Shown piece after piece: positions 1 to 62,980 of a DNA stretch of 62,980 nt. Source of the DNA: a virus; IMG/VR virus record IMGVR_UViG_3300025030_000105, positions 1 through 62,980 of that record, one strand, 5' to 3'. Under the pieces are notes generated by a model. The model saw nothing but the letters and a program-made list of their open reading frames with translations, made no database searches and was not told the origin of the DNA. How positions within the stretch are numbered: the stretch's first letter is position 1; every line of letters starts with the position of its first letter. The position numbers and the translations under genes were made by a program.

Positions 1-167
1 GCAGGAGCGCAGGAGCGCAGGAGCGCAGGAGCGCAGGAGCGCAGGAGCGCAGGAGCGCAGGAGCGCAGGAGCGCAGGAGCGCAGGAGCGCAGGAGCGCAG
101 GAGCGCAGGAGCGCAGGAGCGCAGGAGCGCAGGAGCGCAGGAGCGCAGGAGCGCAGGAGCGCAGGAG
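1..167. repeat. 8-bp tandem repeat array, left end
   Basis: The unit GCAGGAGC is repeated head to tail about 21 times with no visible variation, then breaks into unique sequence at 168. The same unit in the same orientation ends the window. An assembly that stops inside a repeat at both ends suggests one array in a circular or permuted molecule, with a true copy number that is unknown. Each unit contains the Shine-Dalgarno-like AGGAG, but no start codon follows. The array lies between the two divergent gene arms, near the small terminase gene, so a packaging, terminus or origin role is possible but unproven. Confidence 0.95.
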
Positions 168-329
168 TACTGTGCATATGTCACATTTAGATTGCCATCT
201 GTAAGCCGATCAACACCTTGTCAATGCATTAGCACGCGCCAAAATATCGACGCGCACAAGTCACCCTCACAACAATCGGTAATTGTGAATCATTATGTTA
301 TTGAATGTTAACTGAGCACCATTATTTAT
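168..329. other. non-coding segment between array and first promoter
   Basis: This moderately AT-rich stretch contains no convincing open reading frame with a ribosome site. A loose GCGCG/CGCGC inverted pair flanks an A/T core near 236-256. It leads directly into the first plus-strand promoter. Confidence 0.6.
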
Positions 330-356
330 TTGACAATCAGGTATCAATGCTATACT
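330..356 (+). promoter_or_regulatory. sigma-70-like promoter P1
   Basis: A -35 box TTGACA (330-335) is followed after 15 bp by TATACT (351-356), preceded by TG one base upstream (348-349), which makes it an extended -10 site and compensates for the short spacer. The element CAATCAGGT inside it recurs at the promoters near 10618 and 18372. It would drive the accessory genes from 413 onward. Confidence 0.75.
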
Positions 357-412
357 ATGTAATTAAGAGAGTGAGTTAATTGATTAACAACCAAACTGAG
401 AGGGGTGACAAC

Positions 413-676
413 ATGAAGAACACAACATTGCGACGCAAGGTAGAAGACATCTTGCGCAAACAGGACAATAACAGGCCCCTGTATAAAGTGGCCGCATTGC
501 TTGGCATTGGTTGCGCCGAGCACGGTGGCCATGAATACGCAGACAAAACCTGCTCCAAGTGCGGAGCAGTATATTGCTACTCCTGTTGCGGTTCCCAGAA
601 CGTGGACCAAGGCGGGAAGCACTCCCCTGACTACATGTTGTGCCCGGTCTGCGGACACGACTGGTACGCCGGCTAA
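413..676 (+). CDS. small zinc-ribbon protein
   Basis: An 87-residue protein with two cysteine pairs, CSKCGAVYCYSCC in the middle and CPVCGH near the C-terminus, plus histidines, which looks like a zinc-binding ribbon. The start at 413 is chosen because AGGGGTGA lies 6-7 bases upstream; an in-frame ATT at 380 is a weaker choice. It is the first gene after P1 and ends before a strong terminator. The 21 bases around its start are repeated exactly at the next gene (787-807). The function is unknown; a nucleic-acid or protein-binding role is only a guess. Confidence 0.75.
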   Translation: MKNTTLRRKVEDILRKQDNNRPLYKVAALLGIGCAEHGGHEYADKTCSKCGAVYCYSCCGSQNVDQGGKHSPDYMLCPVCGHDWYAG

Positions 677-741
677 TAAACGGCGTACCTCGGACCTGAG
701 CAGGTCGCTAAACTGCTCAACTTTTTCGGCGGGGCAATAGC

Positions 742-780
742 AAGGCCGGACTATCAATGCGATAGTCCGGCCTTTTTTCT
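742..780 (+). terminator. rho-independent terminator
   Basis: A perfect 14-bp stem (742-755 with 761-774), GC-rich at its base, has a 5-nt loop and runs into a T tract (773-778). It separates the first gene from the rest of the accessory block. Confidence 0.9.
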
Positions 781-798
781 TTTCATAGGGGTGACAAC

Positions 799-1047
799 AT
801 GAAGAACATCGGAACGACCGAGTATTTACTTCCCGACTTTTGGGCGAGCCCACTAATAAATGATGACTACTCCGGCCTGAGCGATGAAGACGACAATGCA
901 CTCAATTACTGGCTTGCCGCAAATGACCCTGGCTATTGTGTAGGATGCAGCGAAGAAAGCGAGTTTACCGCCTGGCATGATGCACGCGCATATGTCCTGG
1001 CTTGCGACTGTTTAACCTTTACGTTTTATAAAGAGGTGACCAAATGA
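799..1047 (+). CDS. small acidic accessory protein
   Basis: An 82-residue acidic protein with the segment LSDEDDNALNYWLAANDP followed by VGCSEESEFTAWHDA. It resembles small uncharacterised proteins seen on plasmids and phages, but I cannot name the family securely. Translation starts behind AGGGGTGACAAC, the same initiation region as the gene at 413, and the stop overlaps the next start by ATGA. The function is unknown. Confidence 0.7.
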   Translation: MKNIGTTEYLLPDFWASPLINDDYSGLSDEDDNALNYWLAANDPGYCVGCSEESEFTAWHDARAYVLACDCLTFTFYKEVTK

Positions 1048-1436
1048 AAACCAGATACGAATATGATATAACCAAGATTGAGGGACCGGACGCCGATATT
1101 GAAACGTCCTTGAAAGAATACGGTATTGCCTGGATTGAAGGGCCGGAAGACATCATTTTTTACTACGGTATCGAACACGACGATACTGGATATGTCCGGT
1201 TTGACTTCTGTGTTATCGACAGGAACCTAGATATCAAGAACGAATATGATTGGGCGGAGTTCGACCGGGTAAGCGCCTCCATCGGTTCCGATATCTTTGA
1301 AGGTTCGCTTATTCAGCAAATTCAAGACTTAGTATCTTATTATGGATATGAAGAAATCTTCGGTTCTTCGTATTGGGCCGGGATACCCTACGAAGGCGTA
1401 TTTGATCGATGTTATATCGAAAGGGGGGAATTATGA
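1044..1436 (+). CDS. acidic protein of unknown function
   Basis: A 130-residue, strongly acidic protein rich in Tyr, Asp and Glu with no motif I recognise. It starts by an ATGA overlap with the gene before it and ends by an ATGA overlap with the gene after it, so the three genes form a coupled group. The net negative charge would fit a DNA-mimic or inhibitor protein, but that is inference only. Confidence 0.7.
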   Translation: MKTRYEYDITKIEGPDADIETSLKEYGIAWIEGPEDIIFYYGIEHDDTGYVRFDFCVIDRNLDIKNEYDWAEFDRVSASIGSDIFEGSLIQQIQDLVSYYGYEEIFGSSYWAGIPYEGVFDRCYIERGEL

Positions 1437-1630
1437 AACACTTATACGAATTAGCACTGAGCAAGTACCAAAACCATCTCAACATCATTCAGCACCTCAA
1501 AATGCTGGGGGCGATGACTGAAGAAGTCTACCTGGAGAGCCGGGAATCGGCTGCAAAGTTGTGGGCAGCCGATAACGATATGATTGCTCATCTTGAGATA
1601 CGGCAAAACTTTATTAACGAGGTGGCTTGA
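1433..1630 (+). CDS. small helical protein of unknown function
   Basis: A 65-residue protein, mostly helix-forming, with no recognisable motif. The start at 1433 is preferred over 1409 because AAGGGGGG lies just upstream and the start overlaps the previous stop as ATGA. A weak hairpin follows at 1641. Confidence 0.65.
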   Translation: MKHLYELALSKYQNHLNIIQHLKMLGAMTEEVYLESRESAAKLWAADNDMIAHLEIRQNFINEVA

Positions 1631-1640
1631 CCCCTGCTAG

Positions 1641-1668
1641 AACCGGGAACTGAGGTGTCCCGGTTTTG
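1641..1668 (+). terminator. weak terminator-like hairpin
   Basis: An 8-bp perfect stem, AACCGGGA with TCCCGGTT, has a 9-nt loop and is followed only by TTG, so it may be a leaky terminator or an mRNA-stability hairpin between coupled groups. Confidence 0.45.
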
Positions 1669-1711
1669 TGGAGTGGTTAAAGATAAAAAATTCAAAATAG
1701 GAGAAACGACA

Positions 1712-2347
1712 ATGAGAACTATTGAAACAAAAGTATACAAATTTGATGATTTGATGGAAGAAGGGAAAGAGAACGCGCGCGACTGGTGGAGAGGCTGCGA
1801 AAACCAAGACAGCTCTTTCTCTGAGTTCGTCTATGAAGATGCCGCGACAATCGCCGGTCTTTTCGGCCTGGATATCAATACTCGCAGAGTAACATTAATG
1901 GGAGGCGGTCATAGGTATGATCCTGCTATCTACTATTCTGGCTTCTCTTCGCAGGGTGACGGCGCTTGTTTCGAGGGTCGTTATGAGTATAAGAAAGGTG
2001 CACTCAAAGCGGTCAAGGAGTACGCGCCGCAAGATATAGAGTTACATAGTATCGCCCTTGCCTTGCAGCAGGCGCAAGCGAAAAACTTTTACCGTGTAGT
2101 TTGTCGCACCGCGCACAGTGGGCACTATTATCATAGTGGATGCATGCGGGTTGCCTGCGAAAACCGGGAAGACAGTTACTATGAAGTAGCCGGCGAAGAC
2201 GATTTCCGTCAAGCTTTGCGGGAGTTTGCCGACTGGATTTATTCGCGCCTGGAAGCCGAATACGATTGGATAATGGCGGATGAACAAGTCGATGAAAACA
2301 TTAGGGTCGGTGAATATGAGTTTACCGAAGGAGGCAAGATAAAATGA
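1712..2347 (+). CDS. antitoxin-of-toxin-antitoxin-family phage protein
   Basis: A 211-residue protein with the N-terminal pattern MRTIETKVYKFDDL, followed by a conserved YYSGFSSQGDGACFEGRY segment around residues 85-105. This matches a widespread phage and plasmid family commonly annotated as antitoxin of a toxin-antitoxin stability system, although no toxin partner is adjacent. The start at 1712 is chosen because ATAGGAG lies upstream; the longer frame from 1655 lacks a ribosome site. The stop overlaps the next start as ATGA. Its biochemical activity is unknown to me. Confidence 0.75.
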   Translation: MRTIETKVYKFDDLMEEGKENARDWWRGCENQDSSFSEFVYEDAATIAGLFGLDINTRRVTLMGGGHRYDPAIYYSGFSSQGDGACFEGRYEYKKGALKAVKEYAPQDIELHSIALALQQAQAKNFYRVVCRTAHSGHYYHSGCMRVACENREDSYYEVAGEDDFRQALREFADWIYSRLEAEYDWIMADEQVDENIRVGEYEFTEGGKIK

Positions 2348-2517
2348 CCAAAGAAGAAAAAAAGCAAAAACTCCGCCGGTTTATGTCACTATACCAGCTT
2401 CGTCTGAAAGATCAAGATCCCGCCGATCTGCCAGATTGGGGCACTACGTTCGTGCCGCCTGCGCAGGAGGAAGAAACCGAGGAATTTTATTGTGTTGGCG
2501 AGTTAAATTTTGAATAA
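2344..2517 (+). CDS. small charged protein
   Basis: A 57-residue ORF that begins by an ATGA overlap and ends just before GGGGGG, which serves the next gene. It has a lysine-rich N-terminus (MTKEEKKQKLRRF) and an acidic C-terminus (EEETEEFYCVGE). No family is recognised; coupling and spacing are the evidence that it is real. Confidence 0.6.
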   Translation: MTKEEKKQKLRRFMSLYQLRLKDQDPADLPDWGTTFVPPAQEEETEEFYCVGELNFE

Positions 2518-2530
2518 GGGGGGAAGAAAA

Positions 2531-2746
2531 ATGAATGTAACGGACGCTCTACTACTCAAAGATGGCGATAAAGTACGGGTGACCTATACTCCCGCACCAG
2601 GGCACGGCCCAAAAATAAACGCACCAGGCACGGTCAGGGGTGTAGTTTCTGGAAAAGAAACGGACAAATATGTATGGGTGTGTGTCTACATCCCGAGCCA
2701 GTTGCAAGCAAGCTGCTTTGCTTCGCACTTTGTTTCTAAACTTTAA
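2531..2746 (+). CDS. small beta-rich protein, KOW/SH3-like
   Basis: A 71-residue protein with the pattern DGDKVRVTYTP then GTVRGVV, as in small KOW or SH3-like barrels. The start at 2531 follows AAGGGGGGAAGAAAA. A nucleic-acid-binding role is possible but rests only on fold resemblance. Confidence 0.65.
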   Translation: MNVTDALLLKDGDKVRVTYTPAPGHGPKINAPGTVRGVVSGKETDKYVWVCVYIPSQLQASCFASHFVSKL

Positions 2747-2758
2747 GGAGAAAGAAAA

Positions 2759-3424
2759 ATGAACTTACCAAAAAGCAAACTCACAAAGAGCCAAAAAATA
2801 ACCATGTCAAAAGTCAAGGGCAATGAGAAACTTGTCGTAACTATCCGACATGATGATGAGTGCGGCAACGGGCACAACTCATTTTCGGTTACCGGGACAC
2901 TGTTTGAAAAACTGAATAACGGCCAGTGGAGAGACTATAGTTGTGGAATGCTCCACGACGAGGTTGCAAGATTTTTCCCGGAACTTATACCCTATCTCAA
3001 ATGGCACTTGTGTAGTACCGATGGGCCGATGCACTATATAGCCAACACAATGTACCACGCGAACGACAAGGATTGTCACGGACTGCGGAAAGAGGAAATC
3101 AAGCAAATAAAGAATGGCAAGACCGGCCTACCCTGCTGGAAACTTAAAGTAGTGGACGATAAAGGAAACGAAGTATCTCGCCGAAATATCGAAGAATATG
3201 CGGACGCTGAAGAATGCCCTACTGTAGCTTATAAGTATGAATACAGACCGTTCTGCCGGATTGGAGAAGGAAAAACTCCGGACCTTGAAGCAGCTCGGTC
3301 GTGCGCCGTGTGGCCTGACGCTACTTTGGAACAACTCCAAGACAAAGGGGCTTTACTTGCTCGTCTGCCTGGCCTGATGGAGGAATTTAAAACAGCGGTT
3401 GAAAGCCTAGGACTTGTATACTAA
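2759..3424 (+). CDS. conserved phage/plasmid protein of unknown function
   Basis: A 221-residue protein preceded by AAGGAGAAAG. The segments DDECGNGHNSFSVTGTLFE (about residues 31-49) and LKWHLCSTDGPMHYIANT (about 81-98) belong to a hypothetical protein common in phages and plasmids of Proteobacteria. I know of no assigned function. It closes the accessory block and is followed at once by a strong terminator. Confidence 0.75.
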   Translation: MNLPKSKLTKSQKITMSKVKGNEKLVVTIRHDDECGNGHNSFSVTGTLFEKLNNGQWRDYSCGMLHDEVARFFPELIPYLKWHLCSTDGPMHYIANTMYHANDKDCHGLRKEEIKQIKNGKTGLPCWKLKVVDDKGNEVSRRNIEEYADAEECPTVAYKYEYRPFCRIGEGKTPDLEAARSCAVWPDATLEQLQDKGALLARLPGLMEEFKTAVESLGLVY

Positions 3425-3436
3425 TGTTACACACCG

Positions 3437-3471
3437 AAGGGCGGAGAGCATCCCGCCCTTGTATCTTTTTT
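3437..3471 (+). terminator. rho-independent terminator
   Basis: A GC-rich stem AAGGGCGG/CCGCCCTT (3437-3444 with 3453-3460), an 8-nt loop and a T tract (3465-3471) close the accessory operon and isolate the downstream control region. Confidence 0.88.
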
Positions 3472-3480
3472 GTTACACTA

Positions 3481-3500
3481 AATGTATCTAGTGATACATT
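3481..3500. promoter_or_regulatory. palindromic operator-like site
   Basis: Perfect 8-bp arms AATGTATC and GATACATT are separated by 4 bp. The TATC-N4-GATA core recurs at 3844-3859 and, partly degenerate, at 3561-3572, which suggests a dimeric regulator site. Confidence 0.6.
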
Positions 3501-3530
3501 CACAGAGAGCCAAAACCTTTAGTGTGGTAG

Positions 3531-3544
3531 TAACAGAAAGATAC
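3531..3544 (+). repeat. direct repeat TAACAGAAAGATAC, copy 1
   Basis: This 14-mer is repeated exactly at 3661-3674; both copies continue into AxTCCGA or ACCGA-like sequence. Each carries the GATAC half-site found in the nearby palindromes, which fits an iteron. Confidence 0.6.
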
Positions 3545-3660
3545 ACCGAACAAGGTAAAATATCTCCTGATACCAAGGAAATGTCAGGGGAGCCATACAC
3601 GATTGTTGCGGTGCAACAAAGTTGATTTTGCTCGGATGGAGAGAAAAACCCTATGCGATG

Positions 3661-3674
3661 TAACAGAAAGATAC
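3661..3674 (+). repeat. direct repeat TAACAGAAAGATAC, copy 2
   Basis: Second exact copy of the 14-mer seen at 3531-3544, 130 bp away in the same orientation, again carrying the GATAC half-site. Confidence 0.6.
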
Positions 3675-3698
3675 TCCGATCCAGGAGGCGCGGCCGAA

Positions 3699-3782
3699 AT
3701 GCCTAACAAGTCGGTCGGCGACTTTTTACGCGAAAAACGAGAAAAACCGAAAAATGAGGTATCAAAAAGATACACAGCTTAA
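3699..3782 (+). CDS. possible 27-residue peptide, truncated HTH-like
   Basis: A short ORF preceded by AGGAGG ten bases upstream. Its beginning, VGDFLREKREK, resembles the first helix of Xre/RodZ-type helix-turn-helix proteins, but it stops before a complete domain. It overlaps the GTATC-N5-GATAC site at 3759-3773. It may be a leader peptide, a remnant of a regulator, or chance. Confidence 0.3.
   Translation: MPNKSVGDFLREKREKPKNEVSKRYTA
3759..3773. promoter_or_regulatory. GTATC-N5-GATAC inverted pair
   Basis: Five-bp arms GTATC and GATAC flank AAAAA. The spacing is one base longer than in the 3481 and 3844 sites, so it may be a weaker site for the same regulator. Confidence 0.5.
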
Positions 3783-3843
3783 GGCTTCGCTTAAATGCGA
3801 TTTTGAAATCATTGAACATTTTTTCGTGTTTTTGTCAGGTTGA

Positions 3844-3859
3844 GGTATCAGGTGATACC
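3844..3859. promoter_or_regulatory. palindromic operator-like site
   Basis: GGTATCA-GG-TGATACC, a perfect 7-bp inverted repeat with a 2-bp centre, contains the same GTATC-N4-GATAC core as the 3481 site. Confidence 0.6.
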
Positions 3860-3933
3860 GACTGAAGGGGGTGGCGGAAACGGACCGGCTGCGTAAGTCC
3901 ACCAAATGATTGAATAACCACTACTGGAATTGC

Positions 3934-3975
3934 TATTATATATATATTTGTATATATAGAGAGATAGATATATAA
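3934..3975. other. AT-rich tract, possible unwinding element
   Basis: Nearly pure A/T sequence with alternating TA steps lies directly against the left arm of the long inverted repeat. Such a tract melts easily and would suit an origin unwinding element or a cruciform-prone site. Confidence 0.6.
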
Positions 3976-4075
3976 GAAATCAGAACAGCGTGGGAAATGT
4001 CCGATTGCTCGCTGGAGTACCTCAGCAACCACAAAATCTAGCTAATAAGACATTTCCCACGCTGTTCTGATTTCT
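3975..4075. repeat. perfect 27-bp inverted repeat with 47-nt loop
   Basis: Left arm 3975-4001 and right arm 4049-4075 are exact reverse complements over 27 bp. The 47-nt loop can itself form a smaller hairpin around GCTGG-AGTAC-CTCAGC with one mismatch. There is no T tract after the right arm, so this is not an ordinary terminator. It could extrude as a cruciform, act as an origin structure, or encode a stable hairpin RNA. Confidence 0.9.
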
Positions 4076-4192
4076 ATAGTTGCCCCTACTCTTCAAAAAA
4101 CCCGCTTTTTACAACTATCACTATATCGTGTCAGCATTAAGGAGTGTAATCAGGTACTTACCGAGAATCAGCACCACATGATACTTTTCCGC

Positions 4193-4220
4193 TTGACTTT
4201 GCCCCTGGATTTAGTATAAT
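4193..4220 (+). promoter_or_regulatory. sigma-70-like promoter P2
   Basis: TTGACT (4193-4198), a 16-bp spacer and a perfect TATAAT (4215-4220) lie 30 bp before the first gene of the next operon. The related element TAATCAGGTA lies about 40 bp upstream (4147-4156). Confidence 0.85.
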
Positions 4221-4250
4221 TAAGACATACCAACACTAGAGGAATAAAGA

Positions 4251-4439
4251 ATGAGAGACGGATACTTGAAGAGAGACCAAAACGAAATGCGAACCGCAAA
4301 GCGGATTTATTGGCGCTCCTGCTGGCGCACAGTAAACGCTGAGGGGCACGATCTAGTTCAGCCATGGTCGTGGACGAAGGGCGAGGCGAGGAAGACCGCC
4401 GTGGCTTGCAGCATAAAAATTCTGGGAGAGCTAAAGTGA
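4251..4439 (+). CDS. small basic protein of unknown function
   Basis: A 62-residue protein that begins behind AGAGGAATAAAGA, the first gene after promoter P2. It is rich in Arg, Lys and Trp and has no recognised motif. Its stop overlaps the next start as GTGA. Confidence 0.65.
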   Translation: MRDGYLKRDQNEMRTAKRIYWRSCWRTVNAEGHDLVQPWSWTKGEARKTAVACSIKILGELK

Positions 4440-4981
4440 AAACAGGCTTGCGAGGGAAAATCGGGCGGACGACAATAGGAGGAGTGAGTTACTGGCACGC
4501 CTACACTCCTGAGGGGCGAGAGATGTTGTCCGCAACAAGGGACGAACTATTACTGAAGTGCGCCCTTGAAGGAATGCTTAGAAAAGCAAAACCCGGCATG
4601 ACTGGGAAAGAGCTTAAGTACATCCGACAACGGCTGAATAGGACCATCGCCGCGATAGCCGCAGAACATGCCAAGTCGCCTAGAATGTGGGAGGATATGG
4701 AAGCCGGGAGACGCGATATCCCAGACGACCTGGAGCTTGATATCCGCTTGGCCGCAGAGGAGGCCCAAATCGCTCCATACGGGATTGTTGAGCCTGTGGT
4801 CACTCCAAGGCATCTGAGAGTGTATCGTCGCACTAAGGGGCTAAATCAGGCTGAATTTGCCGCATTACTCGGCGTAGCCTTAAAGACGCTCGCCCGATGG
4901 GAATCCGGAGGAAGAAAGATTCCTCCGTACGTATTATACGCGCTACGAAAATTAAATAAGGAGGAAAACCATGAACTGTAA
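4436..4981 (+). CDS. Xre-family helix-turn-helix regulator
   Basis: A 181-residue protein starting at GTG 4436, coupled by GTGA overlap and preceded by GGGAGAG. The C-terminal part (about residues 122-178) is a helix-turn-helix: LRVYRRTKGLNQAEFAALL, then LARWESGGRKIPPYV. The N-terminal half is basic and of unknown fold. The HTH closely resembles those at 6094 and 7415. Position behind P2 and downstream of the palindrome cluster makes it a candidate for the protein that binds those sites. Confidence 0.8.
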   Translation: MKTGLRGKIGRTTIGGVSYWHAYTPEGREMLSATRDELLLKCALEGMLRKAKPGMTGKELKYIRQRLNRTIAAIAAEHAKSPRMWEDMEAGRRDIPDDLELDIRLAAEEAQIAPYGIVEPVVTPRHLRVYRRTKGLNQAEFAALLGVALKTLARWESGGRKIPPYVLYALRKLNKEENHEL

Positions 4982-5189
4982 AACACTGAAGACCTATAAG
5001 GTAACTTGGGAGATGGAGCTTGGTGCTACCTCTCCACGCGAAGCGGCTGAACTCGCCCTTGAGATACAGAGAGACCCGTTAAGCTCCGCTACCGTCTTCA
5101 CCGTCGTAGACACCTACGACATGCAAGCGTGGGAAGAGACCATTGACCTTAAAGAGGCAGAAGAGGAGAAAGACAATGAACTACCTTGA
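4971..5189 (+). CDS. small conserved phage/plasmid protein
   Basis: A 72-residue protein preceded by AAGGAGGAAAAC and overlapping the previous gene by 11 bp. The pattern YKVTWEMELGATSPREAAELA, read in two parts, plus ATVFTVVD matches small uncharacterised proteins that accompany phage and plasmid accessory genes. The function is unknown. Confidence 0.7.
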   Translation: MNCKTLKTYKVTWEMELGATSPREAAELALEIQRDPLSSATVFTVVDTYDMQAWEETIDLKEAEEEKDNELP

Positions 5190-5646
5190 TACAAGAGACC
5201 TTTACAAGAGGCAGGAAGAATTGAAATGGGAGCTTGAAGGCTTGCAGTCTCTTCTCGAAGAGGCGGGAGAGCAGTATACCGAAGCGTGCGACGCCCTACA
5301 GTACGACAAAACCGCCGACGCGGTAGAAGCTAAGGACGAGGCAGAAATCGCCCTACAGGAGGCAACCTCGGCCCTTGCCGACTGGCAAGAAGAGAATCAA
5401 GCGGAGCTTGATGAGTTGAACGCGCTGGAGCGCGAAGTCGGCAGGGAGTGGATGCACGGAGAAACGCTTATCCCTGAGAGTGAGTTCGTGAGCTACACGC
5501 AAGAGCTTGCCGATATCATCGGCGCGACCGCCGGAGATGGTTCATCCTGGCTCGTAATCGACGGGGAAGCGACAGCGGAAGGACTGAAGCAGGACTACTC
5601 AGAGGCGGAGTTTCAAGGTACAACGTACCTGTTCCGAGCAAACTAA
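5176..5646 (+). CDS. coiled-coil accessory phage protein
   Basis: A 156-residue acidic protein. It begins NYLDTRDLYKRQEELKWELE, continues as a long charged coiled coil (residues 10-95) and then shows a conserved REWMHGETLIPESEFVSYTQ segment. This is a widespread phage and plasmid family, often near antirestriction genes, without a proven function. The start at 5176 follows GAGGAGAAAGACA; the longer frame from 5143 has no ribosome site. Confidence 0.75.
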   Translation: MNYLDTRDLYKRQEELKWELEGLQSLLEEAGEQYTEACDALQYDKTADAVEAKDEAEIALQEATSALADWQEENQAELDELNALEREVGREWMHGETLIPESEFVSYTQELADIIGATAGDGSSWLVIDGEATAEGLKQDYSEAEFQGTTYLFRAN

Positions 5647-5657
5647 GGAGAAAGACG

Positions 5658-6092
5658 ATGAAAATCGGCGACAAAGTAAAAATTACGGACGGGTCATACG
5701 CGGTAAGGATAGATGAATACCACCGGGTAACCAGTATTGGGATGTGCAGAGACGATTTCGAGATTGTTTTTGTCGAAAACCCCAAATTAACTTGCTGGGA
5801 CGGATCAGCAGCGCATGACATCCATATTAAGAACCTCAAAACAGGAGCTATTTACATCCACTCCTCCTGCATGGTGAAGAAGGTCGGACGAAGGCGCGTA
5901 CTCAACCAAGTACGGCTGATGCAGGTCTTAACTGCGGAAGGGTATATTCCCATCGGAGGTGGGTTCGGCAAGTACGAGGAACTGGGTTTGTACTTTGATA
6001 ATAGTATGTGGAAGTATTGTGAGAAGGAGATCGACGAAACGCTACGCCTCGGCTACTTCCTGTTCAAAGAATCTTGGACTGAGGAATATTGA
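5658..6092 (+). CDS. protein of unknown function, KOW-like N-terminus
   Basis: A 144-residue protein preceded by AAGGAGAAAGACG. The N-terminus, MKIGDKVKITDGSYAVRI, is typical of a KOW/SH3-like barrel. The C-terminal half is not recognised. It sits one base upstream of a helix-turn-helix gene and is probably coupled to it. Confidence 0.65.
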   Translation: MKIGDKVKITDGSYAVRIDEYHRVTSIGMCRDDFEIVFVENPKLTCWDGSAAHDIHIKNLKTGAIYIHSSCMVKKVGRRRVLNQVRLMQVLTAEGYIPIGGGFGKYEELGLYFDNSMWKYCEKEIDETLRLGYFLFKESWTEEY

Positions 6093-6093
6093 A

Positions 6094-6309
6094 GTGAATC
6101 CCTTCACGCCTAAGCACCTGAAGGCTTTCCGCCGACATTTCGGCCTGAGCCAGGCAAGGGCAGCTTCGCTCCTTGGGATGACCCGAGTGTCGTGGTGCCG
6201 GTGGGAGACAGGAGCAAGTCCGTTGCCGGTGTATTTACGCTTCGCGCTAATCGGTCTGGGCCGGGAGCTTAAAAAGGCAGGGGAGCCTGCCAAGGAGGAC
6301 AAAGCCTAA
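6094..6309 (+). CDS. small helix-turn-helix protein
   Basis: A 71-residue protein starting at GTG 6094 behind GAGGAAT, one base after the previous stop. Almost its whole length is a helix-turn-helix: LKAFRRHFGLSQARAASLLG, then RWETGASPLPVYL. It is closely similar to the HTH of the 4436 gene and to the 7415 protein, so the three are probably duplicates. The TAA stop overlaps the next ATG. Confidence 0.8.
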   Translation: MNPFTPKHLKAFRRHFGLSQARAASLLGMTRVSWCRWETGASPLPVYLRFALIGLGRELKKAGEPAKEDKA

Positions 6310-6383
6310 TGTTCACAATAGCCCTGCTAATTGTTCTCGTCCTCGCCTTCCTCATCATCGGCGCGGGGATGGACAAAGACTGA
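6309..6383 (+). CDS. 24-residue single-span membrane peptide
   Basis: A very short ORF with a TAATG overlap to the previous gene and AAGGAGG nine bases upstream. It is one hydrophobic helix (FTIALLIVLVLAFLIIGAG) with a charged MDKD tail. The strong ribosome site and coupling argue that it is translated; the role is unknown. Confidence 0.6.
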   Translation: MFTIALLIVLVLAFLIIGAGMDKD

Positions 6384-6397
6384 AAAGGAGGTACGAA

Positions 6398-6655
6398 GTG
6401 ACGAAAAAAGGTAAGTGCCTATATTGCGAGTTTCACGAACTCACCGGCAAGAAGTTCGCTTGTCGAAACAAGGCTGAGGGCGTAAGGCTTAAGACGGTGA
6501 GCAAGTATGCTGCTCCAGCCTGCAAGTCCCGGCATTTGCCACACGCCTGCGAAACGACAGGACTGGAAGAGGCGTACCCAGAAAAATTCAGTCCTGCTTT
6601 CCTGGAAGGAGTGTGCGAGAACTGGAGATTAAAATCTTATGAGGAGGAGAGATGA
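6398..6655 (+). CDS. cysteine-rich zinc-binding protein
   Basis: An 85-residue protein starting at GTG 6398 behind AAAAGGAGGTACG. Cysteines occur as CLYC, C near residue 22, then C, C and C further on, spaced like a zinc-binding fold. No family is recognised. The stop overlaps the next ATG as ATGA. Confidence 0.65.
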   Translation: MTKKGKCLYCEFHELTGKKFACRNKAEGVRLKTVSKYAAPACKSRHLPHACETTGLEEAYPEKFSPAFLEGVCENWRLKSYEEER

Positions 6656-6813
6656 AAGACCGACTACATCGGCCCCAGGCCGACGCCTGCAAGGACTACG
6701 GATCAAACCATCCGGTTCAGAGAACCAGGTGGAAGGAGAAACTTTTTCTCATCTTCCTCGCAGGGCTTGCACTTTTAAATTTGTGGTTTATACTGGCCTC
6801 CGGGCCGAACTGA
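6652..6813 (+). CDS. small membrane protein
   Basis: A 53-residue protein with a basic N-terminal half and a C-terminal hydrophobic span (LFLIFLAGLALLNLWFILA, residues 31-49). It is coupled by ATGA and preceded by GAGGAGGAGAG. The role is unknown; a small phage inner-membrane protein is likely. Confidence 0.65.
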   Translation: MKDRLHRPQADACKDYGSNHPVQRTRWKEKLFLIFLAGLALLNLWFILASGPN

Positions 6814-6825
6814 GGAGGAAACTAC

Positions 6826-6999
6826 ATGTGTATTTTCCACAAGTGGGGGAAATGGGAGCAGTATACCCAGATAGTTCTAGAACGTAGGATCTCCATGCGG
6901 TACGTCCTGAGCAGCACTAAGGAGTACAGGCAGAGGAAGCAATGCGCGAAGTGTGGGAAAGTCAAGGACGAACTGATAAATGAAGTAATTTTAGATTGA
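6826..6999 (+). CDS. small Cys-pair protein, HKWGKW type
   Basis: A 57-residue protein with N-terminal MCIFHKWGKW and a later CAKCGK. Small proteins with this arrangement are common in phages; the Cys and His residues probably bind zinc. It is preceded by TGAGGAGGAAACTAC. The minus-strand gene at 60861 has a similar layout. Confidence 0.7.
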   Translation: MCIFHKWGKWEQYTQIVLERRISMRYVLSSTKEYRQRKQCAKCGKVKDELINEVILD

Positions 7000-7008
7000 G
7001 GAGAACAA

Positions 7009-7221
7009 ATGAACTACACCCAATTAAGAAACTCACTTATTCCCGCCGCCCTCCACGCGGCAAAGCAACGTGTTCTCGCCCTCGGGCGGGAGTTCGAGAC
7101 CCGAGTAAATGGGACGATCGGAGAGTACACCCACTATTTCGAAACTGAGTTTTTCCACAAGGAGATGACTCGCAGAGTCAAGGATGCCCTTGCAGGGCAA
7201 GGAAAGGAGGAAACGAATTGA
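7009..7221 (+). CDS. small protein of unknown function
   Basis: A 70-residue, mostly helical protein preceded by TTGAGGAGAACAA. No motif is recognised. The stop overlaps a TTG start of the next gene (TTGA). Confidence 0.6.
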   Translation: MNYTQLRNSLIPAALHAAKQRVLALGREFETRVNGTIGEYTHYFETEFFHKEMTRRVKDALAGQGKEETN

Positions 7222-7418
7222 CGACATACAAATTAGACAAACCATACAAGCTGGAACAGCTTCACGCCCGCTTCTCAGGGAAGCGAAAAAACGCAGTCTG
7301 GCCCGCAAGCAAGGGTCAAGCGATCAGGCCCGACAAGGTCGGCCAGCCGAAAGGGAAGGCGGAGATTAAGGCCCTTAAGAGGGCGAGGACGAAGGCGTTC
7401 CGCCAGGAACAGGTATGA
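7218..7418 (+). CDS. small basic protein, TTG start
   Basis: A 66-residue, strongly basic protein with many Lys and Arg, which could bind nucleic acid. It begins at TTG 7218 in a TTGA overlap with GGAAAGGAGGAAACG upstream, and its stop overlaps the next ATG. The function is unknown. Confidence 0.6.
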   Translation: MTTYKLDKPYKLEQLHARFSGKRKNAVWPASKGQAIRPDKVGQPKGKAEIKALKRARTKAFRQEQV

Positions 7419-7600
7419 ACGACCTGAAGGACCTACGGTCCAAGCTCCACCGGACCCAGGCTGAAATGGCCGCACTTTTCGGTGTGACGAAACTCACATG
7501 GGGGAGGTGGGAGCGCGGGGAGTTCACACCTCTTCCTGTGTACAGGAAGAAACTTGCTAAATTACTTGCGTTCGTGGGGCGAACGAAGGAGGAAGTATGA
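7415..7600 (+). CDS. small helix-turn-helix protein
   Basis: A 61-residue protein that is essentially one helix-turn-helix: LRSKLHRTQAEMAALFGV, then WGRWERGEFTPLPVYR. It is the third member of the HTH set in this operon (with 4436 and 6094), sharing the RWExG...PLPVY signature. It may be a transcription regulator of phage operons. ATGA overlaps exist on both sides. Confidence 0.8.
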   Translation: MNDLKDLRSKLHRTQAEMAALFGVTKLTWGRWERGEFTPLPVYRKKLAKLLAFVGRTKEEV

Positions 7601-7989
7601 GCACAAGGTGCAACATAATTATCAAGGATGAGTACAACTCAATTCAGCTTTACCGCCATTGCGACGGATACCCAGAAAGCGAACACGGAGTAATCGCGAC
7701 CTTACCGCAGGCGTTAAAATTCGCATGGCCTCTACCAAGGATGGAAGCGTCCGACATGGCGGCAGCGGTTATCGCCGCATGGAAGCAGCAGGGCGGGGGC
7801 AACATCTACGTTGATGGGGAGGCCCACTTACCGGACTCTTTGCATGGGGACATTGATTACTACTACGTAATCAGCCCGCAGGCCGCCGCAGGCCGGTGGC
7901 TGGTTGAGTGCTTCGAGTCGAGGGCGAAGATGCCGTTTTGGTCAGGGTTTATCGGAGACGAGTATCCTGGGAGGAGGGGCGGCGAATGA
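7597..7989 (+). CDS. conserved phage protein, MSTRCN type
   Basis: A 130-residue protein that begins MSTRCNIIIKDEYNSIQLYR followed by HCDGYPES. This N-terminal pattern is common in uncharacterised phage and plasmid proteins. It is coupled by ATGA on both sides. The function is unknown. Confidence 0.7.
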   Translation: MSTRCNIIIKDEYNSIQLYRHCDGYPESEHGVIATLPQALKFAWPLPRMEASDMAAAVIAAWKQQGGGNIYVDGEAHLPDSLHGDIDYYYVISPQAAAGRWLVECFESRAKMPFWSGFIGDEYPGRRGGE

Positions 7990-8231
7990 AAATAGTCTCC
8001 CAAGAAATAAGAAAAATAGGCAGCCACTGGACCACGGTCTACCTCTGCTCCGACGGGGAGGAGCGCACGGCGAGACAACTCGCCTCCTATTGTGGCTACG
8101 CCAGGCCGAGCAACCTCTACCAGAGGCTGAAAGCTGGGGACCGGGGACCGTTTACGCGGGTCAAGAACATTGCGTCTGGGAAGGGAAACTCTGTTTGGCA
8201 GAGCTTAGACCACAGAGGGCTTTTTTCATGA
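7986..8231 (+). CDS. small basic protein of unknown function
   Basis: An 81-residue basic protein. The start at 7986 overlaps the previous stop as ATGA and lies behind GGAGGAGGGGCGGCGA. The segment ERTARQLASYCGYARPSNLY could be a short helix-turn-helix, but this is uncertain. The stop overlaps the next ATG. Confidence 0.6.
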   Translation: MKIVSQEIRKIGSHWTTVYLCSDGEERTARQLASYCGYARPSNLYQRLKAGDRGPFTRVKNIASGKGNSVWQSLDHRGLFS

Positions 8232-8422
8232 AGATTCTAGTGATTGGAGATCAATCGGAACAGCGACAAGAAATTTTTCAGTGTTGGGCGGATAAGCACG
8301 GACACGAAGTAGTCCACAAGACACAGGAAGAGTTTTGCCAAGGACAGGAGGTATCAGGAGTATGGGTAGATGAGGTATCAGATTTTGTCATGCACCCTTG
8401 GAGCCGGAGGAAGAAACGATGA
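8228..8422 (+). CDS. small protein of unknown function
   Basis: A 64-residue protein that starts MKILVIGDQSEQRQEI, like the first strand of a Rossmann or TOPRIM-like fold, but it is too short for a full domain. ATGA overlaps join it to both neighbours. Two GGTATCAG motifs lie inside it (near 8349 and 8373), resembling half-sites of the control region. Confidence 0.6.
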   Translation: MKILVIGDQSEQRQEIFQCWADKHGHEVVHKTQEEFCQGQEVSGVWVDEVSDFVMHPWSRRKKR

Positions 8423-10614
8423 CCTTAGTACGTACCGTACTTGATTTCGAGTCGGCATACGGAAAACACCCCGTCACCCAAGAGAACATCACCTTGTCTA
8501 AGATGACCTGCGAGGAGTACGTCCGGCATCCGAAGTTCAAAGCCCACGGTCTCGGGGTCAAGATCGGTAAGGAGAAAGCCTTCTACCTCTACAAGCCCGT
8601 CGACCTCGCGGCCTTCCTGAAGGAGCACCCGTGGGCGAAGTCCTACGTGATCTGCCACAATACCGCCTTTGATGGAGCCATCCTCTCCTGGCGGTGCGGG
8701 ATAAAGCCCGCGTTTTGGGGCTGTACGCTCTCCATGGCGAGGGCCATCTTCCCACACGAGTCTTCCAGCCTCGCCAACATCGCGAAGCTCCTGGGCGTCG
8801 GAGAGAAGGGCACCGAGCTTGTTCACTTCCAGGGGAAGTGGTCGCTGACGGACGACGAGCAAAGGATCATGGGCGGGTACTGCATGAACGATGTCGAACT
8901 TACCTCCGACATTTTCGACGCTTTGAAAGGACATTTTCCTCCTTCGGAGCTGAGATTGATTGACCTTACAGTTCGTCTCTTTACTGAGCCTGCGCTTGTG
9001 GTAGAGCGCGGTGTGCTCATCGACGAGTACAAGCGGGAGCGGCGCAGCAAGCGGGCATTGCTCAAGGCGTGCAACACGGATAAGACCGTCCTCGCCTCCG
9101 GTGACAAGTTCGCGGAGTTGCTGCTCGCGCTCGGGGTAGATCCGCCGAAGAAACTCAGTCCATCTAAGGTTAAAGACGGCAGGGTGGACCCGGACAGTGC
9201 AGGCGAAGCCCCGAGTGGGATACTCCCATCCTTTAAGCTCCCGGTGGGCGCCGGGCTATTTCTTTCGAAGGACGAGATGATCTCAGAGCGGGTGAGGCTG
9301 AAAGCCGAGAAGGATGTCTACCCATGGGCCTACGCTTTCGGCAAAAGCGACGAAGCGTTCAAGATGCTGCTCGACCACCCGGACCCGCAGGTTCAGGCAG
9401 TAGTTGGGGCCCGCCTCGGGGTAAAGTCTACGATCAAAGAGACCAGGAGCAAGCGGTTTTATAAGATCGGCAAGCGCGGACGGTTCCCGGTGTATCACAA
9501 CTACTACGGTGCGAGGACGGGCCGAGACAGTGGTGGGGACAAGCAGAACACAACTAACCTAAATCGTGTGAACCCAAAAGACCCAACGTCCGGCGCCCTC
9601 CGGCGCTCACTGCACGCTATTCCCGGCCACACCTTAGTGGTTCGCGACCTTGGGCAGATCGAGGCGCGGAAACTCGCCTATACGGCAGGACAAGAAGACC
9701 TCCTAGAGTTGTTTCGCACCGGCGGAGACCCATACAACCGGCAGGCGTCGAAGATCTTCGGATATGAAGTAGACAGGAAAAGCGAGGCGCACTGGTTGGA
9801 AGGACTAGTAGGAAAATCAAGTACTTTGGGCAACGGCTACGGCATGGGCTGGGGGAAATTCCAAGAGTCCCTTCGCGTGGGGTTCATGGGTGCTCCTCCG
9901 CTTCTCTTCGACCGGGTTGCTGCAGAGAAACTCGGGGCGGATATTGACGTGTTCTCCAACCAGCGAAGTTACAAAAAAGGTTGTGCGTTTCTGCGTGACG
10001 AGGCCCTTGCTCTGAAGCCGCTGAACGTAAGCGAGGAGGCGCATCTCTGGCACTGCGCAGCGGTCAAGCAGATCGTCGATAAGTACCGGGAGAGTAACGG
10101 AGCCATCGTCGCGTTCTGGAAAGAAGCGGGACAGGCGCTCCATGCGATAGAGCAGGGCGAAGAAATCTCAGTAGGCAAGCGCGGAATGGTGACAACCTGC
10201 AAGGAGGGTTTTCGGTTGCCGAACGGCATGAAGATACGGTACCATAAACTGCGGAGCAACGAGAGCGGAGAGTTCCGGTATCTTTCTAATTTCCGGAAAA
10301 AGGAATGGTCGTACATCTACGGTGGCAAGGCCGTTGAAAATATCATCCAGGCGCTCGCCAGGATCGTGCTGACCGACCAGATGCTGAATATCGACAGGTG
10401 GCTCAAAGCGCAGAGGTTACGGGACAGGAAAGGAACATACCAGATTGTTACTTCGACATACGACGAGGTCGTAGCCTGCGTCCCGCTGTACCGGGCCGAA
10501 GAGTGCCTGGAGATGATGAAAGTCGAGATGGCAACCGCGCCGACGTGGTGCGCCGACCTGCCGCTGAAGTCGAGTGGAGGATATGCTGTCTCCTACGGAG
10601 ATGTTGATAAATAA
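8419..10614 (+). CDS. family A DNA polymerase with 3'-5' exonuclease
   Basis: A 731-residue phage DNA polymerase I. The exonuclease domain shows LDFES (Asp9, Glu11), CHNTAFDGAIL (about 77-87) and YCMNDVE (about 155). The polymerase domain shows motif A as VRDLGQIEARKLAY (about 407), the O-helix region as GKSSTLGNGYGMG (about 464) and motif C as STYDEVV (about 678). Motif C has Tyr where most family A enzymes have His (HDE), and motif A has Gly where DxSQIE is usual; both catalytic acids are kept. The start at 8419 follows GGAGGAAGAAACG with an ATGA overlap. It is the main replicative polymerase and works with the primase-helicase at 21314. Confidence 0.95.
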   Translation: MTLVRTVLDFESAYGKHPVTQENITLSKMTCEEYVRHPKFKAHGLGVKIGKEKAFYLYKPVDLAAFLKEHPWAKSYVICHNTAFDGAILSWRCGIKPAFWGCTLSMARAIFPHESSSLANIAKLLGVGEKGTELVHFQGKWSLTDDEQRIMGGYCMNDVELTSDIFDALKGHFPPSELRLIDLTVRLFTEPALVVERGVLIDEYKRERRSKRALLKACNTDKTVLASGDKFAELLLALGVDPPKKLSPSKVKDGRVDPDSAGEAPSGILPSFKLPVGAGLFLSKDEMISERVRLKAEKDVYPWAYAFGKSDEAFKMLLDHPDPQVQAVVGARLGVKSTIKETRSKRFYKIGKRGRFPVYHNYYGARTGRDSGGDKQNTTNLNRVNPKDPTSGALRRSLHAIPGHTLVVRDLGQIEARKLAYTAGQEDLLELFRTGGDPYNRQASKIFGYEVDRKSEAHWLEGLVGKSSTLGNGYGMGWGKFQESLRVGFMGAPPLLFDRVAAEKLGADIDVFSNQRSYKKGCAFLRDEALALKPLNVSEEAHLWHCAAVKQIVDKYRESNGAIVAFWKEAGQALHAIEQGEEISVGKRGMVTTCKEGFRLPNGMKIRYHKLRSNESGEFRYLSNFRKKEWSYIYGGKAVENIIQALARIVLTDQMLNIDRWLKAQRLRDRKGTYQIVTSTYDEVVACVPLYRAEECLEMMKVEMATAPTWCADLPLKSSGGYAVSYGDVDK

Positions 10615-10617
10615 CCC

Positions 10618-10646
10618 TTGACTCTTAATGTCAATCAGGTTACAAT
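10618..10646 (+). promoter_or_regulatory. sigma-70-like promoter P3
   Basis: TTGACT (10618-10623), a 17-bp spacer and TACAAT (10641-10646). The 20 bases 10629-10648, covering half the spacer and the -10 box, are identical to 18383-18402 in promoter P4, so both are probably bound by the same regulator. It drives the RNA leader, the tRNA and rtcB. Confidence 0.85.
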
Positions 10647-10652
10647 TAGACA

Positions 10653-10749
10653 ATGAGAAGTGAGGCGAGGAGTCGGCAACCTTCAGGGAAACCTGAGTAG
10701 ATCCCATAATGACCACCCGCTCGTCAGGGAGTCGGCCTCGCTTCTTTTT
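10653..10749 (+). ncRNA. structured leader RNA with terminator-like stem
   Basis: About 97 nt from the expected start of P3 transcripts to a T run. A closing stem pairs 10657-10666 with 10735-10744 (10 pairs, one G-U) and is followed by TTTTT (10745-10749). Inside, TCAGG-GAAA-CCTGA (10683-10696) forms a GNRA-capped hairpin. GCGAGG (10665-10670) can instead pair with CCTCGC (10736-10741), so the outer stems compete, and GGAGTCGGC occurs twice (10669, 10728). The pattern suggests an attenuator or free small RNA before tRNA-Pro and rtcB. I do not recognise a known riboswitch class. Confidence 0.55.
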
Positions 10750-10752
10750 AAA

Positions 10753-10829
10753 CTGCGCGTAGCTCAGTCTGGTAGAGTACCTGGCTTGGACCCAGGGAGT
10801 CGCGTGTTCGAATCACGCCACGCAGACCA
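10753..10829 (+). tRNA. tRNA-Pro (anticodon UGG)
   Basis: A full 77-nt cloverleaf: acceptor CTGCGCG/CACGCAG, D arm GCTC/GAGT, anticodon arm CCTGG-CTTGGAC-CCAGG with TGG at 10787-10789, T arm GCGTG-TTCGAAT-CACGC, discriminator A and an encoded CCA. The sixth acceptor pair is a C-A mismatch (position 6 with 67), which may be tolerated or repaired by editing. It is transcribed with rtcB, which starts 24 bp downstream. It could supply CCA decoding or replace a host tRNA cut by a nuclease. Confidence 0.93.
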
Positions 10830-10853
10830 TTAAAATTACATAAGGAGAGCAAC

Positions 10854-12047
10854 ATGAAACAGATCATTGCTACCGACCGAGTACCTATTAAGTTGTGGCT
10901 TACTGACATCGAAGCAGGGGCACTTGCGCAGGCTAGAAACCTCGCAAACCTTCCATTCGTCTTCAAGCACATTGCTATTATGCCGGACGCTCACCAAGGC
11001 TACGGGATGCCCATAGGTGGCGTAATGGCGACCCAAGACGTCGTCGTTCCGAACGCTGTTGGCGTGGATATTGGTTGCGGAATGTGCGCCGTGAGGACCT
11101 CGCTCACTGATCTTGATCAAGAGGCGCTGCGTCGGATTATGGGAGGGTCGAATGAGTGTAAAGGAGGTATTAGGGGCAAGGTTCCTGTAGGGTTCGGGCA
11201 TCACTCAAAGAGGCAAAGCGAGGGTATTATGCCTGATATAGATTTCATGACTGACGACCTGCCTATCGTAAAACGAGAATATTTTTCCGCGCTGAAACAG
11301 ATAGGAACTCTTGGTGGCGGTAATCATTTCATTGAGATCCAAAAAGGTAGTGACGGTTTTATCTGGGTAATGATTCACTCCGGCAGCCGCAATATCGGCT
11401 ACCAGGTCGCGAAGTACTACAACAATCTGGCGATTTCGCTGAACGAGAAATGGCACTGCGCAGTACCCGCAACTTGGCAGCTTGCGTTCTTTCCTCTTGA
11501 CTCTGCTGAAGGTCAGAGCTACCTCACCGAGATGCAATACTGTGTAGACTTCGCCCTTGCAAGTCGGGAACTCATGATGAGCAACACACTCCTCAGCATT
11601 TCTGAAGTTGTTGGGGAACAGTTTTCATGCGACGACCCGATTAACATCGCGCATAACTACGCAGCTATGGAGCACCACTTTGGCAAGAATGTAATGATCC
11701 ATCGCAAGGGAGCGACGAAGGCAATGACCGGTCAGTTAGGGATTATTCCTGGAAGCCAAGGCACAGCCAGTTATATCGTGAAGGGAAAGGGCAATGCTGA
11801 GAGCTTCTTTTCATGCTCCCACGGAGCAGGGCGCCGAATGGGTCGAGGGCAGGCGCAGCGGGAGTTGTCACTCGACGGCGAGAAAGAAAAACTTGACACC
11901 ATTGGAGTAATTCACAGCGTTCGGAATACCTCCGATCTTGACGAAGCGCCAGGAGCGTACAAGGATATTTCAGAAGTGATGAAGAACCAAGAGGACCTGG
12001 TCGAGGTAGTTGTCGAGCTTCGTCCGTTGGCGGTTATTAAGGGCTGA
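10854..12047 (+). CDS. rtcB: RNA-splicing ligase RtcB
   Basis: A 397-residue Mn/GTP-dependent RNA ligase that joins 2',3'-cyclic phosphate or 3'-phosphate ends to 5'-OH ends. All family motifs are present: MPDAHQGYGMPIGG, GVDIGCGM (metal-binding Asp and Cys), GTLGGGNHFIE, HSGSRN, HNYA, HRKGAT and SCSHGAGR with the guanylated His323. The length is normal, so the enzyme looks active. It is preceded by AAGGAGAGCAAC and by tRNA-Pro under P3. In bacteria RtcB repairs tRNA and 16S rRNA cut by toxins; in a phage it likely counters host anticodon or ribosome nucleases. See the GGQ protein at 62278. Confidence 0.96.
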   Translation: MKQIIATDRVPIKLWLTDIEAGALAQARNLANLPFVFKHIAIMPDAHQGYGMPIGGVMATQDVVVPNAVGVDIGCGMCAVRTSLTDLDQEALRRIMGGSNECKGGIRGKVPVGFGHHSKRQSEGIMPDIDFMTDDLPIVKREYFSALKQIGTLGGGNHFIEIQKGSDGFIWVMIHSGSRNIGYQVAKYYNNLAISLNEKWHCAVPATWQLAFFPLDSAEGQSYLTEMQYCVDFALASRELMMSNTLLSISEVVGEQFSCDDPINIAHNYAAMEHHFGKNVMIHRKGATKAMTGQLGIIPGSQGTASYIVKGKGNAESFFSCSHGAGRRMGRGQAQRELSLDGEKEKLDTIGVIHSVRNTSDLDEAPGAYKDISEVMKNQEDLVEVVVELRPLAVIKG

Positions 12048-12128
12048 AAAATTTACCGGGAACGCCTATCTGCTGACGGATAAGTCGGCACGAGCGCACC
12101 CTCTCGGTTTTTACTTAAGGAGGACACA

Positions 12129-12320
12129 ATGATTCAATACTTTACTCTGCCTGTAGCCGTACTGCTTTTGGGGTGGTCCATCTATACTGGGACAATTAAG
12201 GTCAAGAATGCTGACAGCTTACCAGCCAAGATTGACCTCCACAGTCGAGCGAGTATTATCGCCCTTGCTGCCGCAGTGGTGAGTACGGCAGGGCTTCTGA
12301 TTGACGGACTTCTAAGATAA
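12129..12320 (+). CDS. small two-span membrane protein
   Basis: A 63-residue protein with two hydrophobic segments (about residues 2-22 and 43-60) separated by a short charged loop, preceded by AAGGAGGACACA. No family is recognised. The 81 bp before it hold a weak hairpin CGAG/CTCG followed by a T run. Confidence 0.65.
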   Translation: MIQYFTLPVAVLLLGWSIYTGTIKVKNADSLPAKIDLHSRASIIALAAAVVSTAGLLIDGLLR

Positions 12321-12333
12321 AAGGAGGACACAT

Positions 12334-12378
12334 GTGAAGATGTGTAATCGATATGGAAACGTAGTGAGGATAAAATGA
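12334..12378 (+). CDS. 14-residue coupled leader peptide
   Basis: A GTG-initiated ORF (start 12334) with AAGGAGG upstream; it ends in an ATGA overlap with the nuclease gene at 12375. An overlapping ATG at 12332 is followed at once by TGA. The nuclease gene has only a weak site of its own, so this peptide probably serves to load ribosomes for it. Confidence 0.45.
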   Translation: MKMCNRYGNVVRIK

Positions 12379-13070
12379 TCCCGACAAACGCCAAAGGTAA
12401 GGGGTTCTACTGGTCTCCGTCAGCCATCAATGACTTCATCACTTGCCCAGCGCAGTACGGGGCAAAAAGTTTTTACTGCACCAGCCCTTACGTCGAGACC
12501 GAGGCAGCGCTGGCCGGCAAGGTAGAGCACAAGCACTTGGAGAACCGCCTTTCAGGCGGGACCCCGCTCCCAGAGGGCTACACCAGAGGAGAAAAATATT
12601 GTAGGGTGATCGAAGCATGTGCCTCCGGAGGACAAATCTTTACCGAGAAGCAGTTAGCCCTTAACAGGGACATGAAGTTCGTCAAGTGGTTCGCAAAGGA
12701 CGCATACGGGCGATGCCAAATCGATGTCCTCGCCCTGAAAGGGAAGAACTGCTTCGTCGGAGATTGGAAGTCGGGCAACATCAGGGAGAACAGTCTTCAA
12801 CTGAAGATAAACGCGTGCTTCGTCTCCCTGCTCCATCCTGAGTTGGAGCAATTCAACCTGCGGTACATCTGGCTGAAGCACGACGCAGCGACAGGCGAAG
12901 TCTTTAAGAAGGCTCAGATCCCTGAGTTGTGGGAGGAAATCTTCGGGTGGATCAGGAGGATGGAAGATGCGTGGTCACGCGAAGCGTTTCCTCCCCGCCC
13001 AAGCGGACTCTGTAAGGCATGGTGTGATTGTAAAGGATGTCAACATAACGGGAAAGGAGGAAGGAGATGA
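12375..13070 (+). CDS. Cas4/RecB-like PD-(D/E)XK nuclease
   Basis: A 231-residue protein of the RecB/Cas4 nuclease superfamily. SPSAINDFITCPAQY (residues 14-28) is the usual N-terminal motif, GKVEHKHLE carries the conserved His, and the active site is QIDVLALK (Asp117) with GDWKSG (Asp130, Lys132). One Cys near the N-terminus (Cys24) and a C-terminal cluster CKAWCDCKGC fit the iron-sulfur cluster of Cas4-type enzymes. It probably acts as an exonuclease in replication or recombination. The next start overlaps as ATGA. Confidence 0.88.
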   Translation: MIPTNAKGKGFYWSPSAINDFITCPAQYGAKSFYCTSPYVETEAALAGKVEHKHLENRLSGGTPLPEGYTRGEKYCRVIEACASGGQIFTEKQLALNRDMKFVKWFAKDAYGRCQIDVLALKGKNCFVGDWKSGNIRENSLQLKINACFVSLLHPELEQFNLRYIWLKHDAATGEVFKKAQIPELWEEIFGWIRRMEDAWSREAFPPRPSGLCKAWCDCKGCQHNGKGGRR

Positions 13071-13339
13071 AAATAGTTATAAACAGATGTTACGGCGGCT
13101 TCGGCCTTTCTGAGAAGGCGTATGAACTTCTCGGCGTCCCTTGGGACGGCTTCGGCCACGCTTCCGGCGTTGCCAGGAACGACCCTCATCTAGTGAGCGT
13201 AGTCGAACAACTAGGCGACGACGCGAACGGACGATACGCAGAACTCGCGGTAGTCGAAATCCCAGACGACGTAGAGTGGCATATTGAAGACTACGATGGG
13301 ATGGAAAGTATTCACGAAAACCACGAATCGTGGGGGTGA
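13067..13339 (+). CDS. conserved small phage protein, MKIVINRCYGGFGLS family
   Basis: A 90-residue member of a widespread phage family that begins MKIVINRCYGGFGLSEKA, has NDPHLVSVVEQLG in the middle and ends with VEIPDDVEWHIEDYDG. No function is established for this family to my knowledge. It is coupled by ATGA to the nuclease before it. Confidence 0.8.
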   Translation: MKIVINRCYGGFGLSEKAYELLGVPWDGFGHASGVARNDPHLVSVVEQLGDDANGRYAELAVVEIPDDVEWHIEDYDGMESIHENHESWG

Positions 13340-13343
13340 GAGT

Positions 13344-13478
13344 ATGAACCAAGACCAATTTGACCGGGCGCAGGAAAAATATGATGCGCAAGTACCTGAG
13401 ATCGAGGAACCGAACGACGAAGAGTTTTCGGATGACGATTATCTCTACGAGATCGACTATGAGGAGGATTACGAATGA
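13344..13478 (+). CDS. small very acidic protein
   Basis: A 44-residue protein whose second half is almost entirely Asp, Glu and Tyr (DDDYLYEIDYEEDYE). The start at 13344 lies behind GGGGGTGAGA. Coupling to the exonuclease gene by ATGA suggests a linked role. A DNA-mimic function is conceivable but unproven. Confidence 0.6.
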   Translation: MNQDQFDRAQEKYDAQVPEIEEPNDEEFSDDDYLYEIDYEEDYE

Positions 13479-14002
13479 CTACTGAGATCATGCTCGATCT
13501 TGAGACCATGGGCACCGGCCCAGACGCCGCGATCATTGCCATCGCAGCGGTCGAGTTCGACCTCGAAACAAATCAGTTAGGCCGAGAGTTCTACGAAGTA
13601 GTAGACCTTGAGTCCGCCATGCGGACCGGCGGTACGGTAGATGCTTCGACCATTATCTGGTGGATGAAACAAAGTAACGAGGCGAGAGGTGAGTTTGAGC
13701 GGGGAGGCACGCACATCGAAGATGTGCTCCTCCTCTTGACCGACTGGATACGTCGAGGGGAAGGAGACTTCCACATCTGGGGCAACGGCTCCGACTTCGA
13801 CAACGTGATCCTGCGTTCCGCGTACACGCGGCTCGGCCTGCGGGCACCTTGGTCGCATAAACAGAATAGGTGCTTTCGCACTGTTCGGAATTTATTTCCG
13901 CCGGTCGAGATAGCCGTCGAAGACGGGGTAAAGCATAACGCTTTGGCTGACGCCAAGTATCAGGCGAGGTATCTCTGCGAGATATTGAGGAGGAAGCAAT
14001 GA
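13475..14002 (+). CDS. DEDDh 3'-5' exonuclease, DexA/RNase T-like
   Basis: A 175-residue exonuclease. The acidic residues sit in MLDLETMG (Asp8, Glu10), NGSDFDNV (about 107-114) and KHNALADAKYQ (about 150-160), with His in the last motif, as in the DEDDh group. The segment VDASTIIWWMKQ is typical of the T4 DexA/Rv2179c-like branch. It likely degrades host DNA or RNA ends or proofreads during phage replication. ATGA overlaps on both sides. Confidence 0.9.
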   Translation: MTTEIMLDLETMGTGPDAAIIAIAAVEFDLETNQLGREFYEVVDLESAMRTGGTVDASTIIWWMKQSNEARGEFERGGTHIEDVLLLLTDWIRRGEGDFHIWGNGSDFDNVILRSAYTRLGLRAPWSHKQNRCFRTVRNLFPPVEIAVEDGVKHNALADAKYQARYLCEILRRKQ

Positions 14003-14244
14003 CCATAATCCCAATGCCGAGAGGCATAAAAATCTACAACGCCAGTACAGAACCCTGCGACACAGCGGTGGGACCTTGCTGCTGTGGAGCCTGGCATGAC
14101 CTAAGTGATATGCCTGAAGAAGTGCGAAAAGCACTTGCTTGTGCCGCCTGCGGCCAGCCGGCCACGCCGGACGACGGCCTCTGCACCGAGTGCGCGGAGA
14201 AACTTGACAAGCTGGCTTGTTCATTCGAGGGGAGGGAAGGATGA
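13999..14244 (+). CDS. small zinc-ribbon protein
   Basis: An 81-residue protein with CCCGAWH, CAACGQ and CTEC pairs, which form a probable zinc ribbon near the C-terminus. It lies between the exonuclease and the radical-SAM gene with ATGA overlaps on both sides. The function is unknown. Confidence 0.65.
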   Translation: MTIIPMPRGIKIYNASTEPCDTAVGPCCCGAWHDLSDMPEEVRKALACAACGQPATPDDGLCTECAEKLDKLACSFEGREG

Positions 14245-15173
14245 GAAATTCATTATATTGGGACGACTTCACCAGGAGGGCGGAAGAGACAATTGCTCAT
14301 GTAAAGGCAGGTACTGCGCCACCTGTCCGACGAGCCGCGGTCTTCGTTACGGATCGTTGCAACTTTAAGTGTGCGTATTGTAATCACTGTGTTACCGGCA
14401 GTACAATGTCGCAGGAGATGTTCGAGCACATACTTGCTAAGTACGGAGATTCTGCTATAATTCACATCACAGGCGGCGAGCCCTCAGTAGTGCCTTGGCT
14501 GTACCCATTCCTGCGAGAACAAGGGCACCGATATCGTTTTCACTTGAACACAAATGCATTCATCGTGCCTCCAGCGGAGGCGGTGCAGCGATTGAAGGTA
14601 TCGCTTGATTCTAACGATGCTAAGTATTGGAATTGTTTAGTTGGGCGGGATAATGCTTTCGCTATCGTCCTCAATAATCTCAAAAGGGCTTCTGAGAAAA
14701 CTGTAGCGTCAGTTACATACACTGTGACGCGAGAGAATTTCAATAACGCTGTAGCTTTTGCGAAGTTCATTTTTACTGAGGCGCCAAACTTGTACGCTGT
14801 CTTCTTCTCCATTTACAAAGGGACCGACGCAAGGTACTCTATGCAGCAGAACGATGTGGATGTATTCTTCGGCGAAACTATCCCTCATCTGTATGAAATT
14901 CTCCCTGATGAATCGGCAGCGCTACTCCGCGAGACGGTAGATGAGAAGCGTCGGCTTATACAAGGTGTGAGATTTGAGCAGGCCGCTGGTCCATGCTACC
15001 TATCGATGTCCGAACGGGTGTTTTCTCCAACCGGAGAAGAGTTCACATGCTCTCACTTATATCGCGACAAGATCTACATGACCGCGCCAGTAAAATGCGA
15101 CCGGTGCAAATACGGGTGTAACCAGAGGTTGGTGCAGTTCAATGATCTCGTTGCCAGGAGGTTGAGAAGATGA
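14241..15173 (+). CDS. radical SAM enzyme with SPASM-like C-terminus
   Basis: A 310-residue enzyme with the CxxxCxxC cluster CNFKCAYC (Cys40, Cys44, Cys47) that binds the 4Fe-4S cluster for S-adenosylmethionine cleavage. TGGEPS follows as the SAM-binding GGEP motif. The C-terminal 60 residues hold GPCYL, FTCSHL and CDRCKYGC, which resemble an auxiliary SPASM/Twitch cluster. The start at 14241 follows AGGGGAGGGAAGG with an ATGA overlap. The substrate cannot be inferred: peptide, tRNA or DNA-base modification are all possible. It is unusual among phage replication genes. Confidence 0.88.
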   Translation: MRNSLYWDDFTRRAEETIAHVKAGTAPPVRRAAVFVTDRCNFKCAYCNHCVTGSTMSQEMFEHILAKYGDSAIIHITGGEPSVVPWLYPFLREQGHRYRFHLNTNAFIVPPAEAVQRLKVSLDSNDAKYWNCLVGRDNAFAIVLNNLKRASEKTVASVTYTVTRENFNNAVAFAKFIFTEAPNLYAVFFSIYKGTDARYSMQQNDVDVFFGETIPHLYEILPDESAALLRETVDEKRRLIQGVRFEQAAGPCYLSMSERVFSPTGEEFTCSHLYRDKIYMTAPVKCDRCKYGCNQRLVQFNDLVARRLRR

Positions 15174-15361
15174 AAAACCAGAAACTTCAGGAGTACCGGA
15201 CGATGGTGAACGATTGCGAAGACCGAGAGTCTCTACTCTCTGAGTGGGAGACGACCTTTATCGAGTCAGTTGGTGAGCAGATCGCTGAGAAAGAGTTCAT
15301 AACAATAAAGCAGGTCGCGATTCTTGAGCGGATCTGGGAAAAAGTTACGGAGGCGGGATGA
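15170..15361 (+). CDS. small protein of unknown function
   Basis: A 63-residue acidic, helix-rich protein coupled on both sides by ATGA. The segment EFITIKQVAILERIWEK resembles a helical motif in phage replication-associated proteins, but no family is certain. Confidence 0.6.
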   Translation: MKNQKLQEYRTMVNDCEDRESLLSEWETTFIESVGEQIAEKEFITIKQVAILERIWEKVTEAG

Positions 15362-15717
15362 GCACACCAGAGGGAGAGATTAAAAAAATCACGAAGCTCC
15401 TGCTCGCCAAGTACAAAATCTATAACGCCAAGGACGCGGGGTCCGGGCCGAACGGGCGAGGTCTTCCACTCGATGCAAAAGGGTGGTATTGGATGCCCAT
15501 CAAAGGTGCTTCGTTCGGCGTTCGTGGCATTCCCGACTTCGAAGGGCACTACCAGGGCAGGTATTTCGGGATCGAGACAAAGAGGAAAACAAAGAAGGCT
15601 GAAGGCTTCCAGGCCCTTCAGGTGGACGCTATTCGCTGTTCCGGGGGCGCGGTCTTCGTCGTAGACGGAAGTGAAACTCTGAGCCTCTTCGAGGCTTGGT
15701 TGAAGGAGAACAAATGA
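15358..15717 (+). CDS. VRR-NUC nuclease
   Basis: A 119-residue nuclease of the VRR-NUC branch of the PD-(D/E)XK superfamily. The active site is GIPDFEG (Asp) followed by FGIETKRK (Glu and Lys), then FQALQVDAI and GGAVFVVD as in the family. Stand-alone VRR-NUC proteins are often encoded in phage replication modules next to SNF2-type helicases, as here, and cut branched DNA. ATGA overlaps on both sides. Confidence 0.9.
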   Translation: MSTPEGEIKKITKLLLAKYKIYNAKDAGSGPNGRGLPLDAKGWYWMPIKGASFGVRGIPDFEGHYQGRYFGIETKRKTKKAEGFQALQVDAIRCSGGAVFVVDGSETLSLFEAWLKENK

Positions 15718-16121
15718 AACTGAAATACGACCACCTGTTAACACCAGATTTAATCTGGAACATTGAGCAGAACAAGCCAAGCCTTGTGGTCAAGGACCTC
15801 CAAGAGTTCGGAGTGCCCGCTGAAGTAACGCACGGCGTCCTTCTCGCCAGAGGCGTGTATAAGTGGCTTGCCGTTCGGCGGAAGCTTATCAAGCTGAAGA
15901 ACGTTTGGAAGGGTCGTATCCGCGAGACCCTTGTGGGCATGGCTTCCGCTAAAGCGGAGAAGAAGCAATACCAAATAACGTACCTTCGAGGTTATCTTCG
16001 TGCTTACGAGGAGTGCCGGGGCGAGGTTCGAGCGTTATGCCATTCTCCAAGATGGCAGGCTCCGGACTTTGACAAGGGCGCGAGGAAGTTTTTGGAGGAC
16101 AAGTGTCCGACGTTCGAGTAA
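15714..16121 (+). CDS. basic protein of unknown function
   Basis: A 135-residue basic protein between the VRR-NUC nuclease and the helicase. It has helical segments with WLAVRRKLIKLKNVWKGRIR, plausibly for nucleic-acid binding, and a later YLRGYLRAYEECRGEVRALC. The start at 15714 overlaps the previous stop; the end overlaps the helicase start by 19 bp. The gene order suggests a replication accessory factor. Confidence 0.65.
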   Translation: MKLKYDHLLTPDLIWNIEQNKPSLVVKDLQEFGVPAEVTHGVLLARGVYKWLAVRRKLIKLKNVWKGRIRETLVGMASAKAEKKQYQITYLRGYLRAYEECRGEVRALCHSPRWQAPDFDKGARKFLEDKCPTFE

Positions 16122-17662
16122 TAAAAAATCATCTGGTCTTCCGTTCCGGGAGCGTCGGCCAGCTCCGCGCGGTCTTCCCCCTCCTCAAGGAGGCCACCAT
16201 AGGCGGCGAGCGATTTGCCGCCGTCCCCCACACTCTTGAGAGCGCGAAGATCCTGAATAACCTCGGGATCGCGGCGCCGAGTCCGATACGGACGGCTTAC
16301 TCCTGGCCGGGGCGGTACGCACCAAGATGGTATCAGATCGATACCTCCGAGTTTTTCACTCTCAATATGAGGTGTTATTGCCTTTCAGCCATGCGAACGG
16401 GAAAAACGCTCAGCGCACTCTGGGCCGCAGACTACCTCCGGCAAGTAGGAAAAGTGAAACGGACATTGATCGTCGCCCCCCTCTCAACCCTCTGGGATGT
16501 CTGGCAGACAAACATCTTCGAGTCGTTCCCGCTCAGAACCTTCGCGGTGCTGCATGGTGACAGGAAGAAACGGCTTGCACTACTGGCGCAGCCCTACGAT
16601 TTTTATATTGTGAACCACCATGGGGTGAGGCTTCTTGAGCAGGAGCTGAGGGTAAGGCCAGACATCAACCTTGTCATTATCGACGAAGTCGCCACAATGA
16701 GGAACAGCAGGGCGAAGACCCTCTGGAAGCCCTTAAACGCAGTGTTGAACCAACATGGAATTGTTCGAGCAGCGTGGGGCCTCACAGGCTCACCGACGCC
16801 GACCGGGCCGACCGACGCTTTCGGCCAAAGTAAGCTCATTACCCCAGAGAAGCTGAAGGGGCATTTCACCGCCTGGAAACAGGAGACGATGCTCCAAGTC
16901 TCTCAGTTCAAGTGGGTGCCAAAGAAGGACTCGGCCAAAAGTGTAGCCAGGATACTTTCCCCATCGATCAGGTTCGAGCGAACAGTTTGCACCGACATGG
17001 AGCCATGTTACATTGAGCGACGAGCGCAGCTCTCCGAGGAGCAGCACAAGGCGTATCGGCAGATCGTCAATCAGGCATCGACCGACATACGCGGGTCGAT
17101 GGTGACAGTAGTTAACGCTGCGAATTTACTCAGTAAAATAATACAAATCAGCGCCGGCGTTGCCTATGCAGCCGATGGATCACTTGCTCGACTTGACTTT
17201 GGCCCAAGGCTCTCAGTCCTCGAAGAGCTGATTGAGGAGAACAACGAGAAGGTACTGGTCTTCGTCCCGTTTACCGGCGTCCTGGAGGCGTTAGCCTCCG
17301 AGCTTAGGAAGCGTTGGTCAGTATCCGTCATCAACGGCGACGTTTCTCCAGCTCGACGGACGCAGATTTTCAGAGATTTCAGGTCCCTGAAGGACCCCTG
17401 GATACTCCTCTGCCACCCGGACTGCATGGCCCATGGTCTGGACTTGACAACAGCATCCCTCTCCATCTGGTACGCACCGTATCTGAAATCGGAGAAGTAC
17501 CAACAAGCGAACGCTCGGACCGATGGGAGCAAGCAGACAGCGAAGATCGACATCGCTCGGATTTACGCGACTCCTGAGGAGAAGAGGGCTTACGCCGTCC
17601 TTGAGGGTAACGGACGGTATCAGGATATTGTCTTGGAACTTTCCAAGGAAAGGAGTTGGTAA
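16103..17662 (+). CDS. SNF2-like DEAD/DEAH-box helicase
   Basis: A 519-residue superfamily 2 ATPase. The GTG start at 16103 lies behind TTGGAGGACAA. Motif I is SAMRTGKT (about residue 98), motif Ia is VAPLSTLWDVW, motif II is IIDEVATM (DEVA rather than DEAH), motif III is GLTGSPTP, motif V is GLDLTTAS and motif VI is YQQANARTDGSKQ. The layout matches the phage SNF2-like helicases that pair with VRR-NUC. It probably remodels forks or recombination intermediates. Confidence 0.92.
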   Translation: MSDVRVIKNHLVFRSGSVGQLRAVFPLLKEATIGGERFAAVPHTLESAKILNNLGIAAPSPIRTAYSWPGRYAPRWYQIDTSEFFTLNMRCYCLSAMRTGKTLSALWAADYLRQVGKVKRTLIVAPLSTLWDVWQTNIFESFPLRTFAVLHGDRKKRLALLAQPYDFYIVNHHGVRLLEQELRVRPDINLVIIDEVATMRNSRAKTLWKPLNAVLNQHGIVRAAWGLTGSPTPTGPTDAFGQSKLITPEKLKGHFTAWKQETMLQVSQFKWVPKKDSAKSVARILSPSIRFERTVCTDMEPCYIERRAQLSEEQHKAYRQIVNQASTDIRGSMVTVVNAANLLSKIIQISAGVAYAADGSLARLDFGPRLSVLEELIEENNEKVLVFVPFTGVLEALASELRKRWSVSVINGDVSPARRTQIFRDFRSLKDPWILLCHPDCMAHGLDLTTASLSIWYAPYLKSEKYQQANARTDGSKQTAKIDIARIYATPEEKRAYAVLEGNGRYQDIVLELSKERSW

Positions 17663-18357
17663 TGAAGTATTTCGGGGGAAAGCAGCGAGTGGCTAAGGAC
17701 CTAGTGCATGTTATTAGCACGTATAGAAAGCCGGGGCAGTTATTCTTCGAACCGTTCTTAGGGGGGGCTAACATCATTACAAAATTATCTGGAAGAAGAT
17801 GTGCGGCTGACGCCAACAAAGACTTGATCACGATGTATGAGGCGCTGCAGGCCGGGTGGGTACCGCCCGTGGCCGTGAGCAGATCTGAATATGACGCCGC
17901 TAAGGACTTGCCGGAGGGCACGTCACCGCTGAAAGCGTTTGTGGGGTTTGGGTGCTCATTCGCTGGGAAGTGGTTCGGAGGCTATGCAAAGTCAGGAAGC
18001 AGGAACTATGCACTCAACGCAAAGAACAGTTTAGAAAAGAAGAGGGCAGGGCTCGCCGGAGTCAAGCTGTTCGCTAGAAAGTACGAAGAGTTTCACCCTA
18101 AGAATGCTATTATATACTGTGACCCGCCATATGCAGGCACTACCCAGTATGGGGCGGTCGGTGATTTCAATAGTGATGTCTTCTGGGTGATTATGCGGGA
18201 ATGGTCGCAAGCCAATACAGTGTTGGTGTCTGAGTATGTCGCCCCGAGTTATTGCGATGTAGTGTGGGAGAAGGAAGTGGTGACAGACATCAGAGGCGGC
18301 GACGGAAGGCTTGCTCGAACGGAGAAGCTGTTTTTAGTGCGCCCTTTCGGTAGTTGA
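17662..18357 (+). CDS. Dam-like adenine-N6 DNA methyltransferase (D12 class)
   Basis: A 231-residue methyltransferase with MKYFGGKQR at the N-terminus, EPFLGGANI as the S-adenosylmethionine motif and YCDPPYAGT as the catalytic DPPY motif. The TAATG overlap couples it to the helicase gene. The target is probably GATC or a similar adenine site; it may protect phage DNA from restriction or time replication. No restriction enzyme is adjacent. Confidence 0.93.
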   Translation: MKYFGGKQRVAKDLVHVISTYRKPGQLFFEPFLGGANIITKLSGRRCAADANKDLITMYEALQAGWVPPVAVSRSEYDAAKDLPEGTSPLKAFVGFGCSFAGKWFGGYAKSGSRNYALNAKNSLEKKRAGLAGVKLFARKYEEFHPKNAIIYCDPPYAGTTQYGAVGDFNSDVFWVIMREWSQANTVLVSEYVAPSYCDVVWEKEVVTDIRGGDGRLARTEKLFLVRPFGS

Positions 18358-18371
18358 CTTACAAAAACCTC

Positions 18372-18400
18372 TTGACTATCTCTGTCAATCAGGTTACAAT
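18372..18400 (+). promoter_or_regulatory. sigma-70-like promoter P4
   Basis: TTGACT (18372-18377), a 17-bp spacer and TACAAT (18395-18400), with the stretch 18383-18402 identical to P3. It drives the ssDNA-binding and primase-helicase genes. Confidence 0.85.
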
Positions 18401-18406
18401 TAAGAA

Positions 18407-18515
18407 AACGAGGAAGTAAAAATTTATTGCTCCGCACTCGGTGAAAGCATAGTGCTTTTGACTTGCTACTCGGGAGGGGCCGGTAGCGCCGGGTGCGGAG
18501 TTTGAGGAGGACGAG
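18407..18515 (+). ncRNA. structured 5' leader of the 18516 operon
   Basis: The 110-nt leader folds around a 12-bp stem (18430-18441 with 18489-18500, one G-U). Within it are AAAGCA-TAG-TGCTTT (about 18443-18458) and GCTAC/GTAGC, giving a branched fold. It ends just before GAGGAGG, the ribosome site of 18516. There is no T run, so control of translation is more likely than termination. No known riboswitch class is recognised. Confidence 0.5.
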
Positions 18516-19241
18516 ATGAAAAAAGCATTACAAGACGCGATACGCGAGGCAGTAAAGCCTCCATTCCGAGCAGTCGATGCTCGTGTCGAGCCCGACTTAT
18601 TGGCGCCGGGCGCCAAGATCCGATGGAAGGATGAAGCGTTCGACTGTGTCCGCAACGCGGAGGTCGTGGAGCGGCACGAGAACGAATGGTCGTATTGGGT
18701 GACTGAGGGGCGCGGTAAGTTCCTCATAAATGAGGTTCATATTGTCGCCTTCCTTGAAGGCGAAGCGAAGGAGGATGACATAGGAAATAACAGGAGGGAA
18801 AACGCGCCAAGGGCGGAGCCTCTGCCGGCTCCGCCTCCTGCAAAGAAAGCAGTAACTGCCGACGCAGTAATTGCGGCGTACATCAAGACGCGGGACGCCA
18901 TTGAGGCGGAGAAGAAGATTTACGACGAAAAGGTCGAGAAGCTGAAAGCCGTACAGGCGAAGCGTGAGCAGTGGCTGACATCCAAACTTGACAAGCTGCA
19001 GTTGACCAGCTTCAAGAAAACTGGGGTAGGCATCGCGTTCTTCAAAACGCGAACGTCGGCAACGATGGCTGATGCAACAGAGTTTGTCAAATGGGTAAGG
19101 GAGGACTGGGACGGGAGGAACCACTTTTTGGAAAAACGAGTGTCGAAGACAGCGGTTGATGACCGCATCAAGGACGGCGAGACGCCGCCTCCGGGGACGA
19201 ACTACTCCTCTACGAGGGTAGTACAAATTAACAAGGGATGA
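18516..19241 (+). CDS. conserved phage protein with coiled coil (nuclease-inhibitor-like type)
   Basis: A 241-residue protein. After a Pro/Ala-rich linker near residue 105, the C-terminal half is a coiled coil (about 115-155) followed by TRTSATMADATEFVKWV and LEKRVSKTAVDD...PPPGTNYSSTRVVQI. This C-terminal domain is common in phages beside ssDNA-binding or recombination genes and is sometimes likened to host-nuclease inhibitors; its function is not established. The N-terminal 90 residues are not recognised. It is the first gene behind P4. Confidence 0.75.
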   Translation: MKKALQDAIREAVKPPFRAVDARVEPDLLAPGAKIRWKDEAFDCVRNAEVVERHENEWSYWVTEGRGKFLINEVHIVAFLEGEAKEDDIGNNRRENAPRAEPLPAPPPAKKAVTADAVIAAYIKTRDAIEAEKKIYDEKVEKLKAVQAKREQWLTSKLDKLQLTSFKKTGVGIAFFKTRTSATMADATEFVKWVREDWDGRNHFLEKRVSKTAVDDRIKDGETPPPGTNYSSTRVVQINKG

Positions 19242-19254
19242 GGAGGAAACAAGG

Positions 19255-19422
19255 ATGGAAAAACTTTTGAAGAACGTTACCGGGTTGTTCAACGATTTTC
19301 GTATCGACGCACAGCAACGTGCCCTGAAGGGCAACAAGGCAGCCGGTGCCAGATCGCGCAAGGTCAGCTTGGAGCTTGAGAAGCTCCTTAAAGAATGGCG
19401 GAAAATTTCCATCAAGGAGTGA
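19255..19422 (+). CDS. histone H1-like (Hc1-type) DNA-binding peptide
   Basis: A 55-residue basic peptide behind GAGGAGGAAACAAGG. The segment GNKAAGARSRKVSLELEKLL followed by KEWRKISI matches the conserved core of bacterial histone H1-like proteins (Hc1 type). It probably binds or compacts DNA, and its place between the P4-led gene and the ssDNA-binding candidate suggests a role in replication or packaging. Confidence 0.75.
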   Translation: MEKLLKNVTGLFNDFRIDAQQRALKGNKAAGARSRKVSLELEKLLKEWRKISIKE

Positions 19423-19426
19423 AGGA

Positions 19427-19651
19427 ATGGAGAACGTACTCTTCTGCCCGAACTGCGGAGCTAAGACTCTCGAAGATCAGAACGACTGGGACTATGAGGC
19501 GGGCGACAACTACTTATGCAAGACTTGCAATACTGAGTATTGGATGAGTTGTGCAGGAGTTAAGGCGCCTACGGCAGAAGAAGACCCGAAAGAGGAGTAC
19601 AAGCCGATAATAGGTTTTAATGACTATATGTCTGCAAGATTGCTCGCGTAG
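19427..19651 (+). CDS. zinc-ribbon protein ending at an in-frame amber codon
   Basis: A 74-residue protein, start 19427 behind GGAGTGAAGGA, with CPNCGAK and CKTCNTEYW zinc-binding pairs. It stops at TAG (19649-19651), but the same frame continues with coding-like sequence for 55 more codons to a TGA that overlaps the next gene as ATGA. Full readthrough would give about 130 residues. The amber may be a readthrough site, a recent mutation or an error in the sequence. Confidence 0.7.
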   Translation: MENVLFCPNCGAKTLEDQNDWDYEAGDNYLCKTCNTEYWMSCAGVKAPTAEEDPKEEYKPIIGFNDYMSARLLA

Positions 19652-19819
19652 GCGGCGGAACTTCTGTATGACGTTTTTGGCTCCCCGCCGCGTGTACTGG
19701 ATGTGGAGAAGTACAAAGGCGCAGGAAGCACGGTCAAATTTCGAAGGTACGCTCTTATCGGGGCGCAAACTGAACCTGCCTCGGAAGAGGCTGAACAACG
19801 TGAGGAGAAAAACAAATGA
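19652..19819 (+). other. in-frame continuation after the amber codon
   Basis: Directly after the TAG the frame reads AAELLYDVFGSPPRVLDVEK and on to an acidic tail, with no further stop until TGA 19817-19819. The end overlaps the next ATG as ATGA, the junction used by most genes here. There is no ATG or TTG start in this stretch; only CTG (19664) and GTG (about 19703) without a good ribosome site. It is most likely the second half of the 19427 gene. Confidence 0.6.
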
Positions 19820-20877
19820 GCGAAAATTCACTAATGATACCCAATAAAGCCGAGATTCCGGCCTATATCCTCAACCCCGAGCTTGCCCGCCAGGCGAACG
19901 AAGACGCCGCCGCCGGCATTGGCACGGGCTACCCTGCCAGAATCAAGCTGATGGGCACGAAGTTTGCCATGGTCGACGGTAATGGCGAGGAGAAGCCTTA
20001 CCCGCCCAGCAAGATGATTATCGGGCCTGATGAGAATCAGTACATGCCTGTGGTGGTCCTGCGAGCGAAGAAGGCCCTGCAAAAAGCGTGGTACCTTAAG
20101 AAGTACGACCCGAACGCCGATGCTTTCCAAGCACCGGACTGCTTCAGCAACGACGGGGAGAGACCTGACCCGAGCAGCTCGTCTAAGCAATGCGAGACCT
20201 GTGCCGCGTGCCCTCATAATGCCTTTGGCTCAGGAATGGACCAGAACGGTAACGCCTCTAAAGGCAAGGCGTGTTCCGACAGTAAGATCCTTGCGGTGTT
20301 CGTGCCGAACTTCGGGGTCCATTCGTTCAAGCTGCCCCCCGCATCGCTGAAGAACTTCGGCTTGTACGTGAAGCAGTTGTCGGCCAACGGGATACCGTTG
20401 GGGACAGTAAAAACATTGGTCGGTTTCGATCTGGCCCAGACTTACCCTGTTCTGGTCTTCAAGTTCGGGGGGTTCCTCAAGCAGGATCACATGGCGCAAC
20501 TCGAAGAGATGGCGCTTTCTCCTGAGGTTGATGACATTGTCAAGGGTATCTCTTCGACGCCTTCGGCGCCGGCCCTGCCCGCGCCACCCAAGCAGGTAAG
20601 TAAACCTGCCGCACCTCCTCCTGTAGAGGATGACAACATGGGGCTCGGGCTGGACGACGGCAAAGCTGCAGCAGAAGCTGAGGCGAAAGCCAAGGCAGAC
20701 GCAGCAGCGAAGAAGACCAAAGCCGCAGCCGCGAAGAAGGCTAAGGCCGACGCAGAGGCAAAAGCTGCCGCCGAGGCAGCACTTGCTGCGCAAGCTGCGG
20801 AGACACCTGCGGTATACGACCCGTCGGAAGTTTCCGATCAGGAACTGATCGACGAACTGGGACTAGATGATCTTTAA
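19816..20877 (+). CDS. putative phage ssDNA-binding protein
   Basis: A 353-residue protein. The first 235 residues include GTGYPARIKLMGTKF and a cysteine set, CETCAACPHNAFGSG then GKACSDSKILAVFVP, that may bind zinc. A long Ala/Lys-rich helix (about 275-330) follows, and the protein ends in the acidic tip ELIDELGLDDL, like the tail of single-stranded DNA-binding proteins that recruits partners. Proteins of this plan sit in the SSB position of many phage replication modules; direct proof of binding is lacking. Confidence 0.7.
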   Translation: MSENSLMIPNKAEIPAYILNPELARQANEDAAAGIGTGYPARIKLMGTKFAMVDGNGEEKPYPPSKMIIGPDENQYMPVVVLRAKKALQKAWYLKKYDPNADAFQAPDCFSNDGERPDPSSSSKQCETCAACPHNAFGSGMDQNGNASKGKACSDSKILAVFVPNFGVHSFKLPPASLKNFGLYVKQLSANGIPLGTVKTLVGFDLAQTYPVLVFKFGGFLKQDHMAQLEEMALSPEVDDIVKGISSTPSAPALPAPPKQVSKPAAPPPVEDDNMGLGLDDGKAAAEAEAKAKADAAAKKTKAAAAKKAKADAEAKAAAEAALAAQAAETPAVYDPSEVSDQELIDELGLDDL

Positions 20878-20905
20878 GCCACGAAGCGGGAAGTAAGGAA
20901 TATAT

Positions 20906-20929
20906 CTCCGCCCCTACGTAGGGGCGGAG
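20906..20929. promoter_or_regulatory. perfect 24-bp GC-rich palindrome
   Basis: CTCCGCCCCTA-CG-TAGGGGCGGAG is fully self-complementary and lies between the SSB-like gene and the HTH gene. No T run follows on either strand, so it is more likely an mRNA-stability hairpin or protein site than a terminator. Confidence 0.7.
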
Positions 20930-20941
20930 TAAGGAAACAAC

Positions 20942-21235
20942 ATGACAACGAAAGAGAAAGTGGAAAAGATTTTCCAATCTATTGAGCGTGCGGAGATCGG
21001 CATGGTCGACGTGCAGCGGTTGACCAGCATAAGCAGGGAAACTCTTTACAAGTGGAAGGACGGGGGAAATATTAAGGATTTCTTGCGGTTGAACATTATG
21101 ACAAGGTTCGCCTCCCTGCTGGAGACCGCCGTATCCGAAGGCAAATTGCCTTTACAAAACCCGTTGAAGACAGATGAGAGAATAAAGCTTCTGAGGAAAA
21201 TCATTGCAGCAGCCGCAGTAAAGAAAGTAGAGTAG
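20942..21235 (+). CDS. helix-turn-helix protein
   Basis: A 97-residue protein preceded by AGTAAGGAAACAAC. Residues about 20-50, IGMVDVQRLTSISRETLYKW, form a helix-turn-helix, and the rest is a basic helical domain. It may regulate transcription or assist the primase-helicase encoded next. It ends with TAG. Confidence 0.7.
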   Translation: MTTKEKVEKIFQSIERAEIGMVDVQRLTSISRETLYKWKDGGNIKDFLRLNIMTRFASLLETAVSEGKLPLQNPLKTDERIKLLRKIIAAAAVKKVE

Positions 21236-21263
21236 TAAGCTCATTTCTCTGCGGAGGCGCACC

Positions 21264-21314
21264 ATGTTGCGAACAAAGTTCGCCCTTCCAAAGGGCTACA
21301 AGGAGGTGCGATAA
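21264..21314 (+). CDS. 16-residue coupled leader peptide
   Basis: A short ORF with GCGGAGG upstream and a TAATG overlap with the primase-helicase start at 21314. Its basic sequence MLRTKFALPKGYKEVR has no known motif. It probably couples translation, as at 12334. Confidence 0.4.
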   Translation: MLRTKFALPKGYKEVR

Positions 21315-24202
21315 TGTTCCTATCCAAGCTCCTCCCGACGGAAGGGTTATATTGCGTAGCGCTGCTGATTCCTCAGCAAGGCAAAAAGCCCAAGTGGAGG
21401 CATTTTTTCCATGCTCGGCTGCAAGAAGCAGAGGCGCGCCTTGACGCTCTTAACGGGGCGGGAAACACTGTCTTTATCGCACAGGCTACGTTCGATGCGG
21501 AGAAGGTTGAGGCCGCGAAGGAGCAGAACAAGACCGTCCCCGCTGGTGGAGCCTATGTAGGACTTCGCACACACGCAAATGCTCACCAGCTGAAGAATTT
21601 TTTCCTCGATATCGACGTGGGCGAGAAGTGGCCGCTGAAGACTCGGAAGGCGGCGGTCGACGAACTGAAGAAGTTTGTCCGGGAAACAGGTCTGCCGTTT
21701 CCGGCAGTTGTCAGCTCTGGCCACGGTTTTTACACTCACTGGATATTGGCGCAGGCAGTGCCGGCCAATCAATGGAAGACCATCGCACAGCTCCTAAAAA
21801 AGGTAGTGGCTACATATTCCCCTGCAATAGGTGGTGATTCCTCCAAGACTAGCGACCCATCGACAGTACTTCGCCCACCAGGAATGACAAATAGGAAGTA
21901 TCCTGGCGAAGAAAAACCGGTAGTCCTCCTGAAGGACGTAGAACCGATCGAGTTCATCGACTTTGTAAACCTGCTCGGAGAAGCCGCGAAGAAAAAGAAA
22001 ATAAATCGGGAGATGATCCTGCCGCCCAAGACGGCGGACATCAACGCTGACTTCTATGCCGGTCTCAGTCCGACAGGGCCTCCGAGCAACGCCGACCGCG
22101 TAGCCGATAAGTGTCCGCAAGTGCGAGCCGTGCGTGATGCACAGGGCAACGTCTCCGAGCCAATATGGTACAACACTATTGGACTTGTCGTCCACTGCGA
22201 AGATGGCGAAGCCGTCGCCCAAGAGTGGTCATCGGGACACCCAGAGTACTCGCCGGAGGAAACAGATAGGAAGATCGCCCAATGGCTCGGAACCGGCATC
22301 GGCCCAACAACCTGCGCCAAGTTCGGAGAACTGAACCCGACAGGCTGCATCGGCTGCCCAAGTAATGGGAAGATAAAGAGTCCAATCGTCCTCGGTAAGC
22401 CGGAACCAAAATCGCTGGAAGTGATTGAGGAACAGTGTCCTCCTCCGGACGGTTTCAGGAGAAGCCAGGATGGTCTGTACGTGGACGCTGAAGGCGTATG
22501 GGTACGTTTCTATGACTGCGACTTGTATGTCGACAGGCTGGCGTATGACCAATCCCTCGGTTACGAAGTAATGACGATCAAGCACTCGCTCCCGCACGAG
22601 GGCAATTTGGAATGCACAATCAGGTCGTCGATGGTAAACGACCCAAAGGCATTGATTACCCTCCTCGGCGACAATCACATCAAGATCGTCGGAAACCGAG
22701 ATAAGAAACTTATGGTGAATTATATGGAAGGATACCAGTCAAAACTTCAAAGGATGCGACGAATGTCACACTATCTGTGCCAGATGGGATGGGCGACGGC
22801 CAGAGATGGCAAGGAGATGTTCGTCCTCGGGAAAAAAATTCTTCACGCAGATGGAACTTCGGAAGAGGCGAGCCTTGCCCACAATGTGCCGACAGCTGCC
22901 GGTGGGTACCGGACAGCAGGAGAGTTGAGTGAGTGGGTGAAAGCAACACGAGTACTGAACGAGCCTGGGATGGAGCCGTTCGCCTTTGCACTCCTCGCTG
23001 GAGGCTTCGGCGCTCCACTTATGAAGTTCACCGGGTTCGACGGCGCGGCGATCTCAATGGTCGGCCAGTCAGGCGCCGGGAAAACGCTTCTCCTTATGAT
23101 GATCCAGTCGGTCTGGGGCGCTCACCAAGACCTGATGATGACGAAGAACGACACCGATCTGTCGATGATCGCCCGCCTCGGTGTATATAACACCTTGCCA
23201 CTTACTATCGACGAAGTGACCAACATGGAGGCGATGAAGGTCTCGAATTTGTTATACCAGATAACTCAAGGAAGGGAGCGCACCAGGCTTGGCCGAGACT
23301 CGAAGGAATTAAGTAATCTGAATAGGTGGAATACCCTCGCAGTGACGAGCTCCAACGAGTCACTTGTCGACAAACTGTCGTCAACGAAGGTCGACGCCTC
23401 GGCGGAGATAAACCGGGTCTTCGAGTACTACGTCAACAAGCATGACCTATTTGTAGAGCCCCTGACGACCGACCTGTATTGGACGATAACCGAGAACTTC
23501 GGGCACGCTGGGGAAAAGTACGCTGAGTGGCTGGTGAAGAACGTCAAAGGACTGAGAGCAGACCTCGACAAAATCAAGACCAGGATCGAGGCGAAGGCTG
23601 CAACCCAAGGCGGTGAGCGGTTCTGGTCGGCGATTGCAAGTGTCGCCATCTACGGCGGACTGATAGCCAAAAAACTCGGGCTGATCGACTTCGAGATCGC
23701 CCCTGTAATGAAATGGGCGGAAGAGACCATCCGAGAGATGAGGACCGACAAGCAGGAGTTGTCCGGTGACTCCGTCACTATCCTCGCTCAGTTCCTCGAC
23801 GACCATGCCGGCAACAGGCTGATCGTGAAAGGCAGCGCCTTGTCGAAACAGGGCTGCCAGGTGATCGAGGCCCCACGAGGCGCACTCTACGTGCGGTACG
23901 AGATCGATACTCAGAGGATGTATATTTCTCGACCAACGTTGAAGACCTGGCTGTCTAAGAGGTTCGGGTCATATACGAAATTGAAGAGGGACCTCGTAGA
24001 GATGAAAGCTTTAGTTGAAGCGAACAAGATGAAGAATTTGGGCGCCGGGACATGGTTCTCTTCGGCGTCTCAGGCTACATGGGAGATAAATGTTTCCTGT
24101 CGTCGGCTTGGGTTTACTGCGCAGCGACTGATTGAGACGGCTGAAGAGCTTGCAAAGCTCCCGGCTTTGCCGGGGAGTGGGAAAATTGGAGGGAAGGAAT
24201 GA
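21314..24202 (+). CDS. AEP-type primase fused to DUF927-like helicase
   Basis: A 962-residue replication protein. The N-terminal primase resembles archaeo-eukaryotic or RepB-type primases: FFLDIDVG (Asp98, Asp100), VVSSGHGFYTHW and DPSTVLRPPGMTNRK. A possible zinc site, CAKFGELNPTGCIGC, lies near residue 340. The C-terminal half is an AAA+ or DUF927-like helicase with Walker A GQSGAGKTLLL (about 585) and Walker B LPLTIDEVTNM (about 635). The enzyme would unwind DNA and lay primers for the polymerase at 8419. The gene is preceded by AAGGAGGTGCGATA. Confidence 0.9.
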   Translation: MFLSKLLPTEGLYCVALLIPQQGKKPKWRHFFHARLQEAEARLDALNGAGNTVFIAQATFDAEKVEAAKEQNKTVPAGGAYVGLRTHANAHQLKNFFLDIDVGEKWPLKTRKAAVDELKKFVRETGLPFPAVVSSGHGFYTHWILAQAVPANQWKTIAQLLKKVVATYSPAIGGDSSKTSDPSTVLRPPGMTNRKYPGEEKPVVLLKDVEPIEFIDFVNLLGEAAKKKKINREMILPPKTADINADFYAGLSPTGPPSNADRVADKCPQVRAVRDAQGNVSEPIWYNTIGLVVHCEDGEAVAQEWSSGHPEYSPEETDRKIAQWLGTGIGPTTCAKFGELNPTGCIGCPSNGKIKSPIVLGKPEPKSLEVIEEQCPPPDGFRRSQDGLYVDAEGVWVRFYDCDLYVDRLAYDQSLGYEVMTIKHSLPHEGNLECTIRSSMVNDPKALITLLGDNHIKIVGNRDKKLMVNYMEGYQSKLQRMRRMSHYLCQMGWATARDGKEMFVLGKKILHADGTSEEASLAHNVPTAAGGYRTAGELSEWVKATRVLNEPGMEPFAFALLAGGFGAPLMKFTGFDGAAISMVGQSGAGKTLLLMMIQSVWGAHQDLMMTKNDTDLSMIARLGVYNTLPLTIDEVTNMEAMKVSNLLYQITQGRERTRLGRDSKELSNLNRWNTLAVTSSNESLVDKLSSTKVDASAEINRVFEYYVNKHDLFVEPLTTDLYWTITENFGHAGEKYAEWLVKNVKGLRADLDKIKTRIEAKAATQGGERFWSAIASVAIYGGLIAKKLGLIDFEIAPVMKWAEETIREMRTDKQELSGDSVTILAQFLDDHAGNRLIVKGSALSKQGCQVIEAPRGALYVRYEIDTQRMYISRPTLKTWLSKRFGSYTKLKRDLVEMKALVEANKMKNLGAGTWFSSASQATWEINVSCRRLGFTAQRLIETAEELAKLPALPGSGKIGGKE

Positions 24203-24405
24203 AAGGCGAAGCCTGCATCCGCAGGAAAGTCGTCATAGACGACGAGAACTTTTACTTTGTTATCGGCCCGAACTTCGTCCATGCCACAACGCCGCACGAG
24301 AACAGGCCGGAGAACGAGAAGTTAAGAAGAATAGTTGATGCTATCTGTCACGAAGTGACAGAGGCGCAGGGAGGAGGGGAGGAGGATGAACACATACAGG
24401 CTTGA
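24199..24405 (+). CDS. small protein of unknown function
   Basis: A 68-residue protein coupled to the primase-helicase by ATGA. It has a short beta-rich start (CIRRKVVIDDENFYFVIGP) and an acidic tail. No family is recognised. Confidence 0.6.
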   Translation: MKGEACIRRKVVIDDENFYFVIGPNFVHATTPHENRPENEKLRRIVDAICHEVTEAQGGGEEDEHIQA

Positions 24406-24604
24406 AGCAACTTACAAAGAAAGATACCAAGGATTCAGATGTACGTTCTTCGATGACGGACTGTCGATGGCAAAGTCAATAGCTAGGGCACTTGTTGCCT
24501 CCGGAGACTTCGACGGCGTGATCATTACGAGGAACGAAGATAAGGAAGTGAGCTTTCTGGAGGATGAGGATGATATACATCCAACGCGCGAAGAAGCAGT
24601 ATGA
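24386..24604 (+). CDS. small protein of unknown function
   Basis: A 72-residue protein that overlaps the previous gene by 20 bp, with GGAGGGGAGGAGG upstream of its ATG. The pattern ATYKERYQGFRCTFFDDG resembles the small phage and plasmid proteins at 4971, but only weakly. Confidence 0.6.
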   Translation: MNTYRLEATYKERYQGFRCTFFDDGLSMAKSIARALVASGDFDGVIITRNEDKEVSFLEDEDDIHPTREEAV

Positions 24605-24764
24605 CGCAGGAGAGTTCTACTCCTGGCGAGTCAGTCCGAAGGCAGAGACCATAGGTACCGCAGAGACTTTCTGCGAAGCCGCAAGGCTTATCGCCGAACA
24701 ACCTAAAGGATGGATCTACTACACATCGAACCGCCCTTGCCGGAATTGGAGGGAGAGGGAATGA
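24570..24764 (+). CDS. small protein of unknown function
   Basis: A 64-residue protein. The ATG at 24570 is preferred over 24564 because the GGAGG lies six bases away from it. The gene overlaps the previous one by 35 bp. The segment EFYSWRVSPKAETIGTAETF is not assigned to a family. Confidence 0.6.
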   Translation: MIYIQRAKKQYDAGEFYSWRVSPKAETIGTAETFCEAARLIAEQPKGWIYYTSNRPCRNWRERE

Positions 24765-25030
24765 TACACACTTTGAAAACTGATTCGGAAGTATTTCAGG
24801 CAGTGTTACTGCAGGCGAAGACCTTCGAGATTCGTAAGCACGACCGAGACTTTCGAGTCGGCGATGTTTTGGTTCTTCAGGAGACCAAGCACACTGGAGA
24901 GGAAATGCACAACGGCGCACCACTGGAGTACACCAGGAGATCCTATGAGGCCATAGTTACTCACATTCTAGTAGGCCCGGTCTACGGGCTGGCTGAGGGA
25001 TGGTGCATTCTCTCAATAAAGGAGGCGTAA
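24761..25030 (+). CDS. DUF3850 (ASCH-like) protein
   Basis: An 89-residue protein with the DUF3850 pattern: HTLKTDSEVFQAVLLQAKTF, EIRKHDRDFRVGDVLVLQE, and a final GLAEGWCILSIK. These small ASCH-superfamily domains are found in phages and are thought to bind RNA or modified nucleotides; no specific role is shown. ATGA and TAATG junctions join it to the neighbours. Confidence 0.88.
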   Translation: MIHTLKTDSEVFQAVLLQAKTFEIRKHDRDFRVGDVLVLQETKHTGEEMHNGAPLEYTRRSYEAIVTHILVGPVYGLAEGWCILSIKEA

Positions 25031-25248
25031 TGAAACTCGAAGACACGAAGATCAAAGTAGGAGGAGTCCTCCGCTGTTGCGTCGCGGACGTAGCCTGCGA
25101 GTATGAGGGTAAGGAAGTCGAGATTGGAGCGACGAGCGAGTGCCCGCATTGTCACGAGAAGTTCACGCTGGTCATGGACCAGTACCCCGTGTGGAAACCT
25201 GATTGGATGTTGGAGAAGAGGAATGAAAATAATAAAACCAAGTGTTGA
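25030..25248 (+). CDS. small zinc-ribbon protein
   Basis: A 72-residue protein (start 25030 by TAATG overlap behind AAAGGAGGCG) with RCCVADVAC and CPHCHEKF Cys groups that form a probable zinc ribbon. It overlaps the thyX start by 26 bp. Confidence 0.65.
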   Translation: MKLEDTKIKVGGVLRCCVADVACEYEGKEVEIGATSECPHCHEKFTLVMDQYPVWKPDWMLEKRNENNKTKC

Positions 25249-26125
25249 GTTTTTCGGAGCGGTGCCTACTGAGTACGAGAGCGCCTTGCGCTTCATCGAG
25301 ATGGCTGGCAGGACTTGTTACCGGTCGGAAGACCGGATCACGCCGACGAGCGCCGAGTCGTTTGTAAAACGACTTATTAAGGCCGGGCATCTTGCGATGG
25401 TCGAGCATTCGAATTTCGTTGTTCGGTCGCCGAGCTTCGACTCGAAGCTCGGCAACATAGGGAAGTTCCTTAACTACTTCGAAGATGACCGGTATCGATA
25501 CATAGGAGGCAACCTCACTGCGTGGGCGCAGGCTGGGTTGATCAAAGGCACAGCGAACGAAGCACGGATAGATGGGTTCGCCTTAATGGTATTCCTCCGG
25601 CAATATGGCCTGCTATTCGGCCTATGTACAGACGAGTTCGCTGGAGCCTTCGATTCAGTCGCTGACCTTCCTTCGGCTTGCCGATGGCAAGTCTGCCCCC
25701 ACGACGAAATTCCGAAAGAACTGCATCGCTACTCTGCCAAGTTTATCTGCGACAGAGGAGTTTCACACGAGCTGGTCCGGCATCGTCCTTGCTCTTTCGC
25801 GCAGGAGAGTACAAGGTACGTGAACTACGCCGGCAAAGAGATGGAGTTTATTGAGCCTACTGGATTCGAGGAGTGGGACCCGGAGTGCCAAAGGATCTTT
25901 GAATACTCTTTGGAGAAGGACGCTGCTCTGTACGAAGAACTGATAGTCCGAGGACTTAAACCCCAGCAAGCCCGAGCCGTCCTGCCGAACGCCTTGAAGA
26001 CTGAGATCGTCGTTACAGCGGACGCTGCAGAGTGGGCGCACATTAGGAAGCTTCGAACTTCGCCTGCTGCGCACCCTGATATTCAGAGGGTTATGAATAT
26101 GATGCCTTGGGAGGATTTCCTGTGA
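25223..26125 (+). CDS. thyX: FAD-dependent thymidylate synthase ThyX
   Basis: A 300-residue flavin-dependent thymidylate synthase that makes dTMP from dUMP using methylenetetrahydrofolate and NADPH. The ThyX signature RHRx7S is present as RHRPCSFAQESTRY (Arg186 on), with AMVEHSNFVV upstream and KTEIVVTADAAEWAHIRKLR near the C-terminus. The start at 25223 follows GAAGAGGA. It supplies thymidylate for phage DNA synthesis together with the nucleotide hydrolase at 26612. Confidence 0.95.
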   Translation: MKIIKPSVEFFGAVPTEYESALRFIEMAGRTCYRSEDRITPTSAESFVKRLIKAGHLAMVEHSNFVVRSPSFDSKLGNIGKFLNYFEDDRYRYIGGNLTAWAQAGLIKGTANEARIDGFALMVFLRQYGLLFGLCTDEFAGAFDSVADLPSACRWQVCPHDEIPKELHRYSAKFICDRGVSHELVRHRPCSFAQESTRYVNYAGKEMEFIEPTGFEEWDPECQRIFEYSLEKDAALYEELIVRGLKPQQARAVLPNALKTEIVVTADAAEWAHIRKLRTSPAAHPDIQRVMNMMPWEDFL

Positions 26126-26445
26126 AACCAGACTGCCAGAACGAGAAGTGTAGGGCCCATGATGTCGAGTACGAGGGAGCATGTGATGCGCACCTGCATC
26201 GCAGATGCGACGACTACGTCGCAGAGCGACCGCGCAGAGACCGGCTTGCGGCGTGCGAAGCAGCAACAAGATACCTTGACGCAGTGAACAATGCAGGCGC
26301 CAACGCCGACAAGTTGAGAAGCATAAAGCAAGCCCTTGCCGACCACCACGCGCAGATTGCAGGGGACGATATAGGCACTGACGCTGAGACTCGGGAGATC
26401 GTGGCGAACCGAACCTTGAGAAGGTTCTTGGAGGAGAACTTATGA
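26122..26445 (+). CDS. protein of unknown function, Cys/His-rich start
   Basis: A 107-residue protein starting at GTG 26122 (GTGA overlap) behind GGGAGG. The N-terminal third is Cys- and His-rich (CQNEKC, then C and H residues) and may bind a metal; the rest is helical. It is coupled to its neighbours and the function is unknown. Confidence 0.6.
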   Translation: MKPDCQNEKCRAHDVEYEGACDAHLHRRCDDYVAERPRRDRLAACEAATRYLDAVNNAGANADKLRSIKQALADHHAQIAGDDIGTDAETREIVANRTLRRFLEENL

Positions 26446-26615
26446 AATACGTAATAATTTACGGAGGAATCTTCGACGGAGTCCAAGGGGTAGTTGGCCC
26501 GTTCGATACTGAGGACGAAGCGGAAGAATATATGGAGTCCCACAATCTCGGTCACTTCGAGAAGTCGGTTTTTGAACTGGAGGATCTTGGATACTTCGAG
26601 GAGGAGAAGGAATGA
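26442..26615 (+). CDS. small acidic protein
   Basis: A 57-residue acidic protein with ATGA overlaps on both sides. The segment YGGIFDGVQGVVGPFDTEDE resembles small phage proteins that end in an EEYMES-like helix. No function is assigned. Confidence 0.6.
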   Translation: MKYVIIYGGIFDGVQGVVGPFDTEDEAEEYMESHNLGHFEKSVFELEDLGYFEEEKE

Positions 26616-27025
26616 AATGTACTAAGTGCGGAGCAACAGAAGGACTTTCGCCGTATGGGTCGGAGTACTGGCAGTGTGACATCTGTGGCGCGCTGACACA
26701 GTCAGAAACTGATCCGAACGGAGTAGCCCCGCACGAGCCGGGAGCGAAGCTCGACGCCGGCAAGGTCAAAGCCGGCGTCCTCGGTGACTTCTCTCTGGCC
26801 CTTACGGAGGTCGCCAAGGTCGGGACCTTCGGAGCCGAGAAGTATTCGCGCAGAGGGTGGGAGGTAGTCGAAAACGCCGAAGAGCGGTACTTCGACGCTG
26901 AGTGGCGGCACCTGCTCAAGAGCAGGCATGAGGACATTGACCAGGACTCTGGGTTGCTCCACTCGGCGCATCAGTGTTGGAACACTCTGGCTCGACTGGA
27001 ACTGAGACTTAGGAGGGAGAAATGA
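26612..27025 (+). CDS. dATP/dGTP diphosphohydrolase (DUF5664, MazZ-like) with zinc ribbon
   Basis: A 137-residue protein. The N-terminal 30 residues are a zinc ribbon (CTKCGA and CDICGA). The rest has the MazG-like pattern of the dATP/dGTP diphosphohydrolase family: GAKLDAGKVKAGVLGDFSLA, KVGTFGAEKYSRRGW, RHLLKSRHEDIDQDSGLLH and HQCWNTLARLEL. Such enzymes remove pyrophosphate from purine dNTPs and occur in many phages, including those with 2-aminoadenine DNA. No PurZ is encoded here, so ordinary pool control is more likely. Confidence 0.85.
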   Translation: MKCTKCGATEGLSPYGSEYWQCDICGALTQSETDPNGVAPHEPGAKLDAGKVKAGVLGDFSLALTEVAKVGTFGAEKYSRRGWEVVENAEERYFDAEWRHLLKSRHEDIDQDSGLLHSAHQCWNTLARLELRLRREK

Positions 27026-27192
27026 TCTATTGCTGTTGCGCCGAAGCGCATGAATTATGTGACGACACCTGTTGCCGATGGCGAGGGACTACCGGGCCAG
27101 ACCATGTAGCAAGGGTGCCTCAGTGGAAGAAGACTGGGGCGAAGCCTACCCTGCTAGGCAGGGTAGAACCAAACAAGGAGGAGGGCAGATGA
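27022..27192 (+). CDS. small cysteine-rich protein
   Basis: A 56-residue ORF with ATGA overlaps on both sides. The N-terminus MIYCCCAEAHELCDDTCCRW carries six cysteines and could bind a metal; the C-terminus is basic. No family is recognised. Confidence 0.55.
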   Translation: MIYCCCAEAHELCDDTCCRWRGTTGPDHVARVPQWKKTGAKPTLLGRVEPNKEEGR

Positions 27193-27278
27193 GGGACATG
27201 ATAATCCTGGCAGTGGCGGCAATAGCTTGCTTCGCGGTACCTCTCGTCATGTGGGGGGTTGTATTTTACTCCCCCTGA
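27189..27278 (+). CDS. 29-residue membrane peptide
   Basis: A short ORF behind AAGGAGGAGGGCAG with an ATGA overlap. It is one hydrophobic span (MIILAVAAIACFAVPLVMWGVVF). It is the last plus-strand gene and overlaps the 3' end of the convergent minus-strand gene by 13 bp. The role is unknown. Confidence 0.6.
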   Translation: MRDMIILAVAAIACFAVPLVMWGVVFYSP

Positions 27279-30200
27279 TAAACCGGCACACCAAATTGCG
27301 AAGCCACCTGTCTTTGTCTTAGACCAGTAGTTCCAACCTCGCCGAGAACCAGCCGCCTGACGGCTGGCCGTAAGTCGCTCCCGTTGATCGCAAATAACGG
27401 GAGCTTTGCATTGAAGACGGCTATCGCCGACATCGGCCCCTCAGTATCTTCGCTCTCAACGATCGCCTTGGCAGCATTGCGGATGAGTCGGCCTCTCCGT
27501 TCGGAGAGCTGAGTCCCCAGCTTATTTAAGCTGCGCTCGGCGCCCTGCGCTTTCGCTACCTCGTCAGGCTGGAAGCCGAGGCCGATCATCAAGATCTCAT
27601 CCGGGCCTATGGCCTCGTCGGAAAGGATCTTTTTCCCAGCCCCGGTCTTCAGACCGTCGGATGCAACGCGGATAGCCTTCAGCCCGTCCTTCAGCGGCTT
27701 GGGCAGGGCCTCTTCGAGTCCTCGCATGAAGTTCCCTTTGTTCACCATCTGGTCGTAGCCTTTGACCCACGACTGCGCAACGGAGAAGCTCGGGCCAATG
27801 AGGTTGCCGGCGTACCACGCAGCAAGCTGCGCTCCGTGCATGTTCTCAGGAGGTTCAGAGGAAACGCCGTACAGGTCGCCCATGCCGATACGCTTCGAGG
27901 CGTTTACGCCGACTGCGGTAGGAAGTCCATAGGAAATGATTCCTCCGAAGAGATCCCCCGCCTGCTCGTTGACCCACTTATCGAACTCCATCTCCGCGTC
28001 GTAAGGTTCGTCGTCATCGCCGCCAAAGAGGTTGGCAAGGCCGAAGACAATGCCTCCGATGATCGTACCATGTACGCCGGCCAGGGCGGCAGACATCGTG
28101 GTTACTCCGAGGAACTCCTTGAAGGCTTCCTTCTTTGTCTTCGCGTCTTCCCCTTTCAGAGATTGCATCAGCAAGATACCCATCCTGAGAGCAGTCTTTA
28201 TTCTGTACGTCTGGAACGTTGTCAGAGTCCTGACGGTATCGCCTTGCATGAACCAGCCCTTGTCGGACTTGGCGTAGTTGTAGAGCGTTCCGCCGACGAT
28301 CTCCGAGGAGTCCTCCAAAGCGGAGAAGAAATCCTTCTTCGCGTCCGTCGCCAGTTTGTAACTGGCAAGCACTGTCGCTTTACGACTCCCTAATTCTCCG
28401 TGCTGCATGGGCAGCATCGCGTAGCGCAGGATCTTACCTACGGCGGTAGTCTGTTTCCCTTGAGCGATATCGCTCGCCTCGTGGACGGCGGAGATATCAA
28501 GGTCGCCCTTGGCGAGAGACTCCCGGAGGGCAAGGAGTTCTCGCTTGTAGTCACCGGCTTTGCCTGTGCCTAGCCCCTTAATCTTCTGCAGCTTCTCAGC
28601 TGGCGAGAAGAAGTCCTCTCCGAGTTGCCGGTCGCCGACCCTGTTCTTTTCAGTAACCTTCAGGTGCAGGTCTGCGTATACTCGGTTTACATCAGCGTCG
28701 CCGTACATGGCCTCTTTACTATACTTCTTGTTGAAGGCTTTCCGAAGGCCCTCTGAGAGGGCGGCGGTCGCCTTCGGCAACGACGCGAACTTCCTTGCGA
28801 GTGCAGGGAGGGTGAGCACCGGCAACTGGGTCAACTGGACCAGGAAAGTCGATGGGGAGGTCATGTAGTAGGCCGTGCTGAACTTGCCGAGAGTCGAGGC
28901 AATCGGACTGACTCGCTCATTCTTCACGGCTTGGAACCACCTGCGTGCGTCGTTGACGAGGTGGGTTCTCATGTCCATGTTAATGGGGCCTTCTCTATCG
29001 GCGATTTTGTCTTTGTTCTCCTGTTCAAACCCTTGAATGTCTTCCTCAATCTTCCTGCCGTACTCCATCCACGCGATAGAGCCAGCGTGCCTCAGGACGT
29101 AGTCCATAGAGCTGCGGAGCATGTCGGTGCTGGCTCCGAGAACGTTCTTCCTATGAATGGAGTTTTTCAATGCGGAGGTCTCCGGCATCCACCGGAGGAT
29201 GACCTGGTTCAGGTCGGAGAAAGCGTCGGCTGCTCGGGCTTGCGCTTCGTTCACCGCGCCCGCATCTTCCAGATCAACGCCGGTCAGGTACTTTGCCTCA
29301 AGGGCCTTGCCGAGCTGCTCTCGCAGAGCCTGCGGGATAACGGCTTCGCCCTTCTGTGTCTCTCTCTTCACGTCCTCGACGAAGGTGTCGGGGTCCACTC
29401 CCTGGGCTTCCATCTGCTTTCTGAAGACGCGGCGTTCTCCAGGGGAGGTAAAGAACTCAGTCTGCTCCCGACCATCTTGTGTCGTGAACTTCAGGATATA
29501 CTCGCCATACCGCGACAGCGGTACATAGATGCCTCTCAGCTTGCCGAACGTAGCGTTGAACCGGGTCAGCAGTTGTTCGCGGAGCGTTGGGTTGCCTTCG
29601 GACGAAGCCTCAATTACTGCGAGGAGATTATTTCTCTCCCGCTCCCGGATGGACGCCAGATAGTCGACAATCTTTTTCGCCTGCTCCTGCTCAACCGGTT
29701 TTAACCGGTCCCACGCTGCGCGGGTCTCCGCGTATGCTTCGGCGAAGGTCTTGCCGGTCGACTTCTTCATTCCTTCATCTTTCCAAGCCTTCTCGGTATT
29801 GCTCCGCTGGAGCCCTGCCGGCCCCGACTTATCAAACCAGTCTTGCTCAGTCTCGTCGAGCCAGGGGGTCATCTGATTGAAGGTCCCAGTGAGGAGGAGA
29901 TTGTTGAACGCTTCCAGCCCAGAGTTTTTCTTCGCGACAGCTTCCGCATCTTGGTAGATGGCGTAGAAATCATCTGGAAGCTGCGCTTTGATGGCCTCCA
30001 TTTTCTTGTTGTGGGTGTCGATGTCTTTCAGCCAGTGGATCTTCTTGCCGAGAGTTTGGGCGAGGTGTGACCTAGGAGTTACTGCCAGCCACTGCTTGGC
30101 GTACTTGACGTAGATATCACGGAGCCTACTCTTCGGATCCTGCACTGCGTCGAGGATTTGGTCGATCTTCGCCTGCCCTTCTTTCATTTTGTTGGAGACT

Positions 30201-33200
30201 ACGGAGAACAGTTGCTCGGGCTGATCCAGCCTTGCAAGTATCTTGCTCAGGTCTCCAGTAGGAGCCTGATCCTCAGTCCTGCGAGACCAAGCCTTCGTAC
30301 CTTGTGCGAACAACGCAACGAGGTCAGATTCAGAGAGCCTGCCGTGGGCGATGCCGAGTCGGTAGAGAGCGGCCTTGACGGCTGAGATTATTCGCTTGAA
30401 GATGGAGTGTTTCCTATTCGCAGGGTCTTGGAGGAAATACATTAATCCTTCTTCCCCTCGGAACCCTTTCGCCGTATCGGCAGGCACCTTAGCAAACGCG
30501 GCCTTGATCGCGGGATTATTCTTGGCGAGAATGGCGAAGTCCTTCAGAATCGCAGATCGCTTGGCGCGGAAGACTTTGTCTTCGTTGAGTAGGGCATGGC
30601 CGGCTTCGTGCCGCATTACATCGACTGCGTCGCCGGGCTTGAGGTTGTCGGAGAAAAGAAAAACTTTTTTCTGGCTGGGGAAGTAAGAGCCGGCTATTTC
30701 CCCGTTCTTGGAAAAGATAGCAGTGATTTGAATATCTTCGTCATTGAAAATGACGTAGTTGTATGTTCCCCCACCCTGTGCATCACTCACTGCCTTGAGG
30801 AGTGCAGGCGACGGGTCATACCCAGAAAGTTTGCCGCTCAGAGCCGCACTGATCGCTTGGGCTGGGTAATCATAGCCGAGCCAGTCGTCAGCTACTAGAG
30901 CTTTAAGGATTGCTTCGTTCTTCGGTGAAAATGTGCCGGTGCCGATAAGCTCTTCGACTTCAACGAGATCAGCGTCTTCTGGGAGTTCTTTCAGGAACTC
31001 CGTTTTGATATCTTTTAGCGGACGATTCCTGCTCGTGCCGTCTAGGTATTTTATACCGCGGATGCCTGCAGCGTGCAAGAAACTGCTTGCTTCAGCATCC
31101 GTCCCGAGTATCTTGGATAGGTCCCTATAGAAATACGACCCGTTGAAATTGCTTTTGTTTTTGTCAAGGAAATCGGCAAACTCAACCATCTTGGAATAGG
31201 TGGGGTTCGCATCAGAGTACCGTCTGTTCGCTTCCAGCTTGAAACGATTTACGATGTTATTCTTCTGGTCGCTCAGCGGTTTATCCCATAGTAAATACTC
31301 GTCCTCGGCAGGGGCTAGTTCTACTTGGTAGAGTTTGCCTTTACTATAAACTTTCTGTGCTGCCGCTCGCACCTTATTGTACAACTCTCGTCCAACTGTC
31401 TCGATGTAAAACCCGTCGTGTCCTGCTAGAGTCTTAGCAAGTAACCCTTGAAGCGCAAACGATTTATCCTCTCCCCACCCGCCTTCCGCCGTCATCTTGT
31501 CCCACACCTCGGCAGTAAGTCCTGGTTCTTTTGCTTCGAATAAAGATGCGTCGATATACTTAGGGCTGGCAGACAACTTGTCTTTGTACCACCCAGCAAC
31601 CTCTCTCGACCCGGCAAAATATAAACCATACCCGTAAGCCTGCGCGCCTTCGCCGGTGCCGATCTTCGACGAAGAGAATTTATCGACATCATGCGGAGTC
31701 CCATGCCATGCTACCATCTTCAGGAACGCTTTTTGCATCTGCCGAGGCAGTTCGTTCGCGTTCCGCACAACTTCGAGTTTCCCTCGTTTCACAAGGTTGT
31801 CATAGCCCTTGCCGAGGAAAGATTTCAGATCCTTCTGCACCTGGGCAACGAAGGTGCTGCCGCCTGCACTTCGCGCTTGCGCCTGCAGATGCCCTGAGAC
31901 CTCAGTACTCGCCAACTGCGCTGCGATAGACAACGCCTCACTGAACGCTGTAGTGTGCTCCGCATCGATACCGAGGACCTGCATGACTTTCTCGACGAGG
32001 GCGTCCCACGCACTGCGGAGTTTCCCACCGGTCTTAATTTGTGTGCTTTTAAGTACCCCTTGGAATTGGGCCGAGGAGAACGCCTGGGCCAGGAACTCCT
32101 GCTCGTTGAGGAGCCCGTAGCCGATCTGCTCCATGCCAGACAACTCTCCGGCGAGGAACTTGTTCTTGAAGGTCTTGCTGCCGCCGGCGATCTCAATGTT
32201 CGAGATCGTGTCCTTTGAGATAAGCCCTAGCTTGGTGACTTGAGTCTTTACCTGGGCCATGACCTCTTTCACCCGCTTCTGCATATCAGGCCTGATTTTT
32301 AGTTCCCTCACAGTCACGGAGTGGACCAGCTCGTGGAGAGAGGTTGGTGCGTTCTTCAGGTCCTTGACCGTGATCTCATTCTTGCCAGGGAGGTAGCCCG
32401 CAGTTTTCGCCACCGGGTCAACCTTGACCGCTGACTCAAGTTTCGAGCCTGGGGTGAACGACTTAAGGAAGCCCCCGAGCTTCTTGACGTTTTCGTCCGG
32501 AGATTGTTCGAGCGTAGCAAACAGGTCGCCTGTGGTGATTGTCTGCTTTGTCGCCGTCTCGGAGAGTGTATCGAGAGCTTCGAAAGAAGCTCCGGTAGGA
32601 GCTACTGCTCCCCTGTCGTCAGATAATTGAACACCCTCTTGCACAGGAGCAGCCATACTCCCTGCGGGGACTTTAGGTACTGGTGCAGGGGCTTGATCCC
32701 CAGTGAGGGCTCCACCAGGAGGTAGTACTTCGTCCGGGACTGAGAACTCATCGTTTACTCCTTGCGCAACTTCCGCGCTTTGTCCCGCAGTGCCTGCAGG
32801 TGCTCCGAGATTTCCCGTTGACGGGCCAAGAACTCCCTCTCCTGTTTGGAGAGTATCTGCACCGGCCATCTGAGCCGGATCTTGTTGAAGATCAGCATCT
32901 TCCCTCCTTAGGTCCTCCTGGACCTGCAATCGATCAAAAGCTACGCGTCGCTTGCGGACATCGGCTTCGTCCTGCACTGCTTGCGCAGAGTCTGCCAGAT
33001 CGTAAAGAATGTCGTTCGTTTCAGAGCCTGTTTCTTCGGTTGCCCTTCTGGCCTTGAGTTCACCCTCAGCAACTTGGTTCCTGAACGACGTAGCCTTGTT
33101 CTCGGTAAACCAATTCAATTTCTCCGCAGGCGTCATCCCGGCGGTCTCCGCCTGAACGTCCTGAATTGTTTTCCCTGCAGGCGGCAGATAACTCCACACC

Positions 33201-34570
33201 TCCTCGCCGATAGCGAGGTTCGTCGACGTAGGGGCCGACGGCCTCATCGGCAATTCTTCAACTACCGGCTTCGCCTCTTTCTCAGCGAGGACTTCTTCGA
33301 GGTTGCCTGCCGCTACTGCGGCGGCTGCATCGCTTACAGCGATGTCTACCGTGCGGTCTCCGACCGTGACGGTCGCTACGCCGTCTTCGACTTTGTCGAT
33401 CTTCACCTCTTCAGGTGTAACTTGGTTCAGCGTTTCCGCTTGAACTGTGTTCGTCACCGGGTCGGCCTGTTCCTCCCGAATGACGTTCGCAACTCTTCGG
33501 ATAGGGAGACCTGCGGCGATGTCTTCTTTCGCCCCAACCAGCCACTGATCAGCATCCGGTACCTTATTTGCTACAGCCTGCTTGTGGAGTTCATCTACGA
33601 CGGCTTGTCGTTGCTCCGGCGTTGCCGACGTAGGATCTTCGATTATGGTGTTTACGGCTTTTGCGCTTCTCGCATTGCTGTAGTTCACATGAAGTCCGAA
33701 TGGAGCAAGGAACGCAGTCATGCCGAGGGTAGGACCGACGACGGCTTTCATTTGTTCAAGCGGAGAGACATCAACGCCCGCTTCTCGTTCTACGCTTGCC
33801 TGCAGCCCAGCCTGGCCGATCTCGGTTCCTACTTCGCCGATGGCGGTATTCACAAGCCCCTTGGCGAACGGCTTCCAGACTGCAGTATCCGTCGCCGCCT
33901 TAATCGTACCGGCTACGGTCGGCGCTGCGGCTTTGCCGAGAGCTTTCCCTGCTATGCCTACGAACTTGCCTCCAACGAAAGTGCCTGCAGCTTCGCCTGC
34001 ACCCTCAATAAATAGGTTCTTCCAGCCTGCGGCTCTGGCTACTTCGTCCGAAGCACCTGCGCCCTTGACAGACTCTAAGGTTTGTTGACCTTGCTGCATA
34101 GCGGCGGGGACAGAGCCGAGAACCGACGAGATACCAAGCCCTACAGCCCCACCTACGGCGAGTTCCGGAGCGGCGGCACCGAGAGCGGCGAGACCCCCGC
34201 CTACGATGAGCGGGGCGGCTATGGATGGGGCGAGCATCTGCCCACCTTCGGCGAGAGCGTTAACTACCGCACCGTGTTCGCCAGGGCGAAGTTTGTTCTC
34301 TGGTAGCTCCTGTCTAGTCTTGGCGGCGTCGGCGATGGACTTCCCTGCGTCGTATACGCCCTGTCTGAAACCTCCACCAGTAGGCTCTCCGAGCCACTGC
34401 ATGGCCTGACCGGCTTGAAGAGGGATCCCCTCAGTTACGCCGGTACGGAGCCCGGTGCCGATCTCTCCGAGTGCGGTGCGAGGTTTCTGCCGGATGCCTC
34501 CGGTTGGGGCCAATAAAGCATCAAATGTGCTGCCCCCAGAAGAGGCAAGAAGGTCGTCGAACTCAGCCAT
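27266..34570 (-). CDS. giant polyvalent virion protein: ADP-ribosyltransferase-like domain and two HExxH zincin sites
   Basis: A 2434-residue protein, the last of the late operon. The N-terminus repeats FDDLLASSGG and FDALLAPTGG, followed by a Gly/Ala-rich hydrophobic region (about 110-235). A first zincin-like site, TSLHELVHSV, lies near residue 746. An ADP-ribosyltransferase-like domain of the polyvalent type, WHGTPHDVDKF with YGYGLYFAG, starts near 955. A second zincin-like site, VMRHEAGHALL, lies near 1321. The C-terminal part has a hydrophobic Gly-rich segment near 2170 and matches large polyvalent phage proteins. Such proteins are packed in the virion and injected with the DNA; they are thought to modify or protect against host factors. 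The start overlaps the previous stop as TAATG. Confidence 0.88.
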   Translation of the reverse strand: MAEFDDLLASSGGSTFDALLAPTGGIRQKPRTALGEIGTGLRTGVTEGIPLQAGQAMQWLGEPTGGGFRQGVYDAGKSIADAAKTRQELPENKLRPGEHGAVVNALAEGGQMLAPSIAAPLIVGGGLAALGAAAPELAVGGAVGLGISSVLGSVPAAMQQGQQTLESVKGAGASDEVARAAGWKNLFIEGAGEAAGTFVGGKFVGIAGKALGKAAAPTVAGTIKAATDTAVWKPFAKGLVNTAIGEVGTEIGQAGLQASVEREAGVDVSPLEQMKAVVGPTLGMTAFLAPFGLHVNYSNARSAKAVNTIIEDPTSATPEQRQAVVDELHKQAVANKVPDADQWLVGAKEDIAAGLPIRRVANVIREEQADPVTNTVQAETLNQVTPEEVKIDKVEDGVATVTVGDRTVDIAVSDAAAAVAAGNLEEVLAEKEAKPVVEELPMRPSAPTSTNLAIGEEVWSYLPPAGKTIQDVQAETAGMTPAEKLNWFTENKATSFRNQVAEGELKARRATEETGSETNDILYDLADSAQAVQDEADVRKRRVAFDRLQVQEDLRREDADLQQDPAQMAGADTLQTGEGVLGPSTGNLGAPAGTAGQSAEVAQGVNDEFSVPDEVLPPGGALTGDQAPAPVPKVPAGSMAAPVQEGVQLSDDRGAVAPTGASFEALDTLSETATKQTITTGDLFATLEQSPDENVKKLGGFLKSFTPGSKLESAVKVDPVAKTAGYLPGKNEITVKDLKNAPTSLHELVHSVTVRELKIRPDMQKRVKEVMAQVKTQVTKLGLISKDTISNIEIAGGSKTFKNKFLAGELSGMEQIGYGLLNEQEFLAQAFSSAQFQGVLKSTQIKTGGKLRSAWDALVEKVMQVLGIDAEHTTAFSEALSIAAQLASTEVSGHLQAQARSAGGSTFVAQVQKDLKSFLGKGYDNLVKRGKLEVVRNANELPRQMQKAFLKMVAWHGTPHDVDKFSSSKIGTGEGAQAYGYGLYFAGSREVAGWYKDKLSASPKYIDASLFEAKEPGLTAEVWDKMTAEGGWGEDKSFALQGLLAKTLAGHDGFYIETVGRELYNKVRAAAQKVYSKGKLYQVELAPAEDEYLLWDKPLSDQKNNIVNRFKLEANRRYSDANPTYSKMVEFADFLDKNKSNFNGSYFYRDLSKILGTDAEASSFLHAAGIRGIKYLDGTSRNRPLKDIKTEFLKELPEDADLVEVEELIGTGTFSPKNEAILKALVADDWLGYDYPAQAISAALSGKLSGYDPSPALLKAVSDAQGGGTYNYVIFNDEDIQITAIFSKNGEIAGSYFPSQKKVFLFSDNLKPGDAVDVMRHEAGHALLNEDKVFRAKRSAILKDFAILAKNNPAIKAAFAKVPADTAKGFRGEEGLMYFLQDPANRKHSIFKRIISAVKAALYRLGIAHGRLSESDLVALFAQGTKAWSRRTEDQAPTGDLSKILARLDQPEQLFSVVSNKMKEGQAKIDQILDAVQDPKSRLRDIYVKYAKQWLAVTPRSHLAQTLGKKIHWLKDIDTHNKKMEAIKAQLPDDFYAIYQDAEAVAKKNSGLEAFNNLLLTGTFNQMTPWLDETEQDWFDKSGPAGLQRSNTEKAWKDEGMKKSTGKTFAEAYAETRAAWDRLKPVEQEQAKKIVDYLASIRERERNNLLAVIEASSEGNPTLREQLLTRFNATFGKLRGIYVPLSRYGEYILKFTTQDGREQTEFFTSPGERRVFRKQMEAQGVDPDTFVEDVKRETQKGEAVIPQALREQLGKALEAKYLTGVDLEDAGAVNEAQARAADAFSDLNQVILRWMPETSALKNSIHRKNVLGASTDMLRSSMDYVLRHAGSIAWMEYGRKIEEDIQGFEQENKDKIADREGPINMDMRTHLVNDARRWFQAVKNERVSPIASTLGKFSTAYYMTSPSTFLVQLTQLPVLTLPALARKFASLPKATAALSEGLRKAFNKKYSKEAMYGDADVNRVYADLHLKVTEKNRVGDRQLGEDFFSPAEKLQKIKGLGTGKAGDYKRELLALRESLAKGDLDISAVHEASDIAQGKQTTAVGKILRYAMLPMQHGELGSRKATVLASYKLATDAKKDFFSALEDSSEIVGGTLYNYAKSDKGWFMQGDTVRTLTTFQTYRIKTALRMGILLMQSLKGEDAKTKKEAFKEFLGVTTMSAALAGVHGTIIGGIVFGLANLFGGDDDEPYDAEMEFDKWVNEQAGDLFGGIISYGLPTAVGVNASKRIGMGDLYGVSSEPPENMHGAQLAAWYAGNLIGPSFSVAQSWVKGYDQMVNKGNFMRGLEEALPKPLKDGLKAIRVASDGLKTGAGKKILSDEAIGPDEILMIGLGFQPDEVAKAQGAERSLNKLGTQLSERRGRLIRNAAKAIVESEDTEGPMSAIAVFNAKLPLFAINGSDLRPAVRRLVLGEVGTTGLRQRQVASQFGVPVYQGE

Positions 34571-35802
34571 TACTTCAGTTCTCCGTTTTTGACCTTAGTG
34601 AATATGCTTGTTTGTTCTTCTTGCGTCTGCCCCTTCTTCATATGCTTGGCAGCTATACTCTTCTGCTCTGGGGTCAAGGACGCCGCTACTGCGGCGAAGG
34701 AGCCTTGCGCCCCTTGTTGAGTCTTCACCTGAAGGTTGCCCTCTCGGTCAACGTAGCTGACATACGGCGTCTTGGTCATCCCACCCTGTCCAATGGACTC
34801 AATCTCGCCGAAATGGGGCTTGGGCGGTTCAGGGTCGCCGGCTACTGCGGCTTTCGCCGAAAGAAGACTGGCGTTCGCCAATGCCTCTTTGCTCTGCGCC
34901 GACCTGAATCCCTGTTGGGATTTGTTCTCCCCAGGCATCTCCGCCGCAGACGTACCGGCAAGCAACGCTTGTGCCTGCTGAAGAGGAACACCGCCAGTCA
35001 CTGTAGAATACAGTGTGTTCTCCGCGCCGAACTTGTCGACTGCGGCCTTGTTGTACTCAGCTATGCCGGCGTTGGCCGCTGTCATCTCCGCTGCTCCGGA
35101 AGAGTATATTGGGTTGTCCCCTCGATATCCGGTAATCGTTGCGAAGGCTTTCGGGTTGTCGAACGGGGTCTTCAACTGAGGTGCGTAGCCGGGCTGGACT
35201 GTTGTCTTCGGCGCGATGCCTCCTCCGAACGAGGTTGCTGCGTTCCCATTTATCATTTCACGCCGAGCGCCCCCGGCTCCAGGCGACAGGTTATCGGTAA
35301 GCCACTTCATCCCTTGCGCGTTGACTGCCTTGGTGTCCGGTCTTCCCTCTGATCGCGCCTGCGCATCGGCGAGGGCAATTTGCAGATGGACATCGTCAAG
35401 CTTATTCTGTGTCACCATTTTGGTGCCATCCTTCAGGGTGACAAAGTCAGGCTCGGGCGGGACGTAGGTCCGGGGAGTCTCGGTTCCGACAGGAGTCGCC
35501 TGGGCTACAGGTGCTGCGCCTCGCAGAAGCCCTGATACGCCCCCGGCTAGGTCATATATTTCCCGCACAGGGGAAGTATTGCGCACCGTTTCGTTCATTC
35601 CTGACACCCAGCGGCCAACGCCTCTGGGGATGCCGGCTCCTACCTCTTCCGCACTCGGCAACTGCACAGTCGGCGGTTGCGAGACCAGAGTCTCGCTCGG
35701 CTTGGGGATTATCCCTGTTTCGTTTATCAGTGCCCTGCCCGGCCCAACGTAGGGGTACTTGATTCCCAACTCGTCCGGTTTCACCTTCGCTAAATCTGCC
35801 AT
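34570..35802 (-). CDS. virion-associated protein of unknown function
   Basis: A 410-residue protein behind AGGAGGTTCAGAT. It is rich in Ala, Gly, Pro and Gln, with few hydrophobic cores, and has the segment ASLTPEQKSIAAKHMKKGQT near the C-terminus. Its place between the coiled-coil protein and the giant polyvalent protein makes it a likely internal virion or ejection protein. No family is recognised. Confidence 0.65.
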   Translation of the reverse strand: MADLAKVKPDELGIKYPYVGPGRALINETGIIPKPSETLVSQPPTVQLPSAEEVGAGIPRGVGRWVSGMNETVRNTSPVREIYDLAGGVSGLLRGAAPVAQATPVGTETPRTYVPPEPDFVTLKDGTKMVTQNKLDDVHLQIALADAQARSEGRPDTKAVNAQGMKWLTDNLSPGAGGARREMINGNAATSFGGGIAPKTTVQPGYAPQLKTPFDNPKAFATITGYRGDNPIYSSGAAEMTAANAGIAEYNKAAVDKFGAENTLYSTVTGGVPLQQAQALLAGTSAAEMPGENKSQQGFRSAQSKEALANASLLSAKAAVAGDPEPPKPHFGEIESIGQGGMTKTPYVSYVDREGNLQVKTQQGAQGSFAAVAASLTPEQKSIAAKHMKKGQTQEEQTSIFTKVKNGELK

Positions 35803-35813
35803 ATCTGAACCTC

Positions 35814-37784
35814 CTACCCTTGGATAATTGTCTGCTCGATGGTGCTGTCGCTGGTCGTGTCGCTCTGCGAATGACTGTCGACAATAGAGAAGCTGTTGCT
35901 CTCCTGTGCTGCGTAGCTCTGCGACAAGCCTTCGTTAAACCCAACCTGCGCGTTCGCCGAGACGCTGGTAAGCGCCGATGCAACCTTCTGCGTGTAGAGA
36001 CCGGCCACCGCTTTCAGCGCTTCCATCTGGATCTCTTTCGCTGCCGTCGCCGCCCGCAGGTTGGCGTCCATCTCCTTGACGATCAACTCGGCTCGGCCTA
36101 CGACCTCACTGACCTGTGCCTTAAAGTTATCTACTTTCGCTCTCAGGTACTCGCCTTCCCGGCGAACCTCGGCGTCGTAGCCTGCCATCTGCGCGGTGTA
36201 GACCTTCGCCCCTGTCTCGTCCTTGCCCAGCTCGTATTGAGTATCAGCTTTATACTTATCGATGGCAGAGGTCAGTACGGCGACCTTGTCCTTGTTCCCT
36301 TCGACGAGGGTTTGCATCTGCGCCAGATTAATATCTGCGACGACTTTCGACGCCTGGACCTGAGTAGCGTAGGCAGTTACCTGCTTGCCGTAGAGGTCAA
36401 CCTTGGCGGTTTCTCCTGCGATGCGGGCCTGGTACAGGTTGAACTTAGCGGTAACTCCAGATATCTGCGCGATGACTGCATCGATCTTCGCCTTGAAGGC
36501 GTCGATCCTTGCCCGGTCGATCTCGGTCTGGAGACGAGCGCCATCCATCTGCGCCTTGTAAAGCTCTATCAGTACTTTCAGTGCGTCCACACGGGCGGTG
36601 TAGATCTGCACCTTTTGAACTTGCAGTTCACCATGGATCTTCGCCCCTTCCATCTGCGCTTTGTAAAGCTCGACTTTGGCAAGCTCGGCCCGAATGCGGG
36701 ACTCGAAGACTTGAGCAAGGGCCTTATACCCTTCCATTCTTGCGTTGAAGGAGCTGACCTTGAGGCCGAAGGCGTCGATCACTGCCTGTACGCGATAGCG
36801 GGCAACCTCGAAGGCTCGCTGTGCGACTTGGTTAGTAAAGTCCATGACCTGCTTCTCGAAGGTCATCCCAGAGGTAATGGCGAACTGGGTCTGTTGCTGC
36901 TGCAACTCGGCCCGCTTGAAGGTTATATCCCTATCAAGATTCAGCCTCGCTCTCGTGTCCTCGGCAAGTGCTTCCTGCAGGGCGGAGGACAGGACGCCGT
37001 CTGGCATCTCGTAGTTCCACTGTTCCCAGTTATTGAGGACTTGGTTATACGCTTTTACCAGCTCAACGTCCAAATTTGAGAGTGCTCTCTCCCAGATTGC
37101 AGTCCACACCTCCTCCGTGTATACGGCGGTCCCGATAGTTACATCGTTATACAGCTTGGTCTTGATCGCGTCAGCCAGGTCTGACTGGTAAGTCGCTTCG
37201 TCGTAGACGAACATCGGCTCGGGCGGTGTAAGGTCCGCCGTCGGGAGGGTTCCTTCGAACTGGGCGAATGCAATCTCCGGAGGAGACGGAAGCACTGTCT
37301 CGTCGAGGACCGGCACTGCCGGCATGTCGAGGGTCGGAGACACCGGGATACTTGGATCGGAGAGCGCGGGAACGTCAGTCGGCACTGTTGGCAGTGCGTC
37401 ATCAGGGGCATCCGGCAATGAAATTGCGGGGGAGATCGCATCCAAATTAGGGAGGTCGACTTGCTCGACGGAGATGTCGACGAGACCAAGGAGAGCACGG
37501 AGCGCGGCGAGGTCGGAGATCGTAACAGGCTGCGCCTGAGTAACGTAGGGCGTTACCGCGTCAGGGGTAGGCGCCTCGCCAATATTCGGTGGATCGAGTG
37601 TCTCAAGTGCGAGGTCTAGGTTCCCCATCGGAACGGAGAAGTCGCCGACAGCGAGAGCGTCAAGTGCTGCGACCGACTCCGCGTCGTACTGATTCACAAG
37701 GTCTTCTGACATCCCAAACCTTGCAGTCACAAGGTCTGAGGCGACATGCGCAACCGGTGTTATCTGAAAACTACTTAGCGCCAT
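35814..37784 (-). CDS. long coiled-coil-repeat virion protein
   Basis: A 656-residue protein. After a Pro/Asp-rich N-terminal third (to about 190), residues 320-600 are an extended helical ladder of a repeating unit of about 21-35 residues: VELYKAQMEGAKIHGELQ, VQIYTARVDALKVLIELYK and so on, with Tyr-x-Ala-x-Val/Met-x-Gly/Ala-x-Lys in most turns. The C-terminus is Ser/Gln-rich. Proteins with such repeats are found in tails or internal parts of podoviruses. It may form a long fibre or an ejection conduit. It is preceded by AAGGAGGCCGAG. Confidence 0.7.
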   Translation of the reverse strand: MALSSFQITPVAHVASDLVTARFGMSEDLVNQYDAESVAALDALAVGDFSVPMGNLDLALETLDPPNIGEAPTPDAVTPYVTQAQPVTISDLAALRALLGLVDISVEQVDLPNLDAISPAISLPDAPDDALPTVPTDVPALSDPSIPVSPTLDMPAVPVLDETVLPSPPEIAFAQFEGTLPTADLTPPEPMFVYDEATYQSDLADAIKTKLYNDVTIGTAVYTEEVWTAIWERALSNLDVELVKAYNQVLNNWEQWNYEMPDGVLSSALQEALAEDTRARLNLDRDITFKRAELQQQQTQFAITSGMTFEKQVMDFTNQVAQRAFEVARYRVQAVIDAFGLKVSSFNARMEGYKALAQVFESRIRAELAKVELYKAQMEGAKIHGELQVQKVQIYTARVDALKVLIELYKAQMDGARLQTEIDRARIDAFKAKIDAVIAQISGVTAKFNLYQARIAGETAKVDLYGKQVTAYATQVQASKVVADINLAQMQTLVEGNKDKVAVLTSAIDKYKADTQYELGKDETGAKVYTAQMAGYDAEVRREGEYLRAKVDNFKAQVSEVVGRAELIVKEMDANLRAATAAKEIQMEALKAVAGLYTQKVASALTSVSANAQVGFNEGLSQSYAAQESNSFSIVDSHSQSDTTSDSTIEQTIIQG

Positions 37785-37799
37785 CTCGGCCTCCTTATA

Positions 37800-37829
37800 T
37801 GTGTAACATGAGTATACCTCATGCTGTTG
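37800..37829 (-). promoter_or_regulatory. possible late promoter with palindromic operator
   Basis: On the minus strand GTTACACA (the -10-like element of the other late promoters) lies behind the inverted repeat CATGAG-TATAC-CTCATG (37807-37823). There is no good -35 box, so a regulator would be needed. It precedes the coiled-coil gene by about 15 bp. Confidence 0.4.
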
Positions 37830-37830
37830 G

Positions 37831-39279
37831 TTAATACAACTGGACTTTTTCTTCTATGGCGTAGTCGACTCTCCCGAGGAAGATCTCTCCATAGAACTCA
37901 ACCAAGTTGCCATCTGCGTCCTTCATGTCTGGTATTGTGTGCCGCGATTGCCCTGTTAAAAGTCTCGGGAAGTTAGTTGATACAAGAGAATTGTTGCTAT
38001 TCGGTCCGACATAATAATAACCGAATTGATCTTGACCGTATATATAAGCTCCAAGTAATGCAGTTATTTGCGCTATACTATCAGTGTTGTAATATTTTAA
38101 TCCAATATTATCGAATTGCGGATAAGTATCAGAACTTACTTCTCGCAATGGATAAACTGTTGAGTTTACTTTAAGATAATCACATTTGGATGTGGTGGCG
38201 GTTACTGTTTCTTCAAGTAAAGCGCCTTCAAGGTCGCATATTTGATAATCCCTTATCCTGTGGGTATGCGTCTCAACGGAACTGGTGCGATAACATGCAG
38301 CGTGATTCTGGTGATTATTCGTCTCAATTCTTACAGAATACTCGCCTGACCATAAGGAACAACCTTCAGCGGTGTATGTGGTGTTCCATTGGTTGTAATA
38401 CTCCCCTCCTGGTATGGAAAATGTATCTTCACCTGGAGTTGGGCCTGGATTGCCGACATTTCCACATGCATCAATTACGTCTTGTTCAACAACAGTTAAT
38501 TCTCCGGAACATCCATAGCCATAGCTAACCCAACAGTTTCCACCATACCTGTCTGATTCATCGACAGCTATGAATCCGTTGCGAGGGAGTCCAATATCAG
38601 TTCCGTAAACCATGATACTTCTATTTTCGGTAACTGTTCTGTCTGCCTCAGATGTCCAGGCATTTCGGCCCATGCATCCACCCCAGCATATTACAACGTG
38701 AATTGTTCCAGCGGATGAAGTAAAGTCGTGTGTTTCTGAGAGATTGCCGGTTAGGTCAATATCTGTCCCCCCTGGCCTTACCCCTGTTTGCGCGACAAAG
38801 AACAGGTAATACTCCCCGTCGGTCGACATGAACTGCCCGTCGATGTTCACTTCGACGTTGTCGTCCATATCCGCCGCAGTTACCCCAGTGACATTCTTGA
38901 ACAACTTGTACGGGCCTTCGAAGGTTCCGCTCATGCAGGCTACCCAGTACTGATTATCCCCACTACGCATACAGGGAACCAGCCTTGAAAGCGGAAGCGG
39001 AGTTATTTGCTCCGCATGTTTCTCTTTTGGAATCTCGGGCTTACCTGCATCGCAAGTGACAACGATATTCTCCGCCCCGTTGACGGACTGCATATAGACC
39101 GTGCCTACATATGCGCCGGTCTGGTCGTAAAACTTCTTCGTCTCGGAATAGATCGCCAGATCCTGAAAGGACTGGTTCCTGCGGAAGTCGAACATCAGGC
39201 GAGGCACATGAGCCTCAGCGAGGGAGCGGGCCTGAACCCTGTCTCCTTTAAGCTCGACCTGCGTCGTCTTGGCGGCCAT
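37831..39279 (-). CDS. cysteine-rich tail or receptor-binding candidate
   Basis: A 482-residue protein starting at 39279 in a TGATG overlap. The first 200 residues resemble phage tail-associated proteins. The remainder is rich in Cys, Thr, Asn and Tyr, with about a dozen cysteines and visibly lower GC than the flanking genes. This composition suggests a surface-exposed, separately acquired domain. No catalytic motif is visible. A tail tip or adsorption role is inferred from position and composition. Confidence 0.55.
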   Translation of the reverse strand: MAAKTTQVELKGDRVQARSLAEAHVPRLMFDFRRNQSFQDLAIYSETKKFYDQTGAYVGTVYMQSVNGAENIVVTCDAGKPEIPKEKHAEQITPLPLSRLVPCMRSGDNQYWVACMSGTFEGPYKLFKNVTGVTAADMDDNVEVNIDGQFMSTDGEYYLFFVAQTGVRPGGTDIDLTGNLSETHDFTSSAGTIHVVICWGGCMGRNAWTSEADRTVTENRSIMVYGTDIGLPRNGFIAVDESDRYGGNCWVSYGYGCSGELTVVEQDVIDACGNVGNPGPTPGEDTFSIPGGEYYNQWNTTYTAEGCSLWSGEYSVRIETNNHQNHAACYRTSSVETHTHRIRDYQICDLEGALLEETVTATTSKCDYLKVNSTVYPLREVSSDTYPQFDNIGLKYYNTDSIAQITALLGAYIYGQDQFGYYYVGPNSNNSLVSTNFPRLLTGQSRHTIPDMKDADGNLVEFYGEIFLGRVDYAIEEKVQLY

Positions 39280-39758
39280 CAGCGTGCCTTGCGTTTGAGG
39301 AATACCGGGGCGAGGGCGAGGAAGTCGAGAGAGAAGTTGCCGGTACCTGCGACCCGAACCTTCCAATACCGAGCCTTGCCGTACAGATATTTCTTCAAGG
39401 TCTTGAACATGTCCTGCTGGACTTGGCCGGTCTTCGTCGGAGCGAGAGTGTAGCTCCGCGCATGTGCGGTGTCTTCATCACCAGTCAGGGTAACGGTAAC
39501 GTTTCCTACGGACTCGTAACCGATGTCATAAGCTTCGATGCTCTTCTGCTCTCTGCTCTCGAAGTCGTGCGTTGGAGTGTCCAGCCACCAGGAGATTGCG
39601 GTCCCTGCGTCAGTCGTCCCGCCTTCTTCGAAAATCCCGGTGTCGCCAAACATGACGAGTTTGCCATTGAACTCGACGACGGAGTCGAAGGGCATATTGG
39701 TGTACTGACTCGGCGCCTTATTCATGGTGTTCATTGCGATGGTAAGTCTGTCAGACAT
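39279..39758 (-). CDS. tail-associated protein
   Basis: A 159-residue protein behind GGAGGAAGACAGC. The pattern WWLDTPTHDFESREQKSIEAYDIGYES is typical of phage tail proteins that follow the tail tubular genes. It ends in a TGATG overlap with the next gene. The function is structural by inference. Confidence 0.65.
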   Translation of the reverse strand: MSDRLTIAMNTMNKAPSQYTNMPFDSVVEFNGKLVMFGDTGIFEEGGTTDAGTAISWWLDTPTHDFESREQKSIEAYDIGYESVGNVTVTLTGDEDTAHARSYTLAPTKTGQVQQDMFKTLKKYLYGKARYWKVRVAGTGNFSLDFLALAPVFLKRKAR

Positions 39759-39770
39759 GCTGTCTTCCTC

Positions 39771-40868
39771 CTATGAAGGCCTCGTATACGAAAGAATGTA
39801 ATCGTCAAACCTTGCCATAGCCGCGCCTTCGAGGTAGAACTTAGGGACCGGGAGAGAGAAAACCAGACTGGCTGAGATGGCCTCATAGGAGGACATAAGT
39901 ATCTCCGGTACCGGGAGATCGAAGATGATCGATCCAACAGTCCCAACAGACCCTGAGAGGAGGACTTGGAGAGGGGGGATCTCCAGGAGGAGGACTCCCA
40001 GGGTCTGTTGGCTTGCTGTGAAACTTGTGATAATCGCCGGAAGAGAAATTTGTAATTGGGCGAGCTGGCCGACCGTCCCTTCAAGAAGGACTTCGAGCGC
40101 CGGGAAGTTCAGGTGCAGGTCGGCGGCGAGGCCGGTCGTGCCTGTGAGCGCCGCTTCGATTACTGCGAGGTCGAAGGCTAAGGCTGCACCAGTCTGAGCG
40201 TCGAAGACGAGGGGCGGGAGGTCGAGGTCTAGTGAGCAGGTCGCCCCGGTTACTGCGGTAGCAGTAAACTCTTGGAACGGGATCTCCAGTTCGAGACTGG
40301 AGCCTGCGTTGAGCAGAACCTCCGGTACTGGTAGGTCGAAGGCAAGCCAGGCTGGTGCGGAAGTCTCGCCGAAGAACTCGATTACTGGAAGAGATACGAC
40401 GAGGTCGCAGTTTACCCCTCTTGCTTCGATCGCTACTGCGATGGGCGGAAGCTCAACAACTATGCTGGCACTAATGGTAAGTGTACCTGACATAGTCGCG
40501 TCGTCGCTTCCAGTCTCGACTGCTCCTACGGTTCCTGAGACAACTACTTCGCCTGCGACATCGGCGGTATCACCCCCTGTCTCGGCAACAGTTAGAGTTC
40601 CATAAGTGTAGAGTCCTGATGTGCCGTAGGCTTCGGCGGTGTCGCTCCCGGTCTCGGTTGCGTCCATCGTCCCTGTCGAGTGGACCGTAAGCCCGGCCAA
40701 CGCGGCAGTGTCACTGCCGGTCTCATTCGCTGCTATGGTCCCGGCAATGCCGGGGACGGTCGCGTCGATAACGCCGACTTCGATATACTGCTGGGTTACC
40801 CGCGCCGTTCTTGTAGAAGGCTCAACACCGACCTCGATATATTGTTGAGTTACGCGGGCAACTGTCAT
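39771..40868 (-). CDS. repeat-rich virion protein
   Basis: A 365-residue protein with three kinds of internal repeat. RVTQQYIEVGV occurs twice in the first 33 residues. A-x-ETGSDTA or ETGGDTA units occur about five times between 48 and 125. Beta-rich units with L-x-L-x-LP or FDLPVPE occur about every 35 residues to the end. The gene starts in an ATGA overlap. The repeats suggest a beta-strand rod, such as a fibre or a decoration protein. Confidence 0.6.
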   Translation of the reverse strand: MTVARVTQQYIEVGVEPSTRTARVTQQYIEVGVIDATVPGIAGTIAANETGSDTAALAGLTVHSTGTMDATETGSDTAEAYGTSGLYTYGTLTVAETGGDTADVAGEVVVSGTVGAVETGSDDATMSGTLTISASIVVELPPIAVAIEARGVNCDLVVSLPVIEFFGETSAPAWLAFDLPVPEVLLNAGSSLELEIPFQEFTATAVTGATCSLDLDLPPLVFDAQTGAALAFDLAVIEAALTGTTGLAADLHLNFPALEVLLEGTVGQLAQLQISLPAIITSFTASQQTLGVLLLEIPPLQVLLSGSVGTVGSIIFDLPVPEILMSSYEAISASLVFSLPVPKFYLEGAAMARFDDYILSYTRPS

Positions 40869-41866
40869 GCTTCCACCTTAAAGCCCCAGGTCATGGCATT
40901 GAAAATAGTCGGTGTCCATGCCTGCGCGTCGGGAGCGGCAGAAAATACATTCGTCGAAGCGGTGTTGTTTACAGCTGGGTACGCTGTTGCCAGTGTTACC
41001 GTTGTCTGATCGTACTCTGTCGAGTCCTGTTTTGCTATCGGTGTAAGCGTCCGACCTCCAGCGTCGTCCTTCCTGGCGACAGTAGTCAGAGCAACAACCT
41101 GTATTACAACGCCGCTTGTAGCTACATCCTCGAAGGCGTACAGATCTTTATGTCCTACAGTACTCGACTCGACATAATCCGTATCTCCGTTCTGCGCGTC
41201 CTCATCAATGCAGGCGTAGTTGCTCCCCGCCGAAGGGGTGAACTGAACTGAACTGTCAGCAGAAGGATTGCAAAGAACAGAGTAAACTTCCCCGTGGAAG
41301 TCGTCTCCAAAGAAAACGTTGTCGATCTTGACTGAATTTGTTTTATTGGGACCTATGCCTACGCTTGTTATGTCAGACCCGCCGGTATTCAGCCCTGTGG
41401 GGTTATCAAAAACTATTCCGGTAGCTTCTCCGTTTAGCCGCAACTCAATAGTGCCGGCGCTCGCATCACTGAACACTTTAATTGCGACATGTGTTAAATC
41501 TGAAGCTATTACTGTCGCACTCGATGATATCAATGTGCTACCTCGATATACTCGGACTCCTGACGCAGTATTAACTACCCAAATTACGTTAGCTCCCGCA
41601 ACGAACTTTACAAGGCTATACGACAGTGTGCCGGTATAGCCTGTGTACGTCCCCAGCCCGACAACGTGAAACCCGATAACTTTGGTTTTCCCGGCAGTTA
41701 CGTCATTGATTACGTGCGACGTGGAATCTGAGGAGAACGACAAGCACTTGCCGTTCGCGTACCCTCCTGTTGCAGAATACGCGACACTTGACGTAGTCGT
41801 GAACTTAGAAAGCACATCTCCGGTAGCTCCGCACCCCTCAAAACCTGTAAAGAACTCAACAGCCAT
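40865..41866 (-). CDS. LamG/jelly-roll-like virion protein
   Basis: A 333-residue protein with a concanavalin-like jelly-roll pattern in residues 1-200 (FFTGFEGCGATGDVL..., IELRLNGEATGIVFDN, VKIDNVFFGDDFHGEVY), as in carbohydrate-binding phage adhesins and tail proteins. The C-terminal third holds a beta-rich domain. It ends in an ATGA overlap with the next gene. It is probably a surface or receptor-binding protein. Confidence 0.65.
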   Translation of the reverse strand: MAVEFFTGFEGCGATGDVLSKFTTTSSVAYSATGGYANGKCLSFSSDSTSHVINDVTAGKTKVIGFHVVGLGTYTGYTGTLSYSLVKFVAGANVIWVVNTASGVRVYRGSTLISSSATVIASDLTHVAIKVFSDASAGTIELRLNGEATGIVFDNPTGLNTGGSDITSVGIGPNKTNSVKIDNVFFGDDFHGEVYSVLCNPSADSSVQFTPSAGSNYACIDEDAQNGDTDYVESSTVGHKDLYAFEDVATSGVVIQVVALTTVARKDDAGGRTLTPIAKQDSTEYDQTTVTLATAYPAVNNTASTNVFSAAPDAQAWTPTIFNAMTWGFKVEA

Positions 41867-41874
41867 ATTTACAC

Positions 41875-42249
41875 CTATGCGTGAGTGATGGTTGCGGAAG
41901 TAATAGTGACTGTCTGCCCTGCTGTAATACTGACGTTATCCAAGATTATGTCCGTCGCTGACGTACCCACCGTAAGTCCAGTAATGATGTCCGTCGCATT
42001 GGAATCCCGTATTCTCGCCGCTGCCGCCGTCCCAGTATTGTCGGCACTTGTGTCAGAGTGAGGCATCGTAAGCGTGAGGACCGCGCCCGAGGCGGTCCCG
42101 CAAGGATCGGTAAGGGCGATGGTCGCCAAGACGGACGCCATCGCTGTGGTCCCTATTTCGATGTATCCTGCGCCTGACCCCGCATCGATCGCAGTAGCAA
42201 CCGCTGTCATCCGTGCCTGTTTAACTGCTGTGGTATATGTAACCGCCAT
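41875..42249 (-). CDS. small structural protein
   Basis: A 124-residue Thr/Ala-rich protein behind GGAGGTAGGAT, with a pattern of beta strands seen in minor phage structural proteins. It ends with TAG. No specific family is recognised. Confidence 0.6.
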   Translation of the reverse strand: MAVTYTTAVKQARMTAVATAIDAGSGAGYIEIGTTAMASVLATIALTDPCGTASGAVLTLTMPHSDTSADNTGTAAAARIRDSNATDIITGLTVGTSATDIILDNVSITAGQTVTITSATITHA

Positions 42250-42260
42250 ATCCTACCTCC

Positions 42261-42998
42261 TTACGCCGAAGCCGGTTGCGTCGCGGTTGCCGTGTCGATG
42301 GTCGTAGTGGCGCCGACCGCAACGGTAAGGCTTGACATGCGAAGTTCACCAGTACCCACGCCGCAGACGCCATCTAAACGTTCGGCAGTAGTCGAAGCCC
42401 CGGTCACATAAGCATTGGTGTAGCATCTGAACCAGCCTGCAGTTCCTGCGGCAAGACCGACACCGCTCCACACCTCGGAAGTCTCTTTGGCCGAGACGCC
42501 GGAGGCGGCATCGGCAAGGTTCAGGCCGTTGGTCGAAGTTCCCGGAGTAAAGGCGCCGGAGGCAACCGTGATTCTCAGGAGCTTGGTCCCGGACTCGGTA
42601 AGGTCGGCGGTGGCCGGCTGGGTGCCGGTATAGACCTCGATCACGCAGTTACGGAAAATCTCGTCGAGCGAGCCCCCGTTCATACCTGCGGCAACGATAA
42701 CCTGGTCGCCTGCAATCTCAGTCGTGAGCGAGCCTGCAGGAATTTCAAGGTAGCCCGCGGCGACCGCAGAAACTTTTACCCCGGCGACGTTGTTCGAAGT
42801 AGAGCCGGCGACACCGATGTAGTCCCCGGCGATGTAACCTGCTGTTACAAATCCGTTACCGGAGTCGGTAATCCGATCGGTGCCACCGGTACCGGTGCCG
42901 TCTTCGAAAGCGAAGGTCGTTCCGGTGATGAGTTTGGTCGGGTATGAATGCTTGGACACCATGCCGTTGCGAGTTCCAGTTGACAATCTTGTAGCCAT
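42261..42998 (-). CDS. structural protein of unknown type
   Basis: A 245-residue Gly/Thr/Ala-rich protein behind AAAGGAGAAGAATAA, beta-rich with no membrane or catalytic motif. The segment GVGLAAGTAGWFRCYT recurs in phage structural proteins of this type. It is probably a tail or head decoration component. Confidence 0.65.
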   Translation of the reverse strand: MATRLSTGTRNGMVSKHSYPTKLITGTTFAFEDGTGTGGTDRITDSGNGFVTAGYIAGDYIGVAGSTSNNVAGVKVSAVAAGYLEIPAGSLTTEIAGDQVIVAAGMNGGSLDEIFRNCVIEVYTGTQPATADLTESGTKLLRITVASGAFTPGTSTNGLNLADAASGVSAKETSEVWSGVGLAAGTAGWFRCYTNAYVTGASTTAERLDGVCGVGTGELRMSSLTVAVGATTTIDTATATQPASA

Positions 42999-43019
42999 TT
43001 TATTCTTCTCCTTTAGTTA

Positions 43020-43928
43020 TCAGGGCTCCAAAAAGACGAGATAGCGACTGTCAACAATCGCAGCGCTTGCGTACCGTCCTGCTGGGAAAATAAGTTTATT
43101 GTACGTGTGATTTGTAAACGTTCCATCCTCACTGCCGGAGCAAATGCCTTGCGGCGTGGTGAAAATTACTGACTTCGGTCCTCCCATCTTCTCGGCAGGG
43201 CACCATACTGCGGAGCCTTCGATGACGCCGAACGGCGCCTTCTCTTCTCTCTTAGTCTTGCGCCACTCCGCCCCTCGATAAAAGAGGACTTGGGTTGTCG
43301 TCCCGACCCATAGGCCGGCGGGCGTCGGTTGCAGCATTGTCACCCTGTTCGGAAATAGCTTCATGTCGCTATGCAGGTCGAAGACTCCGTAGAACGAGGG
43401 GAGCGAGGCGAAGACTACGTCGTCTTTCGCCATCAAGGCTCGGCCCGCGAACCAGCTCACTAGATGCCCGGTCGGAGGGTTCGAATAGATATTCTTGGGG
43501 TTTCCAGGAGCAGTGAACGTTCCCTTCTGCCAGGCGAAGTCTACACCCTTGGAGACATAGCCTTTCTCGTAGCCGTTGGTATAGTAGATCCTCCCCGCTA
43601 TCTGGTAGTATCGCATCCTGGCGCCAAGTGTCAGGCCGGTGCGGATAATCGCCCTAGAGTAGTCGGGAAGAAGCCGATATAATTCGGTGCCGGCCACGAA
43701 GAGGCATGTCTCTCCAGTGGAGAAGGCGCAACGCGAGGCTTCCGCCCGCTTCGCGGTGGAGCGGCCAAGCCGGCTGAATGGTCGGCCTGAGTTGTCGACA
43801 TTCATGTTGACCAGTTGGGCAAGCTCAGTGACTCCGGTCTTCAGGTCGTAACTCAGCCGCACTGGGTCGAGAGCGTTGTTCAGCCCGGTTGTAGCTTTGA
43901 AGAGCGGTATGAGCTTTGCCTGGGCCAT
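43020..43928 (-). CDS. tail tubular/stabilisation protein
   Basis: A 302-residue protein with NMNVDNSGRPFSRLGRSTAK near the N-terminus and repeated beta-propeller-like segments, such as CLFVAGTELYRL and GLWVGTTTQVLFYRG. This layout is typical of podovirus tail stabilisation or nozzle proteins. It follows the adaptor gene in the expected order (adaptor, then nozzle). Confidence 0.75.
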   Translation of the reverse strand: MAQAKLIPLFKATTGLNNALDPVRLSYDLKTGVTELAQLVNMNVDNSGRPFSRLGRSTAKRAEASRCAFSTGETCLFVAGTELYRLLPDYSRAIIRTGLTLGARMRYYQIAGRIYYTNGYEKGYVSKGVDFAWQKGTFTAPGNPKNIYSNPPTGHLVSWFAGRALMAKDDVVFASLPSFYGVFDLHSDMKLFPNRVTMLQPTPAGLWVGTTTQVLFYRGAEWRKTKREEKAPFGVIEGSAVWCPAEKMGGPKSVIFTTPQGICSGSEDGTFTNHTYNKLIFPAGRYASAAIVDSRYLVFLEP

Positions 43929-43930
43929 TG

Positions 43931-44878
43931 TTACGTCCTGTAGGCAGGGGCGGTCCCTACTCGGGTTTCGAGATTGTGCAGCCGGCGGAACGCGTTGATT
44001 CCGTCAGTGACGTAGTCTTCGAATGCGTCTTTGTGGTCTTGGGCTTTAACAGGTTCCTGGGCCTCCATATCGTGATGGTTGAGCGCCTTGTAAGCCGCCC
44101 ACTCAATGCACGCTCGTTGCTGAGACGGAATCTCTGGGGACGCAGAGTACACGTCTGCAGCCGTAGCTGTAACTGTCGCTCCTGCTCCGCTGACGACGAC
44201 CGTCGTAGACGTAGAGGTCTCCAACGCGAGGGCTGAGATTGATATAACCTGCCCGGATGCAGTAGCGACAAAAGCCGTCGAAGCATCGATAACCGCTGCC
44301 AATGCAGTAGCTACTGCGGTCAGAGTCCCTTCGGTCCCAAGGACTACGTAGGAATAGACTACGTCGCTCACTGTCGCAGCTATGACATCGCCAGCATGAA
44401 GAGTCCCAGTCAGTGTAATCGTGCTGCTCATACGATTGAGCGGTGATCTACTGTACCTCCAGACATGGAGATCGAGGACAAGGCCGTTTTCCGACACCGT
44501 AGGTGTAGGAGCCAGCTTGATGAAACCGGTTGTCTGGTCGGTCTGCCACTGGACCGGCATCCCTGTCTCTGTAGTTCCTAGATCGATCGGCCAGTTATCC
44601 GGTGTGAGGATTACATCCTGCTGAACCTTGCCGAGTACCTTGTTGCCATACCAGATATTCATTACCTGAATGGCTCGGGCCGGGATTGCGTAGAGCGCCG
44701 TGTTCGTAACAAGCGTCAACGAGTAGTTCGCGATATCAACGAAGAACCCGGTCTCTTCACAGAACTTGTCCTGCCCTTCGGAAAGGTAGGCGAGGAGTCT
44801 TGCGTCGCTCCATGCTCCGTTCGTCGTCTCGCTGTTGAGGACTTCGAGAAGCTCGGTCAACATCTCCGCTCGGGTCAC
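43931..44878 (-). CDS. head-tail adaptor with inserted beta domain
   Basis: A 315-residue protein starting at GTG 44878 behind CGGAGAGCG. The N-terminal pattern (WSDARLLAYLSEGQDKFC) and the C-terminal helices (CIEWAAYKALNHHDMEAQEP) match adaptor proteins of the P22 gp4/T7 gp11 kind. Between them (about residues 145-245) lies a Thr/Ala/Val-rich beta domain that appears inserted. It links the portal to the tail. Confidence 0.78.
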   Translation of the reverse strand: MTRAEMLTELLEVLNSETTNGAWSDARLLAYLSEGQDKFCEETGFFVDIANYSLTLVTNTALYAIPARAIQVMNIWYGNKVLGKVQQDVILTPDNWPIDLGTTETGMPVQWQTDQTTGFIKLAPTPTVSENGLVLDLHVWRYSRSPLNRMSSTITLTGTLHAGDVIAATVSDVVYSYVVLGTEGTLTAVATALAAVIDASTAFVATASGQVISISALALETSTSTTVVVSGAGATVTATAADVYSASPEIPSQQRACIEWAAYKALNHHDMEAQEPVKAQDHKDAFEDYVTDGINAFRRLHNLETRVGTAPAYRT

Positions 44879-44881
44879 GGC

Positions 44882-45304
44882 TTACGCTCTCCGCCAGGGG
44901 ATTGCTGAGTACCTTCGTTCTGTTTCCTCTAGTTCTCCGGTGTACGGGTTTTTCTTCTGCTCGATGTGCGTAGCTATGGCGAGTTCGAGAACATGGACTA
45001 CCTCCGGCGGGACTTCGACCGGGACGCCTCGCTTGATTTGGTATACTACTCCGTTGACGCCGACAGCCTCATAGTTGTCCTTACATCCAGCCATTTCATC
45101 GATGATAATGCGGATTTTCCTGGTCTTTTCATCAATGCGGATGGCGCCCATCGGCTTGTCGAGTTCTTCATCGGTCGCAGCCATGATAGCATCAATCATT
45201 GCCTGTTTCTTAGCAGAAACTACTTCCTTGACGGGCTTCCTACTTTTCTTCTCCGGCGCTGCCGGCACGTTCAGGTCAACTTCTACTTCAAATTCATCGT
45301 TCAT
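44882..45304 (-). CDS. conserved capsid-region protein
   Basis: A 140-residue protein behind GGAGGAGTATAA, coupled by ATGA. It has a charged N-terminal 40 residues and then IDEKTRKIRIIIDEM and VPVEVPPEVVHVLELAIATH, a pattern known in phages with N4-type capsids between the capsid and the adaptor genes. The role is unknown. Confidence 0.65.
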   Translation of the reverse strand: MNDEFEVEVDLNVPAAPEKKSRKPVKEVVSAKKQAMIDAIMAATDEELDKPMGAIRIDEKTRKIRIIIDEMAGCKDNYEAVGVNGVVYQIKRGVPVEVPPEVVHVLELAIATHIEQKKNPYTGELEETERRYSAIPWRRA

Positions 45305-45603
45305 TTATACTCCTCCATTTTATGTTTCTTCCCGCCCTCGGCGGCGTCCCCAGCCGCTTCTTCGAAGGCGCTGTCAAACTCTTCTTCAGTCGTATACTTC
45401 TCGTCGAGCATTGGCATGAGTTTCTCAATTATCTTGGCAACTTCCACCGCGTCCTTAGCGATGTACTGTTTTTCGCTGGAGCCTGGGTAGCAGTCGCACA
45501 TGCTTTTGTTATTCGCTTTCTCTTTCGGCTTAATTGGCACCCTGCACTCAATGACGAAACCATTCGAGGCCTGCCCAATTTCCAACATCCGCTTCATATA
45601 CAT
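45301..45603 (-). CDS. small capsid-region protein with EEEFDSAF motif
   Basis: A 100-residue protein behind AAGGAGAACACCTG. The C-terminal YTTEEEFDSAFEEAA resembles the motif found at both ends of the scaffold protein (48014). A link to capsid or scaffold binding is inferred from this shared motif. Otherwise no family is recognised. Confidence 0.6.
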   Translation of the reverse strand: MYMKRMLEIGQASNGFVIECRVPIKPKEKANNKSMCDCYPGSSEKQYIAKDAVEVAKIIEKLMPMLDEKYTTEEEFDSAFEEAAGDAAEGGKKHKMEEYK

Positions 45604-45620
45604 CAGGTGTTCTCCTTGTT

Positions 45621-45674
45621 GTAAGGTTCAATGAAGAGGAGGGTTTTTAGGTCCTCCCCTCGGTTGAACCTTAC
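45621..45674 (-). promoter_or_regulatory. long intergenic hairpin
   Basis: Perfect 11-bp arms GTAAGGTTCAA/TTGAACCTTAC (45621-45631 with 45664-45674) enclose a second, imperfect GAGGAGGG/CCTCCCCTC stem. The outer arm overlaps the stop codon of the upstream gene. No T run follows, so it is more likely an mRNA-processing or stability element than a terminator. Confidence 0.7.
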
Positions 45675-46354
45675 AGTGCTCCTAAATTGATCCAGGTCAG
45701 GGTGATTACCCCTGTAAAAGCAGCAGTACCTGCGGTGTGCGTAGCATCGTCGTCAATGACGAAGTTCAGGTACACATCCTTGGCAGTAGCCGTTCCATCC
45801 ATCCACCGAGCCCCGCTCTCAGTGAGGGCGGTAGCGACAGATACTGCGGAAACTACACCGTCTTTATCGGATGCACCTGCGGACACGGCTACAGATGGCA
45901 TGATATCTGCCTCTGTGCCGGTAAGCGTAGCCCCTGTAGTGGCGGTAGCCGTTCCGAGTGCAACATCGCCATCCCAGTTGTCGATGATCGTTCCTGTGAC
46001 CCCAGCAGTGAGGATTCCGGACACAACTGCTCCGAAAGTGCAGATAGCTCCGAGAGGTAGGTCGTAGACCTTTACCCCTCCGTACTGCGCTACTGCGGCG
46101 TCATCGGTAATAGTTACCGGTGTTGCGGTGCAGGTAAGAACGGTCTTATGGACTACCCCGTCTCCGTACTCGACAGCAGCGACTGTCGATCCGTTCTTGG
46201 CCCCTACTCCAGACGAAGTGGTCGGGAGGTCGATGACTGGCGAAGTAAGTGTCTTGTTGGTAAGCGTCTCAGTGATCGCGTTCTTGTTCGTTCCAGCGGC
46301 ATTGGTGATTTCCTCAGTAATAACGCGAAGAGTTCTAACTTCTTGTCTGCTCAT
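45671..46354 (-). CDS. head fibre/decoration-type structural protein
   Basis: A 227-residue protein behind GGAGGAGATTATT. The segment GAKNGSTVAAVEYGDGVVHK followed by TVLTCTATPVTIT is common to phage proteins beside N4-type major capsid genes, thought to be capsid decoration or head fibre proteins. The rest is Ala/Thr/Val-rich beta structure. It precedes the long hairpin at 45621. Confidence 0.7.
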   Translation of the reverse strand: MSRQEVRTLRVITEEITNAAGTNKNAITETLTNKTLTSPVIDLPTTSSGVGAKNGSTVAAVEYGDGVVHKTVLTCTATPVTITDDAAVAQYGGVKVYDLPLGAICTFGAVVSGILTAGVTGTIIDNWDGDVALGTATATTGATLTGTEADIMPSVAVSAGASDKDGVVSAVSVATALTESGARWMDGTATAKDVYLNFVIDDDATHTAGTAAFTGVITLTWINLGAL

Positions 46355-46377
46355 AATAATCTCCTCCAGGTATTGTA

Positions 46378-46395
46378 AGCCCGCCTGGACGGGCT
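46378..46395. promoter_or_regulatory. intergenic hairpin before the 45671 gene
   Basis: A six-bp AGCCCG/CGGGCT stem with a 6-nt loop lies between two structural genes. Only the plus strand has a T run behind it (46398-46402), so it would act as a weak terminator against antisense transcripts or as an RNA hairpin on the late mRNA. Confidence 0.45.
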
Positions 46396-46401
46396 ATCTT
46401 T

Positions 46402-46947
46402 TTAGCGGAACGCTACCACGCGAACAACGTCGGCTGCGGTATCGCAGATGTCGGTACCGAGAGTAACTCCTTCACCTTTTCCGAGCACGTCGTACAAGCT
46501 GACTGCGGCGGCGGCGGCGACGAATGGTTTGTCAGCGGTAGCAACAGTCGAACTGGTGATTGACAGAATACTGACGGTCTCCCCATTCACAGTGACTTTG
46601 TCGCCAACCGCGAGTTCTCCGACAAAGTTGGTACCAGAGCCGGTAATGGTAGCGGAAGCGGCAGTAACGGTAACGGTGCCGGTAACGGCTGCGCCGGCAT
46701 TGCGGCCTGCGTACAGCGTGATGGACCCTGCAGCGTTGACCGAGTTCTGTGTGTCAGCATGGTTGCCGTTGTCAAGCGAAGTGCCTGCGGCCATGCCGTA
46801 GAAATACTCGTAAGCAGCGAGGTTGTTGACGTTATAGGCTCGCACATAGCGAGGCTGCCAGCCACAAACCAAGTTCACAGCGACAGCGGGATTAGAGACG
46901 GTCACGGAAAAAACCTTCTGGACCTGATCTGCGTAGTTCAAAGACAT
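46402..46947 (-). CDS. capsid-region structural protein
   Basis: A 181-residue protein behind AAGGAGAATATAAA. It has a beta-rich middle with the motif GSGTNFVGELAVGDKVTVNG (about 105-125), as in Ig-like or decoration domains. It lies directly after the major capsid gene and is probably a minor capsid or decoration protein. Confidence 0.65.
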   Translation of the reverse strand: MSLNYADQVQKVFSVTVSNPAVAVNLVCGWQPRYVRAYNVNNLAAYEYFYGMAAGTSLDNGNHADTQNSVNAAGSITLYAGRNAGAAVTGTVTVTAASATITGSGTNFVGELAVGDKVTVNGETVSILSITSSTVATADKPFVAAAAAVSLYDVLGKGEGVTLGTDICDTAADVVRVVAFR

Positions 46948-46973
46948 TTTATATTCTCCTTATTTTAAGAGTT

Positions 46974-46989
46974 GGGGGCTGGAGCCCCC
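46974..46989. promoter_or_regulatory. hairpin after the major capsid gene
   Basis: GGGGGCT-GG-AGCCCCC, a perfect 7-bp stem, lies in the 49-bp gap after the capsid gene. It is not followed by a strong T run on the minus strand, so it may be a leaky terminator or mRNA end that sets capsid protein levels. Confidence 0.55.
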
Positions 46990-46996
46990 TTCAATT

Positions 46997-47995
46997 TTAA
47001 AGCTCTGCAGCCGCTACCTCAGCTCTGCACATCCAGAGTTGATTCAGGATGACAGCCGCGAAGTAAGTCTTCCAGCCAATCCAGCCGCGCTGGCCGAGCT
47101 GATCGCCTTCCCGAGAAGTTCCAGGGTTGACGACGAACGGGTCGAGGGCGGTCTTCCCTTTGAGCGGTGTTACCGCCGCACACTCGGCGGCGATGTAGAT
47201 GATCGGATATACGTCGGCACTGGTGCCGGTCGTGGAGATCATCGTGGTGCCGGAACCTGCTTTAAGCCCGCCGCCGTCAGCCCACGAGGTGAACACAGTA
47301 GAGGTCAGATACCGAACATCGCCGATACTGCCGATCTCAGTCGGATACGAGGACATCGAACCGTAGTCGACAACATCCTTAAAGCCGGGGATTGCTTGGA
47401 CGGTAGGTTCGAGGTCGGGATGAATAAACGCGATGAACGACGGCTTGACGGATACAGTCTCCATCTTAGCCGAGCTGCTCAGTCTTTCAGTGATGGTGGA
47501 CGCATTCTGACGCTTAAAGCCCCTCGTAATCTTCTGCTGCAGTGCTTTGGTCAGCGGAGTGTTTACATCGGTCCGCGCAGTGCCGTTAGCGAAGTACACG
47601 TTAGTGCCAGCCTTCATTACGTTGAACAACCGAGTCTCAACAGAAAGTGCCGCCTGTTTTGCGAGAATGCTGGTGTACTCTTTGATGATAGGGTCTTCGT
47701 GCGTATCGGCTACGCGGTCAGAGATACCTACCCACGCGCCGATTTGCGACAGATTTGCCTCATAGTCGGAATGCGTGATGGTGCTGGACGGAGGAGTAAC
47801 TCCCTCAGTCAGGTCTGCGATCGCTGCAGCGAGCGCCGCGTAGCGCCGAAACTTGATAGTGCTCGATGCGTTCTGCGGGATTTCATGAGTTTGCAGGAAC
47901 GGTTGCATAATAAGTGCAGGGTCAGCTCTCATAAGAAGCTTGCCAGCCACATACCCAGCCGTTCGAAGGCTAATATCACTCACTGTCATTGTCAT
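46997..47995 (-). CDS. N4 gp56-family major capsid protein
   Basis: A 332-residue major capsid protein. The order IADLTEGVTPPSSTITHSDY, SQIGAWVGISDRVADTHEDP, then AFIHPDLEPTVQAIPGFKDV and SYPTEIGSIGDVRYLTS matches the N4-gp56 family. It forms the shell on the scaffold encoded just upstream. The start at 47995 has GGAGG nine bases away; an ATG six bases later is an alternative. A hairpin follows the stop. Confidence 0.92.
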   Translation of the reverse strand: MTMTVSDISLRTAGYVAGKLLMRADPALIMQPFLQTHEIPQNASSTIKFRRYAALAAAIADLTEGVTPPSSTITHSDYEANLSQIGAWVGISDRVADTHEDPIIKEYTSILAKQAALSVETRLFNVMKAGTNVYFANGTARTDVNTPLTKALQQKITRGFKRQNASTITERLSSSAKMETVSVKPSFIAFIHPDLEPTVQAIPGFKDVVDYGSMSSYPTEIGSIGDVRYLTSTVFTSWADGGGLKAGSGTTMISTTGTSADVYPIIYIAAECAAVTPLKGKTALDPFVVNPGTSREGDQLGQRGWIGWKTYFAAVILNQLWMCRAEVAAAEL

Positions 47996-48013
47996 GGGGT
48001 CATACCTCCAAAA

Positions 48014-48940
48014 TTAGGAATTTACGGCTGCGTTGAACGCCGACTCGAAGTCGTCTTCGTCAATACCGCCCTTTTGTGCTGCTTGTCGACTGCGTACTCC
48101 CTCCTGGGATTGCAGTTTTTTCTCCTTCGCAGCCTTCTGTGCAGTCTCTTCAGGAGTCGGAGTTGAAGATGGAGGCCCCTTCACACTACCATTCGTTTCC
48201 TTCTTGAAGATGTTGAACAATTCTACAATTTGCGAAGCGCTCCCCTTGTCGAGGACCGCGTTGTATGCTTCTTTCTGAAAATCTGGTAGGGTGTTGACCC
48301 ATTCCTCGACCTTCGGTACAATTTCAAATGCGTCAGCATGCCCCTTAAGGATCTCGGCCTGATGCGTGTTCTGTGCTACAACCTTGGCAGTAGCGATTGC
48401 CGGGGCGAAGTCCTGGCTAACTTGAGCGAATCGTTGCTCGATCGTTTCCTGGAAATGCGCCAACTTCTTGTTGAACGCGTTTTCCGCCTTGGCGAAGGCT
48501 ATGCGCTCAACGGCCTTCAGAGCCGCTGCGGTGTCCGGGAAGTTGGTCTCTACCTCTTTGAGGGCGGCTTGCTCCTCAGGAGTCAGTGCTTCGCGGGCAG
48601 TGGCGTCCGCTTGAAGACGTTCACCTTCCGCTTTTGCATCTGCGTCAGCTTTTACCTTTGCTTCTTGGGCAAGCCTTGTGGCTTCCACCTCTTGCGCGGC
48701 TTTAGCCGGGTCTACTTCCTGCTTGGGAGTAGGCTTTACTTCGGCCTTCGCTTCATCAGAAGTACCTTCTTCAGAAGTACCTTTTTCAGAAGTACCTTCA
48801 TCGGAAGTACCTTCTTCGGTCTTTCCTTCGTCGGGCTCGCCCTTACCAGCATCGCTGGTATCTTCTCCGCCTACGGCGACGTTGAAGGCGAGATCGAACT
48901 CGTCTTCTGTCACTCCGTTATCAATTACTTCATCTTCCAT
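48014..48940 (-). CDS. scaffolding-type protein
   Basis: A 308-residue acidic protein placed before the major capsid gene, as scaffolds usually are. It has a Gly/Thr/Ser/Glu tandem-repeat region (about 41-63), a long helical coiled region (about 80-245) and a basic C-terminal segment. The N-terminal VTEDEFDLAFNVAV and the C-terminal IDEDDFESAFNAAV are near copies of one motif. It probably guides capsid assembly and leaves before maturation. It is preceded by CGGAGGAGTTC and its own promoter. Confidence 0.78.
   Translation of the reverse strand: MEDEVIDNGVTEDEFDLAFNVAVGGEDTSDAGKGEPDEGKTEEGTSDEGTSEKGTSEEGTSDEAKAEVKPTPKQEVDPAKAAQEVEATRLAQEAKVKADADAKAEGERLQADATAREALTPEEQAALKEVETNFPDTAAALKAVERIAFAKAENAFNKKLAHFQETIEQRFAQVSQDFAPAIATAKVVAQNTHQAEILKGHADAFEIVPKVEEWVNTLPDFQKEAYNAVLDKGSASQIVELFNIFKKETNGSVKGPPSSTPTPEETAQKAAKEKKLQSQEGVRSRQAAQKGGIDEDDFESAFNAAVNS
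48751..48815 (-). repeat. 15-bp tandem repeat inside the scaffold gene
   Basis: About four copies of a 15-bp unit (GAAGTACCTTCTTCA type, with small changes) encode the GTSEE/GTSDE pentapeptide run. Copy-number change would alter the length of the flexible N-terminal arm without a frameshift. Confidence 0.8.
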
Positions 48941-48963
48941 GAACTCCTCCGAATTTTATCTGT

Positions 48964-48993
48964 AGTGTAACATCAGTATATACTGGTTGTCAA
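48964..48993 (-). promoter_or_regulatory. late promoter before scaffold, with palindrome
   Basis: On the minus strand TTGACA (48988-48993), an 18-bp spacer and TACACT (48964-48969). The spacer contains the perfect palindrome CAGTATATACTG (48974-48985), an operator candidate. The same TTGACA-N17/18-TACACT plan recurs near 60826 and 62264. Confidence 0.75.
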
Positions 48994-49178
48994 GACAATA
49001 TGTGTATCAGATCTTTACATTCCTTTGCCCTTCCTCTCATCTCTTCACTCTCGCTACTTTCAAGCTTGTCTCGATGGCGCTCGCGCCTGAGCGTAAGGAG
49101 TTCAGCGAGGAGTTGAACTCCCTCAGTACGTCTCAACAGATTGATCCTGTCCTCAATTTCGAGTTCTCGTTCTTTCAT
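48990..49178 (-). CDS. small helical protein
   Basis: A 62-residue, charged, coiled-coil-like protein (ELEIEDRINLLRRTEGVQLL, then MRGRAKECKDLIHIL) behind AGGGGTGA. It lies between the portal-side genes and the scaffold. Similar small helical proteins occur there in related phages; the function is unknown. Confidence 0.65.
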   Translation of the reverse strand: MKERELEIEDRINLLRRTEGVQLLAELLTLRRERHRDKLESSESEEMRGRAKECKDLIHILS

Positions 49179-49181
49179 TTC

Positions 49182-49532
49182 TCACCCCTCATTTGCCCGA
49201 CACGGACTCGGGTTCTCATCAAACCGCACCGCCTTGATAGTCTTCTCTCCTTGCAAAATAGCCTTCATCACTCTATGCCTTCCGTCTAAAATATCTCCAT
49301 CCTCATCGAGAATGATTGGGTACGCCAAATCTGCGTCCAGCGCTGTCTTCATGTGCATTACCAGGTCGCGCAGCGTAAGATTCTCATATCTGGTGTAGAC
49401 ACTCATGTGGTCAAGCGGCACATCCATAACGGGTAGCTTTGCTGAAAGGGCTACCAGTCTGGCAACCGAGTATTCGTTGCGCCCACTGCGGCAAACCTGT
49501 ATCTCGTACGCGGGATGCTCAGGAATTTTCAT
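49182..49532 (-). CDS. ParB/Srx-like domain protein
   Basis: A 116-residue protein. The C-terminal half, AYPIILDEDGDILDGRHRVM, is the core of ParB/sulfiredoxin-like domains (DGRHR binds the nucleotide). In phages such stand-alone domains sit in head gene clusters with unknown function. It follows CCGGAGGTAGACGA and overlaps the previous gene. Confidence 0.8.
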   Translation of the reverse strand: MKIPEHPAYEIQVCRSGRNEYSVARLVALSAKLPVMDVPLDHMSVYTRYENLTLRDLVMHMKTALDADLAYPIILDEDGDILDGRHRVMKAILQGEKTIKAVRFDENPSPCRANEG

Positions 49533-49858
49533 TCGTCTACCTCCGGCAGCTCAACCGTTTGCCCTGCAAGTCTGTGAGTACAGTCACTGAGGAACTGAAT
49601 CTTCCCGTCCATGACGAAGGAGTGGCATATTTGGTCCGATGCACCGGGCAGACGCAAACCTGTCGCAGGGTTGCATTTCGGCCCCATGCGAACTCGTATT
49701 GACGGAGAGAACGTAGGAGCAGCCATCGACCCGTTGAACTGCCATACTGGGCCAGGCCCTGCTCCGGTCCAAACTCCGTGATGTAACTCGCAACCTGGGC
49801 AGTAGAACATGTATTCTTCTCGCCCGTTCAAATCCTCCAGCTTCTTAAGCTTTGCCAC
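49529..49858 (-). CDS. DUF6527-type protein
   Basis: A 109-residue protein starting at GTG 49858 behind GGGGGAGAAGA. It has YMFYCPGCELHHGVW, WQFNGSMAAPTFSPSI, then CHSFVMDGKIQFLSDCTHRL and TVELP, the pattern of a small phage family (DUF6527) with a probable metal site. Its place beside the portal gene, which it overlaps by 14 bp, is common. The function is unknown. Confidence 0.8.
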   Translation of the reverse strand: MAKLKKLEDLNGREEYMFYCPGCELHHGVWTGAGPGPVWQFNGSMAAPTFSPSIRVRMGPKCNPATGLRLPGASDQICHSFVMDGKIQFLSDCTHRLAGQTVELPEVDE

Positions 49859-51953
49859 TCTTCTCCCCCTTGGGCTTCGCCCCTTCCTTCTTCTCGCTGA
49901 CCGTAGTCAGCAGTACCTTCAGGTTCTCCAACTGGTTCTTGTCCTTCGCCGACTTGGCGTTCGCCAGATTCTGCTCGACCCTAGACAGGATCTCCTGAAT
50001 CGTCGCATCTGCCGACGCCTGCAGCATCTGCACGTCCATCTGCTTCTTCGCGGCTGAGGCCGACACATCCTCGGTCTTGGCCTGGGTAAGCCCCTGCTCG
50101 ACCTGCGAAGCTTGCGCTGCAGCCTGTTTCAGTCCCTCCAGGATTTGCTTGGCTTCGTCTTCTGGGAGAACCCTGTCTACAGGGAGATCCCTCGCCTTTA
50201 AGCGATCGATCAGTAATCCATGCGTGTCGAGAATTGCTCTCTCCTCCGGCGTGAGTGTCATAACGAACTGGTCAAGGGCTGCGCCCCTAACCTCCTTCGC
50301 GACGAGCGACAGGTTGCCTTTGGCGACGACTTGGTAGTCGCCCTTCAGTTCTTCGTTTGGATTGAACTCCATATTCCATGCGAGGAGCGAAGTAAGCAAG
50401 GATGTAGTGAACTTGTCGAACGCACGGACGGTGTCTTTCGTCACCATATTGGCAGAGCCGGTCATCATCGACATGTTGCTCGTCGTCCGGAAGGCTTCGC
50501 CGAGCGGCTGGTTCTGCATGGCACCCATAGTGTAGGCCGGCAAGTTGCTGGCAACGTCGAGCTGCTGTCTCTGCATCTCCAGGAGACTGATAAGCTCGGG
50601 GATGTGGGACTGCGTAACGATGTCTCGTACTGCAGGGTACTGAGCCTCTGGGCCATCGCCCTCTCTGGTGATCGTCATGAACGAATGAATCGGGCCGATG
50701 CTCTTGCGCCCCCTCGGGAGAAGACTTTCGTTCACTTCGTAGATTGGGCCGGCGCAGGCCGAGGCGTTGTCCATAAGCATTCTGCTCGTAGCGCAGATCG
50801 ACATCTGAGAGTCGCGAATCTCTTCCGGCAGGCCGACGCCGGTAAGCCCGGAGTCCTCGTCCTCAGTGTAGATAAACGCATGATACTGGTCGGACGGTCG
50901 CTCGCCGAAGGCGGCTTTCTCCGCCTTGATAACTACGTCGTCGATTATCCAGACATCCGCGAGGATGTCCTCGTCAAGCTCATCGTCGCTTACTTCGACT
51001 CCGACGGATTGAAGCGTATGCGCCGAGACGAACATCAGCCCCCGGTATACTTCGTACCTCCGGGCCTGCCTGTTGGCGAGATTTGAGGTCTTGGCAATGT
51101 CGTGCAGATCGGCCTCGTATGCCTTGGCGACGTAGTTGCCTTCCGCATGGTCTTTCAAATACTCCTTGATTATCTTGGCCTCAAAATCAGATCGTTTGGT
51201 GAGGGCACGGAAGTCATGCCGAAGGAAGATAATCCTCTCGAAGAATGCGTCCTGATCGGTCCACGCTCTGGCCGAGAGGTCAGGGTAGGCATCCCAGATG
51301 CGAACGTACTCCGGGTATGGCCGACGAAGAGTTTTCGTTTTCGCAACATACTGGCCCATCTCGTCGGCGGTCCACACTCGCTCGGCCTGTGTTCTGACCA
51401 TAGGGCTGCGGGCGATGCCGAAGCCGTACAGGTAGCCACTGCGAACTACTTTCTTGCAAAGCTGAGGATAGTCAATCCCCGGATCGGCCAACTGGTCGGC
51501 GATCTCGGTCTCCATCTTCTCCTTACGTTTCTCAGCGAAGGTTCGGACTTCCCGCTCGATGGCGTCGCTAGTAATCGGCGCTGCCGATCGCTGCTCCTCT
51601 TGGGCGAGCATGAGTTCCTGCTGCTGAAGGGTATTGATAATGCCTTGTAGGGCAGACTGAGGGATTGAGGGAGATGGAGAGACTGACAGGCCCCAGTTCT
51701 TGTCCTGGGATGGGAACATCATCTCCATCATCTTCGCGACGCCGCCCTTAACCTTGATGCGGGTATCTTCAGGATACACATGCGATCGCTCATCTGGGAT
51801 GCGGGCAAGCACGTCAGGGTCGTATTTCCTTAAATATTGCCGGAGGTTCTTCATCCACTGGACTTCGAGGAGGACCCGGTCCTTGATATGCTGATCGAGG
51901 ACTCCTTTGGCGTGGGTCCCAAGTTTCTTCAGTTCTTCGTAATTTGTGAGCAT
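49845..51953 (-). CDS. portal protein
   Basis: A 702-residue portal (head-tail connector) protein. It matches the podovirus portal plan: helical N-terminus, a region with GGVAKMMEMMFPSQDKNWGL, IYEVNESLLPRGRKSIGPIH in the middle, MTGSANMVTKDT near residue 500, and a long C-terminal coiled coil ending in a Lys-rich tail. Twelve subunits would form the ring through which DNA is packed by the terminase encoded next to it. Confidence 0.9.
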   Translation of the reverse strand: MLTNYEELKKLGTHAKGVLDQHIKDRVLLEVQWMKNLRQYLRKYDPDVLARIPDERSHVYPEDTRIKVKGGVAKMMEMMFPSQDKNWGLSVSPSPSIPQSALQGIINTLQQQELMLAQEEQRSAAPITSDAIEREVRTFAEKRKEKMETEIADQLADPGIDYPQLCKKVVRSGYLYGFGIARSPMVRTQAERVWTADEMGQYVAKTKTLRRPYPEYVRIWDAYPDLSARAWTDQDAFFERIIFLRHDFRALTKRSDFEAKIIKEYLKDHAEGNYVAKAYEADLHDIAKTSNLANRQARRYEVYRGLMFVSAHTLQSVGVEVSDDELDEDILADVWIIDDVVIKAEKAAFGERPSDQYHAFIYTEDEDSGLTGVGLPEEIRDSQMSICATSRMLMDNASACAGPIYEVNESLLPRGRKSIGPIHSFMTITREGDGPEAQYPAVRDIVTQSHIPELISLLEMQRQQLDVASNLPAYTMGAMQNQPLGEAFRTTSNMSMMTGSANMVTKDTVRAFDKFTTSLLTSLLAWNMEFNPNEELKGDYQVVAKGNLSLVAKEVRGAALDQFVMTLTPEERAILDTHGLLIDRLKARDLPVDRVLPEDEAKQILEGLKQAAAQASQVEQGLTQAKTEDVSASAAKKQMDVQMLQASADATIQEILSRVEQNLANAKSAKDKNQLENLKVLLTTVSEKKEGAKPKGEKSGKA

Positions 51954-53423
51954 TTAATATCCTTCGCGTTGGGCCGGAACGTATGGCTTGGATGAGTTAA
52001 AAATTGAGTTATGTTGGTACACGACGTAGTCAGCGGGGTCGTACTTCCGGCTGGACAGGAACATCACACCGTACTGCCCGCCCTCAACGAGATGCGAGCA
52101 AGGGTGGGTCTTATCTGGTTTATCGTCGTAAAGGTCGGCGACGGAGACCTTCAATTTCCGGTATTTGTAGTCTGTCTGCATCGCCCGGATGAAGCTCTTG
52201 CAGGAGGGGTCAATGAGCACAAGCGGTCGGCAATCTGGGTACTCTCCGAAGACATCATCAAGTGCCTTTATCCTCACATCTGGGTCGTTAGTAGGTGCAG
52301 GTTTCGCAAGTATTCCCGCCTCTTTGAACTCTTTGAAACATGTGCCCTCGTCGGAGTCGGCTCGCCGAACGCCGGCAGGGTCGCCGACAACTACTATCTC
52401 GTTCGTTGGGAATGCAGTCTTCCGCATCGGGTTGAACCTGCTCTTTATATACCGCTTAGTCCCCATGTCGAACGCTGGGGTTTCCCGGAGGATATGTATC
52501 CTGCCATCGTGCTGCATCTGCATCCACAAACCTGCAGGGGTAAGGCCAAAGTCTTGCCCGACTATTACCGGAAGGTCTGGATCAATGTAAAGCGGTGTCT
52601 TCGACACATGCCGGTCGTAGCGGAACGAATCCCAGTATACCGGCTTGCCTGCTTGGGAGAGTGCATACCTTGCACGGATGAAGACGTTTATATATGCCTT
52701 ACTCCGGCCCTTGGCTTTGCGATCGTAATACCCTGGAGCGAGGTTATTCTTGTTCTCCGCCTCCGGCGAAAGAGCATCCGGCTGCTTGAATGTGTCACAC
52801 GCAACCAGCGTGTCGGGATCGTCGTCCTCAAGCGGTGCGTGCTCGAATATGCGCCACCAGTAAGACCCAAGCTGCGGCGGGTTCGTATCCGCGATCATAA
52901 GCCAGTAGTCGGATCCACCCATTTTCTGCGAAGGATATCGTTCGAGACGACCTTGCAGACCTTCTACGATTTCCTGAACAATTTCACGACATTCGTTAAG
53001 CCAGCACCCGGTTAATTCAAGCGAAAGGACCTTCGCGACATCAGCCGGCTTATCCAATGCACGGAACAAAATCTCGGCTCTAACATCCCCGTAATGGATG
53101 AAATACGTCGCAGCAGTCTCCCGCCAGTAGCCTATCCCCTCTCCAGGTTTGCCGCTGTCTGGGAACCAGTCGAACCAAGTCTTGAGCGTGGTATCTTGCA
53201 ATTCGCCTTTGGTATTCCTGACTACGACCCATCGCGAACGCCTAAGTCCGTCCGTTCCAACCCTCTGCTCCTTGCATCTTCTGAATATCTCGACACAGCA
53301 CGCAACTGACTTGCCGCCGCCGATCGGGCCGAGGATCGCCCTGAAATCAGCGTTCGAGCGATGAAACGCGGCCAGCGTTGGCGCTGATTCGCGGACATCA
53401 TATATGAGGTCGAAGATGTTCAT
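51954..53423 (-). CDS. terminase large subunit
   Basis: A 489-residue DNA-packaging motor. The ATPase domain has Walker A GPIGGGKS (about residue 33) and Walker B-like LELTGCWLNECREI (about 135). The nuclease domain has VIVGQDFG (about 288) and EIVVVGDPAG (about 345), the metal-binding acids of RNase H-like terminases. The start at 53423 overlaps the previous stop as TGATG. A TTG at 53444 is possible but lacks a ribosome site. Confidence 0.93.
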   Translation of the reverse strand: MNIFDLIYDVRESAPTLAAFHRSNADFRAILGPIGGGKSVACCVEIFRRCKEQRVGTDGLRRSRWVVVRNTKGELQDTTLKTWFDWFPDSGKPGEGIGYWRETAATYFIHYGDVRAEILFRALDKPADVAKVLSLELTGCWLNECREIVQEIVEGLQGRLERYPSQKMGGSDYWLMIADTNPPQLGSYWWRIFEHAPLEDDDPDTLVACDTFKQPDALSPEAENKNNLAPGYYDRKAKGRSKAYINVFIRARYALSQAGKPVYWDSFRYDRHVSKTPLYIDPDLPVIVGQDFGLTPAGLWMQMQHDGRIHILRETPAFDMGTKRYIKSRFNPMRKTAFPTNEIVVVGDPAGVRRADSDEGTCFKEFKEAGILAKPAPTNDPDVRIKALDDVFGEYPDCRPLVLIDPSCKSFIRAMQTDYKYRKLKVSVADLYDDKPDKTHPCSHLVEGGQYGVMFLSSRKYDPADYVVYQHNSIFNSSKPYVPAQREGY

Positions 53424-54388
53424 CAAGTATAAAAAGGATACCAAGTAACGTTGAACTTACTAACTCCCTTCTTTGCAACATGTATATCTATTATACAGAA
53501 TCCTACGTGCGCCGCTAGTCTTTTCCCACGCATCCACGAAGTCTGGCTCTGCAGGCAGCCGGCTGAGACGCAGTAAACGTTCCTTTCGAAGATGTTGACA
53601 TACTTGTGAACGTGTCCTGTTATCAGGACGTTCGGCTTCTCGCCGCCGGTAAATGACTCTAATATCTTTTGAAGTCGGTAACTTAAGGCATAACTCGAAG
53701 AATCTTCACCGTGCCACAACTTCAGTACCGCTCTCCCATCAAGAGAGATATCTCCCTCGTCGTGGCCGAGGAAATGGAAATTTTCTAAGGACGCCTCAAT
53801 GTCCTTGACAATGAGCGCTCCATTCGATTTTAGGAACCATCGGTCGTGATTCCCATCAATCGCATAAATATCTGTATCAGCCCACTGAGCGAAGCAGTCA
53901 ATCGCTTCGTGCTTCTGGGCGTCGTAGCCAAGAAAGTCAAGTTCGTAAATCTGCCCTGGTCGGTGACTCATGCCTTCGGTCACATCACCTGAATGCGTAA
54001 TGAAGTCAACCTGCTCTTTCTTAAACTCGTCGAAGGCTTGCATTAGCCTGGCCCTAGAGGAGCACATGTGGCCGATGTGTGTATCGGTGATACAGCCAAT
54101 CCTGATGTGCGTCCCAGAGAAGGAGACGATCGGCACCTTGCCGGCACCTGGGACAAGCCTGCCACCTTTGGCGATAGCTTGTAATTCGGTATCTGAGAAC
54201 CTCGTCGCGATTTCTTCCAGCCAGTGCGACTTCTCAGGGATGGTTATCCCTTTCTCCTGCTTCACCATCCTTGTATATCGGTTGAAAGTCTCGTCGGATA
54301 TTCCTAAGTCTTTCTTGGCCTTATCTGGCCCATGCTCTGTCGCGTATGCGACTACTTGCGTTGCTCTACCTATCGCTTTTTGGCCCAT
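53423..54388 (-). CDS. calcineurin-like phosphoesterase with N-terminal HTH
   Basis: A 321-residue enzyme of the metallophosphoesterase superfamily: CITDTHIGH, THSGDVTEG, AIDGNHDRW, LWHGEDSSSYALSY and ITGHVHKY. The first 70 residues contain a helix-turn-helix-like segment (EHGPDKAKKDLGISDETFNR). Such genes often lie beside terminase genes in N4-capsid-type phages; a nuclease or phosphodiesterase role is likely, perhaps linked to packaging. It is preceded by GAGGAGTGACAG. Confidence 0.88.
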   Translation of the reverse strand: MGQKAIGRATQVVAYATEHGPDKAKKDLGISDETFNRYTRMVKQEKGITIPEKSHWLEEIATRFSDTELQAIAKGGRLVPGAGKVPIVSFSGTHIRIGCITDTHIGHMCSSRARLMQAFDEFKKEQVDFITHSGDVTEGMSHRPGQIYELDFLGYDAQKHEAIDCFAQWADTDIYAIDGNHDRWFLKSNGALIVKDIEASLENFHFLGHDEGDISLDGRAVLKLWHGEDSSSYALSYRLQKILESFTGGEKPNVLITGHVHKYVNIFERNVYCVSAGCLQSQTSWMRGKRLAAHVGFCIIDIHVAKKGVSKFNVTWYPFYT

Positions 54389-54391
54389 CTG

Positions 54392-55339
54392 TCACTCCTC
54401 TTGGAAGAACACTCTGGCGAACTGCTGCAACTCCTTACTACCGGTGAAAGTCCGGGTGTGCCCCGCACCAGGAAATGTAACAAAGTGTTTCTCTGACGAC
54501 CTTGATTTCTCAATCAGTCCCCGAGCTTGCTCGACTGAGGTGATGTCATCGTCTTCTCCAGCAAAAACGAAGACGGGACAGATAATATTGCTGAGGTCGA
54601 CAATGGCACCATCAACGCTCCATGTTCCGGCATACAGTCCGTTACCGCAGAAATGGTTCTCAAGAGCGTCCAAGAACCACACGCCGGCCAAGTCGTTGGG
54701 GCTGTCATACCATCCATTTTGTTTCTCCCATTTGTCAATGTCCTTGCTCCGCCCGTTCACTACGTGCGAGAGAAGGTCGAGATAGCGTCCAAAGAATATC
54801 TGCTCGGGGGCGCCCATGGCGAAGGCCATCCACTGCGCCATCCCTGGCTGAATGCCGTTGTTCAGGCCAACAAAGAGTCGGTGGGCTGGCAACGAGATGG
54901 TCTTGCAATACTCCTCGATCCGGTTCTTGCTGCCTGAGTGGGTGTTGATCGGTGCGGCGAAAACGGCGAGGCGATTCACCTGGCTCGGGTGCAGGGCAGT
55001 GAACATGGCCGAGAGCCACCCGCCTTGGCAGCACCCTATAAGGTCGACAGTCTCAGCTCCAGTCTCGCCGTAAATCATGTCGCAGCACTCGCCCAATATG
55101 TGTACCAGCCCTGAGATGCTGAGGTTCTTCGTCTCCTGAGTAGCTGACTTCAGCTCATAAGCATAGGTAGGCCGCCCTGCAGCTGCACACTTGTCGATAA
55201 GGTTTTGAGTAACGGTGCCGTCCCTGCCGGCAAAAGGGGGAACGACGAAGCATGGAGTACCTTCCCCTTCATTGAACCTGTTTAAGGAGAAGTAAGAGTC
55301 CTCGAATACCTTGGTATTGCCCCGATATTCTTGTCTCAT
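54392..55339 (-). CDS. PhaC-like alpha/beta hydrolase
   Basis: A 315-residue alpha/beta-hydrolase. The nucleophile elbow is LIGCCQGGW with Cys104, the GxCxGG form typical of poly(3-hydroxyalkanoate) synthases rather than the GxSxG of lipases. Catalytic Asp candidate is Asp264 (AGEDDDIT) and His is His294 (PGAGHTRTF). VPPFAGRDGTVTQNLIDKC near residue 33 and VNRLAVFAAPINTHSG near 125 also match the PhaC plan. It is shorter than full PhaC. The role in a phage is unknown; storage-polymer metabolism, lipid or acyl transfer are options. The start overlaps the endolysin stop as ATGA. Confidence 0.75.
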   Translation of the reverse strand: MRQEYRGNTKVFEDSYFSLNRFNEGEGTPCFVVPPFAGRDGTVTQNLIDKCAAAGRPTYAYELKSATQETKNLSISGLVHILGECCDMIYGETGAETVDLIGCCQGGWLSAMFTALHPSQVNRLAVFAAPINTHSGSKNRIEEYCKTISLPAHRLFVGLNNGIQPGMAQWMAFAMGAPEQIFFGRYLDLLSHVVNGRSKDIDKWEKQNGWYDSPNDLAGVWFLDALENHFCGNGLYAGTWSVDGAIVDLSNIICPVFVFAGEDDDITSVEQARGLIEKSRSSEKHFVTFPGAGHTRTFTGSKELQQFARVFFQEE

Positions 55340-55689
55340 AGCGGAGCCATTCGGTACCTGGGTCCAGTTCTTGTGTCTACGTGGACGAATGTTTTGTAGC
55401 GGATAAGCCCTAGTTGTTTAGGGTACCGACCCTCGACAAACTCGTATATCCTGCTCGGCTGCACGCCAGAAATGTGGATATCGGCTGCGCGGCCCTTGAG
55501 ATGGTACGAATGGGGTTTGCCTCCGACAGCCGCGTTGTGATGCTCACATCGACAAGCTGAGTTGACTATTACTGGAAGATTGAAATACTCCCGGATCGCC
55601 GTCAGAACATCGACAAGCTGTGCATCGACGGTATCGAACCCGCACCCGCACTGACAGGCAAACTCACTTCGCTTGAAGTACTCGTTCAT
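55336..55689 (-). CDS. peptidase M15-type endolysin
   Basis: A 117-residue peptidoglycan peptidase of the M15A/VanY-like family. HSYHLKGRAADI supplies the zinc-binding His and Asp, and FVHVDTR supplies the second His. SACRCEHHNAAVGG is also typical. It would cut D-Ala cross-links at lysis. It is preceded by AGGAGGAAGCGG and ends in an ATGA overlap. Confidence 0.9.
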   Translation of the reverse strand: MNEYFKRSEFACQCGCGFDTVDAQLVDVLTAIREYFNLPVIVNSACRCEHHNAAVGGKPHSYHLKGRAADIHISGVQPSRIYEFVEGRYPKQLGLIRYKTFVHVDTRTGPRYRMAPL

Positions 55690-55843
55690 CCGCTTCCTCC
55701 TGCGCGATTTTAAGGCATCGCCGGTACGCCTTGGCCTCCGCCGCAGTATCTACTCCGGCAGGGATGATTACTCCTGCCGCGTCGCGGATCGGCACGCGCA
55801 CAGCGCAATCAAGTAATTTCTGAATCTGTTCAATGGCGCTCAT
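55664..55843 (-). CDS. small helical protein between lysis genes
   Basis: A 59-residue protein with GGAG six bases upstream. It overlaps the membrane protein before it by 14 bp and the endolysin after it by 26 bp. It has a helical N-terminus and a charged tail. No family is recognised; its position suggests a lysis-cassette accessory. Confidence 0.6.
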   Translation of the reverse strand: MSAIEQIQKLLDCAVRVPIRDAAGVIIPAGVDTAAEAKAYRRCLKIAQEEADERVLQAK

Positions 55844-56090
55844 TCTTCATCTCCAGTAGGATGTTTTCAAGCCTGGTAAGACTGCCTTTGATCTCTCGAA
55901 ACTGCTCATTCCCCATAGTAAACTGCAGGTCGGTACGTTCCTTAATTTCCTGCCGACGCTCGCCACAGCGTTCGTTGGTAACGAACTTGCCGCTTTTCAG
56001 GTCCTCGACATCTCGTTGGACCTTGCCGATCCACATGGCTCCCGCGAGGAGTGCGGTAATTATGGCCCACCAGTCTTTTACCCAGTCCAT
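55830..56090 (-). CDS. membrane-anchored coiled-coil protein, holin-like
   Basis: An 86-residue protein. A single membrane span (WWAIITALLAGAMWIG, residues 7-22) is followed by a charged coiled coil. This layout resembles XhlA-type holin accessory proteins. The ATG at 56090 is favoured because GGAG is seven bases away; a GTG three bases upstream overlaps the previous stop too. It lies in the lysis cassette. Confidence 0.65.
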   Translation of the reverse strand: MDWVKDWWAIITALLAGAMWIGKVQRDVEDLKSGKFVTNERCGERRQEIKERTDLQFTMGNEQFREIKGSLTRLENILLEMKNERH

Positions 56091-56476
56091 CACTTGTCTC
56101 CAGGTTCCTGAAACGTTTTCGGGGAGTTCTTGCCGACCCAGAAGTGCGGAGCGCCAAAGTCTCGAACGGCTTCGTAGTAATGAAGCGCTAGTCTACGCCT
56201 GATCGCTCTAGTTAGCCAGTTTGCTGACTCCGCTTCAACGATTCTAAGCATGTTGTTAAGGAACACTCGGTCGGCTTCTTCCCGGCTTGCTTCGGCTGCT
56301 TCGCCAGCCCAGTACATCCAGTCGTGAACATTGCACGCTTCCGCTATACTTACTCCGAAGAGTTTTTCCGGAACAAGATCCCCTTTCCACCCAGGTGTTC
56401 CGCACCCATTTACGATCTTCACTAGGATGGCTGCCGGCGTTATCCAGTATTCCTCAGGGGCATATAACTTGAGCAT
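56090..56476 (-). CDS. phospholipase A2-like protein
   Basis: A 128-residue protein with NGCGTPGW followed by ACNVHDWMYWAGE, the calcium-loop and His-Asp pair expected in phospholipase A2-like folds. The later helices hold a conserved Arg-rich segment. In a lysis cassette it could damage membranes during release or entry. It is preceded by GGAGAGGTAA. The fold assignment rests on the short motifs. Confidence 0.65.
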   Translation of the reverse strand: MLKLYAPEEYWITPAAILVKIVNGCGTPGWKGDLVPEKLFGVSIAEACNVHDWMYWAGEAAEASREEADRVFLNNMLRIVEAESANWLTRAIRRRLALHYYEAVRDFGAPHFWVGKNSPKTFQEPGDK

Positions 56477-56674
56477 TTACCTCTCCTTCGTGGAAAACTT
56501 ATTCGCGATGCTCGTAATGCTATCTCCGAACAAAACAGACGCAAGCGCCCCAGCAACATACATAAAATTATCAGAAACGGCAACCATCACTCCGAGCTTA
56601 TAGCTGATCCCTGCCCACGTAAGAGCCATGATGCAGAGAACCGCGCTTGCGGTTATTCTATGAATATGTTGCAT
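56477..56674 (-). CDS. putative class II holin
   Basis: A 65-residue protein with two hydrophobic segments (about residues 9-27 and 32-50), a basic N-terminus and a charged C-terminus, which is the plan of class II holins. It lies in the lysis cassette a few genes before the M15 endolysin and follows AAGGAGTAGCGTA. Confidence 0.65.
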   Translation of the reverse strand: MQHIHRITASAVLCIMALTWAGISYKLGVMVAVSDNFMYVAGALASVLFGDSITSIANKFSTKER

Positions 56675-56678
56675 TACG

Positions 56679-56852
56679 CTACTCCTTGTTACACACCCAA
56701 TTCAACTCTCCCTCCTCTGTCACTCCGTCTGAGTGAAGATGCGGGCAAATGTCGTGCCAGACGCTGCATGGGGAGTTCTCGCAATAGGTCTTCGACGTAA
56801 AAACTATCGCGCCGTCCGGCTGTCGATCTTGATTAAGCTCAATCTTTCTCAT
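56679..56852 (-). CDS. small Cys-containing protein
   Basis: A 56-residue protein (start 56852 behind GGCGGAGAAAGA) with C, C, C and H residues (TYCENSPCSVWHDICPHLHSD) that could bind a metal. It overlaps the previous gene. The function is unknown. Confidence 0.55.
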   Translation of the reverse strand: MRKIELNQDRQPDGAIVFTSKTYCENSPCSVWHDICPHLHSDGVTEEGELNWVCNKE

Positions 56853-56997
56853 TCTTTCTCCGCCTTCGTCGCTTTTTCTCTGCAACCTCTGCTGCGAGGA
56901 TTGCCTGGTACCTGGCGAGCGCCTCGCCGCTTAGGATTATTGACTCCTCGCCATCAGTTACGCGAAATCTATCCCCACTAAGCTTCTCAATCTTCAT
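56839..56997 (-). CDS. small basic-tailed protein
   Basis: A 52-residue protein coupled by ATGA to the lipoprotein gene. The C-terminus is very basic (EKKRRRRRKNEKD). It looks like a short nucleic-acid- or membrane-binding peptide, but no family is known. Confidence 0.55.
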   Translation of the reverse strand: MKIEKLSGDRFRVTDGEESIILSGEALARYQAILAAEVAEKKRRRRRKNEKD

Positions 56998-57608
56998 TCT
57001 TTCGCTGGGACTTCTGCTGCTGGTGCGAGAGCAGAATCACCAGAGAATGTATCCTGCTGATTCTCGACGTTTTCAACTGAGCCGGTACCGTTCGAACTTG
57101 ACTGAGTAGAATCCTGCGTATACACAAGGTGCTCGATCTTCGCCTCAGTATCGAACGTCCCAGTAACGGAACTCTGATTATCCGCCGTCAGTTTATTCCC
57201 GATACCGCTCAACTGATTGTTATCCCCAGTAATGATGAACCCGCCATTGCTGTCGCCGTTGGTGGGAGCCAAACGCCATAGCCGAGCCACATCCACTCCG
57301 AGCGTGGCGTAAGGAAGGAAGGCATGAAGTACGTCGGAAGTCGTCTCAGGTTTGAAAAATGCTTGCTGCCCGAGGTTAGCTGAAAACCCCATTGCCAGAC
57401 CAACCTGGCAGGCGGCGTTGTCGTTACATGCGGCCATGCCTTCGGAGAATGCTTTGAACCTGTCGGTGTTCGCGGTGGCGATCATCTGATTAACCTCAGA
57501 ATGGTTCGACGTTAGTCCATATCCGGCGCAACCCGGCAAAATCAGGACTGCAGCACACAGCGCCATTATAATAATCGTTGTAGAAAATAACCTCGTTTTT
57601 GTTTTCAT
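56994..57608 (-). CDS. phage lipoprotein
   Basis: A 204-residue protein with a signal peptide (residues 1-26) ending in LILPGCAG, a lipobox with Cys27. The mature part has a helical middle and a Gly/Asn/Ser-rich acidic C-terminal third. In the lysis region it may be an outer-membrane spanin or a superinfection-exclusion lipoprotein. It is coupled by ATGA to the short membrane protein at 57605. Confidence 0.7.
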   Translation of the reverse strand: MKTKTRLFSTTIIIMALCAAVLILPGCAGYGLTSNHSEVNQMIATANTDRFKAFSEGMAACNDNAACQVGLAMGFSANLGQQAFFKPETTSDVLHAFLPYATLGVDVARLWRLAPTNGDSNGGFIITGDNNQLSGIGNKLTADNQSSVTGTFDTEAKIEHLVYTQDSTQSSSNGTGSVENVENQQDTFSGDSALAPAAEVPAKE

Positions 57609-57778
57609 TTTACCCCCTTTGAATTTGCTTCGTTTGGATACTCTACGGCCATTCGCTCATAGTACGCTTTCGCTTGCAAAATCTCCTGTAACACATCGGC
57701 CTCAGTACGGGCCAGCCACTGTTGCAAACAGACAGCGGAAACAATTAGTAACGTCGCTATACACAGAAATTTTTTCAT
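57605..57778 (-). CDS. small membrane protein, possible i-spanin
   Basis: A 57-residue protein with an N-terminal span (FLCIATLLIVSAVC) and a short helix RTEADVLQEILQAKAYYERM. It starts behind GAGGGTTGC and its stop overlaps the lipoprotein start. The membrane-anchored helix plus adjacent lipoprotein resembles a minimal spanin pair, although i-spanins are usually longer. Confidence 0.5.
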   Translation of the reverse strand: MKKFLCIATLLIVSAVCLQQWLARTEADVLQEILQAKAYYERMAVEYPNEANSKGVK

Positions 57779-57846
57779 GCAACCCTCAGCAATTTTGCTC
57801 TTAAAATTTGTTAGTCAAAATCTCGATAATAGTTTCTAATCGTGCA

Positions 57847-60393
57847 TCATGCGGCATCTTCAACACCCACTGCGTACAGGCTTGTAGGTGTTTTCTTATT
57901 TGCCGCATCGACCGCAAACCAATCTGCCGTGCGAGTCCCTTTGATGATAAATGCGTCGCTTATGTCGCCGTAAAATGCATATACCGATAAACTGTGGGGT
58001 GATGACCCAACCGTGAGATTTCCCGATGCGACGGCGGCAAGTGCCTCTGTTGAGGCGTAGGACGTGGCGCTTAACACCCCGTTTTTATACATTCGTAGCC
58101 CACCGTTATCTTTATCATATTTCAGATGGATGGCTACTTCTTCGGCGTCGGCCAACACAACATCCGCAAACAATCCACCAACAACCCCACCAGTTGTAAT
58201 AACATAGCCCTGCACCGTATTTGTGGCGGTGGCTATCCTGATCATGAACGCCGCCTTACCAGCGACATAATTACTAAATATTGAATACTGAGCCGTGCTT
58301 GACTGCTTATTGTACTTGAATGCCACGCCAGCGATTAATGCACCCCATCCGGCCATATCAAGCGCAGGAAATGTGATATACTTATTACCCCCGGAAAATC
58401 TCTGTGCCTTGCCAACCAATCCAGGGACTTCAATAATTAGCAACGAGTTTTTAGTGCCTGAATACCCATTCTTTGAGGTATCAATAACTGTATTCTCAAC
58501 ATTGGAATTATCCATGTGGCAGACAAACTCATAATCAGTTCCCCACGGAGTTGTGTTCCCTGATTCGACCCCTGATTTCCCGTAATAAATTAACGCTTTG
58601 GTGTTATTTTCAGAAGATAAGATGGGCAGTTTTGCATACAATTCTTCCGGACCTGTCGGAAGAGAAAATATATTGACTATTGTGCTATATGAGGAGAAGG
58701 TCGAGTATGTCCCATTTAGCCAAAAAACACGCTCCTGGCCATCTACTGGACTGTTTTTTGCCACTATCGGCCTAAATTGCTTTTGGATGGATTTAACGGT
58801 TATACAACGACGTTCCCACGAGACTCCATTATCGTTTGTGGTGTATTTATAAACCTCAAACTGCCCATCAACCACCTTTGACAAATAGACAATATTAGGA
58901 TCAGACGGATCTACAGACACCCCTCCAGAGTAACTCGGTTCACCTGCATATAATGCCCCACCAGCCGCGCAAATTTCATTGTCAGCCCATCCAGCATCGG
59001 TCCATCTCGCATATCTATATCTATGGTCGGCAGCAGTGACGAAATTTGCATAAACTATGACAGGGTAATTGCTGCTGTCATAAGCAATGCCCCAATTCCA
59101 TGCCTTGAATCCTGTGGCTACAGAGTCATATACTTTGTCGCAATCAGTCGGAACCAAGGGCGACCCGGCCAATACTGCAGCCAATGTTTTTACTACAGTG
59201 CCATCAGCTTTTTTAAACTCTCCGTTTTCATATTGGAGGTAGTAGATACTGTTGTTTGCCAGCGCATCAGGATGTCCATCTGTAAAACAGAGGTGAATTT
59301 TACTGGTCCCATCGTAGGCTACTTTCAGGTATGGCCGCTCTCCAAAAACACTAAACAATGTTTTTGCGGTATCCCACGTAGCCCCTCCATCAGTAGATGT
59401 ACTGAAGGTTGGCAGGAAGTCTCCGCCCCGCCAGAAAAGAAAAATCTTATTGTTCTCAGCAGAGAGTATGCAGGGATTTGAATATGAGTATCCGTACAAT
59501 CCGGCGGTGTTTGTACCTACTGTCAGTTCCGCGTCGAAGGCGGATATATCCTCGGGGTTCGTGGATACCCGGTAGAACATATCTGCCCCATTATGAGCGC
59601 AGTAGAAAACAACTATTCGGCCATCATCGCGAATTAAAATGCTCGGATTTGCGTGATCATCGACCTGCAACGCAAGTTTTAAAACAAATTCGACTTGGGC
59701 ATCAGTAGCGTGGTTATAACTCACAACAACAACATCGCCGTTTGCCCGAATAAACCCGGTGTAGGTTTTGCCATTGTAATAAATTGATCGCGGCTCAGAA
59801 TACCAGCACCAAACGCCATCGGTTGTCAAGTTGTCGGTTGACTGAGTAACTATTGGAATTTCTGCACCAAGTACTGTTGTCCCGTCTGCGGCGGTTACAG
59901 CGATATCCAGTCCATTAGATAAAACTTTTGCGGGAATATCGTTGTCACTGCTCAGATCGACGTATAGTTGGTAATCAGATAAGTCGGCTGGCACTGTTGC
60001 GTGATTTACCACTACGGCTTTTCTGTGAGCGTATCCGGAAAGCCAGGGGATTGACGGTACAGACAAGGCCCGCCTCGCTTTTGCGAGAGTATCGGCAGAT
60101 GAGCCAATGGCGTAAAGAGCATATCCTTTTGCGGCGCTCCCAACCAATGTGCTGATGTTGAGCCAGGGACTCGCTGCAATTCTCGCCAGGATATCGGCAT
60201 TCTCACGTACCGAAACAGGCTGACCATCACCATCCAGGACATAGACAATGCTCCACAGATTAGGGTCTATGAGCGGTGCATCGCTGATTGATAAGCCGAT
60301 AACATCAGTCAAACCAGTTGAGGTCTTCCAGAGACCGACAAGCCCCTGCCGAGGCAGCCCGCTGCGCAGCATCCTGCGCTTAACGTACTTCAT
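57847..60393 (-). CDS. tailspike with BNR_4-like lyase domain inside a DUF2341-like domain
   Basis: An 848-residue tail protein. A phage N-terminal part (1-115) is followed by DUF2341-like strands (HRKAVVVNHATVPADLSDYQ, about 122-180). It is then interrupted by a BNR_4-like propeller: VWCWYSEPRSIYYNGKTY, then DDHANPSILIRDDGR and repeats such as FLPTFSTSTDGGATWD. The DUF2341 end (ELYAKLPILSSENNTKALIY) resumes near 585, and a LamG-like jelly roll forms the C-terminus. BNR_4 proteins include polysaccharide lyases, so this is probably the receptor-binding depolymerase. The gene has lower GC than its neighbours. It is preceded by CAGGAGACTAGGGG. Confidence 0.78.
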   Translation of the reverse strand: MKYVKRRMLRSGLPRQGLVGLWKTSTGLTDVIGLSISDAPLIDPNLWSIVYVLDGDGQPVSVRENADILARIAASPWLNISTLVGSAAKGYALYAIGSSADTLAKARRALSVPSIPWLSGYAHRKAVVVNHATVPADLSDYQLYVDLSSDNDIPAKVLSNGLDIAVTAADGTTVLGAEIPIVTQSTDNLTTDGVWCWYSEPRSIYYNGKTYTGFIRANGDVVVVSYNHATDAQVEFVLKLALQVDDHANPSILIRDDGRIVVFYCAHNGADMFYRVSTNPEDISAFDAELTVGTNTAGLYGYSYSNPCILSAENNKIFLFWRGGDFLPTFSTSTDGGATWDTAKTLFSVFGERPYLKVAYDGTSKIHLCFTDGHPDALANNSIYYLQYENGEFKKADGTVVKTLAAVLAGSPLVPTDCDKVYDSVATGFKAWNWGIAYDSSNYPVIVYANFVTAADHRYRYARWTDAGWADNEICAAGGALYAGEPSYSGGVSVDPSDPNIVYLSKVVDGQFEVYKYTTNDNGVSWERRCITVKSIQKQFRPIVAKNSPVDGQERVFWLNGTYSTFSSYSTIVNIFSLPTGPEELYAKLPILSSENNTKALIYYGKSGVESGNTTPWGTDYEFVCHMDNSNVENTVIDTSKNGYSGTKNSLLIIEVPGLVGKAQRFSGGNKYITFPALDMAGWGALIAGVAFKYNKQSSTAQYSIFSNYVAGKAAFMIRIATATNTVQGYVITTGGVVGGLFADVVLADAEEVAIHLKYDKDNGGLRMYKNGVLSATSYASTEALAAVASGNLTVGSSPHSLSVYAFYGDISDAFIIKGTRTADWFAVDAANKKTPTSLYAVGVEDAA

Positions 60394-60396
60394 CCC

Positions 60397-60777
60397 CTAG
60401 TCTCCTGAGACTACCAGGCAGATGATCTTCGCCTTGGCGGAGTTGGTAGTGTTGTTTGAACAAGCGAGCTTGTACCCTCCGACAAAGGGGACCGCAGGAT
60501 CAATTTCGATCCTGTCTGAGGCGGTTATCGCAGCCGCTAGGCTGAGGCTGACGCCGTCGATTGATTGAAAGTCGACAATGAGAGAGTCGAACGGGGTGAC
60601 TGCGTCGGCGACGACTTCTATGCCTACCAAGAAACCTGTTTCGTTCTCGACAGTCTCTGTCGGGATGGTAGCTGCTGCAGCATCTGCCGTAAATTCACTT
60701 ACCAAGCCGATCGGCTCTGTGTACTCGCCGTCGAACTGTCCTCTTCGGTACTCCAAGTCTGCCCACGATCCAGCCAT
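60397..60777 (-). CDS. small structural protein
   Basis: A 126-residue beta-rich protein behind AAGGAGCTGGT. It has the start MAGSWADLEYRRGQFDGEYT and ends with TAG. It lies directly before the tailspike and may be its adaptor or chaperone. No family is recognised. Confidence 0.6.
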   Translation of the reverse strand: MAGSWADLEYRRGQFDGEYTEPIGLVSEFTADAAAATIPTETVENETGFLVGIEVVADAVTPFDSLIVDFQSIDGVSLSLAAAITASDRIEIDPAVPFVGGYKLACSNNTTNSAKAKIICLVVSGD

Positions 60778-60825
60778 ACCAGCTCCTTATGCTGCGCTCC
60801 TCTCGGAGCCTGATTAGTTATGTTG

Positions 60826-60855
60826 AGTGTAACACTAAGTTACGTCAGATGTCAA
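60826..60855 (-). promoter_or_regulatory. late promoter before the tailspike operon
   Basis: On the minus strand TTGACA (60850-60855), an 18-bp spacer and TACACT (60826-60831), with GTTACACT as in the 48964 and 62264 promoters. It would drive 60777 and the tailspike. Confidence 0.75.
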
Positions 60856-60860
60856 TCTAA

Positions 60861-61034
60861 TTAACAATCCTGCCATCGATACTCATCGGCATGGTCGTTC
60901 CACACCAACCTTTGTCTGTGCCCGCACTTCCTACAAGTCCGATATGCGATACACTTCTCTGTTACTATCCACCCCATCTTGTGGTCACACCACCACTGGA
61001 CGAACTTCTTCCACGGAGATTTAATACAAAACAT
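60861..61034 (-). CDS. small zinc-binding protein
   Basis: A 57-residue Trp-rich protein with CDHK, EKCIAYRTCRKCGHRQ and a C-terminal WQDC. The start at 61034 lies inside the end of the previous gene; 61064 is an alternative. It resembles the plus-strand protein at 6826 in layout (aromatic N-terminus, CxxCG later). The function is unknown. Confidence 0.6.
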   Translation of the reverse strand: MFCIKSPWKKFVQWWCDHKMGWIVTEKCIAYRTCRKCGHRQRLVWNDHADEYRWQDC

Positions 61035-61383
61035 CCTGATACCCCATGCAGTGCCTCTGCTCATGCTTGATTATAAAGTCGGCGTCGAACGCCGCGTAGA
61101 TATGACACTTATCTACCTTGCCGGTAGTAAAATCTGCATGGACGTCGGCGCAGCCCAGAGCGAAGCCGGCGGAGCCTATCAAGTTCAAGGCCATCAGGCC
61201 GTACTGCTCGTGCTCCATTAGGAGGCGGTTACAGTTGAGCGAGGAAGTCAGTGGGCCGTTGGTGAGGCTATAATCCTCAATCTCTTCGAGCCTGCTCGGC
61301 TCCTTGAGTCCTTCGAAGAGGGTATTGCCAGGCATCAGGGCGCAGGAGGGGAGGAGCAGAAAGAAAAGGAGGAAGTATCTCAA
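61021..61383 (-). CDS. HExxH lipoprotein, putative metallopeptidase
   Basis: A 120-residue protein starting at TTG 61383 (TTGA overlap). The N-terminus is a lipoprotein signal (FLLFFLLLPSC with Cys14). The C-terminus has KHEQRHCMGY, a zinc-binding HExxH motif as in small metallopeptidase-like proteins. It is probably exported to the outer membrane or cell surface. The role is unknown; it could be in lysis or exclusion. Confidence 0.65.
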   Translation of the reverse strand: MRYFLLFFLLLPSCALMPGNTLFEGLKEPSRLEEIEDYSLTNGPLTSSLNCNRLLMEHEQYGLMALNLIGSAGFALGCADVHADFTTGKVDKCHIYAAFDADFIIKHEQRHCMGYQDVLY

Positions 61384-61736
61384 GGGAACACCGCCCAGGA
61401 TAAGTCTTGGTCTGGGGGATAGATAAGGCAGGTCGAAGGTTCGACATACCACACTTGTAGTGTATCTGAAAGAAACACGCAAATATCGTGCTCGCCGATG
61501 CTGGCCCAGCCGAAAGCTAAGCCTAGTCCGGAGAAGTGTGCCGTGAGGCGAAGGGCTCGGTTATCGCAGTCTGCGGCTTCGGGTCGGTACGGCTTGACCT
61601 CGACGTTCTCCATGTGGTCTCGTACTTGGACTACGCTAGGGAGAATGTAGTGCCTGTCGGGAAGCCTTAGCTTCTGCGGTGGGATGTTTGTCGTCTGAAT
61701 GAGTAACGCTCTGATATTTTCCCTTGGCTCTTTCAT
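61380..61736 (-). CDS. possible papain-like cysteine hydrolase
   Basis: A 118-residue protein with ADCDNRALRLTAHF, GEHDICVFL and VWYVEPSTC. The order Cys, His, acidic or Glu residue resembles the papain-like fold of MOA-related phage proteins, but the assignment is tentative. Only a weak ribosome site (AAAAGAA) precedes it. It lies between the small terminase and the lipoprotein genes. Confidence 0.5.
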   Translation of the reverse strand: MKEPRENIRALLIQTTNIPPQKLRLPDRHYILPSVVQVRDHMENVEVKPYRPEAADCDNRALRLTAHFSGLGLAFGWASIGEHDICVFLSDTLQVWYVEPSTCLIYPPDQDLSWAVFP

Positions 61737-61741
61737 TTCTT

Positions 61742-62257
61742 TTAGAAATTGATAGAAATATTAATCTGTTGTGCGTTCTGCACATCGCCGCCCTTCCCCT
61801 CTTTTGGGCTCAGATCGCCCCAAGTCACAGCCTGCTTAATACCGTCAAGACGGGTACTTGCCGGGGTTGCCGGGGAATAAACGAGCTGGTCCAGCACTTC
61901 AAGGTAGCTCTCCGCTTGGACGCGGGCCTTGTGCTTAAAACTCAGCCCGTTCTCCCGGACTTCTCGCATGGTGAGGGCAAGGTCCCTTCGGAACGAGGGG
62001 GTTCTCATCAGAGAACTGTAGTCGTCCTCGGAGAGGGAATATCTTTCTAAGATTGGGGTAGTGTCCTCGATCGCTAGGGCGAGGTCGAGGATGAGCCTCG
62101 GGTCCCAGGGGTTGACGTTGGGGGGGTGTTCCGCAGGAACCCACTGCGGCTTGCTTTTGGCTGGGACGAGCGATAGCTCGGAGGACTCCTCCTGCTCGTT
62201 GTCGTCGAACTCCAGGCCGGCGAAGAAATCTTCATTAAGTAGTGTTTGCGTGTCCAT
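61742..62257 (-). CDS. small terminase-like protein
   Basis: A 171-residue protein. The C-terminal two thirds, with RTPSFRRDLALTMREVRENG, SFKHKARVQAESYLEVLDQL, then PASTRLDGIKQAVTWGDLSP, match small terminase or terminase-associated proteins of N4-capsid-type phages. It is separated from the large terminase by more than 8 kb. The start at 62257 lies seven bases after the -10 box of a promoter and has no ribosome site, so the mRNA may be leaderless. ATG 62275, two bases after the upstream stop, could be used by coupling. Confidence 0.7.
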   Translation of the reverse strand: MDTQTLLNEDFFAGLEFDDNEQEESSELSLVPAKSKPQWVPAEHPPNVNPWDPRLILDLALAIEDTTPILERYSLSEDDYSSLMRTPSFRRDLALTMREVRENGLSFKHKARVQAESYLEVLDQLVYSPATPASTRLDGIKQAVTWGDLSPKEGKGGDVQNAQQINISINF

Positions 62258-62263
62258 AGGGGT

Positions 62264-62292
62264 AGTGTAACGCATTGTTACTTCGATGTCAA
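62264..62292 (-). promoter_or_regulatory. promoter of the small terminase gene
   Basis: On the minus strand TTGACA (62287-62292), a 17-bp spacer and TACACT (62264-62269). The expected start site is at about 62257, the first base of the ATG. It overlaps the end of the upstream gene. Confidence 0.72.
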
Positions 62293-62643
62293 GGAGATCT
62301 CCTCCCATCTCCCGTTTTCGTCTTTCCCTTCGACCTTCAAGTTTTCCGGCGCCATCGTCTTCTCCACCCGCTGCGCGGTCGTCTCGCCAGAGATGCACTC
62401 CAAGATTCGCTGCGACTGCCAGATCTTAAACTTCGGGTGCTCCAGCAGTGAGCGAAATGCCTCTTGGATATTTGCCGGCCTCTCCCGGTTCGATTGTCCT
62501 GTGGCGAAGGCTCCGGAGTCTCGGTGCCTTATGCGGACACAGTTCTGGTGTTTGTTCCGGTACTGCCCTCCGGCGCCGGTTCCGCTGAAGAAATCTATTT
62601 CGAGGTCTTTCTTCGTCACCGAGAAAAGTAGTTCTTTTGTCAT
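62278..62643 (-). CDS. GGQ-domain peptide-release protein (PrfH/ArfB-like)
   Basis: A 121-residue protein with the class I release-factor domain 3: FSGTGAGGQYRNKHQNCVRI, with Gly25, Gly26, Gln27, followed by SGAFATGQSNRERPANIQEA. The GGQ motif enters the ribosome and releases the peptide from P-site tRNA. The codon-recognition domains of RF1/RF2 are absent and the C-terminus is a short basic extension, so it is a stand-alone rescue factor. Bacterial PrfH is linked with an RtcB paralogue that repairs cut 16S rRNA; this phage also encodes RtcB. It is the first gene of the minus arm, behind TAAGGAGGGGAG. Confidence 0.88.
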   Translation of the reverse strand: MTKELLFSVTKKDLEIDFFSGTGAGGQYRNKHQNCVRIRHRDSGAFATGQSNRERPANIQEAFRSLLEHPKFKIWQSQRILECISGETTAQRVEKTMAPENLKVEGKDENGRWEEISLTSK

Positions 62644-62667
62644 CTCCCCTCCTTAGAATTTTCACTT

Positions 62668-62696
62668 ATTATATCAATATGTGTCTTGATTGTCAA
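62668..62696 (-). promoter_or_regulatory. consensus sigma-70 promoter of the minus arm
   Basis: On the minus strand a perfect TTGACA (62691-62696), a 17-bp spacer and a perfect TATAAT (62668-62673). The palindrome TCTTGA-TTG-TCAAGA (62684-62698) covers the -35 box, which suggests an operator. It initiates the whole packaging and virion arm. Confidence 0.9.
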
Positions 62697-62698
62697 GA

Positions 62699-62871
62699 TT
62701 TTAGGCAGGCAAGAAATTTTGAAAATTTTTACGCTGAGTTACTCCATTGTCAGGATTTTGGATTTCTGAGGGTTTCAGGTGTTTGGCCGCATGATAAGGG
62801 TCGCACGCCCTCCAGCTCCATCCCCCCAGCCGGCCCCGACGATATCACGACGATACCCCACCCCTTGTGGC
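62699..62871. other. non-coding segment before right array
   Basis: There is no credible ORF. It is AT-rich near 62700-62730, then GC-rich with C runs. A repeated CGAYGATAYC (about 62837-62858) is the only visible structure. Together with 1-330 it forms the divergent control region on both sides of the octamer array. Confidence 0.6.
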
Positions 62872-62980
62872 GCAGGAGCGCAGGAGCGCAGGAGCGCAGG
62901 AGCGCAGGAGCGCAGGAGCGCAGGAGCGCAGGAGCGCAGGAGCGCAGGAGCGCAGGAGCGCAGGAGCGCAGGAGCGCAGG
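62872..62980. repeat. 8-bp tandem repeat array, right end
   Basis: About 13.6 further copies of GCAGGAGC in the same orientation as the left array. The window ends mid-unit (GCAGG), and the phase does not join directly to base 1, as expected when an assembler stops arbitrarily inside a long repeat. Confidence 0.95.

Follow-up and report, generated by a model that had tools for sequence, protein, structure and literature searches.

What does the one large gap in the early region of this phage do, and which protein reads it? The window analysed here, 62,980 bases long, is an entire IMG/VR virus record. Its plus strand, from about 0.4 to 27 kb, carries the early genes (DNA polymerase A, RtcB, exonucleases, an SNF2-type helicase and a DUF927 primase-helicase), and the rest of the genome holds mostly minus-strand genes, including those for head and packaging, with the large terminase gene at 52-53 kb. 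The map is circular or circularly permuted, since the relative L004 aligns across both window ends; positions 1-165 hold about 20 tandem copies of the 8-mer GCAGGAGC, either a repeat or an assembly artefact at the map junction. Elsewhere, a tRNA-Pro directly followed by the RtcB RNA ligase gene (10753-12047) and a radical SAM protein downstream (14217-15173) form a possible tRNA repair module, and a minus-strand ORF of 2434 aa spans 27266-34570.

Anatomy of the gap and its conservation

The early region has a single large gap, at 3425-4250. When ORFs of at least 80 aa are counted, the largest ORF-free stretch in the window is 939 nt, while at 60 aa some of the gap is taken up by two antisense ORFs, 63 and 65 aa long, and the term gene-poor, by which it had been described in a sequence-only reading, thus depends on the cut-off. 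The elements named in that reading (palindromes, an A/T tract, a 27-bp repeat, a promoter and an HTH gene) are all present where it placed them (Table 1).

Table 1. Features in and around the gap, in window coordinates
Feature	Position	Strand	Remark
Early promoter TTGACA-17-TACTAT, palindrome GTATCAATGCTATAC (341-355) between hexamers	330..358	+	
Terminator-like hairpin AAGGGCGG...CCGCCCTT, then GTATCTTTTTT	3437..3460	+	closes upstream gene 2759-3424, bounds the region
Palindrome GTATCTAGTGATAC	3484..3497	.	GTATC-N4-GATAC, exact
Palindrome-like GTAACAGAAAGATAC	3530..3544	.	GTATC-N5-GATAC, 1 mismatch
Palindrome-like ATATCTCCTGATAC	3560..3573	.	GTATC-N4-GATAC, 1 mismatch
Second exact copy of the 15-mer GTAACAGAAAGATAC	3660..3674	.	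GTATC-N5-GATAC, 1 mismatch
Palindrome GTATCAAAAAGATAC	3759..3773	.	GTATC-N5-GATAC, exact
T-rich element TTGAAATCATTGAACATTTTTTCGTGTTTTTGTCAG	3803..3838	+	conserved in alignments
Palindrome GTATCAGGTGATAC	3845..3858	.	GTATC-N4-GATAC, exact
Weak promoter-like TTGAAT-18-TATTAT, reading into inverted repeat	3910..3939	+	9/12, TG before it
Least stable 60-bp duplex of the contig (candidate unwinding element)	3927..3986	.	contains A/T tract 3935-3974
IR-B left arm, putative two-part site, core GCGTGGGAAATGTC	3975..4001	+	
Spacer between IR-B arms, 47 nt	4002..4048	.	
IR-B right arm, perfect reverse complement	4049..4075	-	
Promoter of the HTH operon, sigma-70-like, TTGACT-16-TATAAT	4193..4220	+	11/12 consensus positions
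62-aa ORF	4251..4439	+	first gene after promoter 4193-4220; L004 homolog 77%
Double-HTH protein, 181 aa, GTG start, proposed arm reader	4436..4981	+	

Relatives were sought with a 221-aa protein, its downstream neighbours, the HTH alignment and the polymerase. In all, seven related lineages (12 contigs) and the window make eight lineages with the region, known from metagenome contigs only: clade I (the window, L004 and L018), clade II (L016, L012 and the L009 group of L009, L010, L025, L026 and L028) and clade III (L015 and L020, with L021 alike). The counts omit L003 and L014, which come without the upstream region, and L005, L013, L019, L022-L024 and L027, which lie on the same contigs as loci used. 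The polymerase of L018 is 94% identical to that of the window, that of L004 95-96% and those of clades II and III 72-79% where covered. The polymerase gene is split by about 0.95 kb after residue 377 in L003/L014 (L014 5453-6410) and, at a different place, by about 0.87 kb after residue 478 in L016 (7680-8554); the interruptions are likely introns or inteins with a homing gene. The cultured relatives gave no DNA match, with primase identities of 28% to Pseudomonas phage Rollin and 24% to Rhizobium phages, and the HTH protein gave one weak match (E 7e-3) among cultured phages. The early genes are mosaic, with 41-100% identity among relatives. The order of the parts is constant in all eight lineages: palindromes or half-sites, A/T tract, IR-B, a TTGAC-type promoter and the double-HTH gene. 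The distant 221-aa homologs in L009, L010 and L012 have no gap directly behind that gene, and there the corresponding region adjoins the HTH gene instead; in L011 neither gap nor repeat was found behind the 221-aa homolog.

The borders of the region are also shared within clade I, as the terminator-like hairpin has a counterpart at the equivalent place in L004 and L018 and the promoter of the HTH operon is conserved in both. Clade II has a different hairpin (AAAACATGCAG), a promoter of other sequence, and a similar T-rich TTTTGGTGTTTTACTG in the same order, whose equivalence to the T-rich element of the window is judged by eye. The HTH gene had been placed directly behind the TATAAT promoter; the promoter holds, and the first gene is the 62-aa ORF, which the HTH gene overlaps. 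NCBIfam and PADLOC gave no match for this ORF. It and residues 1-50 of the clade I HTH protein are both YW-rich, a kinship seen by eye only. In L016 a homolog of the ORF is located elsewhere, at about 595-783, and a degenerate arm-like site with 3 mismatches lies at 517-534 of its contig G007, in the probable promoter of that homolog.

Six GTATC/GTAAC...GATAC palindromes lie inside the gap. The looser form GTWWC-N4/5-GWWAC occurs 5 times in 3425-4250 against a mean of 0.022, and none of 2000 dinucleotide-preserving shuffles reached 5, which bears out the clustering that had been noticed; for the N4 form alone in the whole window the excess is weaker (5 matches, reached by 3 of 100 shuffles). 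Every member of clade I keeps these sites despite differing HTH domains, and strict-form palindromes are absent from clade III. The early promoter of the window has such a palindrome between its hexamers, and the early promoter of L004 (2249-2277) has an identical layout but a different sequence, again with a palindrome between -35 and -10, where it is likely a repressor operator in both phages. Since such sites occupy the early promoters (window 330, L004 2249), the palindromes look separate from the arms and are probably the operators of another, conserved regulator.

Beside them lies the weakest duplex of the phage: the 60-bp stretch at 3927 has the lowest stability across all 62,980 bases (z -4.9). 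The 40-bp tract within it had been described as alternating A/T; it is present, A/T-rich but not strictly alternating, as it contains GAGAGATAG. Measured over 60 bp, duplex stability is lowest at this tract in the window and in each of 10 relative loci; over 100 bp it is lowest there in the window and in 8 of the 10.

Arms, words and the double-HTH protein

The perfect 27-bp inverted repeat is confirmed, with a loop of 47 nt and folding z-scores of -9.3 as RNA and -9.5 as DNA. A background scan of 77 loci of DNA-polymerase relatives (909,592 bases), with a comparable stem defined by a score of at least 15 and a loop of at least 12, gave one such stem, in L048 on the same contig as L018. Comparison among the lineages suggests that each arm of IR-B is a two-part site, composed of an outer word, a spacer and an inner word, and not primarily a hairpin. 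In clades II and III the arms show, from outside to inside, a variable outer word, a spacer that is often unpaired and a constant inner word: CGCAC-N4-ATGTTACA in L012, CTACAC-N6-GTTACA in L015, TCGGAA-N3-GATGTTACA in L020, GGTCCG-N6-GATACA in L009 and TACCAC-N5-GTTACA in L016. The starts of the two words are about 11-12 bp apart, that is one helical turn. In clade I the arm pairs along its full length; window and L004 differ at 1 base, which is changed on both arms (in L004 on all four), while the L018 arm TTATTGGTTTGTGTAA is unrelated to that of the window. A cruciform as the primary function, as had been proposed, is thus unsupported, because the arms of L012, L015, L020 and the L009 group fail to pair across the spacer between the words, as expected of facing protein sites.

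Three of the eight lineages (L004, L016 and the L009 group) have a further repeat, IR-A, across the A/T tract from IR-B; none was found in the remaining five, L015 showing isolated outer words only. In any single phage the words are common to both arms, or to all four where IR-A is present, and the loops between arms measure about 30 to 47 without helical phasing. Whole-contig scans find the words at 2 places in the window, both in the region, with one more at 3 mismatches; at 4 places in L004, in the region only; at 4 places in each of the five contigs of the L009 group; at 4 places in G007, plus 2 at 3 mismatches; and at 2 places each in G008, G009 and G010. Apart from the places with 3 mismatches, all these lie in the region. 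For L012 and L015 the scan covered their region.

Outside these lineages, the bacterial genome collection yielded neither the paired-arm pattern nor relatives of the HTH protein. The exact core has three single coding-region matches in viral contigs, which we take as chance. Pseudomonas phage Rollin and RHph_TM3_14A, scanned for the repeats, have no matching pair, only differently built ones, and two further scans of viral sequence for A/T-tract patterns added no lineage to the set, L124 and L126 appearing unrelated.

The candidate reader is the product of 4436-4981, which has an N-terminal beta/alpha domain, HTH1 (57-109) and HTH2 (124-180), with a mean pLDDT of 82 in the AlphaFold2 model; the N-terminal extension of clade I (residues 1-50) is predicted as three strands and a helix. 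Domain searches gave HTH-type families only, without a RepA_N domain: the Pfam matches of the protein are HTH_31, HTH_3 and Aca2_YdiL, the last above cut-off in the window member (24.9 bits vs 23.8) over positions 10-59 of 118. At E 0.001, HTH2 matches Aca2_YdiL in 10 of 11 members, and it matches MqsA_antitoxin in 9 of 11; its nearest solved structures by Foldseek are Aca2 (best E 2e-3), and PHROGs labels similar domains transcriptional repressors. An Aca2/YdiL regulator has a single HTH plus a dimer domain and belongs to an acr-aca operon; the present protein has two HTH domains, and among the HTH-gene neighbours scanned no PADLOC or NCBIfam partner was recognised.

The recognition stretch of HTH2 is nearly constant in clades II and III, like their inner word, and that of HTH1 differs in every lineage, like the outer word. 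We compared the arms with their surroundings in 9 pairs of loci and used partial Mantel tests over 8 lineages, omitting L021 (like L020) and L028 (like L025). Where the HTH1 stretch is kept, the outer arms agree at 30/30 positions in L009/L010 (surroundings 88%) and in L009/L025 (86%), and at 28/30 in the window and L004 against 68%, a surroundings figure lowered by the IR-A stretch present only in L004. Where it differs, the outer arms agree at only 11/30 positions in L015/L020 against 77% of the surroundings (p 4e-6), and at 5/30 in the window and L018 against 62% (p 1e-6); HTH1 also differs in L009/L012 and L016/L012, with the arm effect in the worse direction but weaker. Two of the nine pairs, L009/L016 and L009/L026, have no significant arm effect. 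In the Mantel tests, over eight lineages with shared ancestry, the outer arm follows HTH1 (r 0.36, p 0.05) and not HTH2 (p 0.77), while the inner arm, within the same limits, follows HTH2 (r 0.40, p 0.02) and not HTH1 (p 0.74). The inner arm tracks the remainder of the protein even better (r 0.88), and part of the co-variation is shared ancestry. The co-variation is statistically modest because there are only eight lineages; it is suggestive, not proof, that the outer word tracks HTH1 and the inner word HTH2. We are fairly confident that the double-HTH protein is the reader of the arms, independently of what the reading is for. The primase-helicase, which had been suggested as a binder, is rejected as the reader, because it stays 95% identical between the window and L018, whose words differ completely.

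Origin, operator or structured RNA

As regards function, the most likely reading, to which we give an even chance, is that 3425-4250 is a replication origin with a swappable initiator/site pair. Two features of origins are found here, clustered binding-site-like repeats in a non-coding region and an adjoining A/T stretch that is easily melted. From the computed anatomy, conservation, word uniqueness and co-variation with the recognition helices, we infer the arm binding, the A/T opening, the helicase loading and the origin function itself, as follows. The double-HTH protein would bind both arms of IR-B, and IR-A in some relatives, with HTH1 recognising the outer word and HTH2 the inner one, at a distance of about one helical turn; sitting beside the weakest duplex, the protein would open the A/T tract and assist in loading the DUF927 primase-helicase of the phage. 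The GTATC/GTAAC palindromes, as operators of a second conserved regulator, would tie the region to early transcription. Calling the region an origin or master control region had the right direction, given its conserved non-coding sequence, weakest duplex, clustered palindromes and adjacent initiator-like gene, while a primary cruciform is not supported, the primase-helicase as binder is disfavoured and lysis control finds no support. The GC skew, proposed as a check, shows no switch at 3.4-4.2 kb: it keeps a positive sign before and after the region, all the way from 0 to 27 kb, and its cumulative minimum lies at the contig ends, following gene direction. Such a switch is not required of every origin and is confounded here by gene direction. 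The origin reading is weakened by the Aca2/MqsA regulator type of HTH2, and also because IR-A is in only three of eight lineages and the loops lack helical phasing; a swap of the HTH protein is not unusual by itself, because the early genes are generally mosaic.

Transcription control is a serious though less likely alternative. Here an Aca2/MqsA-like double-HTH autoregulator or early switch would bind IR-B (and IR-A), ahead of the promoter of its own gene, and act through looping or upstream activation, making the region a regulatory leader and not an origin. The matches of HTH2 to the Aca2_YdiL and MqsA families and to Aca2 structures, the repressor labels of PHROGs and the double-HTH gene directly downstream of the sites all agree with this, as does the rapid repressor/operator turnover familiar from phage immunity regions. 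However, about 118 bp separate the end of IR-B from the -35 hexamer downstream (4075 to 4193), which puts the repeat outside the promoter, and no other place has the sites, the early promoter included. An operator would not require an A/T minimum and a T-rich element to be conserved across 0.7-0.9 kb, and no integrase or other lysogeny gene appears among the 30 proteins scanned with PHROGs (many small ORFs being outside the scan).

It is unlikely that the region acts through a structured RNA, for which the promoter at 3910-3939 would transcribe the inverted repeat and the 27-bp stem would be a primer, an attenuator or an RNA target of the HTH protein. The window has a very stable stem (z -10.7), each of the 9 sequences compared has a folding energy lower than the mean of its shuffles (z -3.2 to -11.3), the promoter-like TTGAAT-18-TATTAT has a TG before it, and one stem pair differs between the window and L004 with the change on both sides. 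But folding is expected of any inverted repeat and does not need identical words in two separate repeats of one phage; moreover, the spacer positions are unpaired in L012, L015, L020 and the L009 group, Rfam gave no match (in the window only a tRNA), and the promoter pair is not recognisable by eye in clade II. Still less probable is a packaging, partition or invertible element, in which the inverted repeat would be a pac/cos site, a MITE, or a parS-like or recombinase site. All of these can contain inverted repeats around a short spacer, yet the large terminase gene is far off, no recombinase or Par protein is recognised, the spacer orientation is identical in the window and L004, and the arms change in place within conserved flanks without dispersed copies. 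A retron msd, MITE, invertible switch and telomere/cos site were likewise rejected, no reverse transcriptase, transposase, recombinase or dispersed copies being recognised.

Returning to the origin reading, we suggest, tentatively and with considerable doubt, a lock-and-key origin cassette in phages without recognised lysogeny genes, in which a two-headed HTH initiator would have heads changeable singly and the initiator/site pair would outpace the other replication machinery. Such fast turnover would perhaps be an escape from parasites, satellites or co-infecting kin that know the old word. If true, closely related phages carry mutually exclusive origins with a code legible from sequence, two helices for two words, and offer a natural set of matched and mismatched initiator/site pairs for testing phage origin divergence, the way co-infecting phages or satellites distinguish each other's DNA, and the start of replication by an HTH protein that lacks a helicase. 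If instead the operator explanation is true, what the data spell out is an operator code of two words, used by a double-HTH regulator.

Comparison with known systems

The replicon of PLE, a Vibrio cholerae phage satellite, with its RepA_N initiator and ori, is similar in several respects. In the cited text, the initiator DNA-binding domain co-varies with an intergenic origin, which has inverted sub-repeats, and cognate pairs are required (PMC8263062); the initiator, in the text cited for it, is not predicted to have a helicase or primase (PMC7145576), as in the scheme proposed here. Unlike in PLE, the putative reader here has a double XRE-type HTH and not RepA_N, the two-part arms lie beside an A/T tract, and the region belongs to a 63-kb phage, where the origin role is our proposal from sequence. 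In the Rep/ori of SaPI, sets of repeats border or surround an A/T-rich stretch, their specificity fits the initiator, and Rep itself carries helicase activity, whereas the primase-helicase of the present phage is a protein of its own, conserved and not varying with the sites. Phage immunity repressor/operator modules show rapid paired turnover of protein and site in otherwise similar phages; here the sites are confined to one non-coding region and absent from the early promoter, and no lysogeny gene is recognised. Proteins of the Aca2/YdiL/MqsA type, whose sequence superfamily includes HTH2 (Pfam, Foldseek), bind inverted repeats; in the present case there are two HTH domains per chain, the sites lie about 118-196 bp upstream of the promoter, and no anti-CRISPR or toxin partner is recognised in the operon. 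Our searches of open-licence papers returned none on this locus or on a separately changing two-part arm with a two-headed HTH. The parts are of known kinds, and the variant would be their combination in a two-part arm read by a two-headed HTH protein, with halves that appear to change separately.

What the first reader, a model, noticed from the sequence alone, without database searches (positions are those of the whole stretch)
62278..62643. GGQ-domain rescue factor together with RtcB: possible phage RNA and ribosome repair system
Bacterial operons pair an RtcB paralogue with PrfH, a GGQ protein that frees ribosomes whose 16S decoding site has been cut. This phage encodes both activities, and the GGQ protein is the first gene under the strongest consensus promoter. 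With tRNA-Pro it could form a dispersed system that undoes host attacks on translation.
Basis: partly seen in the sequence, partly recalled or inferred. Interest (0 to 1): 0.8.

Follow-up and report, generated by a model that had tools for sequence, protein, structure and literature searches.

The report
Phage GGQ protein, separate RtcB–tRNA-Pro cassette
An uncultured phage carries a small enzyme-like protein that probably frees stuck ribosomes and, 11 kb away, an RNA-mending enzyme paired with a proline tRNA; both are known phage gene types, but the proline-tRNA pairing turns out to be a recurring arrangement (sometimes inside the repair gene itself) that I did not find described.

Summary
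The ORF at 62278-62643(-) encodes a 121-aa stand-alone GGQ domain under the window's only perfect sigma-70 consensus promoter. An RtcB with an intact active site lies at 10854-12047(+), directly after a tRNA-Pro(UGG).

The GGQ protein is neither PrfH nor ArfB. It falls in a separate phage-dominated clade (PHROG 3122) and lacks both PrfH's decoding domain and ArfB's basic tail. The RtcB is not the PrfH-coupled RtcB2. The two genes sit about 11 kb apart on divergent transcripts. Across viral contigs they co-occur only weakly (4/31 against 1/36 random, p = 0.17). Within this phage group two complete genomes carry GGQ, RtcB and tRNA-Pro, and two (one only apparently complete) carry none. The one real linkage found is in M. 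abscessus prophages (tRNA array, GGQ, RtcB, Pth2).

Most likely: the GGQ protein is a codon-independent peptidyl-tRNA releasing factor, and RtcB repairs cleaved RNA independently.

By-product: in the window's RtcB clade, tRNA-Pro(UGG) genes sit beside rtcB in about 13 lineages, in two of them inside the rtcB reading frame. Ten of ten such contigs tested lack a GGQ gene.

The parts
62278..62643 (-). 121-aa stand-alone GGQ (RF-1 domain) protein, PHROG 3122 family
   Evidence: dN/dS about 0.04
62668..62696 (-). Perfect sigma-70 consensus promoter (TTGACA-17-TATAAT) upstream of the GGQ gene
   Evidence: present in G001, absent in G003
62646..62654 (-). Shine-Dalgarno AAGGAGGGG of the GGQ gene
61742..62275 (-). 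Next gene of the leftward transcript (about 177 aa; reads like a small terminase subunit to me, no family match), adjacent to GGQ in G001, G003, G084 and G085 and present without GGQ in G086 and G144
10753..10829 (+). tRNA-Pro(UGG) with encoded CCA, 24 nt upstream of rtcB
10854..12047 (+). RtcB RNA ligase, 397 aa, metal and GMP-site residues intact; 40% identical to E. coli RtcB, 30% to RtcB2
1..167 (.). (GCAGGAGC)n array, same unit as at 62870-62980: the assembly was opened inside one array
62870..62980 (.). (GCAGGAGC)n array at the other end of the record

Best explanation
The GGQ protein is an accessory translation-release factor of the phage: a release-factor catalytic domain without any stop-codon or decoding-centre reader. 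It most likely reaches the peptidyl-transferase centre of stalled or damaged ribosomes, or of split 50S subunits with bound peptidyl-tRNA, and hydrolyses the peptidyl-tRNA ester in a codon-independent way. Its conserved acidic C-terminal extension (FKxW ... PENLKVE) would replace the targeting role that ArfB's basic tail and PrfH's domains 2/4 play. RtcB with its tRNA-Pro(UGG) is a second, separately expressed and separately inherited module that reseals RNAs cut to 2',3'-cyclic-phosphate/5'-OH ends and supplies a spare tRNA. Both act on translation and may both help against host nucleases, but they are not one PrfH/RtcB2-type system. Shown here: domain identity, fold, purifying selection, missing targeting domains, phylogenetic separation, separate strands and transcripts. 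Inferred: hydrolase activity, the substrate, the benefit to the phage.
For: RF-1 domain with intact GGQ. AlphaFold model pLDDT 85.5; Foldseek best hits RF2/RF1 catalytic domains, with PrfH (9mor, 7sa4) and mtRF-R/C12orf65 (7a5h, on a split mitoribosomal large subunit) also found. Clade of small phage GGQ proteins separate from ArfB (100/99), RF2 and PrfH. Tail net charge -3 here (-8 to +1 across most of the family) against +9 to +18 in ArfB. dN/dS about 0.04. Relatives of the medium and large type sit in dense tRNA arrays: 278 tRNAs/327 kb against 25/1297 kb in random viral DNA, and in M. abscessus prophages a small-type relative is next to RtcB and Pth2. RtcB residues D75, C78, N167, H168, H185, H281, H337 (E. 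coli numbering) conserved.
Against: No biochemical evidence; sequence alone cannot show that a GGQ domain lacking both known targeting devices binds ribosomes. The window's own small-type GGQ genes mostly do not lie near tRNAs (2 of 15 loci), so the tRNA-array argument comes mainly from relatives.
Confidence: 0.55

Rival explanations
1. GGQ and RtcB together form a dispersed phage analogue of PrfH/RtcB2: the GGQ protein clears ribosomes with damaged rRNA or tRNA and RtcB reseals the RNA.
For: Both genes and tRNA-Pro occur together in two complete genomes of this group (window, G003) and are all absent from G144 (complete) and G086 (apparently complete). M. abscessus prophages have tRNA array, GGQ, tRNA-Glu, RtcB and Pth2 side by side. 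RtcB in 4/31 GGQ contigs of at least 35 kb against 1/36 random contigs.
Against: Neither protein belongs to the PrfH or RtcB2 family. Separate divergent transcripts 11 kb apart. 48 of 49 RtcB contigs lack an RF-1 domain; no RtcB in Bixzunavirus Colt, Omegavirus WXIN or Tunturi_3/4, which have GGQ. Enrichment p = 0.17; the 2-against-2 covariation may be a single evolutionary event.
Confidence: 0.18
2. The GGQ protein is a host-takeover factor that aborts host translation by untimely peptide release or competes with host RF1/RF2, rather than a rescue factor.
For: It lacks a codon reader, so it need not be selective; it is the first gene of a transcript under a very strong consensus promoter.
Against: Related genes lie with tRNAs, RtcB and Pth2, which support translation. 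The promoter is not conserved in G003. The gene heads a transcript that continues into late-type genes, when the phage needs translation.
Confidence: 0.15
3. The GGQ protein supports ordinary termination at phage stop codons or recoded stops, as other phage release factors may.
For: A related phage locus (L024) has a domain-1-less release factor near a tRNA with a UUA anticodon.
Against: The window protein has no domain 2/4 and so no PxT/SPF-type reader; no suppressor tRNA in the window.
Confidence: 0.05

Closest known systems
PHROG 3122 phage 'RF-1 domain peptide chain release factor' (e.g. Mycobacterium phage Colt gp201; Tunturi_3 gp125)
   Same: Length, GGQ core, C-terminal PKFxxW/PENLKxE-type motif, stand-alone in phages
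   Different: Window subtype has GTGAGGQYRNKHQNC instead of the more canonical GGQxxNK-type core; different neighbourhood; only 37-43% identity to named phages
PrfH with RtcB2 (E. coli rtcB2-prfH operon; PMC9223846, PMC1586002)
   Same: GGQ domain; an RtcB-family ligase in the same genome
   Different: No decoding superdomain, no operon with RtcB, RtcB not of the RtcB2 type
ArfB/YaeJ (and ICT1)
   Same: Stand-alone GGQ domain of similar length
   Different: No basic C-terminal tail, separate clade
mtRF-R / C12orf65
   Same: Short codon-reader-less GGQ protein; found by profile and by fold
   Different: C12orf65 has a positively charged C-terminal helical region (PMC6514570); mitochondrial; solved on a split large subunit with MTRES1 (title of PDB 7a5h)
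tRNA-GGQ-RtcB-Pth2 cluster of M. abscessus prophages (prophiT49-2, prophi86-1)
   Same: GGQ of the same clade plus an RtcB in one phage
   Different: There adjacent inside a tRNA array and with Pth2; here 11 kb apart, with one tRNA
Phage RNA-repair and tRNA sets (jumbo phages, PMC7824862; tRNA arrays with RF-1 and Pth, PMC5966550)
   Same: The idea that phage tRNAs, RtcB and peptidyl-tRNA hydrolases counter attacks on translation is already published
   Different: The jumbo-phage review describes Pth2, not a GGQ domain, as the peptidyl-tRNA hydrolase

Membership tests
PHROG 3122 phage GGQ proteins | Profile match over nearly the full length | tested here: met
   E 3.2e-20, residues 1-115
PHROG 3122 phage GGQ proteins | Groups with phage stand-alone GGQ proteins in a tree | tested here: met
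   24-row clade 100/99 with Bixzunavirus, Omegavirus, Tunturi and IMG/VR members, plus 3 rows from bacterial or archaeal MAGs
PrfH (TIGR03072) | Score above the curated cut-off | tested here: not met
   27.1 bits against 166.65; E. coli PrfH positive control 328
PrfH (TIGR03072) | Codon/decoding-centre recognition domain before the GGQ domain | tested here: not met
   GGQ starts at residue 25 of 121, against 120 of 204 in E. coli PrfH
PrfH (TIGR03072) | Operon with RtcB2 | tested here: not met
   RtcB about 11 kb away on the other strand; TIGR03073 144 bits against 271.8, NF007153 173 against 407
PrfH (TIGR03072) | Releases peptide on ribosomes with a cleaved 16S decoding centre | not testable with these tools
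   needs an in vitro assay
ArfB (NF006718) | Score above the curated cut-off | tested here: not met
   16.8 bits against 100
ArfB (NF006718) | Basic C-terminal tail for the mRNA channel | tested here: not met
   net charge -3 against +9 to +18
ArfB (NF006718) | Groups with ArfB in a tree | tested here: not met
   ArfB forms its own 100/99 group
RtcB ligase (Pfam PF01139) | Domain match and conserved metal/GMP-site residues | tested here: met
   E 5.7e-112; D75, C78, N167, H168, H185, H281, H337 equivalents conserved
RtcB ligase (Pfam PF01139) | 3'-phosphate/2',3'-cyclic-phosphate to 5'-OH ligation | not testable with these tools
   needs an assay
mtRF-R / C12orf65-like | Codon-reader-less GGQ protein with basic tail acting on the split large subunit | tested here: inconclusive
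   Sequence and fold hits (E 4e-10; Foldseek 9.8e-4) but no basic tail; substrate not testable

The most novel reading that the evidence does not exclude
Phage rtcB and tRNA-Pro(UGG) form a dedicated cassette: tRNA-Pro(UGG) genes have been placed beside rtcB, or inside its reading frame, repeatedly and independently, because this one tRNA is the target of a widespread host or competitor nuclease (or serves as bait or sensor for rtcB expression). In this phage the GGQ factor adds release of the ribosomes stalled by that cleavage.
Probability: 0.25. Interest if true: 0.8.

Novelty: new member of a known kind. Interest (0 to 1): 0.45.

Why it matters
Stand-alone GGQ proteins are widespread in phages, including about 190 sequenced mycobacteriophage records, yet I found no functional test of one. 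They lack both known ways of finding a stalled ribosome, so a release assay would show either a third targeting mode or a non-rescue role. Separately, the recurrent tRNA-Pro(UGG)-rtcB pairing points to one specific tRNA as the substrate of phage RtcB, which makes the open question of what phage RtcB repairs directly testable.

Tried and rejected
PrfH and ArfB membership: rejected. RtcB2 membership: rejected. Conserved promoter: rejected, absent in G003. Chance or decayed ORF: rejected (dN/dS). Strong GGQ-RtcB co-occurrence: not shown. A control set based on the window's exonuclease gave only 6 loci and was used for relatives instead. tRNA-Pro adjacency was not seen in 9 rtcB loci of cultured phages (8 with annotated features, none of them tRNA-Pro; one record has no annotation and was not rescanned) nor in the prophiT49-like RtcB group, so it is a feature of the window's RtcB clade. 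Three paper searches on phage GGQ or phage RtcB with release factors or tRNA-Pro returned nothing on point. PADLOC gave no match for GGQ or RtcB.

Full report
OBSERVATION. The ORF at 62278-62643 on the minus strand is real: 121 aa, ATG start, strong Shine-Dalgarno, intact GGQ. Pfam RF-1 E 6e-12; PHROG 3122 E 3e-20. Against the 92%-identical copy in relative G003 dN/dS is about 0.04. The promoter at 62696-62668 is the only 12/12 sigma-70 match in the window; relative G001 keeps it, relative G003 does not.

GENOME CONTEXT. The window is a virus record whose two ends carry the same 8-bp array, i.e. probably a circular map opened in the array. GGQ heads the leftward transcript, before a gene that reads like a small terminase subunit (no family match); RtcB (10854-12047) is on the rightward transcript 24 nt after a tRNA-Pro(UGG) that encodes its CCA. 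On the circular map the distance is about 11 kb. In G003 (64.2 kb, 127-nt terminal overlap) the layout is the same: GGQ 92%, RtcB 93%, tRNA-Pro. Relatives G086 (63.4 kb, no end overlap found, but genes run on across the join) and G144 (61.8 kb, 127-nt terminal overlap) have the same polymerase, primase and portal genes but none of the three. The partial relatives G084 and G085 have a GGQ gene of another subtype at the same place; their RtcB region is not in the contigs.

WHAT THE GGQ PROTEIN IS. It does not reach the PrfH (27.1 against 166.65 bits) or ArfB (16.8 against 100) cut-offs. In a 79-sequence maximum-likelihood tree of GGQ domains (few columns, so only strong branches are used) it lies in a 24-row clade of small GGQ proteins, 21 of them from phages (100/99), while ArfB (100/99) and RF2 (97/98) are separate. 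Its tail is acidic (net -3) where ArfB tails are +9 to +18. The AlphaFold model (pLDDT 85.5) matches the catalytic domains of RF2 and RF1 first, then PrfH and C12orf65 on a split mitoribosomal large subunit. So it is a release-factor catalytic domain with neither a codon/decoding reader nor an ArfB-type tail, and with its own conserved C-terminal extension.

RELATION TO RTCB. The RtcB has all catalytic residues checked but is not the RtcB2 that accompanies PrfH (144 against 271.8 and 173 against 407 bits, with the E. coli RtcB2 as positive control). Of 34 viral contigs with the GGQ family 4 hold RtcB; of 49 with the nearest RtcBs one holds an RF-1 domain; a length-weighted random sample gave RtcB in 1 of 36. 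For contigs of at least 35 kb the comparison is 4/31 against 1/36, p = 0.17. Records may be fragments, so absence is weak evidence. Of five named phages with the GGQ gene only the M. abscessus prophage prophiT49-2 has RtcB, and there tRNA array, GGQ, tRNA-Glu, RtcB and Pth2 are neighbours. That is real support for a shared role in some phages. PMC5966550 already noted RF-1, Pth and tmRNA genes in mycobacterial tRNA arrays, and PMC7824862 proposed phage tRNAs, RtcB and Pth2 as ribosome rescue.

GGQ AND tRNAs. Relatives with extra release-factor parts (medium and large types) lie in dense tRNA arrays (278 tRNAs in 327 kb against 25 in 1297 kb of random viral DNA). The small type, to which the window belongs, does so only in 2 of 15 loci.

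tRNA-Pro AND RTCB. Among the 80 nearest rtcB loci and a second, overlapping set of 80 found with the L089 RtcB, tRNA-Pro(UGG) lies on the same strand within about 165 nt of rtcB, upstream or downstream, or within the gene, in about 13 lineages; expected by chance in that much DNA about 0.04. Of 20 tRNAs within 700 nt in the second set 14 are Pro(UGG). The tRNAs are very divergent, all keep C1-G72, A73 and the UGG anticodon, and the cloverleaf shows strong covariation (97.6% of cells paired, 18 of 21 pairs with changes on both sides). In L089 and L106 the tRNA lies in frame inside the rtcB ORF, at the same hypervariable loop after 'MP'; Rfam confirms both (63.7 and 57.3 bits against a 29-bit threshold). 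In a quick RtcB tree these two are not sisters (L089 with L077, L106 with L137, SH-aLRT 95-96) and the sisters show no tRNA there, so either two insertions or losses occurred. Ten tRNA-Pro/rtcB contigs were tested for an RF-1 domain and none had one (L068, L087, L088, L089, L091, L106, L123, L125, L129, L136). The cassette is therefore independent of the GGQ gene. It was not seen in the rtcB loci of cultured phages that I read or in the prophiT49-like RtcB group.

MECHANISM. Shown: domain, fold, selection, absence of known targeting parts, opposite strands. Inferred: codon-independent peptidyl-tRNA hydrolysis on stalled ribosomes or 50S; repair of cleaved RNA, perhaps tRNA-Pro, by RtcB. A joint PrfH/RtcB2-like function is possible (0.18) but not supported by family membership, linkage or a significant co-occurrence.

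LIMITS. Loci were found with short peptide patterns, not by exhaustive search, so rates are for these samples. Tree resolution on a GGQ domain of about 100 residues is limited. Library searches covered open-licence papers only.

VERDICT. A new member of a known phage protein family, in a genome with a conventional-looking RtcB; moderate interest. The recurring tRNA-Pro(UGG)-rtcB pairing is the more unusual result and deserves its own follow-up.

Noticed in passing
L060, L068, L080, L087, L088/L091, L123, L125, L129, L131, L136, L564/L565 (beside rtcB) and window 10753-12047: tRNA-Pro(UGG) lies on the same strand within about 165 nt of rtcB, upstream or downstream, in many divergent uncultured phages; far above chance and scattered over the RtcB tree.
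   Followed up: yes
L089:3355-3431 and L106:3364-3440: A tRNA-Pro(UGG) gene with a good Rfam score lies in frame inside the rtcB coding sequence, at the same variable loop in two lineages that are not sisters; the ORF reads through it as about 25 extra residues.
   Followed up: partly
L203 (OQ417962.1 61390-69722) and L209 (MW584160.1 63294-68626): M. abscessus prophages carry tRNA array, GGQ, tRNA-Glu, RtcB and Pth2 as neighbours.
   Followed up: partly
L024:1888-1962: A tRNA with anticodon UUA (reads UAA) close to a phage release factor that lacks domain 1; possible stop-codon recoding.
   Followed up: no
L027, L035, L041, L044, L047, L048, L050: Phage release factors of about 180-200 aa with domains 2-4 but no domain 1 inside arrays of 10-38 tRNAs.
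   Followed up: partly
window 14217-15173 (+): Radical-SAM protein with a weak match to prokaryotic viperin models (PADLOC pVip, E 1e-9).
   Followed up: no
window 1-167 and 62870-62980: Long perfect (GCAGGAGC)n array in the intergenic region between the divergent transcripts; the record was opened inside it.
   Followed up: partly
L227, L236, L244, L245: Lentisphaerota genomes encode a GGQ domain followed by a conserved C-terminal region of about 75 residues, in a separate long-branched group.
   Followed up: no
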